A stretch of DNA of 49,923 nt, from the NCBI GenBank assembly GCA_913052445.1, contig CAJXDP010000007.1, positions 1 to 49,923 of the forward strand, read 5' to 3'. The notes under the pieces are model-generated. The model did no database searches, had not been told where the DNA came from, and saw only the letters and a list, made by a program, of their open reading frames with translations. Below are positions 1 to 49,923 of this stretch, in pieces. Positions within the stretch are counted from its first letter, which is position 1, and every line of letters starts with the position of its first letter. Both the position numbers and the translations under genes were made by a program. The DNA comes from an uncultured Formosa sp. (GTDB taxonomy: Bacteria > Bacteroidota > Bacteroidia > Flavobacteriales > Flavobacteriaceae).

Positions 1-56
1 TTACTTCTGATGATCTTTTAGGAAATATTTTTGCTAATTTCTGTATTGGTAAATAG
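1..56 (+). CDS. mnmE: tRNA modification GTPase MnmE, C-terminal fragment
   Basis: Only the last 17 codons and the TAG stop are inside the window (reading frame starts at base 3). They read TSDDLLGNIFANFCIGK, which matches the end of MnmE (TrmE): the family ends in a C-[IL]-G-K motif whose cysteine is important for activity. MnmE works with MnmG to modify wobble uridine 34 of certain tRNAs. The gene body lies to the left of the window. The fragment is short, but the FCIGK end is very characteristic. Confidence 0.85.
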   Translation, partial: TSDDLLGNIFANFCIGK

Positions 57-127
57 TAACACTACTCATTCCTCATACTTAATTCTTACTTTTTAGTGAT
101 ACATTTATGACACAAAATAAGTTCGTA

Positions 128-1546
128 TCACTTAATTTGTATTAGTTGTGGTGATTTGTTTTCGAGTTGAAAGATGTAAAGCCCAACGGCAAGTTGAGGT
201 AGTTTAATATGAGGATTTGGTCCATTTACATTACCAGACAAAATGAGTTGACCTGATATGTTGTAGATATTATACCAAGCAGCTTCAGTTATATTTGTTT
301 GTATTCTAATAAAATCATTAGCAGGATTAGGATAAATGATTATTTCGTCTTTTCGATTGCCGTAGTCGTCCAAACTCGAAAGGGTTGTGCAGTCAGGCGT
401 AAAACTATTATTTACTGTCATGTTTAAGGCACGATCGTACAAGGCATCACAAATATATAATCCTTCTCCTTCACCATTGGTTAAAAGACAGATTCCTATA
501 TCATTTTGTGGGTCTATGTACAAATATGTGGAAACACCCTGTTCTCCACCACTATGTCCCCATAACATCTCTTCACCTCCGCTGTGATAGAGTGTAGTTT
601 TGAGCCAGTTTAAACCAGTTACGGAATCTATAGTCGGGATTTGCAAAGACAGCATTTCGTTTACGCTGGCTGGCGATAGTATGGAGTTGTTACCTAAAGT
701 ACCTCCGTTTAAGAAGGCAATCATGTAATTTCCTATGTCCAATACAGTACTTCTTAATTGGCCGTTTGGGTAGTCAGCAAAACCATAATGATCGATGGCA
801 AAGTAGCTTCCGTTTTGGAAGTAATATGGAGTTGCAACTTGGTTTGGGTTGAAATCAGAAAAGTACCATGCGGTATTTACCATACACAATTGATCGAATA
901 AGTTATTATCGCAATAATCATCAAATGAAATACCTGTGCTTGCTTCTACAAGATATCCGTTTAGAGCAGATCCCATGTTTGAATAATTGTAAGTTGAACC
1001 TGGAGCTGTGTTAAAAAAATTTTCAGAGGCGTTATAATTAGACCCTGAGTTAGTAAAGTAGTTTTCCATGCAATTTGATAATGAGATTGTTGGATCTGGG
1101 TAGCCGTAGTAGGAACTCATGACTTCCCAGTTATCATTGATAGATGCAGTATGTGTCATGAGTTGACGCGCAGTAATGGAATCGCTTGTAAAATTAGGCA
1201 CATCTACTGACCATGGGAGGTAATTGTTCACATCTGCATCTAAGTCAATGATTTCTGTCTCATGGAGTTGCATAGCTGCCGTTCCAGTAAACAGCTTGGA
1301 TACAGAAGCCAAAAGAAAAACAGTTGTATCCTCTACAGTTAATGAATTGGCTATATCAGCGTATCCATAAGATTCTACCCATACTATTTCACCATTTTTA
1401 ACAATAATAGTGGAAGCACCAGGAAAATGGCGTGTACTCATTTCATTTAGAATTAAGGCATCTAGTGTTGTACTTGGATTTGGATTTTGTGCTAGAGAAA
1501 ACAGTTGAAAATTAATAAACATCAAAGTGAGAAGTATATTTTTCAT
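128..1546 (-). CDS. Secreted serine hydrolase (beta-lactamase class C family) with T9SS sorting domain
   Basis: The 472-residue protein begins with a signal peptide (residues 1-20). It carries the class C beta-lactamase/penicillin-binding-protein motifs: SVSK at 81-84 (the nucleophile is the first serine), YSN at 188-190 and HSGG at 331-334 in place of KTG. These point to a periplasmic or secreted serine hydrolase, peptidase or esterase rather than a proven antibiotic beta-lactamase. Residues about 402-472 form a type IX secretion type A sorting domain (YPNPANDF near its start, GLYIFQ and a lysine end), so export by T9SS and cell-surface attachment or release are expected. It is the only clear T9SS cargo here; the T9SS regulator PorX is encoded at 34160-35710. 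The substrate is unknown. Confidence 0.85.
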   Translation of the reverse strand: MKNILLTLMFINFQLFSLAQNPNPSTTLDALILNEMSTRHFPGASTIIVKNGEIVWVESYGYADIANSLTVEDTTVFLLASVSKLFTGTAAMQLHETEIIDLDADVNNYLPWSVDVPNFTSDSITARQLMTHTASINDNWEVMSSYYGYPDPTISLSNCMENYFTNSGSNYNASENFFNTAPGSTYNYSNMGSALNGYLVEASTGISFDDYCDNNLFDQLCMVNTAWYFSDFNPNQVATPYYFQNGSYFAIDHYGFADYPNGQLRSTVLDIGNYMIAFLNGGTLGNNSILSPASVNEMLSLQIPTIDSVTGLNWLKTTLYHSGGEEMLWGHSGGEQGVSTYLYIDPQNDIGICLLTNGEGEGLYICDALYDRALNMTVNNSFTPDCTTLSSLDDYGNRKDEIIIYPNPANDFIRIQTNITEAAWYNIYNISGQLILSGNVNGPNPHIKLPQLAVGLYIFQLENKSPQLIQIK

Positions 1547-1549
1547 TAA

Positions 1550-1606
1550 CTAACTTATTTTGTCAATCTGTTCTTTTTCTGAAAGTTCTGTAATCTTTTT
1601 TGGCAT
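1550..1606 (-). other. Short open frame (18 codons) directly upstream of the serine hydrolase
   Basis: An ATG-started frame reads MPKKITELSEKEQIDKIS and stops 3 bases before the serine hydrolase ATG. It could be a leader peptide, the remnant of a longer gene, or chance. A possible minus-strand -7 element TACTTTTG lies further upstream at 1672-1679, so a transcript starting there would include this frame. I know of no family match, and the rest of the 1547-1778 spacer shows only AT-rich sequence. Confidence 0.2.
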
Positions 1607-1778
1607 AATTAATAATTTGATAATTATAAATTTATATAAATTAATGTAAAGTAACCTTGTATATAATTTAACAAAAGTAAGGTGTATTTTATTTACTTTT
1701 TTTAGTATTGGTATATAAATAGAAGTGTAAATAATATCCTTAAAACTTCTATTCCATATTCTACTTTTCCTAAATCTC

Positions 1779-2411
1779 TTAGCCTTTAGGTTTAGTAATA
1801 GTGAACATACTTTCCTTGGTTAATCTTGAATACCAATCACCACCTAATCGCGCCACTAAATCTAATTTAGTCGGATCAATTTGATTATTTGAATCTAATA
1901 ATTCATTTTTGACATGGATGTGTACCACTTTAGCGATTACTAATTGACCAGCACCTCCGTTGTCGCCTAAAGAGATAATATTATCTACCACACATTCAAA
2001 AGATACGGGCGACTCTAAAACTCGAGGAGGCTTCACTTTAAGAGAGTTCACCTCTGTAAGACCAGTTTTAGTAAATTCATTAACTCCTTTTGCATATTCA
2101 TTACTAGACTTAGACATCTGCTCTACGATCGAATAATCGACCATGTTTATTACCACTTCTCTTGTTTCATCAGCATTTTGTAAAGTATGTTTTGTTGTGT
2201 TGTCACGCACACGCCTAGAGGGAGAGAAAATTAAAATTGGAGGATTGGAACTAAAGACATTAAAATAACTAAATGGACTAAGGTTGACATTTCCTTTAGA
2301 GTCAATAGTACTTGCAAATGCTATTGGTCTAGGTGCAACTGCAGATAAAAGTAATTTATGTAAATCTCTAGTTTCTAGTGTTTCAGGATCAAATGATTTA
2401 ATTGTAGACAT
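1779..2411 (-). CDS. Flavin reductase-like (FMN-binding split-barrel) protein
   Basis: The 210-residue protein has the features of the flavin reductase-like family (PF01613). An N-terminal APRPIAFAST segment (about 26-35) is followed by a G-N-x-N-LSPFSYFN stretch and the PPILIFSPS segment, which form the FMN site. It is the last gene of the aromatic amino acid operon, 5 bases after fahA, so co-transcription is likely. Members bind FMN and are often flavin reductases or flavin-dependent oxidoreductases; the substrate cannot be read from sequence. It stands where some operons have maleylacetoacetate isomerase, but it is not a glutathione S-transferase-like protein and should not be called one. 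Confidence 0.8.
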   Translation of the reverse strand: MSTIKSFDPETLETRDLHKLLLSAVAPRPIAFASTIDSKGNVNLSPFSYFNVFSSNPPILIFSPSRRVRDNTTKHTLQNADETREVVINMVDYSIVEQMSKSSNEYAKGVNEFTKTGLTEVNSLKVKPPRVLESPVSFECVVDNIISLGDNGGAGQLVIAKVVHIHVKNELLDSNNQIDPTKLDLVARLGGDWYSRLTKESMFTITKPKG

Positions 2412-2416
2412 AGTAT

Positions 2417-3652
2417 TTATTTAGCTTTAAGTAATGTAGATGAAACGGCACCAAACCCTACACGGATGGGTCCTTTTTTACAATACCCTTTCATAATAAC
2501 GGTGTCATTATCATGAATAAATTTTCGAGAACCACCTTCGTTTAATTCAACAGGCTTGGAACCGGCCCAGGACAGTTCAAGCATAGATCCGTACGAATTT
2601 TGGTCTTTCCCACTGATCGTTCCTGAGGCCATCAAGTCACCAACATTTAAATTACACCCATTCACGGTGTGATGGGCAAGTTGTTGATTCATGTTCCAGT
2701 ACATGTATTTGAAATTTGAATGACTCACAGTCGTCTCTTTGCAATTTTCAGGTCGTATAGCGACTTCTAGATTGATGTCATAGTTTCTAGAGCTTTTTGA
2801 ACTTAGATATGGCAATACTGCTGGTTCTTGCGTTGGTCCATCTACTCTAAAAGGCTCTAAGGCTTCTAAAGTTACTACCCAAGCAGACATGGAAGAGGCG
2901 AAGCTTTTAGCTAAAAAGGGTCCTAATGGCACGTATTCCCATTTTTGAATATCTCGAGCTGACCAATCATTAAACAAGACTTTCCCAAAAATATAATCAT
3001 CCGCACTGTCTGTAGATATGGAATCACCCAAATAAGATGGTTTTCCAATAATAAAGCCCATTTCCAACTCAAAATCAACACGTGATGATGCTTGGAATTT
3101 AGGAGGGGAGCCAGCTTCTAAAACAACTTGACCTTTTGGTCTATGAACGTTTTGTCCGCTTACTATTATAGAGGAGGCACGTCCATGATATCCTACTGGT
3201 AAGTGTTTCCAATTAGGTAGCAACGCATTGTTAGGGTCTCTAAACATAGTCCCTATGTTAGTAGCGTGTTCAATACTTGAATAAAAGTCAGTATAATCAC
3301 CTACCTTAACAGGTAAATGCATGGTCACTTTAGTTTGCTTAATAAAAACCGATGGGTGGGATTTTAAAAAAGAATTTTCATTGCATAATTCTGACTGAAG
3401 ATCAGCTCTAAGTTTTACAGTTATAAGTTTCCCTAAAGCTATAAAATCATTTAAGTAATCCGACTTCAAAACAGAAATATCAAATTTTAAGTCTTTAAAA
3501 ACACCGAGTTCATAAACGGCATATAGATCAATTATATGTTCTCCTATAGCTACACCAACTCTTTTAATATGATCATCCTCAGAAAAAATTCCAAACGGTA
3601 AATTGTAGATACTAAAATCTGAATTTTTATCAACTTTAATCCAACAGTGCAT
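2417..3652 (-). CDS. fahA: Fumarylacetoacetase
   Basis: The protein (411 residues) splits fumarylacetoacetate into fumarate and acetoacetate, the last step of tyrosine breakdown. It has the family's N-terminal SH3-like part followed by the catalytic domain. A DYTDFYSSIEHATNIG segment (about 118-133) contains the catalytic histidine. Metal-site acidic residues lie in DFELEMGF and in the FNDWSARDIQ segment, and a conserved GTISG loop is near residue 345. The start chosen gives the usual N-terminal W-x-x-V-x-x-x-S-D-F sequence. It lies 3 bases after the hydroxylase gene and 5 bases before the flavin reductase-like gene, so it is clearly within the operon. Confidence 0.95.
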   Translation of the reverse strand: MHCWIKVDKNSDFSIYNLPFGIFSEDDHIKRVGVAIGEHIIDLYAVYELGVFKDLKFDISVLKSDYLNDFIALGKLITVKLRADLQSELCNENSFLKSHPSVFIKQTKVTMHLPVKVGDYTDFYSSIEHATNIGTMFRDPNNALLPNWKHLPVGYHGRASSIIVSGQNVHRPKGQVVLEAGSPPKFQASSRVDFELEMGFIIGKPSYLGDSISTDSADDYIFGKVLFNDWSARDIQKWEYVPLGPFLAKSFASSMSAWVVTLEALEPFRVDGPTQEPAVLPYLSSKSSRNYDINLEVAIRPENCKETTVSHSNFKYMYWNMNQQLAHHTVNGCNLNVGDLMASGTISGKDQNSYGSMLELSWAGSKPVELNEGGSRKFIHDNDTVIMKGYCKKGPIRVGFGAVSSTLLKAK

Positions 3653-3655
3653 ATG

Positions 3656-5389
3656 TTATTTTTTAATAATTAAATTTAAGCCATCTGTAATAAGCTTAGA
3701 ATAGTGTTTGTTTTGCTTCAAGATTAGAAGCTGCTCATGAATTTTATTCATTAAAGATAAATCTTTGTCATAAACAAGTTCGTATAATTCCAATAATAGT
3801 AACCATTCAGAGGGATGATTATCGATGAGTTCTTTAAAAATGGACTTAAGAATTTCAACTGCATCGGCATTATTTGTTCTGTATGTTTTAACTTTTTCAT
3901 ATAATTCATGAACCTTTTTTTCTTGGTCAGAATATATAATTGGAGTTGTTTTTTGTTTTGATATACTATAAATATCTTTAAATGAATTGGAATCGGCAGG
4001 TCCAGCAAACGCCGAAGCAATATGGTTTCCAATCGCCATATCATACACTCCCCAACTCGGGTCAAACAATACCGTTTCATTATGGGTTACCAAACAGTTT
4101 TTCAGTGAGATCAGTATTATTTTTCCTTGGAGATCTCTTTTGCCAGTAATAATTTCTCCCTCAACTTTAATGCCGCCTACAAAATTAAGGCTAGTAGATT
4201 TGCCTTCAATTATGCCGTATACCTCTAAGTCTTTAGGGGACATGTCTTCAATTGCTGTATTGATACCTTCTAGTTTTCCAAGCGTACTCCCATAGCCGTT
4301 TGGGTGCTGTTCAATTCCATGCCCAATTAATTCAGTGCCTTCATTTGCCAAAGCAGTAGAGTCGTTTGTTTGAAAATAGATAGGAGTATGGCCATAATTT
4401 ATAACATTTGTAAAGGTTCCGGAAATCTGAATTCCTGTGCTTAACTCTATTGTTCCCATTTTTTTTGAAGCAATTAACTTTTGAATTCCTTTTAACCCAC
4501 CTGTTCTAATGGCCATGGTATTGGCAAATTCTTCTAAAACAAAGCTCAAACTAGAAAAATTAGGAATAACAAACAACTGAGGTTGCGTACTAGTAATGTC
4601 AAAATTGACTGTAGCCGCTTCAATTGAATAGGGTAATTTCTTAACTTCTTTTTGTAAGCATAAACGACTTTCTTCAATAGACGATAAGAGACCTGCACCA
4701 TAAAGTTTTGGGTTTTTAAGCGTTCCAATCAGACCGTATTCAACCGTCCACCAGTGGAGGTTTCTAATTTGTGCCATTTCAGAAAGCTTGCTCATTTCGT
4801 TTTGCAATTTATTGACTTTTTTTATAGCTTCTGATATTGATGTTTCTGATGAGTTTGGATTCTCTTTTAAAATTGATAACAATCGAATGGCTTCGTACAT
4901 GTCGTGATCCATAGGCGATGATATAGCCTTAGCTCCAATTTCGCCTAAACGTCTCAAATATTCTGCATATTCAGCGTTTGCAATTATAGGTGCATGCCCT
5001 GCTGCTTCATGAATAATATCTGGTGCAGGGGTATAGTTTATATGGTCTATAGTTCTAATATCAGAAGAGATAACCAGCACATTGTAAGCTTGAAATTCCA
5101 TAAAGGCATTTGGAGGAATAAATCCATCAACTGCCACTGCTGCCCATCCAATATCTTTAAGAATTCGATTCATACCTTCCATTTCAGGAATAACTTCTTC
5201 ATCGATTCCTGTTTTTTTTAGTCCAAGAATATAACTCTCATGGGCTGTGTCTTTTAGAGTTAGTATGTTTAAACGCATAACATAGCGCCATACTGCCTGA
5301 TTTTGAGCGGTATAAGAGTCATAAGGCTGTTGTACTATAAACTTATGAAGGTGTTTAGGTAATTTCTTTGTTACGCTGTTAAACTCCAT
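3656..5389 (-). CDS. Aromatic amino acid hydroxylase (phenylalanine 4-monooxygenase type) with long C-terminal extension
   Basis: The protein (577 residues) is a non-heme iron, tetrahydropterin-dependent hydroxylase expected to convert phenylalanine to tyrosine. The iron ligands are visible as H127 and H132 in IIHEAAGH and E217 in WWTVEYGL. The catalytic domain spans about residues 15-310. No N-terminal ACT regulatory domain is present. About 260 residues follow the catalytic core (roughly 310-577), whereas simple bacterial phenylalanine hydroxylases are under 300 residues; I believe this long form is usual in Bacteroidota but I assign no function to the tail. Its position between hppD and fahA supports a catabolic role. 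Phenylalanine is the most likely substrate, but tyrosine or tryptophan cannot be excluded. Confidence 0.88.
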   Translation of the reverse strand: MEFNSVTKKLPKHLHKFIVQQPYDSYTAQNQAVWRYVMRLNILTLKDTAHESYILGLKKTGIDEEVIPEMEGMNRILKDIGWAAVAVDGFIPPNAFMEFQAYNVLVISSDIRTIDHINYTPAPDIIHEAAGHAPIIANAEYAEYLRRLGEIGAKAISSPMDHDMYEAIRLLSILKENPNSSETSISEAIKKVNKLQNEMSKLSEMAQIRNLHWWTVEYGLIGTLKNPKLYGAGLLSSIEESRLCLQKEVKKLPYSIEAATVNFDITSTQPQLFVIPNFSSLSFVLEEFANTMAIRTGGLKGIQKLIASKKMGTIELSTGIQISGTFTNVINYGHTPIYFQTNDSTALANEGTELIGHGIEQHPNGYGSTLGKLEGINTAIEDMSPKDLEVYGIIEGKSTSLNFVGGIKVEGEIITGKRDLQGKIILISLKNCLVTHNETVLFDPSWGVYDMAIGNHIASAFAGPADSNSFKDIYSISKQKTTPIIYSDQEKKVHELYEKVKTYRTNNADAVEILKSIFKELIDNHPSEWLLLLELYELVYDKDLSLMNKIHEQLLILKQNKHYSKLITDGLNLIIKK

Positions 5390-5423
5390 TACAGTGGGAT
5401 TATGATGTCTACCAAAAATTTAG

Positions 5424-6581
5424 TTATAAAGTTCCTCTATTTTCTTGTTCTCTTTCAATGGCTTCAAAAAGTGCTTTGAAATTTCCAGCTCCAAACCCTC
5501 TTGCACCCATTCTTTGAATGATTTCAAAAAACAAGGTGGGTCTATCTTCTACAGGTTTTGTAAATATTTGTAATAAATAACCTTCTTCATCAGCGTCAAT
5601 CATAATCCCAAGAGATTTTAATTTTTCAATATCTTCTTCTAATTCATGGTTGTGATCAGAAAGTCTTTTTGGAACGGATTTGTAATAATCATCGGGGGGT
5701 GTGCTTAAAAACTCAACCCCTTTAGCTCTCATTTTTGCTACTGTATCAATTATATCATTTGAGGCAACAGCAATGTGTTGTACTCCTGGACCATTATAAA
5801 AGTCTAAGTATTCCTCAATTTGAGATTTCTTTTTTCCTTCTGCTGGTTCGTTAATTGGGAATTTAATTCTTCCGTTTCCATTACTCATTACTTTACTCAT
5901 TAATGCAGAGTATTCTGTTGTAATTTGCTTATCATCAAAAGATAAGAAATTTACAAAGCCCATAACATCTTCGTAATATTTCACCCAGATATCCATTTCA
6001 TTCCAACTAACGTTCCCTACCATATGATCTATAAATTTAAGACCCATAGGTTCAGGGTTGTATTCTGATTTCCATTTTTTATAACCAGGTAAAAATACTC
6101 CTGTGTAGTTTTTTCTTTCTACAAAAATGTGAACAGTTTCTCCATATGTGTAAATTCCAGCTCTTACTATTTCGCCATGTTCGTCTTTTTCAACCGTTGG
6201 TTCCATATAAGATTTTGCGCCTCTTTTGGTCGTTTCTTCCCATGATTTTTTAGCGTCATCTACCCATAAAGCAACAACTTTCACCCCATCACCATGCTTG
6301 GATAAATGATTGTTCATCCATGAATCTTGATTTAGTGGAGTGGTTAATACGATTCTTATTTTATCTTGTTTTACAACATAAGATGCATAATCTTTACATC
6401 CCGTTTCTAATCCTTTATATGCAAAGGATTGAAATCCAAAAGCAGTTTTGTAAAAGTGGGCTGCTTGTTTAGCATTACCTACAATAAATTCTACATAATC
6501 AGTTCCTAATAGCGGGAGAAAGTCTTTTGCATCTTTAAATATTTTTTCCAATCCGTACTCTACGTTTTTTATTTTACTCAT
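5424..6581 (-). CDS. hppD: 4-hydroxyphenylpyruvate dioxygenase
   Basis: The enzyme converts 4-hydroxyphenylpyruvate to homogentisate with Fe(II) and O2. The 385-residue protein has the two vicinal-oxygen-chelate halves. The iron ligands are H186 (IDHMVGNV), H269 (GVQHIAVAS) and E353 (LFFEIIQRMG), and the C-terminal GFGAGNFKALFEAIE helix is typical of the family. Hydroxymandelate synthase is the close alternative, but the next genes for homogentisate dioxygenase and fumarylacetoacetase make HPPD nearly certain. It lies 21 bases downstream of hmgA and 34 bases upstream of the hydroxylase gene. No tyrosine aminotransferase gene is in the window. Confidence 0.96.
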   Translation of the reverse strand: MSKIKNVEYGLEKIFKDAKDFLPLLGTDYVEFIVGNAKQAAHFYKTAFGFQSFAYKGLETGCKDYASYVVKQDKIRIVLTTPLNQDSWMNNHLSKHGDGVKVVALWVDDAKKSWEETTKRGAKSYMEPTVEKDEHGEIVRAGIYTYGETVHIFVERKNYTGVFLPGYKKWKSEYNPEPMGLKFIDHMVGNVSWNEMDIWVKYYEDVMGFVNFLSFDDKQITTEYSALMSKVMSNGNGRIKFPINEPAEGKKKSQIEEYLDFYNGPGVQHIAVASNDIIDTVAKMRAKGVEFLSTPPDDYYKSVPKRLSDHNHELEEDIEKLKSLGIMIDADEEGYLLQIFTKPVEDRPTLFFEIIQRMGARGFGAGNFKALFEAIEREQENRGTL

Positions 6582-6602
6582 TTCCGTAAATTTTTTATTT
6601 TT

Positions 6603-7763
6603 TTATTTTGTAATCCAGGATTTATAGTAATCTTCGTTTTGTAAATTTATGGCTTCTTCTGTCACCATCAATGGACTAAAAGTGTCCACCATCACAGCGA
6701 GTTCTTTGGTTTCTTTTTTTCCAATACTTTTTTCCATTGACCCTGGGTGTGGACCATGGGGAATTCCTGCGGGATGCAAGGTTACACTTCCTTTATTAAC
6801 ATCATTTCTACTCATAAAGTCACCATCTACATAATAAAGGACTTCATCCGAGTCGATGTTAGAGTGGTTATAGGGAGCTGGCACTGATTTTGGATGGTAA
6901 TCAAAAAGTCTTGGCACAAACGAACAAATGACAAACTTAGACGTCTCAAATGTTTGATGTACAGGAGGTGGTTGATGAATCATTCCAGTAATAGGTTCAA
7001 AATCATGAATAGAGAACTTATAAGGGAAGTTATAGCCGTCCCAGCCAACCACACTAAAAGGGTGAGCAGCATAAATATATTCGTGAATTGTGTCTTGTTT
7101 TTTAACCTTTATAAGAAAGTCGCCTGTTTCATTAAACGTTTCTAATTCTGTAGGAGGGTGTAAATCTCTTTCAGAGTACGGGGCACCTTCTACATGCTGG
7201 CCAAACCAGTTTCGATAGCGTTTAGGTGTATAAATAGGACTTCTTGATTCCACTATGAACAGGCGGTTGTCTTTATCATTAAATTCGATTTGATAGATTA
7301 CCCCTCTAGGAATGACTAGATAATCTCCGTATTTGAAATTGATATTTCCCAGAAGTGTTCTTAGCTTTCCAGTTCCCCTGTGGACAAATAGTACTTCGTC
7401 TGAATCTGTATTTTTATAAAAATAACTTGTTAAGGACTCTTTTGGAGCCGCCAAACTTATTTGACAATCTTGATTGGCAAGTATACAAGTTCTGCTTTCT
7501 AAATAATCTGATTTAGGGGGCACTTCAAAACCTTCAAGTTTTAACGACTTCATATTTTTAGAAACTGCAATCTTAGGAGCGACATCGTAAGATTTTAAAA
7601 TCTTTTTGACTTGTGTGGGACGTTGGGTGTGGTACATCAATGACGACATCCCTTCAAACCCTATGGTGCCAAACAATTCTTCATAATAAAAATTGTCATT
7701 ATCGTCTTTAAAAATAGTGTGTCTTTTTGGAGGAATTTTTCCTAACGTGTGATATCTGGACAT
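6603..7763 (-). CDS. hmgA: Homogentisate 1,2-dioxygenase
   Basis: The enzyme opens the ring of homogentisate to give maleylacetoacetate. The 386-residue cupin-fold protein carries the Fe(II) ligands H300 and E307 (in NHSNIDSDEVLYY) and H336 (in GIPHGPHPG). It is shorter than the human and proteobacterial enzymes (about 430-445 residues); I believe this is normal for the Bacteroidota form. It is the first gene of the operon, so it marks the promoter side. A minus-strand -7 element TATATTTG lies at 7819-7826. The Lrp-type regulator at 7964 is transcribed divergently and is the obvious candidate controller. Confidence 0.93.
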   Translation of the reverse strand: MSRYHTLGKIPPKRHTIFKDDNDNFYYEELFGTIGFEGMSSLMYHTQRPTQVKKILKSYDVAPKIAVSKNMKSLKLEGFEVPPKSDYLESRTCILANQDCQISLAAPKESLTSYFYKNTDSDEVLFVHRGTGKLRTLLGNINFKYGDYLVIPRGVIYQIEFNDKDNRLFIVESRSPIYTPKRYRNWFGQHVEGAPYSERDLHPPTELETFNETGDFLIKVKKQDTIHEYIYAAHPFSVVGWDGYNFPYKFSIHDFEPITGMIHQPPPVHQTFETSKFVICSFVPRLFDYHPKSVPAPYNHSNIDSDEVLYYVDGDFMSRNDVNKGSVTLHPAGIPHGPHPGSMEKSIGKKETKELAVMVDTFSPLMVTEEAINLQNEDYYKSWITK

Positions 7764-7818
7764 ATATGACTAAAGGATTAAGAAATTAAATAAACAACTT
7801 ATTAATAAATAATAAGAA

Positions 7819-7826
7819 CAAATATA
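7819..7826 (-). promoter_or_regulatory. Candidate -7 element of the hmgA operon promoter
   Basis: Read on the minus strand the sequence is TATATTTG, a full match to the Bacteroidota -7 consensus TAnnTTTG, about 55 bases upstream of the hmgA ATG. I see no clear TTTG -33 partner at the expected 17-23 base distance, so an activator, possibly the divergent Lrp protein, may be needed. Confidence 0.45.
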
Positions 7827-7890
7827 TGTTAAATACGACTATAAAATCTTTTTGTTATTAAATCAGTTTCTAAATAAGAATATTTATATG

Positions 7891-7898
7891 TAATTTTG
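7891..7898 (+). promoter_or_regulatory. Candidate -7 element for the Lrp-type regulator gene
   Basis: TAATTTTG fits TAnnTTTG on the plus strand, 65 bases upstream of the regulator's ATG at 7964. No good -33 element is visible. AT-rich sequence makes chance matches likely, so support is modest. Confidence 0.35.
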
Positions 7899-7963
7899 TA
7901 AAAATTAAGGATTTAATTCTTTTATGTTCTAATTTTATAACTTTTAAACTATTTTTTTTCTAA

Positions 7964-8440
7964 ATGATTAATAAACTTGACAAGACTGATATTGAAATCT
8001 TAAGGCTATTACAGCAAAATAGCAACCGTACCATTAAAAATATTGCGGAAATTTTAGAGATGACTACAACTCCTATTTTTGACCGAATCAAAAAACTAGA
8101 AAAAACAGGATTTATTGATAAATATGCAGCTATTTTAAATTCTAAAATGTTAGGCTTGAAATTGACTGTTTTTGTTGGGATTACTTTAAAAAATCACACA
8201 AGGAGTTATTTAGAGAAATTTGTGGCTACTATCAAAGGATTTCCTGAAGTGGTTGAATGCCATCGTGTTTCTGGGAATTTTGATTATTTATTAAAGCTAA
8301 CTCTAGTTGATATCGAGGACTATGAACAGTTTATTTTAACCAAACTAGCCATCATAGCGGATGTAAACAATGTCCAAAGTTATGTAGCATTATCTCAAAG
8401 TAAGTCCACCAATGAGGTTAATCTAGATCACCTTTTGTAA
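7964..8440 (+). CDS. Lrp/AsnC family transcriptional regulator
   Basis: The 158-residue protein has the Lrp/AsnC layout. An N-terminal winged helix-turn-helix (about 4-60, starting LDKTDIEILRLLQQNSNRT) is followed by a RAM/ligand-binding domain (about 68-150) with the VVECHRVSGNFDYLLKL strand pattern. These proteins usually sense amino acids and control nearby metabolic genes. Its divergent position 200 bases from hmgA makes the Phe/Tyr catabolic operon the most likely target, with phenylalanine or tyrosine as the possible effector; this is inference from context. It converges on the secreted hypothetical gene at 8446 with 5 bases between the stop codons. Confidence 0.92.
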   Translation: MINKLDKTDIEILRLLQQNSNRTIKNIAEILEMTTTPIFDRIKKLEKTGFIDKYAAILNSKMLGLKLTVFVGITLKNHTRSYLEKFVATIKGFPEVVECHRVSGNFDYLLKLTLVDIEDYEQFILTKLAIIADVNNVQSYVALSQSKSTNEVNLDHLL

Positions 8441-8445
8441 TATAT

Positions 8446-9111
8446 TTACTCTCTAAGAACAATCAAACTTGCTTTGTGTCCTGTTGTTAATAACCATTCG
8501 CCTGAAGCAATAATTGTATTACTTTCATTGTAAACTTTTAGTTGCGCCGTGTTAGGACTAGAGCTTCCTTCGTTGAGTGCAAAAAACTCAATGGTATTTA
8601 ACCCCAATTTTAATTTAATGTCTATTGTATAAGCCGAATTTCTGAGCTTGATGTTGGGATGAATAATAGCTTTATTCAACAATAATTTTATTCGATCTCC
8701 GTCTTCATATTCATGATCTCTACAAATTATTCGTATAAATTTTGATTTAGTTTTAATGTCTCCTAAGTAGTAGTCGCGATCAAACTTAGTAATATCCTTT
8801 TGCCCCTCTTTAAACTGTTGTTTTATTTCCCAGGAAGGATCTACAACATCACGAGTTTCTGTTATTCCATATTTTTTCTTAGCGAATCCATCTATGGGTT
8901 TAATACCCATGGTAATGGCAAACCCTTTATCAGTTAGTCCCACAATGGGAGATAATTTAATAGGGTAGTTATTGGATAATTTAATTTTGTCTAGAGCTAA
9001 GACTTCTAAGCTAAAATTTTGTTCAGTATTATCAACTTGTGAATAAAGAGTTTGTTGCATACCCACAAGTGTTAGCAATATTAAATATCGATTTATTAGT
9101 TCTTTAGTCAT
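8446..9111 (-). CDS. Secreted hypothetical protein
   Basis: The 221-residue protein begins with a hydrophobic signal sequence (about residues 7-24, ending near TLYSQ), so it is probably exported to the periplasm or surface. The rest is rich in beta-strand-like segments, including a KLGLNTIEFFALNEGSSSPNTA stretch in two parts and a C-terminal TGHKASLIVLRE. No lipobox, catalytic motif or T9SS sorting domain is evident. It resembles conserved Bacteroidota secreted proteins of unknown role. It follows the D-lactate dehydrogenase gene on the same strand by 24 bases and may be co-transcribed with it. Confidence 0.7.
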   Translation of the reverse strand: MTKELINRYLILLTLVGMQQTLYSQVDNTEQNFSLEVLALDKIKLSNNYPIKLSPIVGLTDKGFAITMGIKPIDGFAKKKYGITETRDVVDPSWEIKQQFKEGQKDITKFDRDYYLGDIKTKSKFIRIICRDHEYEDGDRIKLLLNKAIIHPNIKLRNSAYTIDIKLKLGLNTIEFFALNEGSSSPNTAQLKVYNESNTIIASGEWLLTTGHKASLIVLRE

Positions 9112-9135
9112 ACTTAGTTAGTAAATATATAAATT

Positions 9136-10827
9136 TTATTTCCAATGCTTAAGCTTGCTAGTTCTTCCAATACCAGGATTGAAAAAATTGGTTGGATCTA
9201 ATTTTTTATAAAATTCAGTCAAAGAGGGTTTTGCGAAATATTCATGTCCAACATTATGCTCAGCAGGATATTCAGCTCCTCTATAATCGTATGTTTTTAG
9301 TAGTTTTTTCTTAAGCTCTTCTACATCCACTCCTTTTTTAACAATGTAATTGAGATGTAAGACATGACAGAACAAATGACCATAGTAAAATTTCATATCT
9401 AATAAATCATTTATTTCTGAGGGTAGTTTTTCAAACCAATCTTTTTCATTCCTAGGGAAAGCAATATCCATTGACAACATTCCCCCTGTTATATTTTCAT
9501 TTAGTGCATGATAACGACCTATTGCACTTGAAGCTACGTAGCGATGTAAAATCGATTTTTCAGCCTCTTTTTTAGTACATTCAAAAAAATCTCCTTCTTT
9601 ATTTTTAAAAAATTTATTAAAGTATTCTTTTGCTTCTTCTATTCCATCATCAGACATTTCAATTACCCAATGATGTTCATATTTATCTCTAAACTGTTCC
9701 ATTCTTTTAGGTAAATGATTAGGCCATAACTTGCTTAAAAATTGCATTATTTTATCTGATAATCTATTGGGAAGGAACTTCATCTTTTTTGATAATAAAT
9801 CTACTTTCCTTTTTAACTCAAAAAGCGTTGGAAGAAAATTGGTACCTAACTTTTCAATTACAATAAAGGTGTCTTTACTGTATTTTTTAGCAGCATCATA
9901 ACTATCTCTATGTAGGTAGTCACCTGATGTAGGAAGTTTTTTAAATTCAGAAAGTATATGTCTTCTTATTTCCCAAAAGACATCTGAATTATTAGATCCA
10001 ACATAGAAAACTTGATTTTTTTTAGGAGTATCATAGGTATCTAGCCTTACAGCAAAAACAGCGACCTTTCCTGCACTTCCTGAGACTCCATACAATAATC
10101 TTTTATCAGCATTATACCTTGCCGGTACATTTGAATTAATTTGTCTAACAATATTTGAGTAATCATTATCAGACGCTAGTTTGTTTGATTGAATGATATC
10201 AGATTTATTATAATTTCTATTTTGTAAGTTGTTTAAAATTTCTTCTTCATTGGAACCTAAATTAATTTCTAGTTCATTAACTAACTCTAGTTCACCGTTT
10301 TGATTCACTTTAGCATACAGAGCTAACTCTGTATATGCAGGACCTCTTTTTACTAAAGACCCTCCTGAATTATTACAAACTCCTCCAACAATAGAAGCTC
10401 CTACAGAGGTTGAACCTATAACCGAATGAGGCTCTCTCTCAAATGGTTCTAATTTTTTTTCCAAATCATATAAAGTGCTACCAGCTAACCCTACTATTTG
10501 TTTTCCCTCATTTATAATATGAATATTATCAATACGCATAGTGTTAATAATAATAATAGGACGATCGTAATCATTGTCATATGGAGTTGAACCACCAGTT
10601 AAGCCCGTGTTGGCAGCTTGCATAATAACAATAACATCTGCTTTCACACAAATTTTTAAAATTTTCCAAATTTCAAGTAATGTAGAGGGTCTCGCTACTG
10701 CAAAAGCTTTCCCAGATCCGTACCTCCAACCTTTGCTATATTGTTGTTTTTCCCAGCTTTGAGTGATTAAATATTTATCTCCCACAATAGTTTTTAAATC
10801 TAACAGTAGTTGAGAAGTATTGTCCAT
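9136..10827 (-). CDS. dld: Quinone-dependent D-lactate dehydrogenase (FAD)
   Basis: The 563-residue protein resembles E. coli Dld along its length (571 residues). It has an FAD-binding domain with the AANTGLTGGSTP loop (71-82) and the VIGSTSVGASIVGGVCNNSGGS segment in two parts (about 137-157), then the membrane-association and cap regions with RYHALNENITGGMLS near residue 437. It should oxidise D-lactate to pyruvate and pass electrons to quinone at the inner face of the membrane. This differs from the NAD-dependent and glycolate-oxidase-like lactate dehydrogenases. No lactate permease is adjacent; a TauE/SafE-type transporter is divergent 205 bases away. Confidence 0.92.
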   Translation of the reverse strand: MDNTSQLLLDLKTIVGDKYLITQSWEKQQYSKGWRYGSGKAFAVARPSTLLEIWKILKICVKADVIVIMQAANTGLTGGSTPYDNDYDRPIIIINTMRIDNIHIINEGKQIVGLAGSTLYDLEKKLEPFEREPHSVIGSTSVGASIVGGVCNNSGGSLVKRGPAYTELALYAKVNQNGELELVNELEINLGSNEEEILNNLQNRNYNKSDIIQSNKLASDNDYSNIVRQINSNVPARYNADKRLLYGVSGSAGKVAVFAVRLDTYDTPKKNQVFYVGSNNSDVFWEIRRHILSEFKKLPTSGDYLHRDSYDAAKKYSKDTFIVIEKLGTNFLPTLFELKRKVDLLSKKMKFLPNRLSDKIMQFLSKLWPNHLPKRMEQFRDKYEHHWVIEMSDDGIEEAKEYFNKFFKNKEGDFFECTKKEAEKSILHRYVASSAIGRYHALNENITGGMLSMDIAFPRNEKDWFEKLPSEINDLLDMKFYYGHLFCHVLHLNYIVKKGVDVEELKKKLLKTYDYRGAEYPAEHNVGHEYFAKPSLTEFYKKLDPTNFFNPGIGRTSKLKHWK

Positions 10828-11032
10828 TTTTTATGATTAAAAATTCTTTATAAAAATAATCATATTGTAATGAATATGAGTTTTTTTAGCTTGAATTTAT
10901 TTGTTAAATATTTTAAGCTTAACTAATTTTTTTATCATCAGTAAATGATTGGAAGATATTTATTCAGTAGATAAATTAACAAAATTATATTTAATAGTAC
11001 TGAAGTTATTTAGAATGCTTTAAATTAGAGGC

Positions 11033-11830
11033 ATGGATTTCGTAGACCTTTTCGGATATTTTGGAGCCTTGATAATTGGAATAGTTATCGGCCTATTTGG
11101 AGGGGGAGGGTCATTACTCGCTGTGCCAGTATTTGTATATTTATTTCATTTAAACCCCATACTAGCCACTAGTTATTCCTTGTTTGTAGTTGGTTTTTCC
11201 GCAGCTGTTGGGACATTAATCAATATTAAAAAGAAATTAATTGAATATAAGATAGCCCTTGTTTTTACAGTCCCTGCATTGGGTTCTGTTTTTATTACCA
11301 GATCTTATATAATTACAAACCTTCCTGATGTAATTTTCGAGTCGCAATTCTTAATAATAACTAAAGAGATGGCGTTAATGCTGCTATTTAGTATAGTTAT
11401 TTTCTTATCAGCAATATCAATACTGAAAAAGAATAAACCATCTGCTTTCCAAAAGATAAAAAATATAAATTATAGTTCATTAATTATTGTTGGGCTAGGA
11501 GTTGGGCTTTTAACTGGTTTGGTTGGAGCAGGAGGTGGGTTTATTATTGTTCCAGCGTTAGTGTTCTTTGCAGGTTTAGAGATGAAACAATCAATCGCAA
11601 CATCATTAATTGTTATCACATTTAATGCGCTTTTTGGCTTTGCCGCTGATATGATACAAATCACCATTGATTGGCGTTTTCTTATGATTTTTACATCGTT
11701 CTCGATAGCGGGTATATTTTTAGGTACTTATTTTTCAAACTTTACTGATGAGAAGTCATTAAAAAAGAATTTTGCCCGTTTTATGCTACTTATGGCCTTG
11801 ATTATTATTTTTAAAGAATTTACATTTTAA
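11033..11830 (+). CDS. TauE/SafE family membrane transporter
   Basis: The 265-residue protein is almost entirely hydrophobic, with about seven or eight membrane segments. It has the duplicated glycine-rich motif of the TauE/SafE (DUF81) family: GIVIGLFGGGGSLLAVP near residue 16 and GLLTGLVGAGGGFIIVPALV near residue 158. Members are proposed exporters of sulfite, sulfoacetate or other small organic anions across the inner membrane. No sulfur genes are near, so the substrate is open. It is divergent from dld, and no strong promoter element is visible in the 205-base spacer. Confidence 0.85.
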   Translation: MDFVDLFGYFGALIIGIVIGLFGGGGSLLAVPVFVYLFHLNPILATSYSLFVVGFSAAVGTLINIKKKLIEYKIALVFTVPALGSVFITRSYIITNLPDVIFESQFLIITKEMALMLLFSIVIFLSAISILKKNKPSAFQKIKNINYSSLIIVGLGVGLLTGLVGAGGGFIIVPALVFFAGLEMKQSIATSLIVITFNALFGFAADMIQITIDWRFLMIFTSFSIAGIFLGTYFSNFTDEKSLKKNFARFMLLMALIIIFKEFTF

Positions 11831-11897
11831 TTACTTTCATTTTCATCTGCTATACTATTAAATTATTTTCAATTCATTCTATTTTAAATTTTTGCAT

Positions 11898-11905
11898 TAC
11901 ATTTG
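11898..11905 (+). promoter_or_regulatory. -7 promoter element of the pyrR-pyrB operon
   Basis: TACATTTG is a full match to TAnnTTTG, 23 bases before the pyrR ATG. This would give an mRNA leader of only about 15-20 bases. I find no TTTG at the usual -33 distance. Confidence 0.55.
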
Positions 11906-11928
11906 CTCCAAGATTACGTTATTAAATT

Positions 11929-12468
11929 ATGAGTCAAAAAGTTTTACTTAACAACAAAGAAGTAAACATCATTCTCCACCGATTGGCTTGTCAACTAATT
12001 GAAAAACATATCGATTTCTCTAATACTGTTTTAATAGGTCTTCAACCAAGAGGAACTTATTTGGCCCAGCGATTAAAAATGATGTTATCAGATGATTATA
12101 ATATTTCTGACATAAAACTAGGTCTTCTAGATATTACGTTTTACAGAGACGATTTTAGACGTTCTGATAAATTACATGAAGCAAATTCAACTGAGATTGA
12201 TTTTTTAATAGAGGATAAAAATGTAGTTTTTATTGATGATGTTTTGTATACCGGTCGAAGTATTAGGGCTGCATTAACAGCTATTCAATCCTACGGACGA
12301 CCTAAAGAAATTGAATTGCTAACACTTATAGACCGCCGATTTAGCAGGCATTTACCGATACAACCTGATTACCGAGGTAGACAAGTAGATGCTATTAATG
12401 ATGAAAAGGTATTAGTTAACTGGATAGAAACAAGTGGTGAAGATGCCGTTTATTTAATAAATAATTAA
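11929..12468 (+). CDS. pyrR: PyrR-type phosphoribosyltransferase (uracil PRTase / pyr regulator family)
   Basis: The 179-residue protein has the PyrR family layout. An early GLQPRGTYLA segment (37-46) is followed by a GLLDITFYRDDFRR stretch and the PRPP-binding loop VVFIDDVLYTGRS (99-111). The family makes UMP from uracil and PRPP, and in Firmicutes also binds pyr mRNA to attenuate transcription. It sits 3 bases ahead of pyrB in one operon, consistent with pyrimidine metabolism. The putative leader is too short for a PyrR attenuator (see findings), so RNA-based control of this operon is doubtful and enzymatic activity is the safer call. Confidence 0.88.
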   Translation: MSQKVLLNNKEVNIILHRLACQLIEKHIDFSNTVLIGLQPRGTYLAQRLKMMLSDDYNISDIKLGLLDITFYRDDFRRSDKLHEANSTEIDFLIEDKNVVFIDDVLYTGRSIRAALTAIQSYGRPKEIELLTLIDRRFSRHLPIQPDYRGRQVDAINDEKVLVNWIETSGEDAVYLINN

Positions 12469-12471
12469 AAC

Positions 12472-13398
12472 ATGAGTGAACTGAGTGTAGATCATTTGTT
12501 AGGAATAAAATATCTAAATAACGATGATATTAACCTTATTTTTGACACTGCAGATCATTTTAAAAAAGTTATTAATCGCCCTATTAAAAAAGTACCTTCT
12601 CTAAGAGATATTACAATTGCCAATTTATTTTTTGAAAATTCAACGCGAACTAAATTATCATTTGAATTGGCACAAAAACGATTATCTGCTGATGTCATTA
12701 ACTTTTCTTCAGCACAATCCTCTTTAAATAAAGGTGAAACATTAATAGATACAGTGAACAACATACTGTCAATGAAAGTAGATATAGTTGTTATGCGTCA
12801 TCCAAACCCAGGTGCCGCTAAGTTTTTATCTATGCATGTAGATGCTAAAATCATTAATGCAGGTGATGGAGCCCATGAACATCCAACACAAGCTCTTCTA
12901 GATACATATTCTATACGAGCTAAATATGGAGAAGTTAAAGGAAAAAAAGTAGTTATTGTAGGAGATATTTTACACAGTAGAGTTGCTTTATCAAATATCT
13001 TTGCACTTCAACTACAGGGAGCTGAAGTAATGGTCTGTGGACCAAAAACTTTAATTCCTAAGTATATAGATAAATTAGGTGTCAAGGTAGAAACGAATCT
13101 AATTAAGGCTTTAAAATGGTGCGATGTAGCTAATATGCTTCGTGTTCAGAGCGAAAGGATGGATATTAGTTATTTCCCTTCCACTAGAGAATACGCACAG
13201 CAGTATGGAGTCACTAAAAACCTCTTAGATTCTCTAGATAATGAAATTACAATTATGCACCCAGGCCCTATAAATAGAGGGGTTGAAATCTCTAGTGAAG
13301 TCGCAGATTCAGACCAATCTATCATCCTTAATCAAGTTGAAAATGGGGTAGCCATAAGAATGGCTGTTATATATCTTTTAGCCTCTAAAATTAAGTGA
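12472..13398 (+). CDS. pyrB: Aspartate carbamoyltransferase catalytic subunit
   Basis: The enzyme joins carbamoyl phosphate and aspartate to form N-carbamoyl-aspartate, the committed step of pyrimidine synthesis. The 308-residue protein shows the carbamoyl-phosphate site FFENSTRT (53-60), the MRHPNPGAA segment, a HEHPTQALLD motif (about 132-141) and the HPGPINRG loop near residue 262. Length fits a catalytic chain. No pyrI regulatory subunit follows; the next gene is a small STAS-like protein. It is in the pyrR operon with a 3-base gap upstream and a 4-base gap downstream. Confidence 0.96.
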   Translation: MSELSVDHLLGIKYLNNDDINLIFDTADHFKKVINRPIKKVPSLRDITIANLFFENSTRTKLSFELAQKRLSADVINFSSAQSSLNKGETLIDTVNNILSMKVDIVVMRHPNPGAAKFLSMHVDAKIINAGDGAHEHPTQALLDTYSIRAKYGEVKGKKVVIVGDILHSRVALSNIFALQLQGAEVMVCGPKTLIPKYIDKLGVKVETNLIKALKWCDVANMLRVQSERMDISYFPSTREYAQQYGVTKNLLDSLDNEITIMHPGPINRGVEISSEVADSDQSIILNQVENGVAIRMAVIYLLASKIK

Positions 13399-13402
13399 TA
13401 TT

Positions 13403-13723
13403 ATGAAGATTGATTCCCACGGAAAAACTGTTGTTATCACTCAAGATAAATTAAGTTTAATTGAGTTTTATAAGAAATTTTTAGTGCTTTATGAAAGATT
13501 TAAATCAGAAGACATTATTATTCATTTAACAGATTCATCTCTTGGATCTCTAGAATGTTTTTCGGATTTAGTTAGCAAACATATCATTGCCAAACATTGC
13601 TTTGTAGTTGTTAGTATAGAACTAAATCAAGAAGATTTTGAAAATTTTATAATTATTCCAACATTACATGAAGCTCATGATTTTATTGAGATGGAATTGA
13701 TGCAACGTGAGTTAGGACTTTAA
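13403..13723 (+). CDS. Small conserved STAS-like protein upstream of RNase Z
   Basis: The 106-residue cytosolic protein has alternating strand and helix segments (VVITQDK, DIIIHLTDSS, KHCFVVVSIEL, FENFIIIPTLHEAHDFIEM) that suggest a STAS-type fold, as in anti-sigma-factor antagonists. No obvious phosphorylatable serine motif of SpoIIAA type is present. The IIIPTLHEAHDFIEME end is typical of a conserved Bacteroidota family found directly before rnz. It is packed between pyrB (4 bases) and rnz (10 bases). I cannot give a function; some databases may mislabel such proteins as RNase Z because of the neighbour. Confidence 0.75.
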   Translation: MKIDSHGKTVVITQDKLSLIEFYKKFLVLYERFKSEDIIIHLTDSSLGSLECFSDLVSKHIIAKHCFVVVSIELNQEDFENFIIIPTLHEAHDFIEMELMQRELGL

Positions 13724-13733
13724 ACAAAAAACG

Positions 13734-14639
13734 GTGAAACTATCTATCCTTGGGTGCTACAGTGCTACACCTCGTATTATTGCTCACACCACTTCTCAAA
13801 TTCTTGAGACAAGAGGTCATTTGTTTTTAATAGACTGTGGTGAAGGAACTCAAGTAGAAATTCGAAGACATAAGATTAAGTTTAATCTAATTAAACATGT
13901 TTTTATATCTCATTTACACGGCGATCACTATTTTGGTTTGGTTGGATTAATTTCAACATTTAGATTACTAACTAGAGAAACAGACTTACATATTTATGGC
14001 CCTAAAGGGCTTAAAGATTTGATTACTTTACAAATGAGGCTTGCTGACTCTTGGACTAACTTTAAACTTATATTTCATGAGTTAACCAGTAAATCATCAG
14101 AGCTGATATTTGAAGATGAAAAAGTCTCCGTATACACAATTCCTTTAGATCATCGTATCTATACTAATGGGTTTTTATTTAAAGAAAAAGCTTTTGAACG
14201 TAAATTAAATCTTAACAAAGTTGAGGACTTAAATATAGATAAGGCTTATTATAGAAAACTAAAGCAAGGAGACGATGTTGTTAATGACCAAGGTCTATTA
14301 ATCTCTAATGAAACAGTTACTTTTCAAGGACATCAACCGAAGAGTTATGCTTTTTGTAGTGACACAGCCTATAAAGAGGATATAATCCCAATCATTAATG
14401 GCGTTGATGTTCTATATCATGAATCTACATTTTTGGAATCACATGCACATTTATGTGAAAAAACCAAGCATTCAACAGCTAAACAAGCGGCTACGATCGC
14501 TTTGAAAGCGAATGTTAAACAGCTGATATTAGGGCACTATTCAACTCGTTATGGAGGACTTGAAGGATTTAAAACTGAAGCATCTTCTATTTTTAAAGAA
14601 GTATTGTTAGCGAACGACGGAAAAATCTTTGATTTCTAA
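13734..14639 (+). CDS. rnz: Ribonuclease Z (tRNA 3' endonuclease)
   Basis: The enzyme trims the 3' trailer of tRNA precursors. The 301-residue metallo-beta-lactamase-fold protein has the HLHGDH zinc motif at 60-65, the earlier DCGEGTQ loop (34-40), a FCSDTAY segment with a metal aspartate near residue 208, and a GHYSTRYG histidine near 267. It starts with GTG; the start is fixed by the MKLSILGCYSATPR opening that begins the beta-lactamase fold. It is the last gene of the pyrR operon. Its TAA stop interlocks with the TAG stop of the opposite gene by 4 bases. Confidence 0.95.
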   Translation: MKLSILGCYSATPRIIAHTTSQILETRGHLFLIDCGEGTQVEIRRHKIKFNLIKHVFISHLHGDHYFGLVGLISTFRLLTRETDLHIYGPKGLKDLITLQMRLADSWTNFKLIFHELTSKSSELIFEDEKVSVYTIPLDHRIYTNGFLFKEKAFERKLNLNKVEDLNIDKAYYRKLKQGDDVVNDQGLLISNETVTFQGHQPKSYAFCSDTAYKEDIIPIINGVDVLYHESTFLESHAHLCEKTKHSTAKQAATIALKANVKQLILGHYSTRYGGLEGFKTEASSIFKEVLLANDGKIFDF

Positions 14640-15409
14640 AACTTTTCAAAAACTCCCAATCCAAATAAAGCAAAATCATATTTGACAGGGTCTGTAGGGT
14701 CTAGTTTGCGTAAGTTTTTATCAAGCTCATTTAATGCTCTTGAGTCGTTCTGTGAGCGGATTAAAAGTCCTAACTTTCTAGCAACATTTCCTGAATGAAC
14801 ATCTAGAGGACAAGATAACTGTGAAGGAGTTAATTGTGGCCATAATCCAAAATCTACTTTTGTGTCATTTGGACGAATCATCCACCTTAAAAACATATTG
14901 ATACGCTTAGCAGCTGATTTTTTTAAAGGATCGCTTATATGTTTTTGGGTACGTTGAAGATGCTCAACTTCAAAAAAATGCTGTTTTAAGTGGTGAATAG
15001 CAACCTGTAAACTGTCTTTTTCAGAATATTTATTAAATATTCCTTCCAATCCATTATGATGTGTGTAAATATGTTTCAAACTCTCAATAAATTGTATACA
15101 ATCTAACCCATTAAATGTACGATGTACAAATGATTTTAACCCTTCAAGGTCTTTGGACTTGTGTTGCATTACAAAGTCATAAGGTGCGTGGTCCATTAAT
15201 TCCATTAAACGTTTGGCATTATTAATAATACTTTTTCGGTTCCCCCAAGCAATGGTCGCTGTCAGAAATCCTGAAATCTCAATATCTTCTTTTAATGAAT
15301 AGCAATGTGGTATTTGAAGTGGGTCTGATTTAATGAAATCAGGTTTGTTATATTGTGTGACTTTAGAGTCTAAAAAATCTTTGAGTTCAGAATGATTTAA
15401 TAAATCCAA
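14636..15409 (-). CDS. TIGR02757 (DUF2400) family protein
   Basis: The 257-residue protein matches in character the TIGR02757 family common in Bacteroidota: an IPHCYSLKEDIEISGFLTATIAWGN stretch in two parts near residue 30, SIINNAKRLMELMD, a HRTFNGLDCIQFI segment and a C-terminal RLMIRP-like/PLDVHSGNVARKLGLL part. The helical pattern and HVHSGNVAR-like segment suggest a relation to HhH/helical DNA glycosylase-type proteins, but no activity is established. It lies 1 base after the LolD-like ATPase gene on the same strand, so the two are probably co-transcribed. The stop codon interlocks with that of rnz. Confidence 0.82.
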   Translation of the reverse strand: MDLLNHSELKDFLDSKVTQYNKPDFIKSDPLQIPHCYSLKEDIEISGFLTATIAWGNRKSIINNAKRLMELMDHAPYDFVMQHKSKDLEGLKSFVHRTFNGLDCIQFIESLKHIYTHHNGLEGIFNKYSEKDSLQVAIHHLKQHFFEVEHLQRTQKHISDPLKKSAAKRINMFLRWMIRPNDTKVDFGLWPQLTPSQLSCPLDVHSGNVARKLGLLIRSQNDSRALNELDKNLRKLDPTDPVKYDFALFGLGVFEKF

Positions 15410-15410
15410 A

Positions 15411-16076
15411 CTAGATTGTTTTTACTAGTCCATCACTCATTGTAATCTTTCTGTCTGCCATGTCAGCCAGTTCATGATTATGAGTTACAATTACAAACGT
15501 TTGACCAAAACGATCTCTTAATTTAAAAAACAGTTGATGTAGTTGTTCAGCTGATTCGCTATCTAAATTACCGGAAGGCTCGTCAGCAAAAATAACAGAA
15601 GGGTTGTTGATTAAAGCACGAGCAACGGCAACTCGTTGTTGTTCTCCTCCTGAAAGTTCATTGGGTTTGTGATTAATACGTTTTTGTAACCCTAAAAAAC
15701 TTAACAGCTCATGGGCTTTAAGTTCAGCATCTACTTTGGATGTTCCTTTGATATATGCAGGAATACATACATTTTCAAGTGCTGTAAATTCTGGAAGTAA
15801 TTGATGAAATTGAAAAATAAACCCTAATTGTTCATTTCTAAATTTTGCTAAAGACTGGTCTGAAAGAGAGGAAATATTTAATCCATTAATTTCTAATTTG
15901 GTTGCCTTATGTTTACTAGGCTTATCTAAAGTGCCTAACAGTTGTAATAAGGTTGTTTTTCCAGCACCTGATGCGCCAACAATTGAAACGACTTCTCCTT
16001 GTTTTATGTTCAAGTCAACTCCTTTAAGTACATGGAGTTGACGGTAATATTTATGTAATTGTTTGGCAATAATCAT
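15411..16076 (-). CDS. ABC transporter ATP-binding protein, LolD/MacB-like
   Basis: The 221-residue ATPase has Walker A GASGAGKT (34-41), a Q-loop in [17 protein letters not shown], the signature LSGGEQQR (141-148), Walker [13 protein letters not shown] (161-172) and a switch histidine in VTHNHELA. The family covers LolD (lipoprotein release from the inner membrane) and MacB/FtsE-like exporters. The [20 protein letters not shown]-like context favours LolD type. No permease gene of the LolCE kind is next to it, so its partner must be encoded elsewhere. It is followed by the TIGR02757 gene. Confidence 0.85.
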
Positions 16077-16167
16077 AACGTGAAATTAAGATTTAAAGTC
16101 TTTATGTGCAATAATTAATAGTAATTTTAATTTATAGTTTAGTAACTTTATTCAAAATTTAATAGTT

Positions 16168-16695
16168 ATGAAACGAGGCATATTTGCTGGGGGCTGTTTT
16201 TGGTGTACTGAAGCGATATTTAACCGCTTGAAAGGAGTTAGTAATGTAAAATCAGGATATACTGGTGGGTTCATTAAGAACCCACCCTATCGAGAAGTCT
16301 GTCAGGGACGAACAGGTCATGCTGAAGGAATTTCGTTCGACTATGATGAAACTTTGGTATCCTATGTTGATTTATTAGAAGTTTTTTTTGCAACCCACGA
16401 CCCGACAACTCTGAATAGACAAGCAAATGATGTAGGAACTCAATACCGTTCGGCTGTATTTTATATTGATAAGGAACAGTGTGAAATTTCAAAGAAATAT
16501 ATAAAATTACTTGATGAATCTAAGGCTTTTAAGAATCCGATCGTAACTGAGGTCAGCCCTTTAGATGTATTTTATGATGCCGAAATTGACCATGATAATT
16601 ACTATGATTTGAATAGAGATCAGCCATATTGTACATATTTAATTGATCCAAAAATTAAAAAACTTAGGAGTCATTTCTCTAATTTACTAAAATAA
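16168..16695 (+). CDS. msrA: Peptide-methionine (S)-S-oxide reductase
   Basis: MsrA repairs methionine-S-sulfoxide in proteins. The 175-residue protein has the GGCFWCTEAIF active site with the nucleophile C10 close to the N terminus. It also has the SGYTGG segment, the GHAEGISFDYD stretch with a catalytic glutamate, and FFATHDPTTLNRQANDVGTQYRS. Length is that of a single-domain MsrA with no fused MsrB, and no signal peptide is present, so it is cytosolic. It is monocistronic, with the membrane protein gene converging 19 bases away. Confidence 0.95.
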   Translation: MKRGIFAGGCFWCTEAIFNRLKGVSNVKSGYTGGFIKNPPYREVCQGRTGHAEGISFDYDETLVSYVDLLEVFFATHDPTTLNRQANDVGTQYRSAVFYIDKEQCEISKKYIKLLDESKAFKNPIVTEVSPLDVFYDAEIDHDNYYDLNRDQPYCTYLIDPKIKKLRSHFSNLLK

Positions 16696-16714
16696 TTAAC
16701 TTTAAATAAATCTA

Positions 16715-17239
16715 TTAATTCTTTAGAAATTTACCCAATCCAAAACGTTTTAGCATTTTTTTTTCAAAACCCCAGAAAAATTTAAATTGTCCAAATAACC
16801 ATCCAAAAACTAATAGCAAGATCTGGTAAAAAAATAGACTTATAAAAATGAATAAAAACCAATAAAAGATAGGGTAGAGGTTGTCTTTTGTAATACCAAT
16901 AAACTCAATAATAGGTCGACCGACGAAAACCGATGAAGAGCCTGTGAATGCAAATACTATAAAAATTCGAATAAGTTCCCAACGTTGATTAACAACCCAT
17001 TTATTTTCTAATTTATGAATAGCATAGAGAACGATCTTTAAACAGAAATAATAAATGCCAACGCAATATATAATGAAAATTAGATAGGGTAGAAAATAAG
17101 AGTCTGTCGGATTAAACCAATTAGCAGGAATTAATTTAACTAACTTAAAACTACTGTATCCAAGAAATATAACTCCAATAAGTGGAAATAATAATTGCCA
17201 GTTTTGTGTAATTTCCCAGTTTTCTTTAAATCTTTTCAT
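16715..17239 (-). CDS. Conserved membrane protein (DUF6787-like)
   Basis: The 174-residue protein has four hydrophobic segments (about 15-34, 48-72, 88-108 and 118-147) separated by short polar loops. It begins with MKRFKENWEITQNWQLLFPL, and a related VNQRWELIRIF occurs near residue 82, so the W-[DE]-x-x-x-W motif is repeated before the first and third membrane segments. This looks like a small Bacteroidota-specific inner membrane family, which I recall as DUF6787. No function is known to me. It stands alone between msrA and serA. Confidence 0.7.
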   Translation of the reverse strand: MKRFKENWEITQNWQLLFPLIGVIFLGYSSFKLVKLIPANWFNPTDSYFLPYLIFIIYCVGIYYFCLKIVLYAIHKLENKWVVNQRWELIRIFIVFAFTGSSSVFVGRPIIEFIGITKDNLYPIFYWFLFIFISLFFYQILLLVFGWLFGQFKFFWGFEKKMLKRFGLGKFLKN

Positions 17240-17362
17240 CTATCTTTAAACGTACTAAATATGATTAATTTCTTAGGGAAAGTATAATTTAATTTTATAA
17301 TATTTCACAAAAAAAAATACTTACAAAATATGAGGGATTATTTATTTTAGGTTAATTAATCT

Positions 17363-18313
17363 TTAATTAAGTATCGATATGATTTGTGAAGCTAATTCGG
17401 AGCCAATTCGGTCTTGTGCTTGGTTGGTAGCTGCTCCAATGTGTGGGGTTAACGATATCTTAGAGTTCATTAATATTTGAACTGCTGGAGTTGGTTCGTT
17501 TTCAAATGTATCTAATCCCGCAAAAGATAGTTTACCAGAATCAAGTGCAGCGACCAAAGCGACCTCATTAACAACGCCTCCACGAGCTGCATTAATTAAT
17601 CCAGCACCCTCCTTCATTAGTTCTAGCTCAGCTTCTCCAATTACAAATTCTTTTTGTGCTGGTACATGTAGCGTAATAAAATCAGATTCCTTTAATACTG
17701 TTTCTTTAGATAGAGTTTTAATTTCAAAATCAACGGTTTGGCTATCAAAGAACGTTAAAGAAATAGTTGTTTTTTCTATAAAAGGGTCAAAGGCAATAAC
17801 TTTCATTCCAAGTCCTAAGGCCATTTTTGCAGTTGCTTGACCGATACGACCAAATCCAATAACTCCTAAAGTTTTGCCACGAAGTTCAGTTCCTTCAGCA
17901 TAGGATTTTTTGAGGATCTTAAATTTCTTTTCTCCTTCTAAAGGCATACTTCTGTTAGAATCATATAAGAACCGTACGCCTGAAAATAAATGAGCGAATA
18001 CTAATTCAGCTACAGATTCTGATGATGCAGCTGGTGTGTTAATCACACTCAGACCTTTTTCTCGTGCGTAGCTAACATCAATATTATCCATACCAACACC
18101 ACCTCTTCCGATGATTTTTAGACCAGGACACGCATCTATAAGATCTTGTCTTACAGTTGTAGCACTTCTTACAAGAAGGGCAACAATATTTTCTGAATTA
18201 ATAAACTTTTCTAATTGCTCTTGTGCTACTGTGGTCGTTAAGACTTTGAATCCTGCAGTTGTTAAATCATCTATTCCACTTTGTGAAATACCATCGTTTG
18301 CTAATATTTTCAT
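17363..18313 (-). CDS. serA: D-3-phosphoglycerate dehydrogenase (short form)
   Basis: The enzyme oxidises 3-phosphoglycerate to 3-phosphohydroxypyruvate, the first step of serine synthesis. The 316-residue D-2-hydroxyacid dehydrogenase has the NAD motif GFGRIG (153-158), a catalytic arginine in NAARGGVVNE, a glutamate in ENEP and the histidine in LTPHIGAAT. It lacks the C-terminal ACT domain that mediates serine feedback in longer SerA proteins. It lies 5 bases after serC, so the pair forms a serine operon; that context is the main reason to prefer SerA over other 2-hydroxyacid dehydrogenases. Confidence 0.9.
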   Translation of the reverse strand: MKILANDGISQSGIDDLTTAGFKVLTTTVAQEQLEKFINSENIVALLVRSATTVRQDLIDACPGLKIIGRGGVGMDNIDVSYAREKGLSVINTPAASSESVAELVFAHLFSGVRFLYDSNRSMPLEGEKKFKILKKSYAEGTELRGKTLGVIGFGRIGQATAKMALGLGMKVIAFDPFIEKTTISLTFFDSQTVDFEIKTLSKETVLKESDFITLHVPAQKEFVIGEAELELMKEGAGLINAARGGVVNEVALVAALDSGKLSFAGLDTFENEPTPAVQILMNSKISLTPHIGAATNQAQDRIGSELASQIISILN

Positions 18314-18318
18314 TTATT

Positions 18319-19380
18319 TTATGCTTTACGTTCTAATTCACTCATTATCTCTACTAAGGTCTCTACGCTTGCTAATGGTAGTGCGTTGTACATGGAAGCT
18401 CTGTAGCCCCCAACACTTCTATGACCATTTAGCCCATTAATACCAGCATCTTTACACATACCATCAAAACTGTCTTTTAATTTGTCATCGGTTAATGAGA
18501 AAGTTGCATTCATTGTTGATCGATCGGCAGTGGCAGCAAACCCTTTAAATAAGGGGTTTAAATCAATTTCAGAGTACATTAAACGAGATTTTTTGAAGTT
18601 CTCTTTTTCTATGGCTTCAATTCCGCCTAGTCCTTTTAACCATTCGAGTGTTAGCATGGATGTATATACTGCAAATACAGGTGGTGTATTGAACATGCTG
18701 TCTTTACTAATTTGTACTTTGTAATCCATCATAGATGGTATCTGTCTAGTCACTTTTCCAAGAATATCTTCTTTTACGATGACAAGCGTTGTACCTGCTG
18801 GACCCATATTTTTTTGGGCACCTGCATAGATTAAATCAAACTTTGAAAAATCAAGAGAGCGAGAAAATATATCACTACTCATATCACAAACTAAAGGAAT
18901 GTTAAGTTTTGGAAATTCTTTCATTTGAGTACCAAAAATGGTATTATTGGAAGTACAGTGAAAATAATCTAGATCTGAAGGTATTTTATACCCCTTTGGA
19001 ATATAATTGAAATTTGACTCTTTAGAAGATGCAACTTCTAAAACTTCCTGATGCATTCTAGCTTCTTTTATTGCCTTGTCACTCCAAGTTCCTGTATTAA
19101 GGTAGCCTGCACGGCTTTCTAGCAAGTTCAAAGCAACTGCCAAAAACTGAGTATTTGCTCCGCCTTGAACAAATAAGGCTTTATAACCTTTTCCTTGCAG
19201 TCCCAATAACTCGATAGCAAGTGATCTTGCATTTTCCATTACATTAATAAAAGCTTTACTACGGTGTGAAATTTCAATTAGAGAAAGTCCTTCATCAAAA
19301 TCTAATATTGCTTGGGCAGATTTCTCTAAAACTTCTTCAGGTAAAATACTAGGACCTGCACTGAAATTATGTTTTTTCAT
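18319..19380 (-). CDS. serC: Phosphoserine aminotransferase
   Basis: The PLP enzyme converts phosphohydroxypyruvate and glutamate to phosphoserine. The 353-residue protein opens with KKHNFSAGPSILPEEVLE, typical of SerC. It has the EISHRSKAF segment, a CDMSSDIFSR loop that holds the PLP ring aspartate, and the Schiff-base lysine in YAGAQKNMGPAG (near residue 190). GHRSVGGYRASMYNALP near the C terminus contains the phosphate-binding HRSVGG motif. It is first in the serC-serA pair. No clear promoter element is visible in the 105-base spacer towards the acyl-CoA reductase gene. Confidence 0.96.
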   Translation of the reverse strand: MKKHNFSAGPSILPEEVLEKSAQAILDFDEGLSLIEISHRSKAFINVMENARSLAIELLGLQGKGYKALFVQGGANTQFLAVALNLLESRAGYLNTGTWSDKAIKEARMHQEVLEVASSKESNFNYIPKGYKIPSDLDYFHCTSNNTIFGTQMKEFPKLNIPLVCDMSSDIFSRSLDFSKFDLIYAGAQKNMGPAGTTLVIVKEDILGKVTRQIPSMMDYKVQISKDSMFNTPPVFAVYTSMLTLEWLKGLGGIEAIEKENFKKSRLMYSEIDLNPLFKGFAATADRSTMNATFSLTDDKLKDSFDGMCKDAGINGLNGHRSVGGYRASMYNALPLASVETLVEIMSELERKA

Positions 19381-19485
19381 TCTAAAATTTGTTGTATGAA
19401 CAGTTAATTAATTAGTGTTAAATTGTCAAGCTATAAAGGTCTGAATTAATTGGAGATAATTATATACGAAAATGCTAATTTTATG

Positions 19486-20547
19486 TTATATTTTCAACAA
19501 GAAATCAACAGTGTCAATACCGTCTGCATATTCGTCAAGTTTTGGTGTTTGTGTACTCCCAAAAGACAAATGTTTATCTGATAATTCTTTAGAAACGATA
19601 CATTGGATTTTATCCGAATCTTTTTCTAGTTTCTTGAATAAATTTTCAAGGGAGTCGTAATGTTCATAAAAAAGAGAGGCTATTGGTGAAGCGTAGCTAG
19701 AATCTTTTTTAATCATTAGAAACCCGTTTTCAAGCATCTTAAACTCACTCATTAAGTAAACTGCTTTATTGTAATCGTAATTATTAGCATATTTAGCTCC
19801 TTCAATGATAGGGTGCCAGTGGTAGATGGCTTCAAAAAAGGCATCAAAGTTATAGTTCTTTGGAACAAATAATTTGGAAACACTTCGACAACCCAATCCG
19901 TAATATTGAAAAATGTCATTGGACAGTTGAAATAAATCTTCTTTGGACTCTTCACCTGTTAATACACATAAAGAATTTCTGTTCTTGCGAATAATTGAAG
20001 GCTTATTTTTGAAGTAGTACTCAAAATAACGAGCAGTATTGTCACTTCCCGTTGCTATAACCGCATCAAACCCTTCTAGCTTTTGTTCTAAAAACGTGAC
20101 TCTATTTTTAAGTTCAGGTGCTATTTTAATAAGGTAATGCATTAAGAATGGTAAAAGATGTTTGTCGTTAGAAGATTGTTTAACTATTACTTTATGATCA
20201 CATATTAATGCACACAATAAATCATGAAACCCAACTAGTGGAATATTCCCAGCCATAATGATGGCTATATTTTTTTGAGTTGAGTTCTGAAAATTATAAT
20301 TTGAAGTCCACTTATTTAATGAATTGGTATTTAAAAGAGCAGACCAGTTTTCAATTGAAAAAAGGAGATTAGTCTTTGAAAACCACCCATTATATTCTTC
20401 AGAAATTTTTATTTGGTGTTTAAAACCATCAAAGAATAAGTTATTATGAAGTACTGAATCGTCTTTAGATATTGATTTTGTGGAGAACTGGCTTAAAAAA
20501 CGACCTAATTCATTTAAAGCTATAATTATGTTTGATTTGCTAACCAT
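19486..20547 (-). CDS. LuxC-like acyl-CoA reductase
   Basis: The 353-residue protein belongs to the LuxC/acyl-CoA reductase branch of the aldehyde dehydrogenase superfamily. Visible features are NIAIIMAGNIPLVGFHDLLC (cofactor-site strand), FDAVIATGSDNTARYFEYYF, and YYGLGCRSVSKLFVP with the probable catalytic cysteine. Members reduce fatty acyl groups to aldehydes; the role in Bacteroidota is not established, and no luxD/E or luciferase genes are near. I start it at the ATG at 20547. A longer open frame reaches 20688 but would overlap the divergent ferredoxin gene and its promoter, and the added residues look like non-coding translation. Confidence 0.85.
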   Translation of the reverse strand: MVSKSNIIIALNELGRFLSQFSTKSISKDDSVLHNNLFFDGFKHQIKISEEYNGWFSKTNLLFSIENWSALLNTNSLNKWTSNYNFQNSTQKNIAIIMAGNIPLVGFHDLLCALICDHKVIVKQSSNDKHLLPFLMHYLIKIAPELKNRVTFLEQKLEGFDAVIATGSDNTARYFEYYFKNKPSIIRKNRNSLCVLTGEESKEDLFQLSNDIFQYYGLGCRSVSKLFVPKNYNFDAFFEAIYHWHPIIEGAKYANNYDYNKAVYLMSEFKMLENGFLMIKKDSSYASPIASLFYEHYDSLENLFKKLEKDSDKIQCIVSKELSDKHLSFGSTQTPKLDEYADGIDTVDFLLKI

Positions 20548-20549
20548 TA

Positions 20550-20581
20550 TTTGTTTAACCGCTTTTTTGGAGTTATTTTTG
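20550..20581 (+). promoter_or_regulatory. Ferredoxin gene promoter, -33 and -7 elements
   Basis: TTTG at 20550-20553 and TATTTTTG at 20574-20581 are separated by 20 bases, a close fit to the Bacteroidota consensus TTTG-N19-21-TAnnTTTG. The expected start is near 20588, giving a leader of about 30 bases before the ATG at 20618. This also supports that ATG over earlier start codons. Confidence 0.65.
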
Positions 20582-20585
20582 CTTG

Positions 20586-20613
20586 CAAATCTAAGTAATA
20601 TATATCCAAACAA
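20586..20613 (-). promoter_or_regulatory. Acyl-CoA reductase promoter, minus strand, abutting the ferredoxin promoter
   Basis: On the minus strand TTG (20613-20611) and TAGATTTG (20593-20586) are 17 bases apart, a fair match to the -33/-7 consensus, and lie 39 bases upstream of the ATG at 20547. Its -7 box is only 4 bases from the plus-strand -7 box of the ferredoxin promoter. Confidence 0.5.
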
Positions 20614-20617
20614 TGCT

Positions 20618-20968
20618 ATGGCAATTATTATAACTGATGAATGTATCAATTGTGGGGCCTGTGAGCCTGAGTGTCCTAACACAGCCATATACGAAGGTGC
20701 AGATGATTGGCGCTACGAAGACGGTACTAGCTTAGAAGGAGATTTAGTATTATCAGACGGAAAACAAGTTAATGCAAGCGAATCACAAACACCCATTAGT
20801 GACGAGCTTTACTACATAGTAGCTGATAAATGTACAGAATGTGTTGGATTTCATGAAGAACCACAATGTGCGGCTGTTTGTCCAGTAGACTGTTGTGTTC
20901 CTGACGATGCTCACGTTGAAACGCAAGAAATATTATTAGCTAAACAACAATTTATGCATCCTGAATAA
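20618..20968 (+). CDS. 4Fe-4S dicluster ferredoxin
   Basis: The 116-residue cytosolic protein opens with AIIITDECINCGACEPECP (cluster I cysteines in C-x2-C-x2-C-x3-CP). It has a second site C-TECVGFHEEPQCAAVCPVDCC with an enlarged C-x2-C-x8-C-x3-C spacing (about 72-92). This is the bacterial 2[4Fe-4S] ferredoxin of Allochromatium/YfhL type, a low-potential electron carrier. The ATG at 20618 is chosen because the ferredoxin fold begins at once and a consensus promoter lies just upstream. An upstream extension to 20480 would be a hydrophobic out-of-family addition. It is divergent from the acyl-CoA reductase, which might be its electron partner, but this is only positional. Confidence 0.93.
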   Translation: MAIIITDECINCGACEPECPNTAIYEGADDWRYEDGTSLEGDLVLSDGKQVNASESQTPISDELYYIVADKCTECVGFHEEPQCAAVCPVDCCVPDDAHVETQEILLAKQQFMHPE

Positions 20969-21032
20969 TTCATACGAAACCTATTAAAAAAATTCAATCA
21001 AACATGTGTGGATTTTTTCTCTCTTATAATAA

Positions 21033-21056
21033 AAATCTCAAATGTATGTGAGATTT
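21033..21056. terminator. Inverted repeat downstream of the ferredoxin gene
   Basis: AAATCTCA (21033-21040) and TGAGATTT (21049-21056) form a perfect 8-base stem with an 8-base loop, 65 bases after the ferredoxin stop codon and upstream of ychF. No good T-run follows, so it may be a weak terminator, a processing site or a protein-binding site. Confidence 0.3.
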
Positions 21057-21164
21057 ATCTGATTTAAAAACAAAAATTAAAACCTGTTAAGAAATTAGAC
21101 TTTAATTCGCTTTATGACATATAAAGTAATTTATCTACTCGCGTAAATTATTGAATTAAATAAT

Positions 21165-21172
21165 TACATTTG
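21165..21172 (+). promoter_or_regulatory. -7 promoter element of ychF
   Basis: TACATTTG matches TAnnTTTG exactly and lies 17 bases before the ychF ATG, giving a short leader. The expected -33 TTTG is not visible at the normal distance. Confidence 0.5.
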
Positions 21173-21189
21173 CATTCAAATTTTAAGAT

Positions 21190-22284
21190 ATGAAAGCAGG
21201 TATTGTTGGATTGCCCAATGTAGGAAAATCTACTCTTTTTAATTGTTTGTCTAACGCTAAAGCTCAGAGCGCTAACTTCCCTTTTTGTACAATTGAACCT
21301 AACATAGGGGTTGTTAACGTCCCAGACCTCCGATTGTCTAAACTTGAAGAGCTTGTAGTTCCTGAACGTGTAATTCCTGCAACTGTGGAAATTGTTGATA
21401 TTGCAGGACTTGTAAAGGGTGCTAGCAAAGGAGAAGGTCTTGGGAATCAATTTTTAGGAAATATCCGTGAAACTGATGCCATACTACATGTTTTACGTTG
21501 TTTTGATAATGATAATATTATTCATGTAGATGGGAATGTAGATCCTATAAGAGACAAGGAAACAATAGATATGGAGCTTCAATTAAAAGATTTAGAGACA
21601 ACAGAAAAGAAATTAGAAAAAGTCAAACGTGCTTCTAGGACTGGCAACAAAGAGGCTCAGAAAGAAGAAGTTATTCTTGTAAAAATAAAAGAAAATTTAG
21701 AAGCTGGAATATCTATTCGTGCTTTAGAATTTTCTAAAGATGACTATTTAGAATATGTTAAACCATTACAGTTCATTACTGATAAACCAGTAATGTATGT
21801 CTGTAACGTAGACGAAAAATCAGCTGTAAATGGTAATTCTTATGTAGATATCGTTAAAGAAAATGTTGCTAATGAAAATGCAGAAGTTTTGGTTCTAGCT
21901 GTAGGCACAGAAGCAGATATAAATGAATTAGATGATTATGAAGAACGTAAAATGTTCCTACAAGACATTGGCTTAGATGAGCCAGGTTCAGCAAAACTAA
22001 TCCGTTCAGCATATAAGCTACTAACTTTACAAACCTACTTTACTGCGGGAGTTAAGGAGGTTCGTGCATGGACAATTAATGTTGGAAGTTCAGCGCCCCA
22101 AGCTGCAGGTGTTATTCATACAGATTTTGAAAAAGGATTTATTCGTGCTGAAGTTATTTCATATAACGACTTTGAGAATTTTGGATCTGAAGCAAAAGTT
22201 AAAGAAGCTGGAAAAATGCGTGTAGAGGGCAAAAATTATACAGTTAAAGATGGAGATGTAATGCATTTTCTTTTTAATGTATAA
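21190..22284 (+). CDS. ychF: Redox-regulated ATPase/GTPase YchF (OLA1 family)
   Basis: The 364-residue protein has G1 GLPNVGKST (7-15), G3 [20 protein letters not shown], a NVDE-type G4-like site (NKxE variant CNVDE near residue 202) and the C-terminal TGS domain (about 280-364). The NVDE/NxxE variation at G4 is characteristic of YchF/OLA1, which prefers ATP over GTP. It associates with ribosomes and takes part in stress and translation control. The gene stands alone with its own -7 element and a hairpin terminator downstream. Confidence 0.96.
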
Positions 22285-22310
22285 TTATTTGTATTTAAAT
22301 TATTACTAAG

Positions 22311-22339
22311 CCAATGTTCTCAACAATATTGGTTTTTTT
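22311..22339 (+). terminator. Rho-independent-like terminator after ychF
   Basis: CCAATGTT and AACAATATTGG can pair (CCAAT with ATTGG, GTT with AAC, with a small bulge) and are followed by a run of seven T. It lies 27 bases after the ychF stop and upstream of parE, which fits a terminator. Confidence 0.55.
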
Positions 22340-22414
22340 GTTAATTAATTTGTGTTTTAAAGGTTTTATTTTTTGTACTGATGTGCTATATTAGCCTGCT
22401 GTCACCAAACACTT

Positions 22415-24274
22415 ATGTCTCAAAGTTCAGATTACACAGAAGATAATATTAGATCACTCGATTGGAAGGAACACATTCGAATGCGCCCTGGTATGTACAT
22501 AGGTAAATTGGGAGATGGTTCTTCAGCTGATGACGGGATTTATATTCTTTTAAAAGAAGTCTTAGATAATTCTATTGATGAGTTCGTCATGGGTGCTGGT
22601 AAAACAATTGAGATTTCAATCCAAGGAAGTAAAGTTATTGTACGTGATTTTGGCCGTGGTATTCCTTTAGGAAAAGTAGTAGACGTAGTTTCTAAAATGA
22701 ATACGGGTGGAAAATATGATTCTAGGGCCTTTAAGAAATCTGTTGGGCTTAACGGAGTTGGAACCAAGGCAGTTAATGCATTGTCTTCTTTTTTTAGAGT
22801 CGAATCTACGAGAGATGGAAAATCTGCTTCAGCAGAATTTTCTTCAGGCACTTTAAATCAACAAGATTTACTTGATGATACGACACGACGAAAAGGAACA
22901 AAAGTCTCATTTATCCCAGATGAGATCATTTTTAAAAATTATAAATATAGAACTGAATATGTAGCACGTATGTTAAAGAATTACGTGTACTTAAATCGAG
23001 GACTTACCATACTTTTTAATGGAGAAAAATTCTTTAGTGAAAATGGTTTAAAAGATCTTTTGGAAGATAATACGAATGCAGCGGATATGACATATCCAGT
23101 TATTCATATTAAATCGGTAGATATCGAAGTAGCTCTTACGCATAGTAAAACACAATATAGTGAAGAATATCATTCGTTTGTAAATGGTCAAAACACCACT
23201 CAAGGTGGAACACATTTAGCCGCATTTAGAGAAGCATTTGTTAGAACTATCCGGGAGTTCTACGGAAAAAATTATGAAGCTTCAGATATCAGAAAATCTA
23301 TTATTTCTGCAATAGCTATAAAAGTAATGGAGCCTGTATTTGAAAGTCAAACAAAAACAAAGCTAGGTTCAACAGATATGGGCGGAGATCTCCCAACAGT
23401 ACGAACTTTTATAAATGAATTTTTAAAAACACACTTAGATAATTTTTTACATAAAAATCCAAACACCGCCGAGGCTTTACAGCGCAAAATTTTACAAGCT
23501 GAACGAGAACGTAAAGAATTGTCCGGTATTCGAAAAATTGCTAAAGATCGCGCTAAAAAGTCCAGTCTTCATAACAAAAAACTAAGAGATTGCCGTGTTC
23601 ATTTTGGAGATATTAAAAATGGACGCAACCTTGAATCTACTTTATTTATAACTGAGGGAGATTCTGCCTCTGGAAGTATTACCAAATCAAGAGATGTAAA
23701 CACGCAAGCTGTTTTTAGTTTGAAAGGAAAACCTTTAAACTGCTATGGCTTAACAAAAAAAATTGTTTATGAAAACGAAGAGTTTAACCTTCTTCAGGCC
23801 GCATTAAATATAGAAGAATCAATTGAGGACCTTCGTTATAATAATATTGTCATCGCTACAGATGCTGATGTTGATGGTATGCACATACGATTGTTGTTAA
23901 TTACATTCTTTCTTCAATTTTTTCCTGAGATTATTAAAGAAGGTCACCTTTATATATTACAAACGCCTTTATTTAGGGTTCGAAATAAAAAAGAAACGAT
24001 TTACTGCTATTCTGAAATTGAGCGCAGAAATGCAGTGCAAAAGTTAAAGCCTAAACCAGAAATAACACGATTTAAGGGTTTAGGAGAAATTTCTCCTAAT
24101 GAGTTTAAATATTTTATTGGTGAGAATATTCGCTTAGATCCAGTTATGCTAGACTCCGATATGACGATAGAGTCATTACTTCAGTTTTATATGGGAAAAA
24201 ACACACCTGACCGTCAAAAATTTATTATTGAAAATCTAAAAGTAGAATTAGATATTATTGAAGAAGAGGTATGA
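22415..24274 (+). CDS. parE: DNA topoisomerase IV subunit B
   Basis: The ATPase subunit of the decatenating type II topoisomerase. The 619-residue protein has the GHKL ATPase domain: [12 protein letters not shown], the Bergerat site [24 protein letters not shown] and [22 protein letters not shown] transducer domain follows, then the TOPRIM domain with [14 protein letters not shown] (about 407-420) and [12 protein letters not shown]. The C-terminal [13 protein letters not shown] is the usual end region. It lacks the extra insert seen in GyrB of some groups. The stop codon overlaps the parC start (ATGA), so the two subunits are translationally coupled. Confidence 0.95.
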
Positions 24275-26973
24275 TAGAAGAAAATGGTGATATAGCTGCT
24301 AATGAGTTACAAGATAATCAGGAAACGATTACCAGAGTTACAGGGATGTTTAAAGATTGGTTTTTAGATTACGCATCTTATGTAATTTTAGAACGTGCAG
24401 TTCCTGCAATCGAAGATGGTTTTAAGCCTGTGCAGCGTAGAATCTTACATTCTATGAAAGATCTTGACGATGGACGTTATAATAAGGTGGCCAATATTGT
24501 AGGGCACACCATGCAGTATCACCCGCACGGAGATGCCAGTATCGCTGATGCGATGGTTCAAATAGGACAAAAAGATTTATTAATTGATGCCCAGGGAAAC
24601 TGGGGGAATGTTCTTACCGGAGATCGTGCTGCGGCTTCTAGATATATAGAAGCACGACTGTCTAAATTTGCTTTAGAAGTCGTTTTTAATCCAAAGATTA
24701 CTCAGTGGCAAGCCTCTTACGACGGACGTCGTAAGGAGCCAATTAACCTTCCAGTCATGTTTCCTTTGTTATTAGCTCAAGGGGCCGAAGGGATTGCTGT
24801 AGGGCTTTCTACAAAGGTATTGCCTCATAATTTTATTGAACTAATTGATGCCTCTGTAAAGCATCTACAAGGCAAACGATTTACTATATTTCCTGACTTT
24901 GCAACTGGAGGAATTGCAGATTTTACAAATTACAATGAAGGTCTACGTGGGGGTAAAGTACGCTGTAGAGCAAAAATATCTCAACTCAATAAAAATACAT
25001 TAGTAATTTCTGAAGTTCCATTTGGAACGACGACTTCTTCCCTAATCGATTCTGTTCTTAAAGCAAATGAGAAGGGTAAAATTCGGATAAAAAAAATTGA
25101 AGACAACACGGCTGCAGAAGTTGAAATACTAGTTCATCTTCCAGCTGGAATATCGCCAGACAAAACAATAGATGCATTGTTTGCTTTCACATCTTGTGAA
25201 AACTCAATCTCTCCATTAGGATGTGTGATAGAAGATAATAAGCCTTTGTTTGTTGGTGTTACAGAAATGTTGAGACGTTCTACGGACCACACAGTCGAGT
25301 TGCTAAAACAGGAATTAGAAATAAAGCTAGGAGAATTTGAAGAACAATGGCATTTTGCTTCTTTAGAGCGGATATTTATAGAAAATAGAATCTATCGTGA
25401 TATTGAAGAAGAAGAAACTTGGCCAGGAGTAATTAGTGCTATAGATAGGGGGCTGAAGCAACATATACAGCATCTAAAACGTTCGGTTACTGAAGAAGAT
25501 ATTACACGCTTAACAGAGATAAGAATTAAAAGAATTTCTAAGTTTGACATTGAAAAGGCACAACAAAAAATTAATTTTTTAGAAGATCAAATTGCTGAAA
25601 CAAAAGGATATTTGGCTAATCTTATTAACTATGCTATTGATTACTTTAAACGCTTAAAAACAAATTACGGAAAAGGTAAAGAACGTAAAACTGAAATCAG
25701 AATCTTTGATGATGTCGATGCTACGAAAGTAATTATCAGAAACACTAAGCTATTCGTCAATAAAGAAGAAGGGTTTGTAGGAACCGGTTTAAAGCGAGAT
25801 GAATACGTATGTGACTGTAGTGATATTGACGATATTATTGTTTTTACCAATGAAGGAAAAATGATGGTTACTAAAGTTGGAAGTAAAACTTTTGTTGGTA
25901 AGCATATAATTCATGTTGCTGTCTTTAAGAAAAAAGACTCTCGTACGATTTATAATATGATTTATAAAGACGGAAAAGGAGGCGCTTCCTACATAAAACG
26001 ATTTGCAGTCACAAGTGTGACTCGAGACAGAGAGTACGACTTAACAAATGGGAAATCAGCGTCAAACACTCTATATTTCTCTGCCAATCCAAATGGAGAA
26101 GGTGAAGTGGTGACGGTTTTATTGCGTCAAGTAGGGAATATTAAAAAGCTTAAATGGGACATTGATTTTGCAGGTATTAATATTAAAGGCCGAGTTTCCA
26201 AAGGAAATATTGTTACTAAAAACGCGATCAAGCGAATTGATCTCAAGGAGAAAGGGGTGAGTACGCTTAAGCCTAGAAAAATATGGTTTGATGATACCAT
26301 CCAGCGTTTAAACGTTGATGGTCGTGGAGATTTAGTGGGTGAATTTAGAGGTGAAGATCGCATTCTGATTATAACACAGTCAGGCATAATTAAAACTATT
26401 ATACCCGAAATTACAGTTCACTTTGATGATGATATGATTGTACTTGAAAAATGGGTTCCTAAAAAACCTATTTCAGTAATTTACTTTGATGGCGGAAAGC
26501 AAAAGCACTACGTTAAGCGTTTTATAATCGAAAACGAAAGTAGGGAAGAGTGCTTTATTTCAGAGCATCCTTCAAGTTTCCTGGAAATTGTGTCCACTGA
26601 TTGGCGTCCTGTTGCTAAATTGTCATTCGCTAAAGACAGGGGGAAAGACAGGCGCGATGATCAAGAAATAGATATTGAACAGTTTATAAGCTTAAAAGGG
26701 ATTTCTGCGCTAGGCAATCAATTAACCAAGTTGAAATTGAAACAGATAGATCTTATGGAGTCTTTGCATTATGACGCACCAATTCAATTGGCTGCTGATG
26801 AGATTGAAGTTGTTGAGGAGGAAGTTTTGGTGCAGTCGGAAAAGAAAACTGGAGTTATAGAGGAAGTTGAAACTATACAAGAAACGACTCCAGTCAACAA
26901 ATTAGAGAAAGCTCCAAAAACAAGGGATTTAGGACTTGATGTTAACGATGAGGGTCAGATTACATTGTTTTAA
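24271..26973 (+). CDS. parC: DNA topoisomerase IV subunit A, with C-terminal clamp-motif-like tail
   Basis: The DNA-cleaving subunit of topoisomerase IV. The 900-residue protein has the winged-helix domain with the active-site tyrosine in [10 protein letters not shown] (about residue 130). The [28 protein letters not shown] segments, a coiled-coil region (about 370-450) and beta-pinwheel-like C-terminal repeats (about 490-840) follow. Residues about 845-895 are an acidic, low-complexity linker and the last five residues are QITLF. That ending resembles the sliding-clamp binding pentapeptide (QL[SD]LF type). Translation is coupled to parE by a 4-base overlap. The stop codon interlocks with that of the convergent lipoprotein gene. 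Confidence 0.94.
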
Positions 26974-27341
26974 TTAATTCTTGTCGCTTCTCCTTGACGT
27001 TTATAGGTGTCTCCAACGTATCCATATTCAAAGCTGTAACTGTCTTCGGAAGTTGTAAGGATTTTTAAATGAATGTCCTTTTTTTCGGCACGATTTTTTG
27101 GATTGATTGTTTTAAAGACTACTTCACAATTGTTTATCCAACGAACGTACGTTGAATCCACAGTTCCTTCAAACGATTCAACCTGAAGCAAAGAGTCACG
27201 AGAAAACGTAGACTTGTAAATTATGCCATCTATCGTTATCTTGCTTTTATAGGTCCCAGTTTTAAAATCGTTACAGTTTCGTTCTATTTGGTAACAACTA
27301 ACAAATAAGGATGGAATTAACAGCAAGGCTATATACTTCAT
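26970..27341 (-). CDS. Small putative lipoprotein next to topoisomerase IV
   Basis: The 123-residue protein starts MKYIALLLIPSLFVSC, a lipoprotein signal with C16 as the expected lipidated residue, so it should sit in the periplasm or outer membrane. I start it at 27341; an in-frame ATG 11 codons earlier would put polar residues before the signal sequence. The mature part is about 105 residues with beta-strand-like segments (TGTYKSKITIDG, NCEVVFKTINPK, YSFEYGYVGDTYKRQGEAT). It is a conserved neighbour of parC in flavobacteria as far as I recall, and can be mislabelled DNA topoisomerase IV in databases; nothing in it is topoisomerase-like. Confidence 0.7.
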   Translation of the reverse strand: MKYIALLLIPSLFVSCYQIERNCNDFKTGTYKSKITIDGIIYKSTFSRDSLLQVESFEGTVDSTYVRWINNCEVVFKTINPKNRAEKKDIHLKILTTSEDSYSFEYGYVGDTYKRQGEATRIN

Positions 27342-27382
27342 GTTACAAAAATACAAAACAGATTTGTTAATCATACTTGTTT

Positions 27383-27772
27383 TTAAGTATTCATCTTATA
27401 ACTCTTAAAACTTCCGTCTTGAAAAAAAATGACAATTCTATCAATACCTTCTGAGTTATTAATAATTGAGCTAGTAGGTAGTTGGGTCTCAACTAGAGGC
27501 TTTTCTACTGTAGACTTTTCTACTGTAGACTGGTCAAGGGTATTGTCGCAGTGAAGCTGGCCTTTGCCACTTAATAACCATAAAAGATCAATTTCAGGAA
27601 ATGCATGTAAAACTTTATCTATAAAATCTAAACTAGGTTTATTTCGTCCACTTAAAATATGGGAGATGCTTGAGCGTTGAACGGATATTTTCTCAGCAAA
27701 CGCAGAAGCTGATAATCCATAATGTTTTAAAATTTTTTCAACACGGGAGTTAAATTCAGCAGTATTGATCAT
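27383..27772 (-). CDS. XRE-family helix-turn-helix regulator with tandem STVEK repeat
   Basis: The 129-residue protein has an N-terminal HTH domain (about 8-68). The helix-turn-helix is GLSASAFAEKISVQRSSISHIL in two parts and is followed by SGRNKPSLDFIDKVLHAFPEIDLLWLLSGKG. Residues 82-95 read STVEK STVEK PLVE, a repeat encoded by two identical 15-base units. The C terminus (about 109-129, GIDRIVIFFQDGSFKSYKM) is a conserved short strand-rich segment. It is transcribed divergently from an M14 peptidase gene. Two TTTACA-N2-TGTAAA palindromes lie immediately upstream of its start, so autorepression is likely. Confidence 0.9.
   Translation of the reverse strand: MINTAEFNSRVEKILKHYGLSASAFAEKISVQRSSISHILSGRNKPSLDFIDKVLHAFPEIDLLWLLSGKGQLHCDNTLDQSTVEKSTVEKPLVETQLPTSSIINNSEGIDRIVIFFQDGSFKSYKMNT
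27501..27530. repeat. Perfect 15-base tandem duplication inside the XRE regulator gene
   Basis: TTTTCTACTGTAGAC occurs twice head to tail (27501-27515 and 27516-27530). On the coding strand each unit encodes five residues of the STVEK repeat, so copy number changes keep the frame. A third, diverged unit (PLVE) follows in the protein. Confidence 0.95.
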
Positions 27773-27774
27773 TG

Positions 27775-27788
27775 TTTACAAATGTAAA
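27775..27788. promoter_or_regulatory. Operator-like palindrome 1, TTTACAAATGTAAA, over the regulator's -7 element
   Basis: Perfect half-sites TTTACA and TGTAAA are separated by AA, centred at 27781.5. The site begins 3 bases upstream of the regulator's ATG. On the minus strand it contains the -7 element TACATTTG (27786-27779), so a protein bound here would block both promoter melting and the start-codon region. Confidence 0.7.
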
Positions 27789-27807
27789 AGAGTTTAAGAG
27801 TTACAAA
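27779..27807 (-). promoter_or_regulatory. Promoter of the XRE regulator gene, probably leaderless
   Basis: On the minus strand TTTG (27807-27804) and TACATTTG (27786-27779) are 17 bases apart. Only 6 bases separate the -7 box from the ATG (27772), so transcription would start at or next to the start codon. Both elements lie inside palindromes 1 and 2. Confidence 0.55.
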
Positions 27808-27813
27808 TGTAAA
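27800..27813. promoter_or_regulatory. Operator-like palindrome 2, GTTACAAATGTAAA
   Basis: Same motif as palindrome 1 with one mismatch in the outermost base; flanked as GTTACAAATGTAAAC. Its centre is 25 bases from that of palindrome 1, close to two and a half helical turns. It covers the -33 element of the regulator's promoter. Confidence 0.6.
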
Positions 27814-28009
27814 CTTTAATCCATAATTTGCAAAAAAGAAGTTTAAAATATTAATTAATATCCAAAAAAAAGGTTTAGTTAAATTATTTTAAATTACTGA
27901 TTGTTAGTTTTTAGTGAATTATATAATGATATATTAAAATTTTTAATTTGACTTGTTAAAATGATGATATATTTATGCTAAACTTGTAGATAATTATAAT
28001 TTATTATTG

Positions 28010-28023
28010 TTTACAATTGTAAA
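28010..28023. promoter_or_regulatory. Operator-like palindrome 3, TTTACAATTGTAAA
   Basis: A perfect 14-base palindrome centred at 28016.5 on the peptidase side of the spacer. It contains TTG (28017-28019), the best candidate for the -33 element of the peptidase promoter, but no -7 consensus. Its symmetry is therefore not explained by a promoter box. Confidence 0.7.
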
Positions 28024-28043
28024 ACCAATAATGTTTACATTTG
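28017..28043 (+). promoter_or_regulatory. Promoter of the M14 peptidase gene
   Basis: TTG at 28017-28019 and TACATTTG at 28036-28043 are 16 bases apart, slightly short but otherwise matching the Bacteroidota type. The expected leader is about 12 bases to the ATG at 28062. Both elements lie inside palindromes 3 and 4. Confidence 0.5.
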
Positions 28044-28047
28044 TATT
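28034..28047. promoter_or_regulatory. Operator-like palindrome 4, TTTACATTTGTATT
   Basis: The left half-site TTTACA is perfect and the right half has TGTATT instead of TGTAAA. Its centre is 24 bases from palindrome 3, and it overlaps the -7 element of the peptidase promoter, mirroring the arrangement at the regulator end. Confidence 0.55.
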
Positions 28048-28061
28048 ATATCAGTAAACCT

Positions 28062-29228
28062 ATGTTTAATTCCACTTTTTTTTTATCTCAATACAAGTCT
28101 TTAAAAGCACAGTCATTAAGGTCTAGGCATATATCAAATTTAGATATTGAACCACTGATGGAGTTATTTTCTGATAAATTTGATGTTAGTATTTTAGGAA
28201 ATTCAGAAGCAGGACTTCCTATTCGAGCAGTTAAAATAGGCTCAGGTTCGAAACGGATTTTGATTTGGTCTCAAATGCATGGCAATGAAAGCACTACTAC
28301 AAAGGCACTCTTTGATCTTTTTAATTACTTAGAACTAGACGATTTTAAATCATTCTTAAGCACTTTTTCATTTTTTATCATACCAATACTAAATCCTGAT
28401 GGCGCACTTGCTTACACACGTTTAAATCACCATCAAGTAGACTTAAACAGAGATGCTATAAATAAGTCTCAAATTGAAAGTAAAGTTTTAAGTTCTGCTT
28501 TTGATAATTTTAAGCCTCATTATTGTTTTAATTTACATGGTCAGCGTACTATATTTAGTGTTGGAAGAACTAATAAATCTTCAGTAATGAGCTTCTTATC
28601 TCCTTCTGAAAATGTAGAACGTGATGTTACAAATACCCGTAAAAAGTCGATGTCAATTATCAATTCTATAAATCGTGTACTGCAAATATATTTACCGAAT
28701 CAAATTGGACGTTACGAAGATGATTTTAACCCAAACTGTGTTGGAGACCAATTCCAAACTCAAGGAGTTCCAACAGTACTTTTTGAAGCAGGACACTATC
28801 CTAACGATTACAACAGAGAAGAAACTCGTAAATATACTGCGCTATCTCTTTTTACAGCTCTTGATTATATTTCAAACAATGAAATCAACGGACATGACTT
28901 TATTGATTATTTTCAAATTCCAGAAAATAAGAGATTATTTAACGATGTTATTGTTAGAAATGCAATAATAGATATTAGTAATCCAACTCACTTTTGTGAT
29001 ATAGGCATTCAGAATACAGAAGTTTTGAATAAAAGCGGGATTATATTTAAACCCACGATCAGTATTATTGGAGATTTATCAGAAAAACATGGGCATTTTG
29101 AAATTGACGCGAATTATAAGCTTGTATCCCATCCAGATTTCCCTAAATTATCGGAAAACTACGAAATCGATTTCTTATTAGTAGATTCTTCTAAAATACA
29201 CCTATTTGATAAAAATAATTTAACATAA
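28062..29228 (+). CDS. M14-family zinc carboxypeptidase-like protein, no signal peptide
   Basis: The 388-residue protein has the M14 metallocarboxypeptidase core. The zinc ligands are H73 and E76 in QMHGNES and H159 in NLHGQR. NPDG (111-114) and LNHHQVDLNRD complete the substrate pocket, and the catalytic glutamate is E242 in VLFEAGHYPNDY. The core ends near residue 265; about 120 further residues are not assigned. There is no signal peptide, unlike most secreted carboxypeptidases, so a cytosolic peptidase or amidase acting on small peptides or amide conjugates is likely. I use the ATG at 28062; a TTG frame start at 28041 lies inside the operator. It is controlled from the shared spacer with the XRE gene. 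Confidence 0.85.
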   Translation: MFNSTFFLSQYKSLKAQSLRSRHISNLDIEPLMELFSDKFDVSILGNSEAGLPIRAVKIGSGSKRILIWSQMHGNESTTTKALFDLFNYLELDDFKSFLSTFSFFIIPILNPDGALAYTRLNHHQVDLNRDAINKSQIESKVLSSAFDNFKPHYCFNLHGQRTIFSVGRTNKSSVMSFLSPSENVERDVTNTRKKSMSIINSINRVLQIYLPNQIGRYEDDFNPNCVGDQFQTQGVPTVLFEAGHYPNDYNREETRKYTALSLFTALDYISNNEINGHDFIDYFQIPENKRLFNDVIVRNAIIDISNPTHFCDIGIQNTEVLNKSGIIFKPTISIIGDLSEKHGHFEIDANYKLVSHPDFPKLSENYEIDFLLVDSSKIHLFDKNNLT

Positions 29229-29256
29229 TAACATTTTTAATAAATTAAAAATGTTA
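29229..29256. terminator. Perfect 12-base inverted repeat between the peptidase and Lrp genes
   Basis: TAACATTTTTAA (29229-29240) and TTAAAAATGTTA (29245-29256) form a perfect stem with a TAAA loop, starting directly after the peptidase stop codon. It is very AT-rich and has no long T-run after it. It may be a terminator, or an operator for the Lrp-type gene that begins 40 bases further on. Confidence 0.4.
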
Positions 29257-29296
29257 AATTTAAACTTTTAATGAAAATAAACTAAAATTTTTAAAA

Positions 29297-29776
29297 GTGG
29301 CAAAAGTCAAACTAGACGACATTGATCATCAAATCCTAGATATGCTGATTGATAATACCAGAATTCCATTTACAGATATTGCAAAAAAATTATTAATCTC
29401 AGCCGGAACAGTTCATGTGAGAGTTAAAAAAATGGAAGATGCAAAGATAATTAAGGGTTCTTCATTAACTATTGATTATCAAAAACTTGGATATTCATTT
29501 ATAGCCTATGTTGGAGTTTTTTTACAAAACACTTCTCAAACTAAATTTGTTTTAGAGCGTATTTACCAAATACCTCATGTAACTGTTGCACACATTACCA
29601 CAGGAAAATTTAACATCTTTTGTAAAATTCGTGCAAAAAGTACAACACATGCAAAAGAAATTATCTTCAAATTAGATGACATTGAAGGAGTTTACCGTAC
29701 TGAGACTATGATTTCTTTAGAAGAAAGTATTAATGATAAGAAACGCTTAATGCATTCTATATTTAATGATATGTAA
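29297..29776 (+). CDS. Lrp/AsnC family transcriptional regulator (second copy)
   Basis: The 159-residue protein starts with GTG and reads MAKVKLDDIDHQILDMLIDN. A winged helix-turn-helix (about 6-62) is followed by a RAM domain with VAHITTGKFNIFCKIRA and a C-terminal ETMISLEESINDKKRLMHSIF tail. It is distinct from the regulator at 7964 and belongs to a well-conserved flavobacterial Lrp type. Targets are not shown by the sequence. It follows the peptidase gene and converges with aroB (5 bases between stops); proline dehydrogenase and alanine dehydrogenase genes are close by and would be sensible amino acid targets. Confidence 0.92.
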   Translation: MAKVKLDDIDHQILDMLIDNTRIPFTDIAKKLLISAGTVHVRVKKMEDAKIIKGSSLTIDYQKLGYSFIAYVGVFLQNTSQTKFVLERIYQIPHVTVAHITTGKFNIFCKIRAKSTTHAKEIIFKLDDIEGVYRTETMISLEESINDKKRLMHSIFNDM

Positions 29777-29781
29777 TTTTT

Positions 29782-30855
29782 TTATTGTTTTGAGGCATAA
29801 TAGTCAAATGCTTCAAATATCACATCATTATCAACAATCATATCTACTTTACATTTTCCAATAGATTCAATTAGAGAATATTTAACTTCTCCGTGTGAAT
29901 TCTTTTTATCATACTTCAAAAGTTCAATTATTAATTTTTTGTCCTTTGTATCAAACTCAACACATCCATACATTTTTGTAAATACTTTTTTGATTTTTAA
30001 TAGTTCTTTATTAGTTAATCCGCAATATTTAGTAGACAAGTAAGCTTCAATTACCATTCCAGCCGCGATTGCTTCGCCGTGAAGTAATGTTTTTTTTGTT
30101 TTATTTTCAAGACAATATGATTCAATGGCATGTCCTATAGTATGTCCGAAATTTAATTGCTTACGCTCGCCTAATTCATTTGGATCTCTAGTCACTACTT
30201 CATTTTTTATAATAATGGATTCGTGAATTAATGCTCCTAAGCCACTTAACTTTAAATGTGATAAACCATCCAGGCGGTTCCAATAATTAGCATCTTTTAT
30301 TAAGCCATGCTTCAGCATTTCTGCCATCCCTGACCTCATTTCATCTATTGATAATGTTTTTAAAAATGAGGTGTCAATTAGTACCATTTCAGAGAAATTA
30401 ATAACACCTACTTGATTTTTAAGACTTCCTAGATCTACTCCTGTTTTTCCTCCCACTGAAGCATCAACCATGGCAAGTAGGCTTGTAGGCACGTTGATAA
30501 AGCTAATCCCACGTTTAAAAGCGGATGCTACAAAACCCCCTAAGTCGGTAACTACGCCTCCTCCAAGATTTATTAACAATGATTTACGATCGGCTTCTAA
30601 CTCCGTAAGAGTATGCCATACTTGTGTACAGGTATCTATTGTTTTATTAAGTTCACCCGCTTCCATTTCGATGATTTCAAATTCTGAGAAATAACTAATA
30701 TTTGATAAGAATTTAGGAAGACAATAATTGTGAGTATTAGAATCTACTAAAATGAATATTTTACTAAAATTAGAGTGTTCTAAATATGAATCAAGCTCTT
30801 CATAACAGTGTTCATTAAAGTGAATTGAGTAGGCCTCAGATTCTATAGATTTCAT
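29782..30855 (-). CDS. aroB: 3-dehydroquinate synthase
   Basis: The NAD- and metal-dependent enzyme makes 3-dehydroquinate from DAHP, step two of the shikimate pathway. The 357-residue protein shows the NAD-binding GGGVVTDLGGFVASAFKRGI segment (about 98-117), NVPTSLLAMVDASVGGKTGVD in two parts with the catalytic lysine, and metal ligands in the NFGHTIGHAIE segment (about 236-246) and in LLHGEAIAAGM. It is a single gene, divergent from proline dehydrogenase with 99 bases between the starts. No other aromatic biosynthesis genes are here. Confidence 0.96.
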   Translation of the reverse strand: MKSIESEAYSIHFNEHCYEELDSYLEHSNFSKIFILVDSNTHNYCLPKFLSNISYFSEFEIIEMEAGELNKTIDTCTQVWHTLTELEADRKSLLINLGGGVVTDLGGFVASAFKRGISFINVPTSLLAMVDASVGGKTGVDLGSLKNQVGVINFSEMVLIDTSFLKTLSIDEMRSGMAEMLKHGLIKDANYWNRLDGLSHLKLSGLGALIHESIIIKNEVVTRDPNELGERKQLNFGHTIGHAIESYCLENKTKKTLLHGEAIAAGMVIEAYLSTKYCGLTNKELLKIKKVFTKMYGCVEFDTKDKKLIIELLKYDKKNSHGEVKYSLIESIGKCKVDMIVDNDVIFEAFDYYASKQ

Positions 30856-30898
30856 AGTTATTTATATCATAGATTACAAGTGTGAAATTAAGTAGAAA

Positions 30899-30933
30899 TT
30901 TGCAAATAATGTAATTAGTATTAAATATATTTG
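30899..30933 (+). promoter_or_regulatory. Promoter of the proline dehydrogenase gene
   Basis: TTTG at 30899-30902 and TATATTTG at 30926-30933 are 23 bases apart, at the long end for Bacteroidota promoters. The leader would be about 15 bases before the ATG at 30955. Confidence 0.5.
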
Positions 30934-30954
30934 TTTCGCTTTTAATTCATATTT

Positions 30955-32121
30955 ATGAGTATTGATTTTAATAATACTAAAGTTGCATTTCACTTAAAGT
31001 CGGATTCCGAACTAGAGCGTGCCTATTTTTTGTTTAAAATGATTTCTATAGAACCTCTAGTTAAAATAGGGGCCACCGCTACTAATTTTGCTTTAAAGGC
31101 GCATCTTCCTATTGAGGGTTTAATTAGATCTACTGTGTTCGATCACTTTTGTGGAGGAGTTAGTGAATTTGATTGTATTCCTAAAATTGCTGAAATGCAT
31201 AAGAGTGGGGTCTATAGTGTTCTTGATTACTCTGTAGAAGGGAAAGAAGATGAGATTCAATTTGACTTGGCTCTTAAAAAAACATTAGAATTAATTTTAT
31301 TCTCTAAAAGTAATGACTCCATGCCGATTGCGGTTTTTAAACCTACCGGTTTCGGTCGTTCTGAAATTTATCAAAAAATAAGTGAAAAAACAAAGTTAAC
31401 TCCTTCTGAGTTTGAAGAATGGTTACGAATCAAGCAACGTTTTAATTTGGTTTGTGCTTCAGGAAAGTTAAATAATATTAAAATCCTTATTGATGCTGAA
31501 GAAAGTTGGATTCAAGAGTCTGTTGATGATTTGATTTTAGAAATGATGCAACAATATAATAAAGAATCTGTTATTGTATATAATACGCTTCAAACTTATC
31601 GTTCGGATCGTCTAGACTATTTAAAGCAAATTCATTTAACTTCTAAAAAGTTAAATTTCAAGCTAGGTTTCAAAGTGGTTCGAGGAGCTTACATGGAAAA
31701 AGAACGTTTAAGGGCTTCTGAGTTAGGATATAAATCTCCTATTTGTGAAACGAAGTACATTACGGACACCCTGTTCAATGATACACTAATATTTATCTTA
31801 GATAACCTTAATCAAATTCACCCTTTTATCGGGACTCACAATGAGGAAAGTACGACTTTGGCAATTCATTTAATGGCACAAGCTAAAATCACTAATAACG
31901 ATCCAAGGGTTTGGTTTGGACAACTTTACGGCATGAGTGACCATATAAGCTATAACTTAGCAGATAAAGGCTATAATGTTGCTAAATACGTGCCTTTTGG
32001 ACCAGTCAAGGATGTCATACCTTACTTAATAAGGCGAGCTGAAGAGAATACTTCAGTAGCTGGACAAACTTCAAGAGAACTTTCGCTAATTAAAAAAGAA
32101 AGAAAACGTCGAAAGTTCTAA
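30955..32121 (+). CDS. Proline dehydrogenase
   Basis: The FAD enzyme oxidises proline to pyrroline-5-carboxylate. The 388-residue protein is a stand-alone PRODH barrel. FKVVRGAYMEKERLRASELGY (arginine and tyrosine contacts) lies near residue 240, FIGTHNEES near 285, VWFGQLYGMSDHIS near 320, and the substrate arginines in YVPFGPVKDVIPYLIRRAEEN near 345-362. The following P5C dehydrogenase domain of PutA is absent, and no separate P5C dehydrogenase gene is in the window. The TAA stop interlocks with the stop of the opposite gene by 4 bases. Confidence 0.95.
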   Translation: MSIDFNNTKVAFHLKSDSELERAYFLFKMISIEPLVKIGATATNFALKAHLPIEGLIRSTVFDHFCGGVSEFDCIPKIAEMHKSGVYSVLDYSVEGKEDEIQFDLALKKTLELILFSKSNDSMPIAVFKPTGFGRSEIYQKISEKTKLTPSEFEEWLRIKQRFNLVCASGKLNNIKILIDAEESWIQESVDDLILEMMQQYNKESVIVYNTLQTYRSDRLDYLKQIHLTSKKLNFKLGFKVVRGAYMEKERLRASELGYKSPICETKYITDTLFNDTLIFILDNLNQIHPFIGTHNEESTTLAIHLMAQAKITNNDPRVWFGQLYGMSDHISYNLADKGYNVAKYVPFGPVKDVIPYLIRRAEENTSVAGQTSRELSLIKKERKRRKF

Positions 32122-32477
32122 AGAACAATAAGTGTCTTTATTCTAACAATTGTTGTGCAATTATCAACAATAAGGTCATATTTTTCACCCTCAACATAAT
32201 AGGTTCTACACGGAAGTGATTTAGTATCGCTTTTGCCAAAATTAATATCTGCATTTTTAAATATTGAATGCAATGTTAAAGTGTCAATTATTTTAGAGTT
32301 CAACTGTAATTGAACAGACTCTGAGTATTGAGGTTTTTTTGTTTGTATATTTTTTAAAACACGAGCATCAGGTCCGTACGAACAACTAGTTCTTTTTCCA
32401 CTCAAGAAAAACATCAAAAAAACTAGTCCTATCGAAAATCCCCCCATGTAGAAACCAAAACGATGAACAATTTTCAT
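32118..32477 (-). CDS. Small membrane-anchored protein (DUF4258-like)
   Basis: The 119-residue protein has one N-terminal hydrophobic segment (about 9-26, FYMGGFSIGLVFLMFFLSG) and a soluble part of about 90 residues with cysteines at C32, C88 and near C105. The GKSDTKSLPCRTYYVEGEKYDLIVDNC stretch recalls Bacteroidota DUF4258 proteins. It is probably anchored in the inner membrane facing the periplasm. It is 9 bases downstream of the alanine dehydrogenase gene and likely the last gene of the porX-tsaE-ald run. No function is assigned. Confidence 0.65.
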   Translation of the reverse strand: MKIVHRFGFYMGGFSIGLVFLMFFLSGKRTSCSYGPDARVLKNIQTKKPQYSESVQLQLNSKIIDTLTLHSIFKNADINFGKSDTKSLPCRTYYVEGEKYDLIVDNCTTIVRIKTLIVL

Positions 32478-32486
32478 AAAATAATT

Positions 32487-33686
32487 TTAAAATATTAAAA
32501 GATTAGCATCTGTGTAGTCTAAATCAAACCAATCTGCTATATATTTATTGGTTAAAACGCCGTGGTAAAAGTACAATCCATTTTTTAATCCTTTGTCAAA
32601 TCTTAAAGAATTTTCAACACCACCATCTTCTGCAATTTTCAGAAGGTAAGGAGTGAAGATATTACTTATTGAGACCGAAGAGGTTCTAGCATACCTAGCA
32701 GGTATATTAGGAACACAATAATGTATGATATCGTGCTTAACAAATGTGGGGTTTTTGTGGGATGTTACTTCACTAGTTTCAAAACACCCGCCCATATCAA
32801 TACTAACGTCTATAATAATGGCACCTGACTTCATTTGCTCTACAACCGTTTCATCTACTACAATAGGAGCTCTATTATTTCCTTTTACTGCTCCAATGGC
32901 AACGTCACAACGCATTAATGCTTTTTGAAGGTTTTTGGGCTGCATTGTAGAAGTATATATAGATCTTCCTAAATTTGACTGTAAGTTGCGAAGTTTGGTT
33001 ATTGAACTATCAAAAACACGAACATTGGCTCCTAAACCTATAGCGGACCTTGTTGCAAATTCACCAACGGTTCCTGCACCTATTATTACAACCTCTGTAG
33101 GAGGTACTCCACTAATATTTCCAAACATAAGTCCATTACCTTCATTTGTAATTGACATAATTTCTGAGGCAATTAAAATACAAGCAGATCCTGTAATTTC
33201 GCTTAATTGACGTACAGCAGGAAACGCGCCATCTTGATCTTTAATAAATTCAAACCCTAAAGCCGTAATACGTTTTTCAGAAAGCTTTTTGAAGTAATCT
33301 TTTTGCTGTATTTTTATTTGAACTGCTGAAATAAGAAGTGCATTTGAGTTTAAAAGTTCAATTTCTTCTAATGTTGGTGGTTCAACTTTAAGTATAATTG
33401 AGCACCCAAATACTTTTGCTCTGTCTTCAACTATTTCTGCCCCAGATTCACTGTATTCATGATCATTAAAACTCGCATTATCACCAGCTCCAGACTCAAT
33501 CAAAACACGGTGCCCATTGTTTGTCAAGGCAGATACTGCATCAGGAGTAAGACAAACTCTTTTTTCTTGAAAAGAGTTTTCCTTAGGTATCCCAATAAAT
33601 AAGGACGATTTATCTTTGGTAATTTCTAAAGTCTCTTCTTTTGGAAGTAATTGTTCTCTGGTAAAAGGTGAAATAGGTTTGTCCAT
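32487..33686 (-). CDS. ald: Alanine dehydrogenase (AlaDH/transhydrogenase family)
   Basis: The 399-residue protein has the AlaDH/PNT N-terminal domain starting at GIPKENSFQEKRVCLTPDAVSAL (about 32-54, with the substrate arginine and lysine). The NAD-binding motif VVIIGAGTVGEFATRSA lies near residue 200 and the DVSIDMGGCFETS segment near 297. It should interconvert L-alanine and pyruvate with NAD. An N-terminal extension of about 30 residues compared with the 370-residue classical enzymes is present; this looks like the usual Bacteroidota form. The beta-subunit features of transhydrogenase are missing, so alanine dehydrogenase is preferred. It is downstream of tsaE by 29 bases. Confidence 0.85.
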   Translation of the reverse strand: MDKPISPFTREQLLPKEETLEITKDKSSLFIGIPKENSFQEKRVCLTPDAVSALTNNGHRVLIESGAGDNASFNDHEYSESGAEIVEDRAKVFGCSIILKVEPPTLEEIELLNSNALLISAVQIKIQQKDYFKKLSEKRITALGFEFIKDQDGAFPAVRQLSEITGSACILIASEIMSITNEGNGLMFGNISGVPPTEVVIIGAGTVGEFATRSAIGLGANVRVFDSSITKLRNLQSNLGRSIYTSTMQPKNLQKALMRCDVAIGAVKGNNRAPIVVDETVVEQMKSGAIIIDVSIDMGGCFETSEVTSHKNPTFVKHDIIHYCVPNIPARYARTSSVSISNIFTPYLLKIAEDGGVENSLRFDKGLKNGLYFYHGVLTNKYIADWFDLDYTDANLLIF

Positions 33687-33715
33687 AGCCTGTTATTAAA
33701 ATAACTAATTTACAA

Positions 33716-34159
33716 TTATTTTTTTGAGAATCCTGTAGAAAGTTTTTTTTCCGATATTTTAAGAATTCTCCCTCCGTCTTCAGCTATTAATAGGTTTATT
33801 ATAGATACATGCTCAGGAAATAAAGAATTAACTTTGTCAGGCCATTCAATAAAATTCCAGTGTTCAGACCCAAAATAATCCTCAATCCCCATATCTAAGG
33901 CTTCATATTGATCAGCGATTCTGTAAAAATCAAAATGATAAACAATATCATTTGTTACTTCATATTCGTTAACAATCGAAAATGTGGGACTAGAGATTTC
34001 ACCAGCTCCTCCGAGTTCTTTAACGATTGCGCTTATTAAGGTTGTTTTACCACTACCCATTTCTCCGTAAAACAAAATATTTTTCGATTTGACTTGATTT
34101 AGGATTGTCTTGGCAGTACGCGACAAGTCCTTTATTTTGTAATGAATACTTTTGCTCAT
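33716..34159 (-). CDS. tsaE: tRNA threonylcarbamoyladenosine biosynthesis ATPase TsaE
   Basis: TsaE is the ATPase partner of TsaB/TsaD in forming t6A37 in tRNA. The 147-residue protein has Walker A GEMGSGKT (32-39), the ISSPTFSIVNEY segment (about 56-67), a HFDFYRI stretch (about 74-80) with the conserved aspartate, and FIEWPDKV near residue 104. Length is typical. It begins directly after the porX stop (adjacent bases, 34159/34160), so the two are almost certainly co-transcribed. Confidence 0.95.
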   Translation of the reverse strand: MSKSIHYKIKDLSRTAKTILNQVKSKNILFYGEMGSGKTTLISAIVKELGGAGEISSPTFSIVNEYEVTNDIVYHFDFYRIADQYEALDMGIEDYFGSEHWNFIEWPDKVNSLFPEHVSIINLLIAEDGGRILKISEKKLSTGFSKK

Positions 34160-35710
34160 TTACCTAGGATTTAATATGGCGAAAGGGATAATAACCTCTT
34201 CAAGTGAAATACCTCCGTGTTGGTAGGTGTTCCTAAAATAACTAACATAATGATTGTAATTATTTGGATATGCAAAAAAAAGGTTATCCTTTGCAAAAAT
34301 AAACGAGCTATTCATGGCTGACGATGGAAGGTATATTGATTTTGGATCTTTAACGGCCAAAACATCTTTTTGTTCATAACTCAAACTCCTTCCTGTTTTG
34401 TACCTTAGGTTTAGGCTAGTGTCTTTGTTTCCAACAACTTTAGAAGCATTTTTAACATTAATAGTTCCATGGTCAGTGGTGATTATTAGTTTAAAATTAA
34501 GTTCTTTCGCTTGTTTGATTATTTCTAGTAATGGGGAGTTGTCAAACCAACTTTTAGTAAGTGATCTGTAGCCCTTGTCATTAGAGGCAAGCTCTTTAAG
34601 AACTTCCATCTCAGTTTTAGCATGAGATAACATGTCTACAAAATTATATACTACTACAGTTAAGTCATTAGAGACTTTACTTTTAAATGATTCTGCCAGC
34701 TTTTGTCCTGCTTTTAAGTTGGTTATTTTAATGTATTCATACTTCAATTCAGATAAGCCAAGACGTTTCATTTGAGCTTCTAGAAATTGAGCTTCATATA
34801 AGTTTTTTCCACCTTCATCATTATCATTCTTCCAATATTGTGGAAATAATTTTTCCATCTCACTGGGCATTAGACCGGAAAATATAGCATTACGTGCATA
34901 CTGGGTCGCAGTTGGAAGAATACTAAAGTAAAGACTGTCTTCTTGAACTTTATAGTAAGTGTTTATGCTAGGTTCAAGCGCTTTCCATTGGTCATATCTC
35001 AGATTGTCTATAACCACTAGAAGAGTCGGTTGTTTTGAGTTAAGCGTCTCTGCTATTTTTTCTTTAAATAATGTATGAGACATCACAGGGGCTTGGTAAT
35101 CTTCAAACCAACTTGGGTAGGATTTTTCTATGAACCGTCCGAATTGCATATTAGCTTCTGATTTTTGAGCTTCTAGAATTTCGCTCATAGTTGGGTCGTT
35201 TGAGTTTTCTAACTCTAATTCCCAAAAAACGAGCTTTTTATATAATTTTTCCCACTCTTCAAAGGAGTTAATTTCATTAAGCTCCATTGATATTTTACGA
35301 AACTCTTGTAAATAATTAGAAGATGTTTTTTCAGAAACTAAGCGATTATGGTCTAGATTCTTTTTAAGAGATAGAAGAATTTGATGAGGATTTACAGGTT
35401 TAATTAAATAATCTGCTATTTTATTCCCAATGGCATCTTCCATTATGTATTCCTCCTCACTTTTTGTAATCATAACAACAGGTAAGGAAGATTTTATTTC
35501 TTTTATAGCAGAAAGCGTTTCCAAGCCCGAGAGCCCAGGCATGTTTTCATCTAAAAATACAATATCAAAAATACTATCATTTATTAGATTGATCGCTTCA
35601 GTTCCACTTTTACAGGTCTTGACAATGTAATTTTTCTTTTCTAAAAATAGGATGTGAGGTTTTAAAAATTCAATTTCATCATCAACCCATAAAATAGTTA
35701 TATTCCCCAT
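34160..35710 (-). CDS. porX: T9SS response regulator PorX (receiver plus PglZ domain)
   Basis: PorX is the response regulator that works with PorY and controls type IX secretion and gliding genes. The 516-residue protein starts with a CheY-like receiver (about 4-120): acidic D10-D11, phospho-acceptor D54 in VFLDENMPG and K104 in YLIKPVNP. After a helical linker (about 130-200) comes a PglZ/alkaline-phosphatase-like domain with LLVVIDNLRYDQWKAL, PTATQYARNAIFSGLMP (nucleophile threonine region) and LIITTDHGTINV. There is no DNA-binding output domain, as is normal for PorX. It heads the porX-tsaE-ald unit. No histidine kinase gene is nearby. Confidence 0.95.
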   Translation of the reverse strand: MGNITILWVDDEIEFLKPHILFLEKKNYIVKTCKSGTEAINLINDSIFDIVFLDENMPGLSGLETLSAIKEIKSSLPVVMITKSEEEYIMEDAIGNKIADYLIKPVNPHQILLSLKKNLDHNRLVSEKTSSNYLQEFRKISMELNEINSFEEWEKLYKKLVFWELELENSNDPTMSEILEAQKSEANMQFGRFIEKSYPSWFEDYQAPVMSHTLFKEKIAETLNSKQPTLLVVIDNLRYDQWKALEPSINTYYKVQEDSLYFSILPTATQYARNAIFSGLMPSEMEKLFPQYWKNDNDEGGKNLYEAQFLEAQMKRLGLSELKYEYIKITNLKAGQKLAESFKSKVSNDLTVVVYNFVDMLSHAKTEMEVLKELASNDKGYRSLTKSWFDNSPLLEIIKQAKELNFKLIITTDHGTINVKNASKVVGNKDTSLNLRYKTGRSLSYEQKDVLAVKDPKSIYLPSSAMNSSFIFAKDNLFFAYPNNYNHYVSYFRNTYQHGGISLEEVIIPFAILNPR

Positions 35711-35812
35711 GTATTATTTTTTAATCAAGAATAGAAGTCCTTTGGTTTTAGTATTTTTACAAAGTAAAAACTTTTAAAGAAAGTTCAAAGTGTAAATTTA
35801 ATACTATAAAGT

Positions 35813-37042
35813 TTGAATAAGGACAACAAGCTTAAAATATTTAACGATCCAATTTACGGATTTATTACAATCCCAAACACATTAATTTTTGACTTAATAG
35901 CGCATAGGTATTTCCAGCGATTGAGACGAATTTCTCAGATGGGACTTTCATATTTAGTTTATCCAGGAGCACATCACACAAGGTTTCAACATGCGTTAGG
36001 TTGTTTACATTTAATGCAGAATGCTGTCAGAATCTTGCGATTTAAAGGAGTTGAAATTTCTAATTTGGAAGAAAATGGATTATATATAGCCATTTTACTT
36101 CATGATATTGGCCATGGACCTTTTAGTCATGCGATGGAGCGAAGCATTGTCGAAAACATAAGCCATGAATCTATTTCACTTAAATTCATGGAAATACTAA
36201 ATATCGAGTTTAATGGGGAGTTAGATACTGCTATTTACATGTTTAAAGGTGAGTATCCTCGAAAGTTTTTTGGACAGCTTATTTCAGGTCAATTAGATAT
36301 TGATCGATCAGATTACCTCAAAAGGGATAGTTTCTATACAGGAGTTTCTGAAGGAAACATTAATAGCGAAAGACTTATTTCAATGATGAATGTTGTTGAT
36401 GATGAGTTGGTTATTGAAAAAAAAGGAATTTATTCAGTAGAAAAGTTTTTAATGGCACGGCGTTTAATGTATTGGCAGGTTTATTTGCATAAAACAAGCT
36501 TAGTCGCTGAGCAAATGATCATGCGTGTATTAAAACGTGCAAAGGAGTTAACCCTAATGAATGTTAAACTTGAAGCAAGTTCGGCTCTTACTTTTTTTAT
36601 GAATAATTCTTACGATGTTACTAATTTTAATACAGCTTCTCTAGATCAGTTTTCATTGTTAGATGATTGTGATGTGATATCAGCACTCAAATCTTGGCAG
36701 TTTCATAGTGATTTTGTCCTTAGCAAGCTTTCTAACATGATTTTAAACAGGATTTTATTAAAAATAAAATTTAAAAACAATCCTGTGTCAGAGTCCAAAA
36801 CAGAAAAAATAACAAAACAGATGATGGAAACATACAGGATAAGCTTTAATGAAGCGGCTTATTTTGTATTTAATGGATCCGTATCTAATTTAGCTTACGA
36901 CCAAAAACAAGGAGGTCTTAAAATTATGTACAAAAATGGAAAGTTAAAAGAAGTAATTAGTGCTTCAGATCATCTTTCTCTAAAAGTGTTATCTAAAACA
37001 GTTACAAAGCATTATATATGCTATCCAAAGGATATTCTTTGA
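35813..37042 (+). CDS. HD-domain phosphohydrolase (dNTPase-like)
   Basis: The 409-residue protein has the HD metal site. YPGAHHTRFQHALGCLHLM (about 50-68) provides the first histidine and HDIGHGPFSHAME (about 96-108) the HD pair, with a later D in the ISGQLDIDRSDYLKRD segment. It resembles the SAMHD1/dGTPase-like family; members hydrolyse dNTPs or act on (p)ppGpp-like substrates, which sequence alone cannot settle. The start is TTG at 35813: an in-frame TAA lies two codons upstream (35807-35809), and the conserved KLKIFNDPIYGFI opening follows at once. It precedes the lipid A operon by 23 bases. Confidence 0.88.
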   Translation: MNKDNKLKIFNDPIYGFITIPNTLIFDLIAHRYFQRLRRISQMGLSYLVYPGAHHTRFQHALGCLHLMQNAVRILRFKGVEISNLEENGLYIAILLHDIGHGPFSHAMERSIVENISHESISLKFMEILNIEFNGELDTAIYMFKGEYPRKFFGQLISGQLDIDRSDYLKRDSFYTGVSEGNINSERLISMMNVVDDELVIEKKGIYSVEKFLMARRLMYWQVYLHKTSLVAEQMIMRVLKRAKELTLMNVKLEASSALTFFMNNSYDVTNFNTASLDQFSLLDDCDVISALKSWQFHSDFVLSKLSNMILNRILLKIKFKNNPVSESKTEKITKQMMETYRISFNEAAYFVFNGSVSNLAYDQKQGGLKIMYKNGKLKEVISASDHLSLKVLSKTVTKHYICYPKDIL

Positions 37043-37052
37043 TATTTTTTTT

Positions 37053-37060
37053 TACTTTTG
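37053..37060 (+). promoter_or_regulatory. -7 element of the lpxD operon, next to the start codon
   Basis: TACTTTTG fits TAnnTTTG exactly and ends 5 bases before the lpxD ATG at 37066, in the 23-base gap after the HD gene. Transcription from here would give an almost leaderless lpxD mRNA. No -33 element at standard distance is seen. Confidence 0.45.
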
Positions 37061-37065
37061 CATCA

Positions 37066-38094
37066 ATGAAATTTACAGCTACACAAATATCAGAACTATT
37101 AAATGGAAAAGTTGTTGGTGATCCATCGGTTAAAGTTGATACGCTTTCGAAAATTGAAGAAGGCTCAACAGGATCTATAACATTCTTATCAAACCCTAAA
37201 TATACTTCACATATTTATACTACAAATGCCTCAATTGTTGTTGTTAATAATGACTTTGAACCTCAAAGTAAATTAGACTTAACTCTTGTTAAGGTTGAAA
37301 ATGCTTATTCTGCATTCACAACACTTTTAGATTATTATAACTCAACAAAAAATAATAAATCAGGAATTGAATCTCCACTTTTTATTTCTGATTCAGCTTC
37401 GTATGGAAAAGACGTATATATCGGAGCATTTTCACATATTGGTGAAAATGTAGTAATTGGAGATAATGTTAAAATATATCCAAACACTTTTATTGGAGAT
37501 AATGTTACTATAGGGCCAAATACAACGATTTGTTCAGGAGTTAAAGTATATTTTGATTGTGTAATTGGCGCAAACTGTTATATTAACTCAGGAGTTGTTA
37601 TTGGGGCCGATGGGTTTGGTTTTTCACCTGATAAAGATGGTATTTACAAAAAGATTCCACAAATTGGCAATGTCATTTTAGAGGATTTTGTTGACTTAGG
37701 AGCTGCCACTACTGTTGATAGAGCTACATTAGGGTCTACAGTCATTAAAAAAGGAGTGAAGCTAGATAATCAAGTTCAAGTTGCTCATAATGTAACTATT
37801 GGAGAAAATACAGTAATAGCCGCTCAGTCAGGAATTGCTGGTTCAACCAAAATTGGTGCTAATTGTCAAATTGGAGGTCAAGTAGGAATAGCAGGACATA
37901 TTGTAATAGGCAATAACGTTAGGATTGTAGGACAGTCGGGAGTTACTAAAAGTATTAAATCAAATCAAACTATTAATGGTACACCTGCCTTTAATAATTC
38001 GGACTACAATAAGTCATACGTTCACTTTAAAAACCTTCCTAAAATAATAAAAGAGTTTAATTCTTTAGAAAATACAACTAAACATGATCTTTAA
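37066..38094 (+). CDS. lpxD: UDP-3-O-acylglucosamine N-acyltransferase LpxD
   Basis: LpxD adds the second hydroxyacyl chain to UDP-acyl-glucosamine in lipid A synthesis. The 342-residue protein has an N-terminal uridine-binding domain (about 1-100) and a left-handed beta-helix of hexapeptide repeats (about 110-310). The catalytic histidine is H241 in NQVQVAHNVTIG, and a GADGFGF loop lies at 180-186. I start at 37066 (MKFTATQISELL), as the preceding codons in the same frame are an unlike hydrophobic stretch inside the HD gene. It leads lpxC-fabZ, lpxA, efp and the lpxD paralog; its last 11 bases overlap lpxC-fabZ. Confidence 0.95.
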   Translation: MKFTATQISELLNGKVVGDPSVKVDTLSKIEEGSTGSITFLSNPKYTSHIYTTNASIVVVNNDFEPQSKLDLTLVKVENAYSAFTTLLDYYNSTKNNKSGIESPLFISDSASYGKDVYIGAFSHIGENVVIGDNVKIYPNTFIGDNVTIGPNTTICSGVKVYFDCVIGANCYINSGVVIGADGFGFSPDKDGIYKKIPQIGNVILEDFVDLGAATTVDRATLGSTVIKKGVKLDNQVQVAHNVTIGENTVIAAQSGIAGSTKIGANCQIGGQVGIAGHIVIGNNVRIVGQSGVTKSIKSNQTINGTPAFNNSDYNKSYVHFKNLPKIIKEFNSLENTTKHDL

Positions 38095-39487
38095 AACAGA
38101 TACTAAGCAGACAACAATTAGTAAAAAAGTTTCTTTAACAGGAGTAGGTCTTCACACAGGCAAGGAGGTTAAAATAAATTTTTTGCCTGCACAAATTAAT
38201 GATGGCTATAAATTCCGAAGAATAGATTTAGAAGGACTTCCTATGATTAATGCTGACGCTAATTTAGTTACAAACACTCAAAGAGGTACTTGTTTAGAAA
38301 AGAATGGAGTTATAATTCAAACTTGTGAACACGTGCTAGCTGCACTAGTAGGCTTAGAAATTGATAATGTAATTATAGAATTAAATACGTCAGAGCCCCC
38401 TATAATGGATGGTTCATCAAAGTATTTTATTAAAGCATTAGAATCAGCAGGGATTCAAGTATTAGAAGCTTTTAGAGAAGTTTTTGTTGTCAAAGATGTG
38501 ATTTCATATAAAGATGAAGAATCTGGAAGTGAAATTACTATTATACCATCTGAGGAGTATCAAGTAACGACTATGGTTGATTTTGGAACTAAGGTTTTAG
38601 GAACTCAAAATGCAAACTTAGAAAACCTATCTGATTTTAAGAAAGATATTTCTGAATCTCGAACCTTCAGTTTTTTACATGAACTAGAAATGCTTCTTGA
38701 GAGCGGTTTAATTAAGGGAGGCGATTTAAATAATGCTATTGTTTATGTAGATAAGCCTCTTTCTGAAGAAACTATGGAAAGGTTAAAGCTAGCGTTTAAC
38801 AAAGATTCCATTTCCGTTACTTCAAATGGGATATTAGATAACCTTACTCTGCATTACCCTAACGAAGCAGCTCGACATAAATTATTAGATGTTATTGGAG
38901 ATCTAGCTTTGGTTGGAACACGTGTTCAAGGAAAGGTAATAGCTAATAAACCCGGACATTTTGTAAATACACAGTTTGCTAAAAAACTATCTAAAATAAT
39001 TAAAATGGAACGTCGTAATAACGTACCAAAAATTGATTTAAATCAAATTCCAGTTATGGATGTAAATGCGATTATGGATATGTTGCCTCATCGCCCTCCA
39101 TTTTTGTTTGTTGATAAAGTTTTTGAATTATCACCCAACCATGTAATCGGCTGTAAAAATGTATCCATGAATGAAACATTTTTTCAAGGTCATTTTCCCG
39201 GATCACCTGTAATGCCAGGAGTGCTTATTGTTGAGGCTATGGCGCAAACAGGTGGAATTCTTGTTTTAAACACGGTTCCTGATCCAGAAAATTACCTTAC
39301 CTTTTTCATGAAAATGGATAAAGTTAAGTTTAAACAAAAAGTTGTTCCTGGAGATACATTAATTTTCGTATGCTCTTTAATTACTCCAATAAGAAGAGGG
39401 ATTTGTCATATGCAAGGATATGCCTATGCGAATGGAAAATTATGCGCAGAAGCTGAATTAATGGCTCAGATATCAAAAGTTAAATAA
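38084..39487 (+). CDS. lpxC/fabZ: Fused LpxC deacetylase / FabZ dehydratase
   Basis: The 467-residue protein joins two enzymes. Residues about 5-300 are the zinc deacetylase LpxC (committed lipid A step), with LTGVGLHTGKEV, the first zinc histidine in TCEHVLAALVGLEIDN and MDGSSKYF, and ARHKLLDVIGDLAL carrying the H-x3-D site. Residues about 318-467 are 3-hydroxyacyl-ACP dehydratase FabZ, with MLPHRPPFLFVDKV, the catalytic GHFPGSPVMPGVLIVEAMAQ segment and VPGDTL. This fusion is normal in Bacteroidota and couples lipid A and fatty acid synthesis. It overlaps lpxD by 11 bases and precedes lpxA by 21. Confidence 0.97.
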   Translation: MIFKTDTKQTTISKKVSLTGVGLHTGKEVKINFLPAQINDGYKFRRIDLEGLPMINADANLVTNTQRGTCLEKNGVIIQTCEHVLAALVGLEIDNVIIELNTSEPPIMDGSSKYFIKALESAGIQVLEAFREVFVVKDVISYKDEESGSEITIIPSEEYQVTTMVDFGTKVLGTQNANLENLSDFKKDISESRTFSFLHELEMLLESGLIKGGDLNNAIVYVDKPLSEETMERLKLAFNKDSISVTSNGILDNLTLHYPNEAARHKLLDVIGDLALVGTRVQGKVIANKPGHFVNTQFAKKLSKIIKMERRNNVPKIDLNQIPVMDVNAIMDMLPHRPPFLFVDKVFELSPNHVIGCKNVSMNETFFQGHFPGSPVMPGVLIVEAMAQTGGILVLNTVPDPENYLTFFMKMDKVKFKQKVVPGDTLIFVCSLITPIRRGICHMQGYAYANGKLCAEAELMAQISKVK

Positions 39488-39508
39488 ATTATTTAAAATA
39501 ATTACAAA

Positions 39509-40294
39509 ATGAATCAACCTCTAGCTTATGTTCATCCAGGAGCCAAAATAGCCAAAAATGTGGTTATTGAACCTTTTACTACAATTAATAATAATGTTAT
39601 CATTGGTGAAGGGACTTGGATTGGATCAAATGTAACAATCATGGAAGGAGCTAGAATTGGTAAAAACTGTAGTATTTTTCCTGGTTCTGTGATTTCTGCA
39701 ATGCCACAAGATTTAAAATATGATGATGAAGAAACTACTGTTGTTATTGGAAACAATGTAACAATAAGAGAGTGTGTAACTATCAATCGTGGAACTACAG
39801 ATAAAATGAAAACAGTAATTGGAGATAATTGTCTGATAATGGCTTACTGTCATATTGCACATGACTGCACGGTTGGAAAAAATTGTATTTTTTCAAATAA
39901 TAGCACTTTGGCTGGGCACACTACGGTTGGAGACTATGTGATATTAGCAGGGATGGCTGCAGTTCATCAATTTTGTTCAATTGGAAATCATTCATTTGTT
40001 ACCGGTGGTTCACTCGTTAGAAAAGATGTCCCTCCTTTTGTCAAAGCTGCTCGTGAACCTTTATCATATGTTGGAATTAACTCTGTTGGACTGAGAAGAA
40101 GAGGTTTTAGCTCAGAAAAAATTAAAGAAATTCAAAATATTTACAGGCTACTTTATCAAAAAAACTACAATAATTCACAAGCAGCAGAGATTATTGAAGC
40201 TGAAATGGAAGCCACACCAGAACGTGATGAAATTTTACAATTTATTAAAAATTCACGTCGTGGAATTATGAAAGGATATTTTAATTCAAATTAA
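39509..40294 (+). CDS. lpxA: UDP-N-acetylglucosamine acyltransferase LpxA
   Basis: LpxA performs the first step of lipid A synthesis, moving a hydroxyacyl chain from ACP to UDP-GlcNAc. The 261-residue protein is a hexapeptide-repeat beta-helix (about 1-185) with the catalytic histidine in CHIAHDCTVG (near residue 116). The typical AMPQDLKY segment (about 70-77), GGSLVRKDVPPFV, and a C-terminal helical domain with GLRRRGFSSEKIKEIQNIYRLLY are present. Length agrees with E. coli LpxA (262). It is in the middle of the operon, 7 bases before efp. Confidence 0.97.
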   Translation: MNQPLAYVHPGAKIAKNVVIEPFTTINNNVIIGEGTWIGSNVTIMEGARIGKNCSIFPGSVISAMPQDLKYDDEETTVVIGNNVTIRECVTINRGTTDKMKTVIGDNCLIMAYCHIAHDCTVGKNCIFSNNSTLAGHTTVGDYVILAGMAAVHQFCSIGNHSFVTGGSLVRKDVPPFVKAAREPLSYVGINSVGLRRRGFSSEKIKEIQNIYRLLYQKNYNNSQAAEIIEAEMEATPERDEILQFIKNSRRGIMKGYFNSN

Positions 40295-40301
40295 TTAAAT
40301 T

Positions 40302-40868
40302 ATGGCAAGTACATCAGATATAAGAAATGGATTGTGTATTAAATATAACCACGATATATTTAAAGTTATTGAGTTCTTACATGTTAAGCCTGGAAAAGGC
40401 CCAGCATTTGTTAGAACAAAAATGAAGAGTGTAACTAATGGAAAAGTTATTGACAACACGTTTTCCGCAGGGCATAAAATTGAAGAAGTACGTGTCGAAA
40501 CACATAAGTTTCAATATTTATATAACGATGGCGATACGTTTCATTTCATGAATACCGCAGATTATTCTCAAATTGAATTACAAAAAGCGGTTTTAGACAA
40601 TCCCGACTTAATGAAAGAAGGAGAAGTTGTTACACTTCTAATGAACACTGAAGATAACTCCCCGCTTTCAGTGGACTTACCTTCAAGTGTTATATTGGAA
40701 GTAACATCAACAGAACCTGGTATTAAAGGTAACACAGCTACCAATGCGACAAAACCTGCTACTGTAGAAACTGGAGCAACTGTGATGGTTCCTTTGTTTA
40801 TAAACGAAGGGGATAAAATTAAAGTAGAAACAGCAAAAGGAACTTATAAAGAACGTATAAAAGCATAG
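40302..40868 (+). CDS. efp: Elongation factor P
   Basis: EF-P rescues ribosomes stalled at proline stretches. The 188-residue protein has the KOW-like N domain with the loop KPGKGPAF (29-36) and a lysine (K32) at its tip, followed by two OB domains and the typical AKGTYKERI end. The unmodified-looking K loop context does not identify its modification; genes for known EF-P modifying enzymes are not in the window. It lies 7 bases after lpxA and 1 base before the lpxD paralog, so it is co-transcribed with lipid A genes. Confidence 0.97.
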   Translation: MASTSDIRNGLCIKYNHDIFKVIEFLHVKPGKGPAFVRTKMKSVTNGKVIDNTFSAGHKIEEVRVETHKFQYLYNDGDTFHFMNTADYSQIELQKAVLDNPDLMKEGEVVTLLMNTEDNSPLSVDLPSSVILEVTSTEPGIKGNTATNATKPATVETGATVMVPLFINEGDKIKVETAKGTYKERIKA

Positions 40869-40869
40869 T

Positions 40870-41805
40870 ATGAAATTCACACAATCGCATGCATTGAAAG
40901 ATATTGCATCACTTATTGGTTGTGAGTATATAGGAGATCCATTATTAGAAATTTTAGGGATGAATGAAATACATGTTGTTTCTGCTGGGGATATTGTATT
41001 TGTAGATCATCCAAAGTATTATGACAAAGCACTTAATTCAAAAGCTACTGTTATATTAATTAATAAAACGGTGCCTTGTCCTAAAGGAAAAGCATTATTA
41101 ATTTCTGAAGATCCATTTAGAGACTTTAATTTTCTTACAACACACTTTAAACCTTTTCAACCCTCAACTCAAGCGATTTCAGAGTCTTCAAGTGTTGGTA
41201 AAGGAACAATCATACAGCCTAATTGTTTTATTGGTAATAATGTGGAAATAGGAAAAAATTCCATTATTCATGCTAATGTTAGTATTTTTGATGATACTAT
41301 AATTGGCGACAATGTGATTATTCAATCTGGAACAGTTATTGGAGGTAATGCATTTTATTACAAAAAGAGACCAGAGGGATATGACCAATTAAAATCAAGT
41401 GGAAGAGTTATTATTAAAAACAATGTTCATATAGGATCTTCTTGTACAATTGATCGTGGTGTCACTGGAGATACAACTATTGGAATGGGTACAAAACTAG
41501 ATAACCTTATTCAAATTGGTCATGACACACTAATAGGTGCGAACTGTTTAATTGCATCCCAAAGTGGAATTGCTGGTTGTTGTGTTATTGAGGATGATGT
41601 AACTATATGGGGTCAAGTTGGAACAAATAGCGGAGTAACTATAGGGTCTAAGGCTGTTATATTGGGTCAAACCGGGGTTACCAAATCGATTGAAGGAGGG
41701 AAAACTTATTTTGGCACTCCAATTGAAGAGTCTAGGTTTAAACTTAAAGAACTTGCATTAATTAGAAAACTGCCTGGAATAATCAAAGAACTAAAAGAAA
41801 AATAA
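40870..41805 (+). CDS. Second LpxD-like N-acyltransferase (paralog)
   Basis: The 311-residue protein has a divergent N-terminal domain (about 1-100) and a hexapeptide-repeat helix (about 105-290). It keeps a histidine (H218) in NLIQIGHDTLIG at the position of the LpxD catalytic histidine. It also keeps the QSGIAG and GQTGVTKSI segments of LpxD, but differs in the N domain and has a YYKKRPEGYDQLKSSG insertion-like loop (164-178). It is likely an acyltransferase of sugar nucleotides, maybe with different acyl-chain or sugar preference. As far as I recall, flavobacterial genomes often carry it just after efp, as here. Its substrate is unproven, so I give no symbol. Confidence 0.85.
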   Translation: MKFTQSHALKDIASLIGCEYIGDPLLEILGMNEIHVVSAGDIVFVDHPKYYDKALNSKATVILINKTVPCPKGKALLISEDPFRDFNFLTTHFKPFQPSTQAISESSSVGKGTIIQPNCFIGNNVEIGKNSIIHANVSIFDDTIIGDNVIIQSGTVIGGNAFYYKKRPEGYDQLKSSGRVIIKNNVHIGSSCTIDRGVTGDTTIGMGTKLDNLIQIGHDTLIGANCLIASQSGIAGCCVIEDDVTIWGQVGTNSGVTIGSKAVILGQTGVTKSIEGGKTYFGTPIEESRFKLKELALIRKLPGIIKELKEK

Positions 41806-41855
41806 ACTCTTATAAATTTAATCCTTAAATCCTTTAAAATTTGCAATCAAAAAAT

Positions 41856-41863
41856 TACATTTG
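41856..41863 (+). promoter_or_regulatory. -7 promoter element of sucD
   Basis: TACATTTG matches TAnnTTTG exactly, 35 bases before the sucD ATG. It implies that sucD has its own promoter after the lipid A operon. No -33 TTTG is found at the standard spacing. Confidence 0.5.
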
Positions 41864-41898
41864 ATGCATCAATTTAATTATAATAAAATCAAATCTAT

Positions 41899-42777
41899 AT
41901 GAGTGTTTTAGTAAATAAAGATTCAAAAATTATTGTTCAAGGATTCACAGGAATTGAAGGTACTTTTCATGCTTCTCAAATGATGGATTACGGTACGAAT
42001 ATAGTTGGTGGAGTAACTCCAGGAAAAGGTGGTCAAACTCATTTAGAAAAGCCTGTTTTTAACTCTGTTAAAGAGGCTGTAGACCAAGTTGCCGCAAACA
42101 CTACTATTATATTTGTTCCTCCAGCTTTTGCTGCGGATGCAATAATGGAAGCCGCAGATGCAGGAATTAAAGTGATTATTACTATAACTGAGGGAATTCC
42201 AGTAGCCGATATGATTGTTGCTTATGAATATATTAAAAATAAAGCTTGTCGTTTAGTAGGACCTAATTGCCCAGGTGTTATTACTCCAGGTGAAGCCAAG
42301 GTTGGTATTATGCCAGGATTTGTTTTTAAGAAAGGTGCTGTTGGTGTAGTTTCTAAGTCTGGGACTTTAACTTATGAAGCTGCTGATCAAGTAGTAAAAC
42401 AAGGATTAGGAATAAGTACCGCTATCGGAATTGGAGGAGACCCAATTATAGGAACAACTACTAAAGAAGCTGTTGAATTATTAATCAATGACCCTGAAAC
42501 AAATTGTATCGTGATGATTGGAGAGATCGGCGGTCAGCTTGAAGGAGATGCAGCAAAATGGTATAAGAATAGTGGAAGTAATAAACCAGTTGTTGGATTT
42601 ATCGCAGGTGAAACAGCTCCAGCTGGACGTACAATGGGTCATGCTGGAGCTATAGTTGGTGGAAGTGATGATACTGCACAGGCAAAAAAGCAAATTATGA
42701 GACAATGCGGGATACATGTTGTTGAATCTCCTGCAGAAATAGGTAAAAAAGTTGCCGAAGTACTACTTTCAAATTAA
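41899..42777 (+). CDS. sucD: Succinate-CoA ligase alpha subunit
   Basis: The alpha subunit of the TCA-cycle enzyme that interconverts succinyl-CoA and succinate with ATP/GTP formation. The 292-residue protein has the CoA-binding Rossmann part with [16 protein letters not shown] (about 13-28) and [22 protein letters not shown] lies near 115 and the phosphohistidine loop GHAGAIVGG near 250-258. The beta subunit gene sucC is not in the window, so in this organism the two are not adjacent on this side. It is preceded by its own -7 element. Confidence 0.97.
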
Positions 42778-42871
42778 TTATTTAAGCTAATGGTTTGCTA
42801 TTACAGCAACTCACAACCCATAAACTTTTAGTTTTAACAAACTAGCGTTATTTAACATATAATTTAAAAAT

Positions 42872-45841
42872 ATGAAACATTTAAATCTTTATTCACTTTT
42901 ACTTATTGCTATTCTTTGTAGTTGTAATAACATAAACGATAAGCACAGTAAGGAGTTTAATCCTGAAATAAAGGTTGATAAAAATGGCTTTTCTTATGAA
43001 TCAATTGCAAATGATCCTACAAGTCTTCGTTTGTATACTTTAGATAATGGATTAACAGTCTATTTAAGTAAAAATTCAGACGAACCTAAAATTCAAACCT
43101 ATATAGCTGTTAGAGCAGGTTCAAATTATGACCCTGAAGAATCTACAGGTTTAGCACATTACCTTGAGCATATGGTCTTTAAAGGGACATCGAAAATTGG
43201 AACTATAGATTGGGAGAAAGAAAAAGTATATTTAGATCAAATTTCAAATTTATATGAAGCACACAGAGCTGAAACTGATTTTGAAAAAAAATTAGCACTT
43301 TACAAGGAAATTGATGCAGTTTCATTAGAAGCATCTGGTTATTCTGTTGCTAACGAATACGACAAGATGACAAGCTCCTTAGGGGCTACAGGAACTAATG
43401 CACATACATGGTTTGAGGAAACTGTATATCAAAATAAAATTCCTGCTAATGAATTAAGTAAATGGTTAACATTAGAAGAAGAACGTTTTAGTGAATTAGT
43501 GCTGCGCTTATTTCATACTGAACTAGAAGCAGTATTTGAAGAATTTAATAGAGGCCAAGACAATGACGGAAGGAAAAGCTATGCAGCGATGTTAGAAGGA
43601 TTGTTTCCGACGCACCCTTATGGACAACAAAAAACAATTGGTACAGCTCATCATTTAAAAAACCCGTCTTTAATAGATATTAATAATTATTTTAATAAAT
43701 ATTACGTCCCTAATAATATGGCCATGGTATTAGTTGGTGATATTGAATTTGAAGAGACTATTCAAAATGTAAATAATACATTTGGAAATTTAGAAAGAAA
43801 AAAAGTAGTTCACCCTGTTCTGCCAATTGAAGAAAAAATTACATCTGTAATTACTAAAGAGGTTTTCGGACCCACTGCCGAAAGTGTAAATCTAGCATTT
43901 CGTTCTGAAGGAGTTAACACAAAAGAAGAAATGCTTGTAACTCTTTGTGATATGATACTAGCGAATGGCACTGCAGGTTTAATCGATCTTAATTTAAACC
44001 AAAAACAATTAGTTCAAAGAGCCGGCTGTTCTCCCACCTTTTTAAATGACTATGGGTATCACAGTTTTAATGGGAGTCCAAAAGATGGTCAATCTTTAGA
44101 TGAGGTTAAACGATTAATCTTAGATCAGATTTATTTGCTTAAGCAAGGAAAATTTGATGAATGGATGATTGAAGCGGTGGTTAATGATATGAAAAAATCA
44201 CAGCTACAGCAATTTGAAAATAGTACATCATTAGCATCGGCTTATTACAATGCATTTATCCACCATGAAAAATGGAGTGATAAAATTAAGTTTTTAGAAG
44301 AATTAAATAAAATATCTAAACAGGAGTTAGTCGATTTTGCAAATGAGTTTTATCAAGATAACTATGTAGTGACTTACAAACGTAAGGGAGAAGACAGTAG
44401 TATTGTTAAAGTATCTAATCCCGGGATAACTCCTGTCAAGCTTAATAGAAATAAATCATCTGATTATATGGTTGAATTTAATGCGATAGAGTCAAAACTA
44501 TTAGAGCCATCATACGTGGATTATGACTCTGCAATAAATGAAACAATAACTGCTAATGGGCTTAATCTTTCATTCATAGAGAATGAAAGTAATGACTTGT
44601 TTGATTTGAACATCATTTTTGATATGGGTAGCGATAATGATAAAAAACTTGGATTAGCTATTGGATACTTAGATTATTTAGGTACAGATTTATATTCAGC
44701 AGAAGCATTGAGAAAAGAGTTTTACAAATTAGGAATTGATTATTACGTTAGCGCGCAGGCTGAACAAACTTATGTAGGACTTAGTGGTCTTAAAGAAAAT
44801 TTATCTAAAGGACTGCAGTTGCTTGAGCATTTATGGGATCATTCAGTTGCAAATCAAGACTCATACAATGACTATGTTGCAACAATCGCAAAAGAAAGGC
44901 AAGATAACAAAACAAGTAAGGGACGGATTTTACAGTCAGGATTATTAAATTATGCCATTTATGGAGAAAATTCAAGGCTGCGTAATATTATTCCTGTTAG
45001 TGAGTTAGCTACTATTGATCCTCAAGAGTTAGTTCAGATCGTAAAGCAGTTAAAAAACTATAATCAGCGTTTGTTTTATTACGGAAAAGATGTTGAAAAT
45101 GTTGTCACTGCCTTAAATGACTTCCATTTTACATCAAGTGAATTAATTGAATACCCTGAGCCAGATACTTACATTGAAAAGGAAACGGGAGGCAATGTCT
45201 ATTATGTAGATTATGATATGGTTCAGTCTGAAATGATGTTTATTGCAAAAGGCGCTCCCTTTAAAGCTGAAAATATGGCAGTTTCAGTCTTATTTAACAC
45301 TTACTTTGGAGGTGGCTTGTCGTCTATAATCTTTCAGGAAATACGAGAATCTAAATCCTTAGCCTATTCAGCATGGTCAAATTATTCAACTGCTAGTAAG
45401 AAGGAAAATTCAAACTATGTCATGGCCTATATTGGAACACAGGCTAATAAGATGCCTGAAGCTGTAGAGGCGATGATGGATTTAATGAATGATATGCCAG
45501 AAGCTGAAGAACAATTTAACGCCGCAAAAGAAGCAACATTAAAACAACTAGCGTCACAACGTATTACCAAATCTAATATATTTTGGAATTACGAAAGACT
45601 TCAAAAAATAGGGATTAGTACAGACAATCGTGAAGCTATGTATAATGCAATTAAAAATATGCAAATGGTTGATTTACGTAATTTTTTCAATGAAAACATT
45701 AAAGGAGAAAACTATAATGTAATGGTAATTGGTAATGAAAAAGATCTTGATTTTACCGCATTAAATACACTAGGTAAGGTTCAAAAAATGGATGTAGATT
45801 ATTTATTTAACTATGAAAAGCCTTTAGAAGTAAAGTTATAA
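42872..45841 (+). CDS. M16-family zinc metallopeptidase, lipoprotein
   Basis: The 989-residue protein has a lipoprotein signal (LLLIAILCSC, C18). Two M16 (insulinase/pitrilysin) halves follow. The first half carries the inverted zinc motif HYLEH (H96, E99, H100) with a distal glutamate in the ELEAVFEEFNRG segment. The second half (about 520-989) keeps the fold, with YYVDYDMVQSEMMFIAKG and YFGGGLSSIIFQEIRESKSLAYSAWS, but lacks the zinc motif, as is normal for a clamshell-type M16. It is expected in the periplasm, degrading peptides. It is a single gene between sucD and fabG, with a strong terminator after it. Confidence 0.92.
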   Translation: MKHLNLYSLLLIAILCSCNNINDKHSKEFNPEIKVDKNGFSYESIANDPTSLRLYTLDNGLTVYLSKNSDEPKIQTYIAVRAGSNYDPEESTGLAHYLEHMVFKGTSKIGTIDWEKEKVYLDQISNLYEAHRAETDFEKKLALYKEIDAVSLEASGYSVANEYDKMTSSLGATGTNAHTWFEETVYQNKIPANELSKWLTLEEERFSELVLRLFHTELEAVFEEFNRGQDNDGRKSYAAMLEGLFPTHPYGQQKTIGTAHHLKNPSLIDINNYFNKYYVPNNMAMVLVGDIEFEETIQNVNNTFGNLERKKVVHPVLPIEEKITSVITKEVFGPTAESVNLAFRSEGVNTKEEMLVTLCDMILANGTAGLIDLNLNQKQLVQRAGCSPTFLNDYGYHSFNGSPKDGQSLDEVKRLILDQIYLLKQGKFDEWMIEAVVNDMKKSQLQQFENSTSLASAYYNAFIHHEKWSDKIKFLEELNKISKQELVDFANEFYQDNYVVTYKRKGEDSSIVKVSNPGITPVKLNRNKSSDYMVEFNAIESKLLEPSYVDYDSAINETITANGLNLSFIENESNDLFDLNIIFDMGSDNDKKLGLAIGYLDYLGTDLYSAEALRKEFYKLGIDYYVSAQAEQTYVGLSGLKENLSKGLQLLEHLWDHSVANQDSYNDYVATIAKERQDNKTSKGRILQSGLLNYAIYGENSRLRNIIPVSELATIDPQELVQIVKQLKNYNQRLFYYGKDVENVVTALNDFHFTSSELIEYPEPDTYIEKETGGNVYYVDYDMVQSEMMFIAKGAPFKAENMAVSVLFNTYFGGGLSSIIFQEIRESKSLAYSAWSNYSTASKKENSNYVMAYIGTQANKMPEAVEAMMDLMNDMPEAEEQFNAAKEATLKQLASQRITKSNIFWNYERLQKIGISTDNREAMYNAIKNMQMVDLRNFFNENIKGENYNVMVIGNEKDLDFTALNTLGKVQKMDVDYLFNYEKPLEVKL

Positions 45842-45872
45842 GATTCCCTTTTTTAAAGAGACTCTAGGAATT

Positions 45873-45914
45873 AAACACCTCGCAATATAATTATTGTGAG
45901 GTGTTTGCTTTTAT
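45873..45914 (+). terminator. Rho-independent terminator after the M16 peptidase gene
   Basis: AAACACCTCGCAATA (45873-45887) pairs with TATTGTGAGGTGTTT (45892-45906) over 15 bases with one G-T pair and a TAAT loop, followed by GCTTTTATA. It lies 31 bases after the stop codon. This is the strongest hairpin in the window. Confidence 0.8.
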
Positions 45915-45938
45915 AATTACAATGTAAATCCATTTTAC

Positions 45939-45946
45939 TATCTTTG
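45939..45946 (+). promoter_or_regulatory. -7 promoter element of fabG
   Basis: TATCTTTG matches TAnnTTTG exactly and lies just after the upstream terminator, 27 bases before the fabG ATG at 45974. It overlaps an in-frame TTG at 45944, arguing against that earlier start. Confidence 0.5.
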
Positions 45947-45973
45947 AATTATCAATTATCATACTTTATTTTT

Positions 45974-46720
45974 ATGAAACTATTAGAAGGAAAAACAGCA
46001 ATTATCACTGGTGCAAGTCGAGGAATTGGAAAAGGAATTGCAACTGTTTTCGCTGAGCATGGAGCTAACGTCGCATTTACTTACAGTGCTTCTGTAGAGG
46101 CTGCAAAAGTATTAGAAGCAGAGCTTCAAGTGCATGGAACTATAGTGAAAGGCTATCAAAGTAACGCAGCTAATTTTGATGATTCTCAAAAACTAGCTGA
46201 TGACGTTCTTGCCGATTTTGGAAGTATAGATATTTTAATTAACAATGCAGGCATAACCAAAGACAACTTACTAATGCGAATGGTTGAAGCTGATTTTGAT
46301 AAAGTGATTGAAGTTAACCTTAAGTCTGTTTTCAATATGACCAAAGCGGTACAACGTACTATGTTAAAACAACGTAAAGGATCTATTATAAATATGAGCT
46401 CGGTAGTAGGAGTGAAGGGAAATGCGGGTCAGACTAACTACGCAGCCTCTAAAGCCGGTATTATTGGGTTTTCTAAATCTGTAGCTTTAGAACTTGGTTC
46501 CAGAAACATTAGAAGTAATGTAATAGCTCCTGGATTTATAGAAACTGAAATGACTGCAAAATTAGATGAAGCAACTGTTGCTCTATGGCGTGCTGGAATC
46601 CCACTTAAACGAGGGGGATCTCCTGAAGATATAGCAAATGCTTGTGTGTTTCTTGCAAGTGACCTTTCTAGTTACATAACTGGACAAACCATAAACGTCG
46701 ATGGTGGCATGCTTACTTAA
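45974..46720 (+). CDS. fabG: 3-oxoacyl-ACP reductase FabG
   Basis: The short-chain dehydrogenase reduces 3-oxoacyl-ACP with NADPH in fatty acid elongation. The 248-residue protein has the cofactor motif GASRGIGKG (12-20), NNAGITKDNLLMRM (about 84-97), the catalytic serine in NMSSVVG, Y-x3-K in YAASKAG (about 150-156) and the C-terminal GQTINVDGGM. Length equals that of E. coli FabG. I start at 45974 (MKLLEGKTAIITG); an earlier TTG at 45944 lies in the promoter. It precedes the VWA protein gene by 40 bases and may be co-transcribed with it. Confidence 0.95.
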   Translation: MKLLEGKTAIITGASRGIGKGIATVFAEHGANVAFTYSASVEAAKVLEAELQVHGTIVKGYQSNAANFDDSQKLADDVLADFGSIDILINNAGITKDNLLMRMVEADFDKVIEVNLKSVFNMTKAVQRTMLKQRKGSIINMSSVVGVKGNAGQTNYAASKAGIIGFSKSVALELGSRNIRSNVIAPGFIETEMTAKLDEATVALWRAGIPLKRGGSPEDIANACVFLASDLSSYITGQTINVDGGMLT

Positions 46721-46760
46721 TTAGACAAAAAGCAACCACTTTTAATAACTAACTGTATTT

Positions 46761-48794
46761 GTGATAACGAATCTGACGATATTATATATTATAGCATCTG
46801 GAATTTTAGCGCTCTTTGTAGCGCTTTTTCAGTATATATATAAAATGAAACGGAATCTTATTAATTGGAGTTTAGCAACTCTAAGGTTTGTTACGGTATT
46901 TTCATTACTGCTTCTTATTATCAATCCAAAATTTGACAAAAACGTAATTAAAGTAGTGAAACCAATACTTGCAGTTGCTGTTGATAACTCACAGTCTATT
47001 AAATATTTAAACAAAGATAGCTTGTCAAAAATAGCTACTGAGTTGATACTAGGTAACTCAGGGCTTTCTGAAAAGTATGATATTAAAACCTATAGTTTTG
47101 GCAAACAGTTAAATCAAAATAAATTTTTAAATTTTAACGAAAAACAAACAAATATAACAAAGGCAATTCAGGATATTGAATCTATTCATGAGTCACAAAT
47201 AGCACCTATAGTGTTAATATCTGACGGTAATCAAACGATTGGTACAAACTATGGATATGCATCAAAAGCTTTTAAACAAGCTGTATTCCCTTTAATTCTA
47301 GGAGACAGTATATTTAATACCGATTTGAAGATTCTGCAAATAAACGTCAATAAATACGCTTATTTAAACAATAAATTTCCTGTTGAGATCTTTTGTTCAT
47401 ACTTAGGAAATAAGACCATATCAACAGAGCTAACAATTTCATCAGGAAATCAAACGATTCACAAAGAACTTCTGGAGTTTTCACCCGAAGTCAATTCAAG
47501 AATAATTACTCCATTAATTAAAACAACTAAAGTAGGTCAACAAGCCTACCAGGTATCCTTAAAACCGATTCAAAATGAAAAAAATAAAGTAAATAATCTT
47601 AAATACATTTCATTAGAAACTATTGATGAGTTTAGTAAAGTTGCTCTAATATCAACAATATCTCATCCTGACATAGGAGCTTTAAAAACTTCTATTGAGT
47701 CAAATAAACAACGACTTGTAGACATCCTCAAACCAGAAGAGTTTATAGCTACTAATGAATCTTATGGATTGGTTATTTTATACCAACCTAATACTGAATT
47801 TAATAACGTGTTTGAGCGGACTAAAAAAATGAATAACAATGTCTTTATTATTGGCGGATCAAACACACAATGGCGTTTTTTAAATGAAATTCAGTCGGAC
47901 TTTTATCAAGAAGTTACTGGACAAAATGAGTCATTTCAAGGTAAGATAAATCTTGACTTCATGAATTTCAATAGTACTGACTATCGCTTTATATCTCATC
48001 CTCCGTTGACAACTGAATTCGGGCAAGTTTCTATTAAAACACAATACGAAACTCTTTTATATAAATCTGTAAATGGTGTTTTAACTAATGAGCCGTTATG
48101 GTTTACTTATGAAAATAATTCATCAAGAAACTCCGTTTTATTAGCTGAAAATCTATGGAAATGGCGAATGTATTCATTTCAACAAAACCTTAACTTTGTA
48201 ACATTCGATTCATTCATTGCAAAAGTAATTCAATATCTAGACGTTAAAAACCAAGACAATCGTTTAATAGTAGATTATCAATCTGTCTATGATGGGGGAC
48301 AGGAGTTAGAGATTTCAGCTCAGTATTTCAATAAAAATTATGAATTAGATTCAAATGCTAATATTGAAATTACATTTACAAATAATAAAAGTGGACGTCA
48401 ACTAGAATTCCCGATGATTACGGATTCATATTCTTATAAACTGGATCTTAGTGTTTTAGATGCAGGGGCTTATTCATTTGAAGTAAAAGTTAACAAGGAA
48501 TCCCTTCGTAAATCAGGTGTAATTGAAATCTTAGAATTTAATATCGAACAACAGTTTTTAAACTCAGATGTTAGTCAACTCGAACAACTATCAATTAACA
48601 CTAGTACTACAATGTATTTTGATTCACAAATCAATGAACTAATTGATCAACTATTATCTGAAAATCGTTTTTATAGTGTTCAAAAAATTACTAAAAAATC
48701 AGTATATTTGCTAGATATTACATTTATGTTGTTTTTATTGTTTTCAAGTTTAACAACTGAATGGTTAATTAGAAAGTATAAAGGATTAACTTAA
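46761..48794 (+). CDS. Membrane protein with VWA-like domain
   Basis: The 677-residue protein starts with GTG. It has two N-terminal membrane segments (about 6-26 and 38-56) and one at the C terminus (about 653-670), leaving a large domain of roughly 590 residues on the outer face of the membrane. A von Willebrand A-type metal site D-x-S-x-S is seen as DNSQS (75-79), followed by PIVLISDGNQTIG (about 153-165) with the second aspartate. The layout resembles conserved Bacteroidota VWA membrane proteins of unknown role, perhaps an adhesion or envelope scaffold. It is 20 bases upstream of the prohibitin-like gene, so the pair may act together. Confidence 0.75.
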   Translation: MITNLTILYIIASGILALFVALFQYIYKMKRNLINWSLATLRFVTVFSLLLLIINPKFDKNVIKVVKPILAVAVDNSQSIKYLNKDSLSKIATELILGNSGLSEKYDIKTYSFGKQLNQNKFLNFNEKQTNITKAIQDIESIHESQIAPIVLISDGNQTIGTNYGYASKAFKQAVFPLILGDSIFNTDLKILQINVNKYAYLNNKFPVEIFCSYLGNKTISTELTISSGNQTIHKELLEFSPEVNSRIITPLIKTTKVGQQAYQVSLKPIQNEKNKVNNLKYISLETIDEFSKVALISTISHPDIGALKTSIESNKQRLVDILKPEEFIATNESYGLVILYQPNTEFNNVFERTKKMNNNVFIIGGSNTQWRFLNEIQSDFYQEVTGQNESFQGKINLDFMNFNSTDYRFISHPPLTTEFGQVSIKTQYETLLYKSVNGVLTNEPLWFTYENNSSRNSVLLAENLWKWRMYSFQQNLNFVTFDSFIAKVIQYLDVKNQDNRLIVDYQSVYDGGQELEISAQYFNKNYELDSNANIEITFTNNKSGRQLEFPMITDSYSYKLDLSVLDAGAYSFEVKVNKESLRKSGVIEILEFNIEQQFLNSDVSQLEQLSINTSTTMYFDSQINELIDQLLSENRFYSVQKITKKSVYLLDITFMLFLLFSSLTTEWLIRKYKGLT

Positions 48795-48814
48795 TAATTT
48801 AAAATAAAAAACAA

Positions 48815-49627
48815 ATGCAAAATTTACCTAAAATCGGACTACCAATTATTGTTATAGTTGGCGTACTCTTTCTATTAATTTCTAAATCAGCTGTAACAAT
48901 AGGCCCCGGAGAAGGTGGTGTGTTATTTGAACGTTTTGGCGAAGGGATCGTTACTGATAAAACCTACGGAGAAGGTTTTCAAATTGTGGCTCCTTGGAAT
49001 AGTATGTTAATTTATAAAGTAAGACAACAATCTATTTCAGACGAAATGAATGTACTTTCAGTTAACGGATTAGAAGTTAAAGTTAATGGAACTATATGGT
49101 ATGAACCAGAGTATCAAAACCTTGGAAATTTAATAAAAAAGAAAGGAGAAGACTATGTTACAGAACTTTTAAATCCTGCTGTTAATGCTGCCGCTCGTAG
49201 TGTAGTTGGTCGTTACACTCCTGAACAATTATATTCTAGTAAGCGTGATGTTATTGAGCAAGAAATTCTTGATGAAGTTATAAACTTATTAGATGGTCAA
49301 TTTTTAAACGTAAAACGTGTTTTAGTTGAAGATGTAACACTTCCAAATACAATTAAAAATGCAATTGAAAGTAAATTAAAGCAAGAACAAGAATCTTTGG
49401 AGTATGAATTTAGATTAGTGACTGCTGATAAAGAAGCTCAAAAAGTACGTATTGAAGCACAAGGAAAAGCAGATGCAAATAGGATACTAAGTGCATCTCT
49501 AAATGATCGTATTCTCCAGGATAAAGGAATTGAAGCAACTGTTAAGTTGTCTGAATCTCCTAATAGTAAGGTCATCGTGATCGGTTCTGGAAAAAACGGA
49601 TTACCTATTATACTAGGAAATCAATAA
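48815..49627 (+). CDS. Prohibitin/SPFH (band 7) family membrane protein
   Basis: The 270-residue protein has one N-terminal membrane segment (about 6-24) and then the SPFH domain (about 26-190) with GPGEGGVLFERFGEG and NGLEVKVNGTIWYEPEYQN. A charged coiled-coil segment (about 185-240: KSKLKQEQESLEYEFRLVTADKEAQKVRIEAQGKADANRIL in parts) precedes a short hydrophobic end. Prohibitins form large membrane rings that organise domains and modulate membrane proteases. It follows the VWA protein gene closely and is followed by a terminator, so it is the last gene of this unit. Confidence 0.93.
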   Translation: MQNLPKIGLPIIVIVGVLFLLISKSAVTIGPGEGGVLFERFGEGIVTDKTYGEGFQIVAPWNSMLIYKVRQQSISDEMNVLSVNGLEVKVNGTIWYEPEYQNLGNLIKKKGEDYVTELLNPAVNAAARSVVGRYTPEQLYSSKRDVIEQEILDEVINLLDGQFLNVKRVLVEDVTLPNTIKNAIESKLKQEQESLEYEFRLVTADKEAQKVRIEAQGKADANRILSASLNDRILQDKGIEATVKLSESPNSKVIVIGSGKNGLPIILGNQ

Positions 49628-49666
49628 TCTTTAATAAATAGCTATTTTTTAATTATTTGTTACAGT

Positions 49667-49704
49667 AAAAAAAACCATTTGAGCAATCAAACGGTTTTTT
49701 TTTT
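49667..49704 (+). terminator. Rho-independent terminator after the prohibitin-like gene
   Basis: A hairpin with arms ACCATTTGA and TCAAACGGT (one A-C mismatch) and a GCAA loop, flanked by a run of A on the left and ten T on the right, so the stem can extend. It lies about 40 bases after the stop codon. The A and T flanks would let it work in both directions. Confidence 0.8.
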
Positions 49705-49814
49705 AATAATACACAGAAATATTTAAATAAGGCTAAACGATAATTTATTATTAAATTATATCTAATCCAAAGGATAAATTATAGTACTTAATAGATGTTT
49801 TGAAATATAGATAA

Positions 49815-49822
49815 TAATTTTG
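49815..49822 (+). promoter_or_regulatory. Candidate -7 element upstream of the truA-like gene
   Basis: TAATTTTG matches TAnnTTTG, 31 bases before the ATG at 49854. The -33 partner is not at standard distance, and AT-rich sequence makes chance matches common. Confidence 0.35.
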
Positions 49823-49853
49823 TAACCATTTGTAAAATCACCAACTTGTAATT

Positions 49854-49923
49854 ATGTTAAAAACACGATTTTATTACTTAGTGAAAGTTCAGTTTTTAGG
49901 ATATCGTTTTCATGGTTGGCAAA
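49854..49923 (+). CDS. TruA-type tRNA pseudouridine synthase, N-terminal fragment
   Basis: Only 23 codons are inside the window, from ATG to the last base. They read MLKTRFYYLVKVQFLGYRFHGWQ, which has the L-x-V-x-F-x-G-x-x-[FY]-x-G-W-Q opening of the TruA family (pseudouridines 38-40 of the tRNA anticodon arm). Bacteroidota often have two TruA-like proteins. This opening (VQFLGYRFHGWQ) seems closer to the second type than to standard TruA, so I leave the symbol empty. The gene continues beyond the right edge. Confidence 0.75.
   Translation, partial: MLKTRFYYLVKVQFLGYRFHGWQ

Follow-up and report, generated by a model that had tools for sequence, protein, structure and literature searches.

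Phased operator clusters between divergent XRE regulator and M14 carboxypeptidase genes suggest a looped autoregulatory circuit in Flavobacteriaceae

A short spacer separates divergent genes for an XRE-type regulator and an M14-family carboxypeptidase within a 49,923-nucleotide stretch of DNA from an uncultured Formosa sp. (contig CAJXDP010000007.1), referred to here as the window. Taken together, comparison of this spacer with its counterparts in relatives makes it probable that the XRE protein is a local autorepressor with operators on both promoters, acting through a helically phased DNA loop that involves an AT-rich element (E) and is released by a signal. The operator sites, their placement on the -7 boxes, their dependence on XRE, their phasing and the element itself are documented by sequence and by comparison among relatives, whereas binding, repression, looping, contact through a hairpin of the regulator, the signal and any protein at E are predictions.

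Results

Palindromic operators in the window and its relatives

The spacer between the two genes covers 27773-28061 (289 bp). A preliminary description of the window had reported four palindromes in it, and all four were recovered at the same positions, with 0, 1, 0 and 2 mismatches and with centre spacings of 25 bp at the XRE end and 24 bp at the M14 end (Table 1); the gap between the proximal site and the XRE ATG is 2 bases (27773-27774) and not 3 as had been given. At up to one mismatch the window holds four matches against 0.79 expected, a number reached in 0 of 100 shuffles. Three of these lie in the spacer, and the fourth (36234) is asymmetric. At up to three mismatches, 112 matches were found versus 96.5 expected, which is weakly above chance (4 of 100 shuffles got there), and the weak copy at 28034 is therefore supported by where it lies and by being conserved in relatives.

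Table 1 Features of the XRE/M14 locus in the window.
Feature	Position	Strand	Basis and remarks
134-aa protein downstream of XRE	26970..27374	-	ORF
XRE regulator, 129 aa	27383..27772	-	ORF; HTH + linker + beta-hairpin
Operator X1	27775-27788	no strand	0 mismatches; 2 bp upstream of XRE start codon
Operator X2	27800-27813	no strand	1 mismatch; carries XRE -7 box
Presumed XRE -7 box TACATTTG	27804..27811	-	sequence; TAnnTTTG at X2 in relatives
Presumed XRE -33 box TTTG	27831..27834	-	sequence; 19 bp from -7 box
Element E, 44-bp AT-rich block	27860..27903	-	profile; IHF-like core TCARNNNNTTA at 27890-27900
Operator B	28010-28023	no strand	0 mismatches; 24 bp upstream of A; overlaps presumed M14 -33 region
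Operator A	28034-28047	no strand	2 mismatches; carries M14 -7 box
Presumed M14 -7 box TACATTTG	28036..28043	+	sequence; TAnnTTTG at A in relatives
M14-family zinc carboxypeptidase	28062..29228	+	Pfam PF00246

The genome-wide motif search proposed in the preliminary description was run on the assembly to which the window belongs (1.73 Mb, 81% complete). It returned three perfect copies, two of them in the XRE/M14 spacer and the third inside a reading frame that resembles, by eye, a Xer-type recombinase. With one mismatch there were 32 matches versus 25 in a reversed control, and this class is therefore mostly chance outside the spacer. One single-mismatch copy (C6:5068-5081 of the same genome, equivalent to L032 1069-1082) directly precedes a small gene whose product looks secreted, and is possibly a -7 box alone. 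Across 40 genomes, the 16-mer GTTTACANNTGTAAAC with at most one mismatch gave 94 forward matches versus 47 in the reversed control. This excess of about one match per genome could be the XRE/M14 locus itself, and a small regulon beyond that locus may exist.

At E<=0.001 the XRE protein had matches in 52 of 60 relatives, some of them weak and not orthologs. An XRE alignment used as query hit 369 of 397 genomes of the window's family (E<=1e-15) and, in a sample of the order, 71 of 119 genomes (E<=1e-10). A scan of named genomes yielded at least 583 relatives, the best 80 of which carry the titles of Flavobacteriaceae genera or of relatives. From the 369 matching family genomes, 130 loci (30 + 100) were taken, some overlapping the earlier set of relatives. 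Removal of 27 duplicates and of 13 loci without a detected M14 gene (five of which have <400 bp of upstream DNA) from the 268 loci examined left 228 distinct loci, nearly all from Flavobacteriaceae, in which M14 is divergent from XRE; in 17 of these the spacer is <255 or >330 bp.

Orthologous spacers had been put forward as a check on the palindromes, and the sites proved to be present across these 228 loci, with 2-8 sites per locus (mean 4.6; sites >=6 bits). In the first 101 loci, 444 sites of >=7 bits were observed, as compared with a mean of 2.7 in 50 base shuffles and a mean of 7.4 (maximum 13) in 20 dinucleotide shuffles. Reversed spacers of the same loci gave 138 matches, a count that is not near zero; 129 of them come from the flanks of called sites (within 14 bp), with 9 elsewhere. 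These loci also served to train the profiles for the sites and for E, so that the site and E counts are not independent of them.

We name the sites A, B and C at the peptidase end and X2 and X1 at the regulator end. The A-B pair, sought at 23-25 bp, was found in 179 of 228 loci and is spaced by exactly 24 bp in 177. A C site at 34 or 35 bp from B was seen in 105 cases, and the window has no C above the cut-off. Of the 228 loci, 187 have an X1 whose centre coincides with the XRE start codon, 21, the window's genus included, have it ~10 bp upstream, and 19 lack it; X2 was called in 177 loci (commonest position -34.5) and is missing in 51. Where X1 is centred on the ATG it overlaps the codons ATG-ATA/GTA-AAC (Met-Ile/Val-Asn), the protein beginning with MIN or MVN in 178 of 187 loci. 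Even so, 150 of these 187 loci, which were picked by having a called site, show an exact TTTACA as the non-coding half of X1. At the XRE end, a spacing of 25 bp is typical of the window's genus and one of about 35 bp is found in most others. The near mirror symmetry (25/24 bp) described earlier is thus typical of the window's genus, the usual spacings being 24 bp at the M14 end and ~35 bp at the XRE end.

In the six loci of family f8 (L262-L266 and L269), XRE and operators were found and M14 was not detected nearby; the partner gene is therefore not fixed. These loci have one operator at the XRE start codon and a second 160-204 bp upstream. In L262 and L264, the divergent neighbour encodes a protein of 90 aa whose C-terminus is hydrophobic, and downstream of XRE lies a gene that looks like pyrD.

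The distance between operator clusters is helically phased

The X2-B distance was measurable in 152 of 228 loci; the other 76, which include arrays with 21-22 bp spacing, lack a peptidase-side pair at 23-25 bp or a called X2. Distances were 191 bp (1 locus), 201-204 bp (11), 210-215 bp (85), 219 bp (1), 222-225 bp (45), 232-235 bp (8) and 259 bp (1), with the window at 210 bp. Hence 149 of the 152 distances fall in four clusters one helical turn apart, and those of 219 and 259 bp are out of phase. The best period was 10.7 (R 0.85) across the 152 loci and 11.1 in the first 70 loci.

On a tree of 140 loci (a quick tree built without a mixture model, 12 of the 152 loci being omitted for short proteins), the turn class of the X2-B distance changes at least 29 times. 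Among 70 independent pairs of relatives, the two distances differ by 0-2 bp in 54 pairs, by 8-12 bp in 13, and by 20, 24 and 35 bp once each, with differences of 3-7 bp in 0 of 70. The phase of the 16 large differences was reached in a fraction of 0.0003 of 20,000 uniform random draws. In the same 70 pairs, differences of 3, 5 and 7 do occur in whole spacer length (8 of 70), indicating that the constraint acts between the operators and not between the genes. As in gal-type loops, there are operators at both ends and the distance between them is helically phased (149 of 152). This phasing makes a DNA loop between the operator clusters likely, in agreement with the looping that the preliminary description had raised as a possibility.

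An AT-rich element between the clusters

Element E, which the preliminary description does not mention, lies between B and X2. Its profile was trained on the 152 measurable loci, and in 146 of these it outscores 95% of shuffled spacers. Its score tops every shuffled one in 210 of the 228 loci that have XRE and in 0 of the 11 that lack it; in other families, E was found in 5 of 17 XRE loci above 11 bits. In the 146 loci, the B-E distance is 104.5-106.5 in 12, 114.5-117.5 in 83 and 125.5-127.5 in 45, and the E-X2 distance is 94.5-98.5 in 136 and 106.5-108.5 in 8. Both shift in steps of ~11 bp, with E phased with both ends. The C-X2 midpoint falls within 1.5 bp of the centre of the E core in 52 of 86 loci and the B-X1 midpoint in 72 of 136, most of the remaining midpoints lying ~5 bp off; the core centre was picked after the element had been seen.

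The IHF consensus is given as WATCARNNNNTTR (PMC9820253), which the E core matches except for the A before TCAR (T in 62%). The genome that contains the window encodes two HU/IHF-family proteins. The conserved right half of E is not known as a feature of IHF sites. A strict pattern for E gave 42 matches versus 37 in the control among 31 genomes, but this pattern is insensitive, recognising only the locus of G018 among the genomes' own loci; on this weak evidence, E is not visibly enriched elsewhere in genomes. Another promoter at E was considered and rejected, as no TAnnTTTG was seen by eye on either strand. We regard E as a likely bend site.

The phasing might instead have been imposed by a second regulator that binds E and contacts XRE at each end, with no contact from end to end. 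Although this would suit both the ~11 bp steps on either side of E and the way in which E accompanies XRE, we find no candidate regulator gene linked to the locus, the E core fits the IHF consensus WATCARNNNNTTR (PMC9820253), and the midpoints near the core are as expected of a bend at the apex of a loop, albeit with a centre chosen post hoc. We consider this reading possible but distinctly less probable than the loop. Slightly less probable again is local repression at each end without any loop, the cluster distance being phased for another reason. One site on the -7 box with a second next to it, as seen at each promoter, would be enough for repression alone; local repression nevertheless leaves unexplained why a distance of 200-235 bp changes by whole turns, and why a phased, conserved E lies in between. 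We therefore favour a loop between the two clusters.

Operators coincide with promoters and depend on XRE

The Bacteroidetes -7 box has the consensus TAnnTTTG (PMC7366714, PMC2483708). On the gene's own strand, this motif is contained in A in 173 of 179 loci (peptidase) and in X2 in 174 of 177 (regulator), and is rarer in B (39 of 179), C (8 of 109) and X1 (8 of 209). The XRE promoter of the window reads TTTG-N19-TACATTTG on the minus strand (27834-27831, 27811-27804), although in relatives a TTG precedes the -7 box of X2 by 19 or 20 bp in a minority of loci (53 of 177). On the M14 side, 107 of 179 loci have a TTG within B that precedes the -7 box by 16 bp. The two sites at each end had been described as covering the -33 and -7 elements. 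This applies at the M14 end; at the XRE end it does not, because the -7 box sits in the distal site, X2, and the proximal site, X1, abuts the start codon. The presence of palindromes on both -7 boxes makes it likely that XRE represses itself and controls the peptidase, as had been suggested.

Loci without XRE provide a natural deletion. The comparison covered 20 of the 28 family genomes without an XRE match at E<=1e-15, 13 of which have M14; 11 of these loci were analysed, the other two M14 genes being at contig ends. In nine of the 11, the stretch that starts 700 bp upstream of M14 and runs 100 bp into the gene contains no site of >=6 bits; of the other two, L317 retains two possible sites and L321 a single one at a distance of 670 bp. 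Within one genus, G346 with XRE has three sites and E, and G148 without XRE has neither. The XRE-bearing locus L332 has one site only and no E above the cut-off. By eye, 7 of the 11 loci without XRE have a gene similar to that of the 134-aa protein next to M14, and 6 keep a gene that we take to be of TerC type, which argues that XRE was lost from a preserved neighbourhood. In L316-L320, which are without XRE, the order M14, 119-137-aa protein, TerC-type membrane protein is kept (by eye).

Since the sites occur with XRE and are mostly absent without it, the palindromes appear tied to the XRE protein, and these comparisons support their assignment to the XRE gene. That the palindromes are promoter sequence only, TTTACATTTGTAAA containing TAnnTTTG and being symmetric by chance, is very improbable: the -7 box is indeed part of A and X2, and the single-mismatch copy just upstream of another gene may be promoter only, but B, C and X1 are kept although mostly without the box, in line with the earlier argument that promoter sequence is insufficient, and 9 of the 11 loci without XRE no longer have the sites, though M14 still needs a promoter.

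The regulator, the peptidase and their neighbours

The regulator is, by domain, a member of the XRE / HTH_3 transcription regulators (Pfam HTH_3, E 2.8e-09, 37.3 bits against a cut-off of 23). An AlphaFold2 model of one chain (mean pLDDT 72, pTM 0.49; silent on tetramers) places the HTH helices within residues 4-68, followed by a low-confidence linker (76-106) and a beta-hairpin (112-126). In an alignment of 29 orthologs, R33, S34, I36-H38 and L40-L48 are invariant and the linker before the beta-hairpin is variable. The best Foldseek matches to the model were C.BclI, SinR, 434 repressor and Cro (E 4e-3 to 4e-2), with none at E 0.001 or better, and sequence searches of solved structures, by profile for XRE, gave no match for either the XRE or the M14 protein. 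We recognised no ligand or self-cleavage domain in XRE.

The M14 protein matches PF00246 with E 2.3e-11 (44.3 bits against a cut-off of 21.6). Its residues H73, E76, H159 and E242 are invariant in 15 orthologs; we take H73, E76 and H159 to be the zinc ligands and E242 the catalytic Glu, so that the HxxE + H ligand set and catalytic Glu of the M14 family are present in the window protein. No signal peptide was seen on it by eye. The M14 gene is followed in the window (29297-32121) by genes for an AsnC/Lrp-type regulator, a 3-dehydroquinate synthase and a proline dehydrogenase. A second, longer M14 paralogue (frames of 469-523 aa, 33-38% identical to the window M14) lies away from the XRE/M14 locus in G018, G065, G072, G090, G104, G148, G189, G191, G193, G223, G309 and G319.

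Discussion

The loop that we favour would work as follows. XRE would act as a local autorepressor whose dimers bind the GTTTACANNTGTAAAC palindromes, with one site on each divergent -7 box (X2 for the regulator, A for the peptidase) and auxiliary sites at B, and often C, at the peptidase end and at X1 on or beside the regulator start codon. Dimers at the two ends would touch, perhaps via the tethered C-terminal beta-hairpin, and this contact would close a DNA loop of ~20 helical turns, shutting both promoters together. The AT-rich E would sit within the loop, in phase with either end, and probably helps the DNA to bend, possibly as the binding site of a protein of the HU/IHF type. A signal would then release the loop, so that the cytosolic M14 carboxypeptidase and the regulator are induced together. 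More tentatively, and with somewhat less than even confidence, we propose a loop kept throughout the Flavobacteriaceae that the small XRE protein closes through its tethered beta-hairpin, and in which an architectural protein occupies a conserved element at the apex, halfway between the operator pairs.

Several features are familiar from known systems. In the gal repressosome of E. coli, GalR and HU form a loop between the operators OE and OI. As there, operator pairs bracket promoters, are helically phased and have a candidate site for a bending protein in between; unlike gal (~113 bp), the present arrangement has divergent genes, ~200-235 bp between operators, a self-controlling XRE-type regulator and 4-6 operators. 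With the XRE repressors of the lambda, 434 and SinR type it shares the HTH fold and operators on divergent promoters, including the regulator's own, but it differs from them in the low-confidence linker, the conserved beta-hairpin and the absence of a recognised ligand or self-cleavage domain. Lac repressor loops are formed by one tetramer on the operators of one promoter, whereas here operator clusters lie on two promoters. In both cases repression depends, here by prediction, on helical phase. For LacR loops in vivo, helical repeats of 11.08 and 11.60 bp have been fitted (PMC1762422), which the period of 10.7-11.1 resembles.

We found no paper on the XRE/M14 system in a literature search that covered few subscription papers. 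To our knowledge, few repression loops have been documented in Bacteroidota. We judge the arrangement, as predicted from these comparisons, to be a widespread new variant of loop-type autoregulation. In effect, evolution has run the classic phasing experiment, the operator distance jumping by a turn many times and avoiding half turns, so that phasing can be read straight from natural variation at ~150 loci. The XRE/M14 loci could thereby serve to test loop mechanics in vivo, and they draw attention to a peptidase that, in a large bacterial family, most of the sampled members probably keep tightly controlled.
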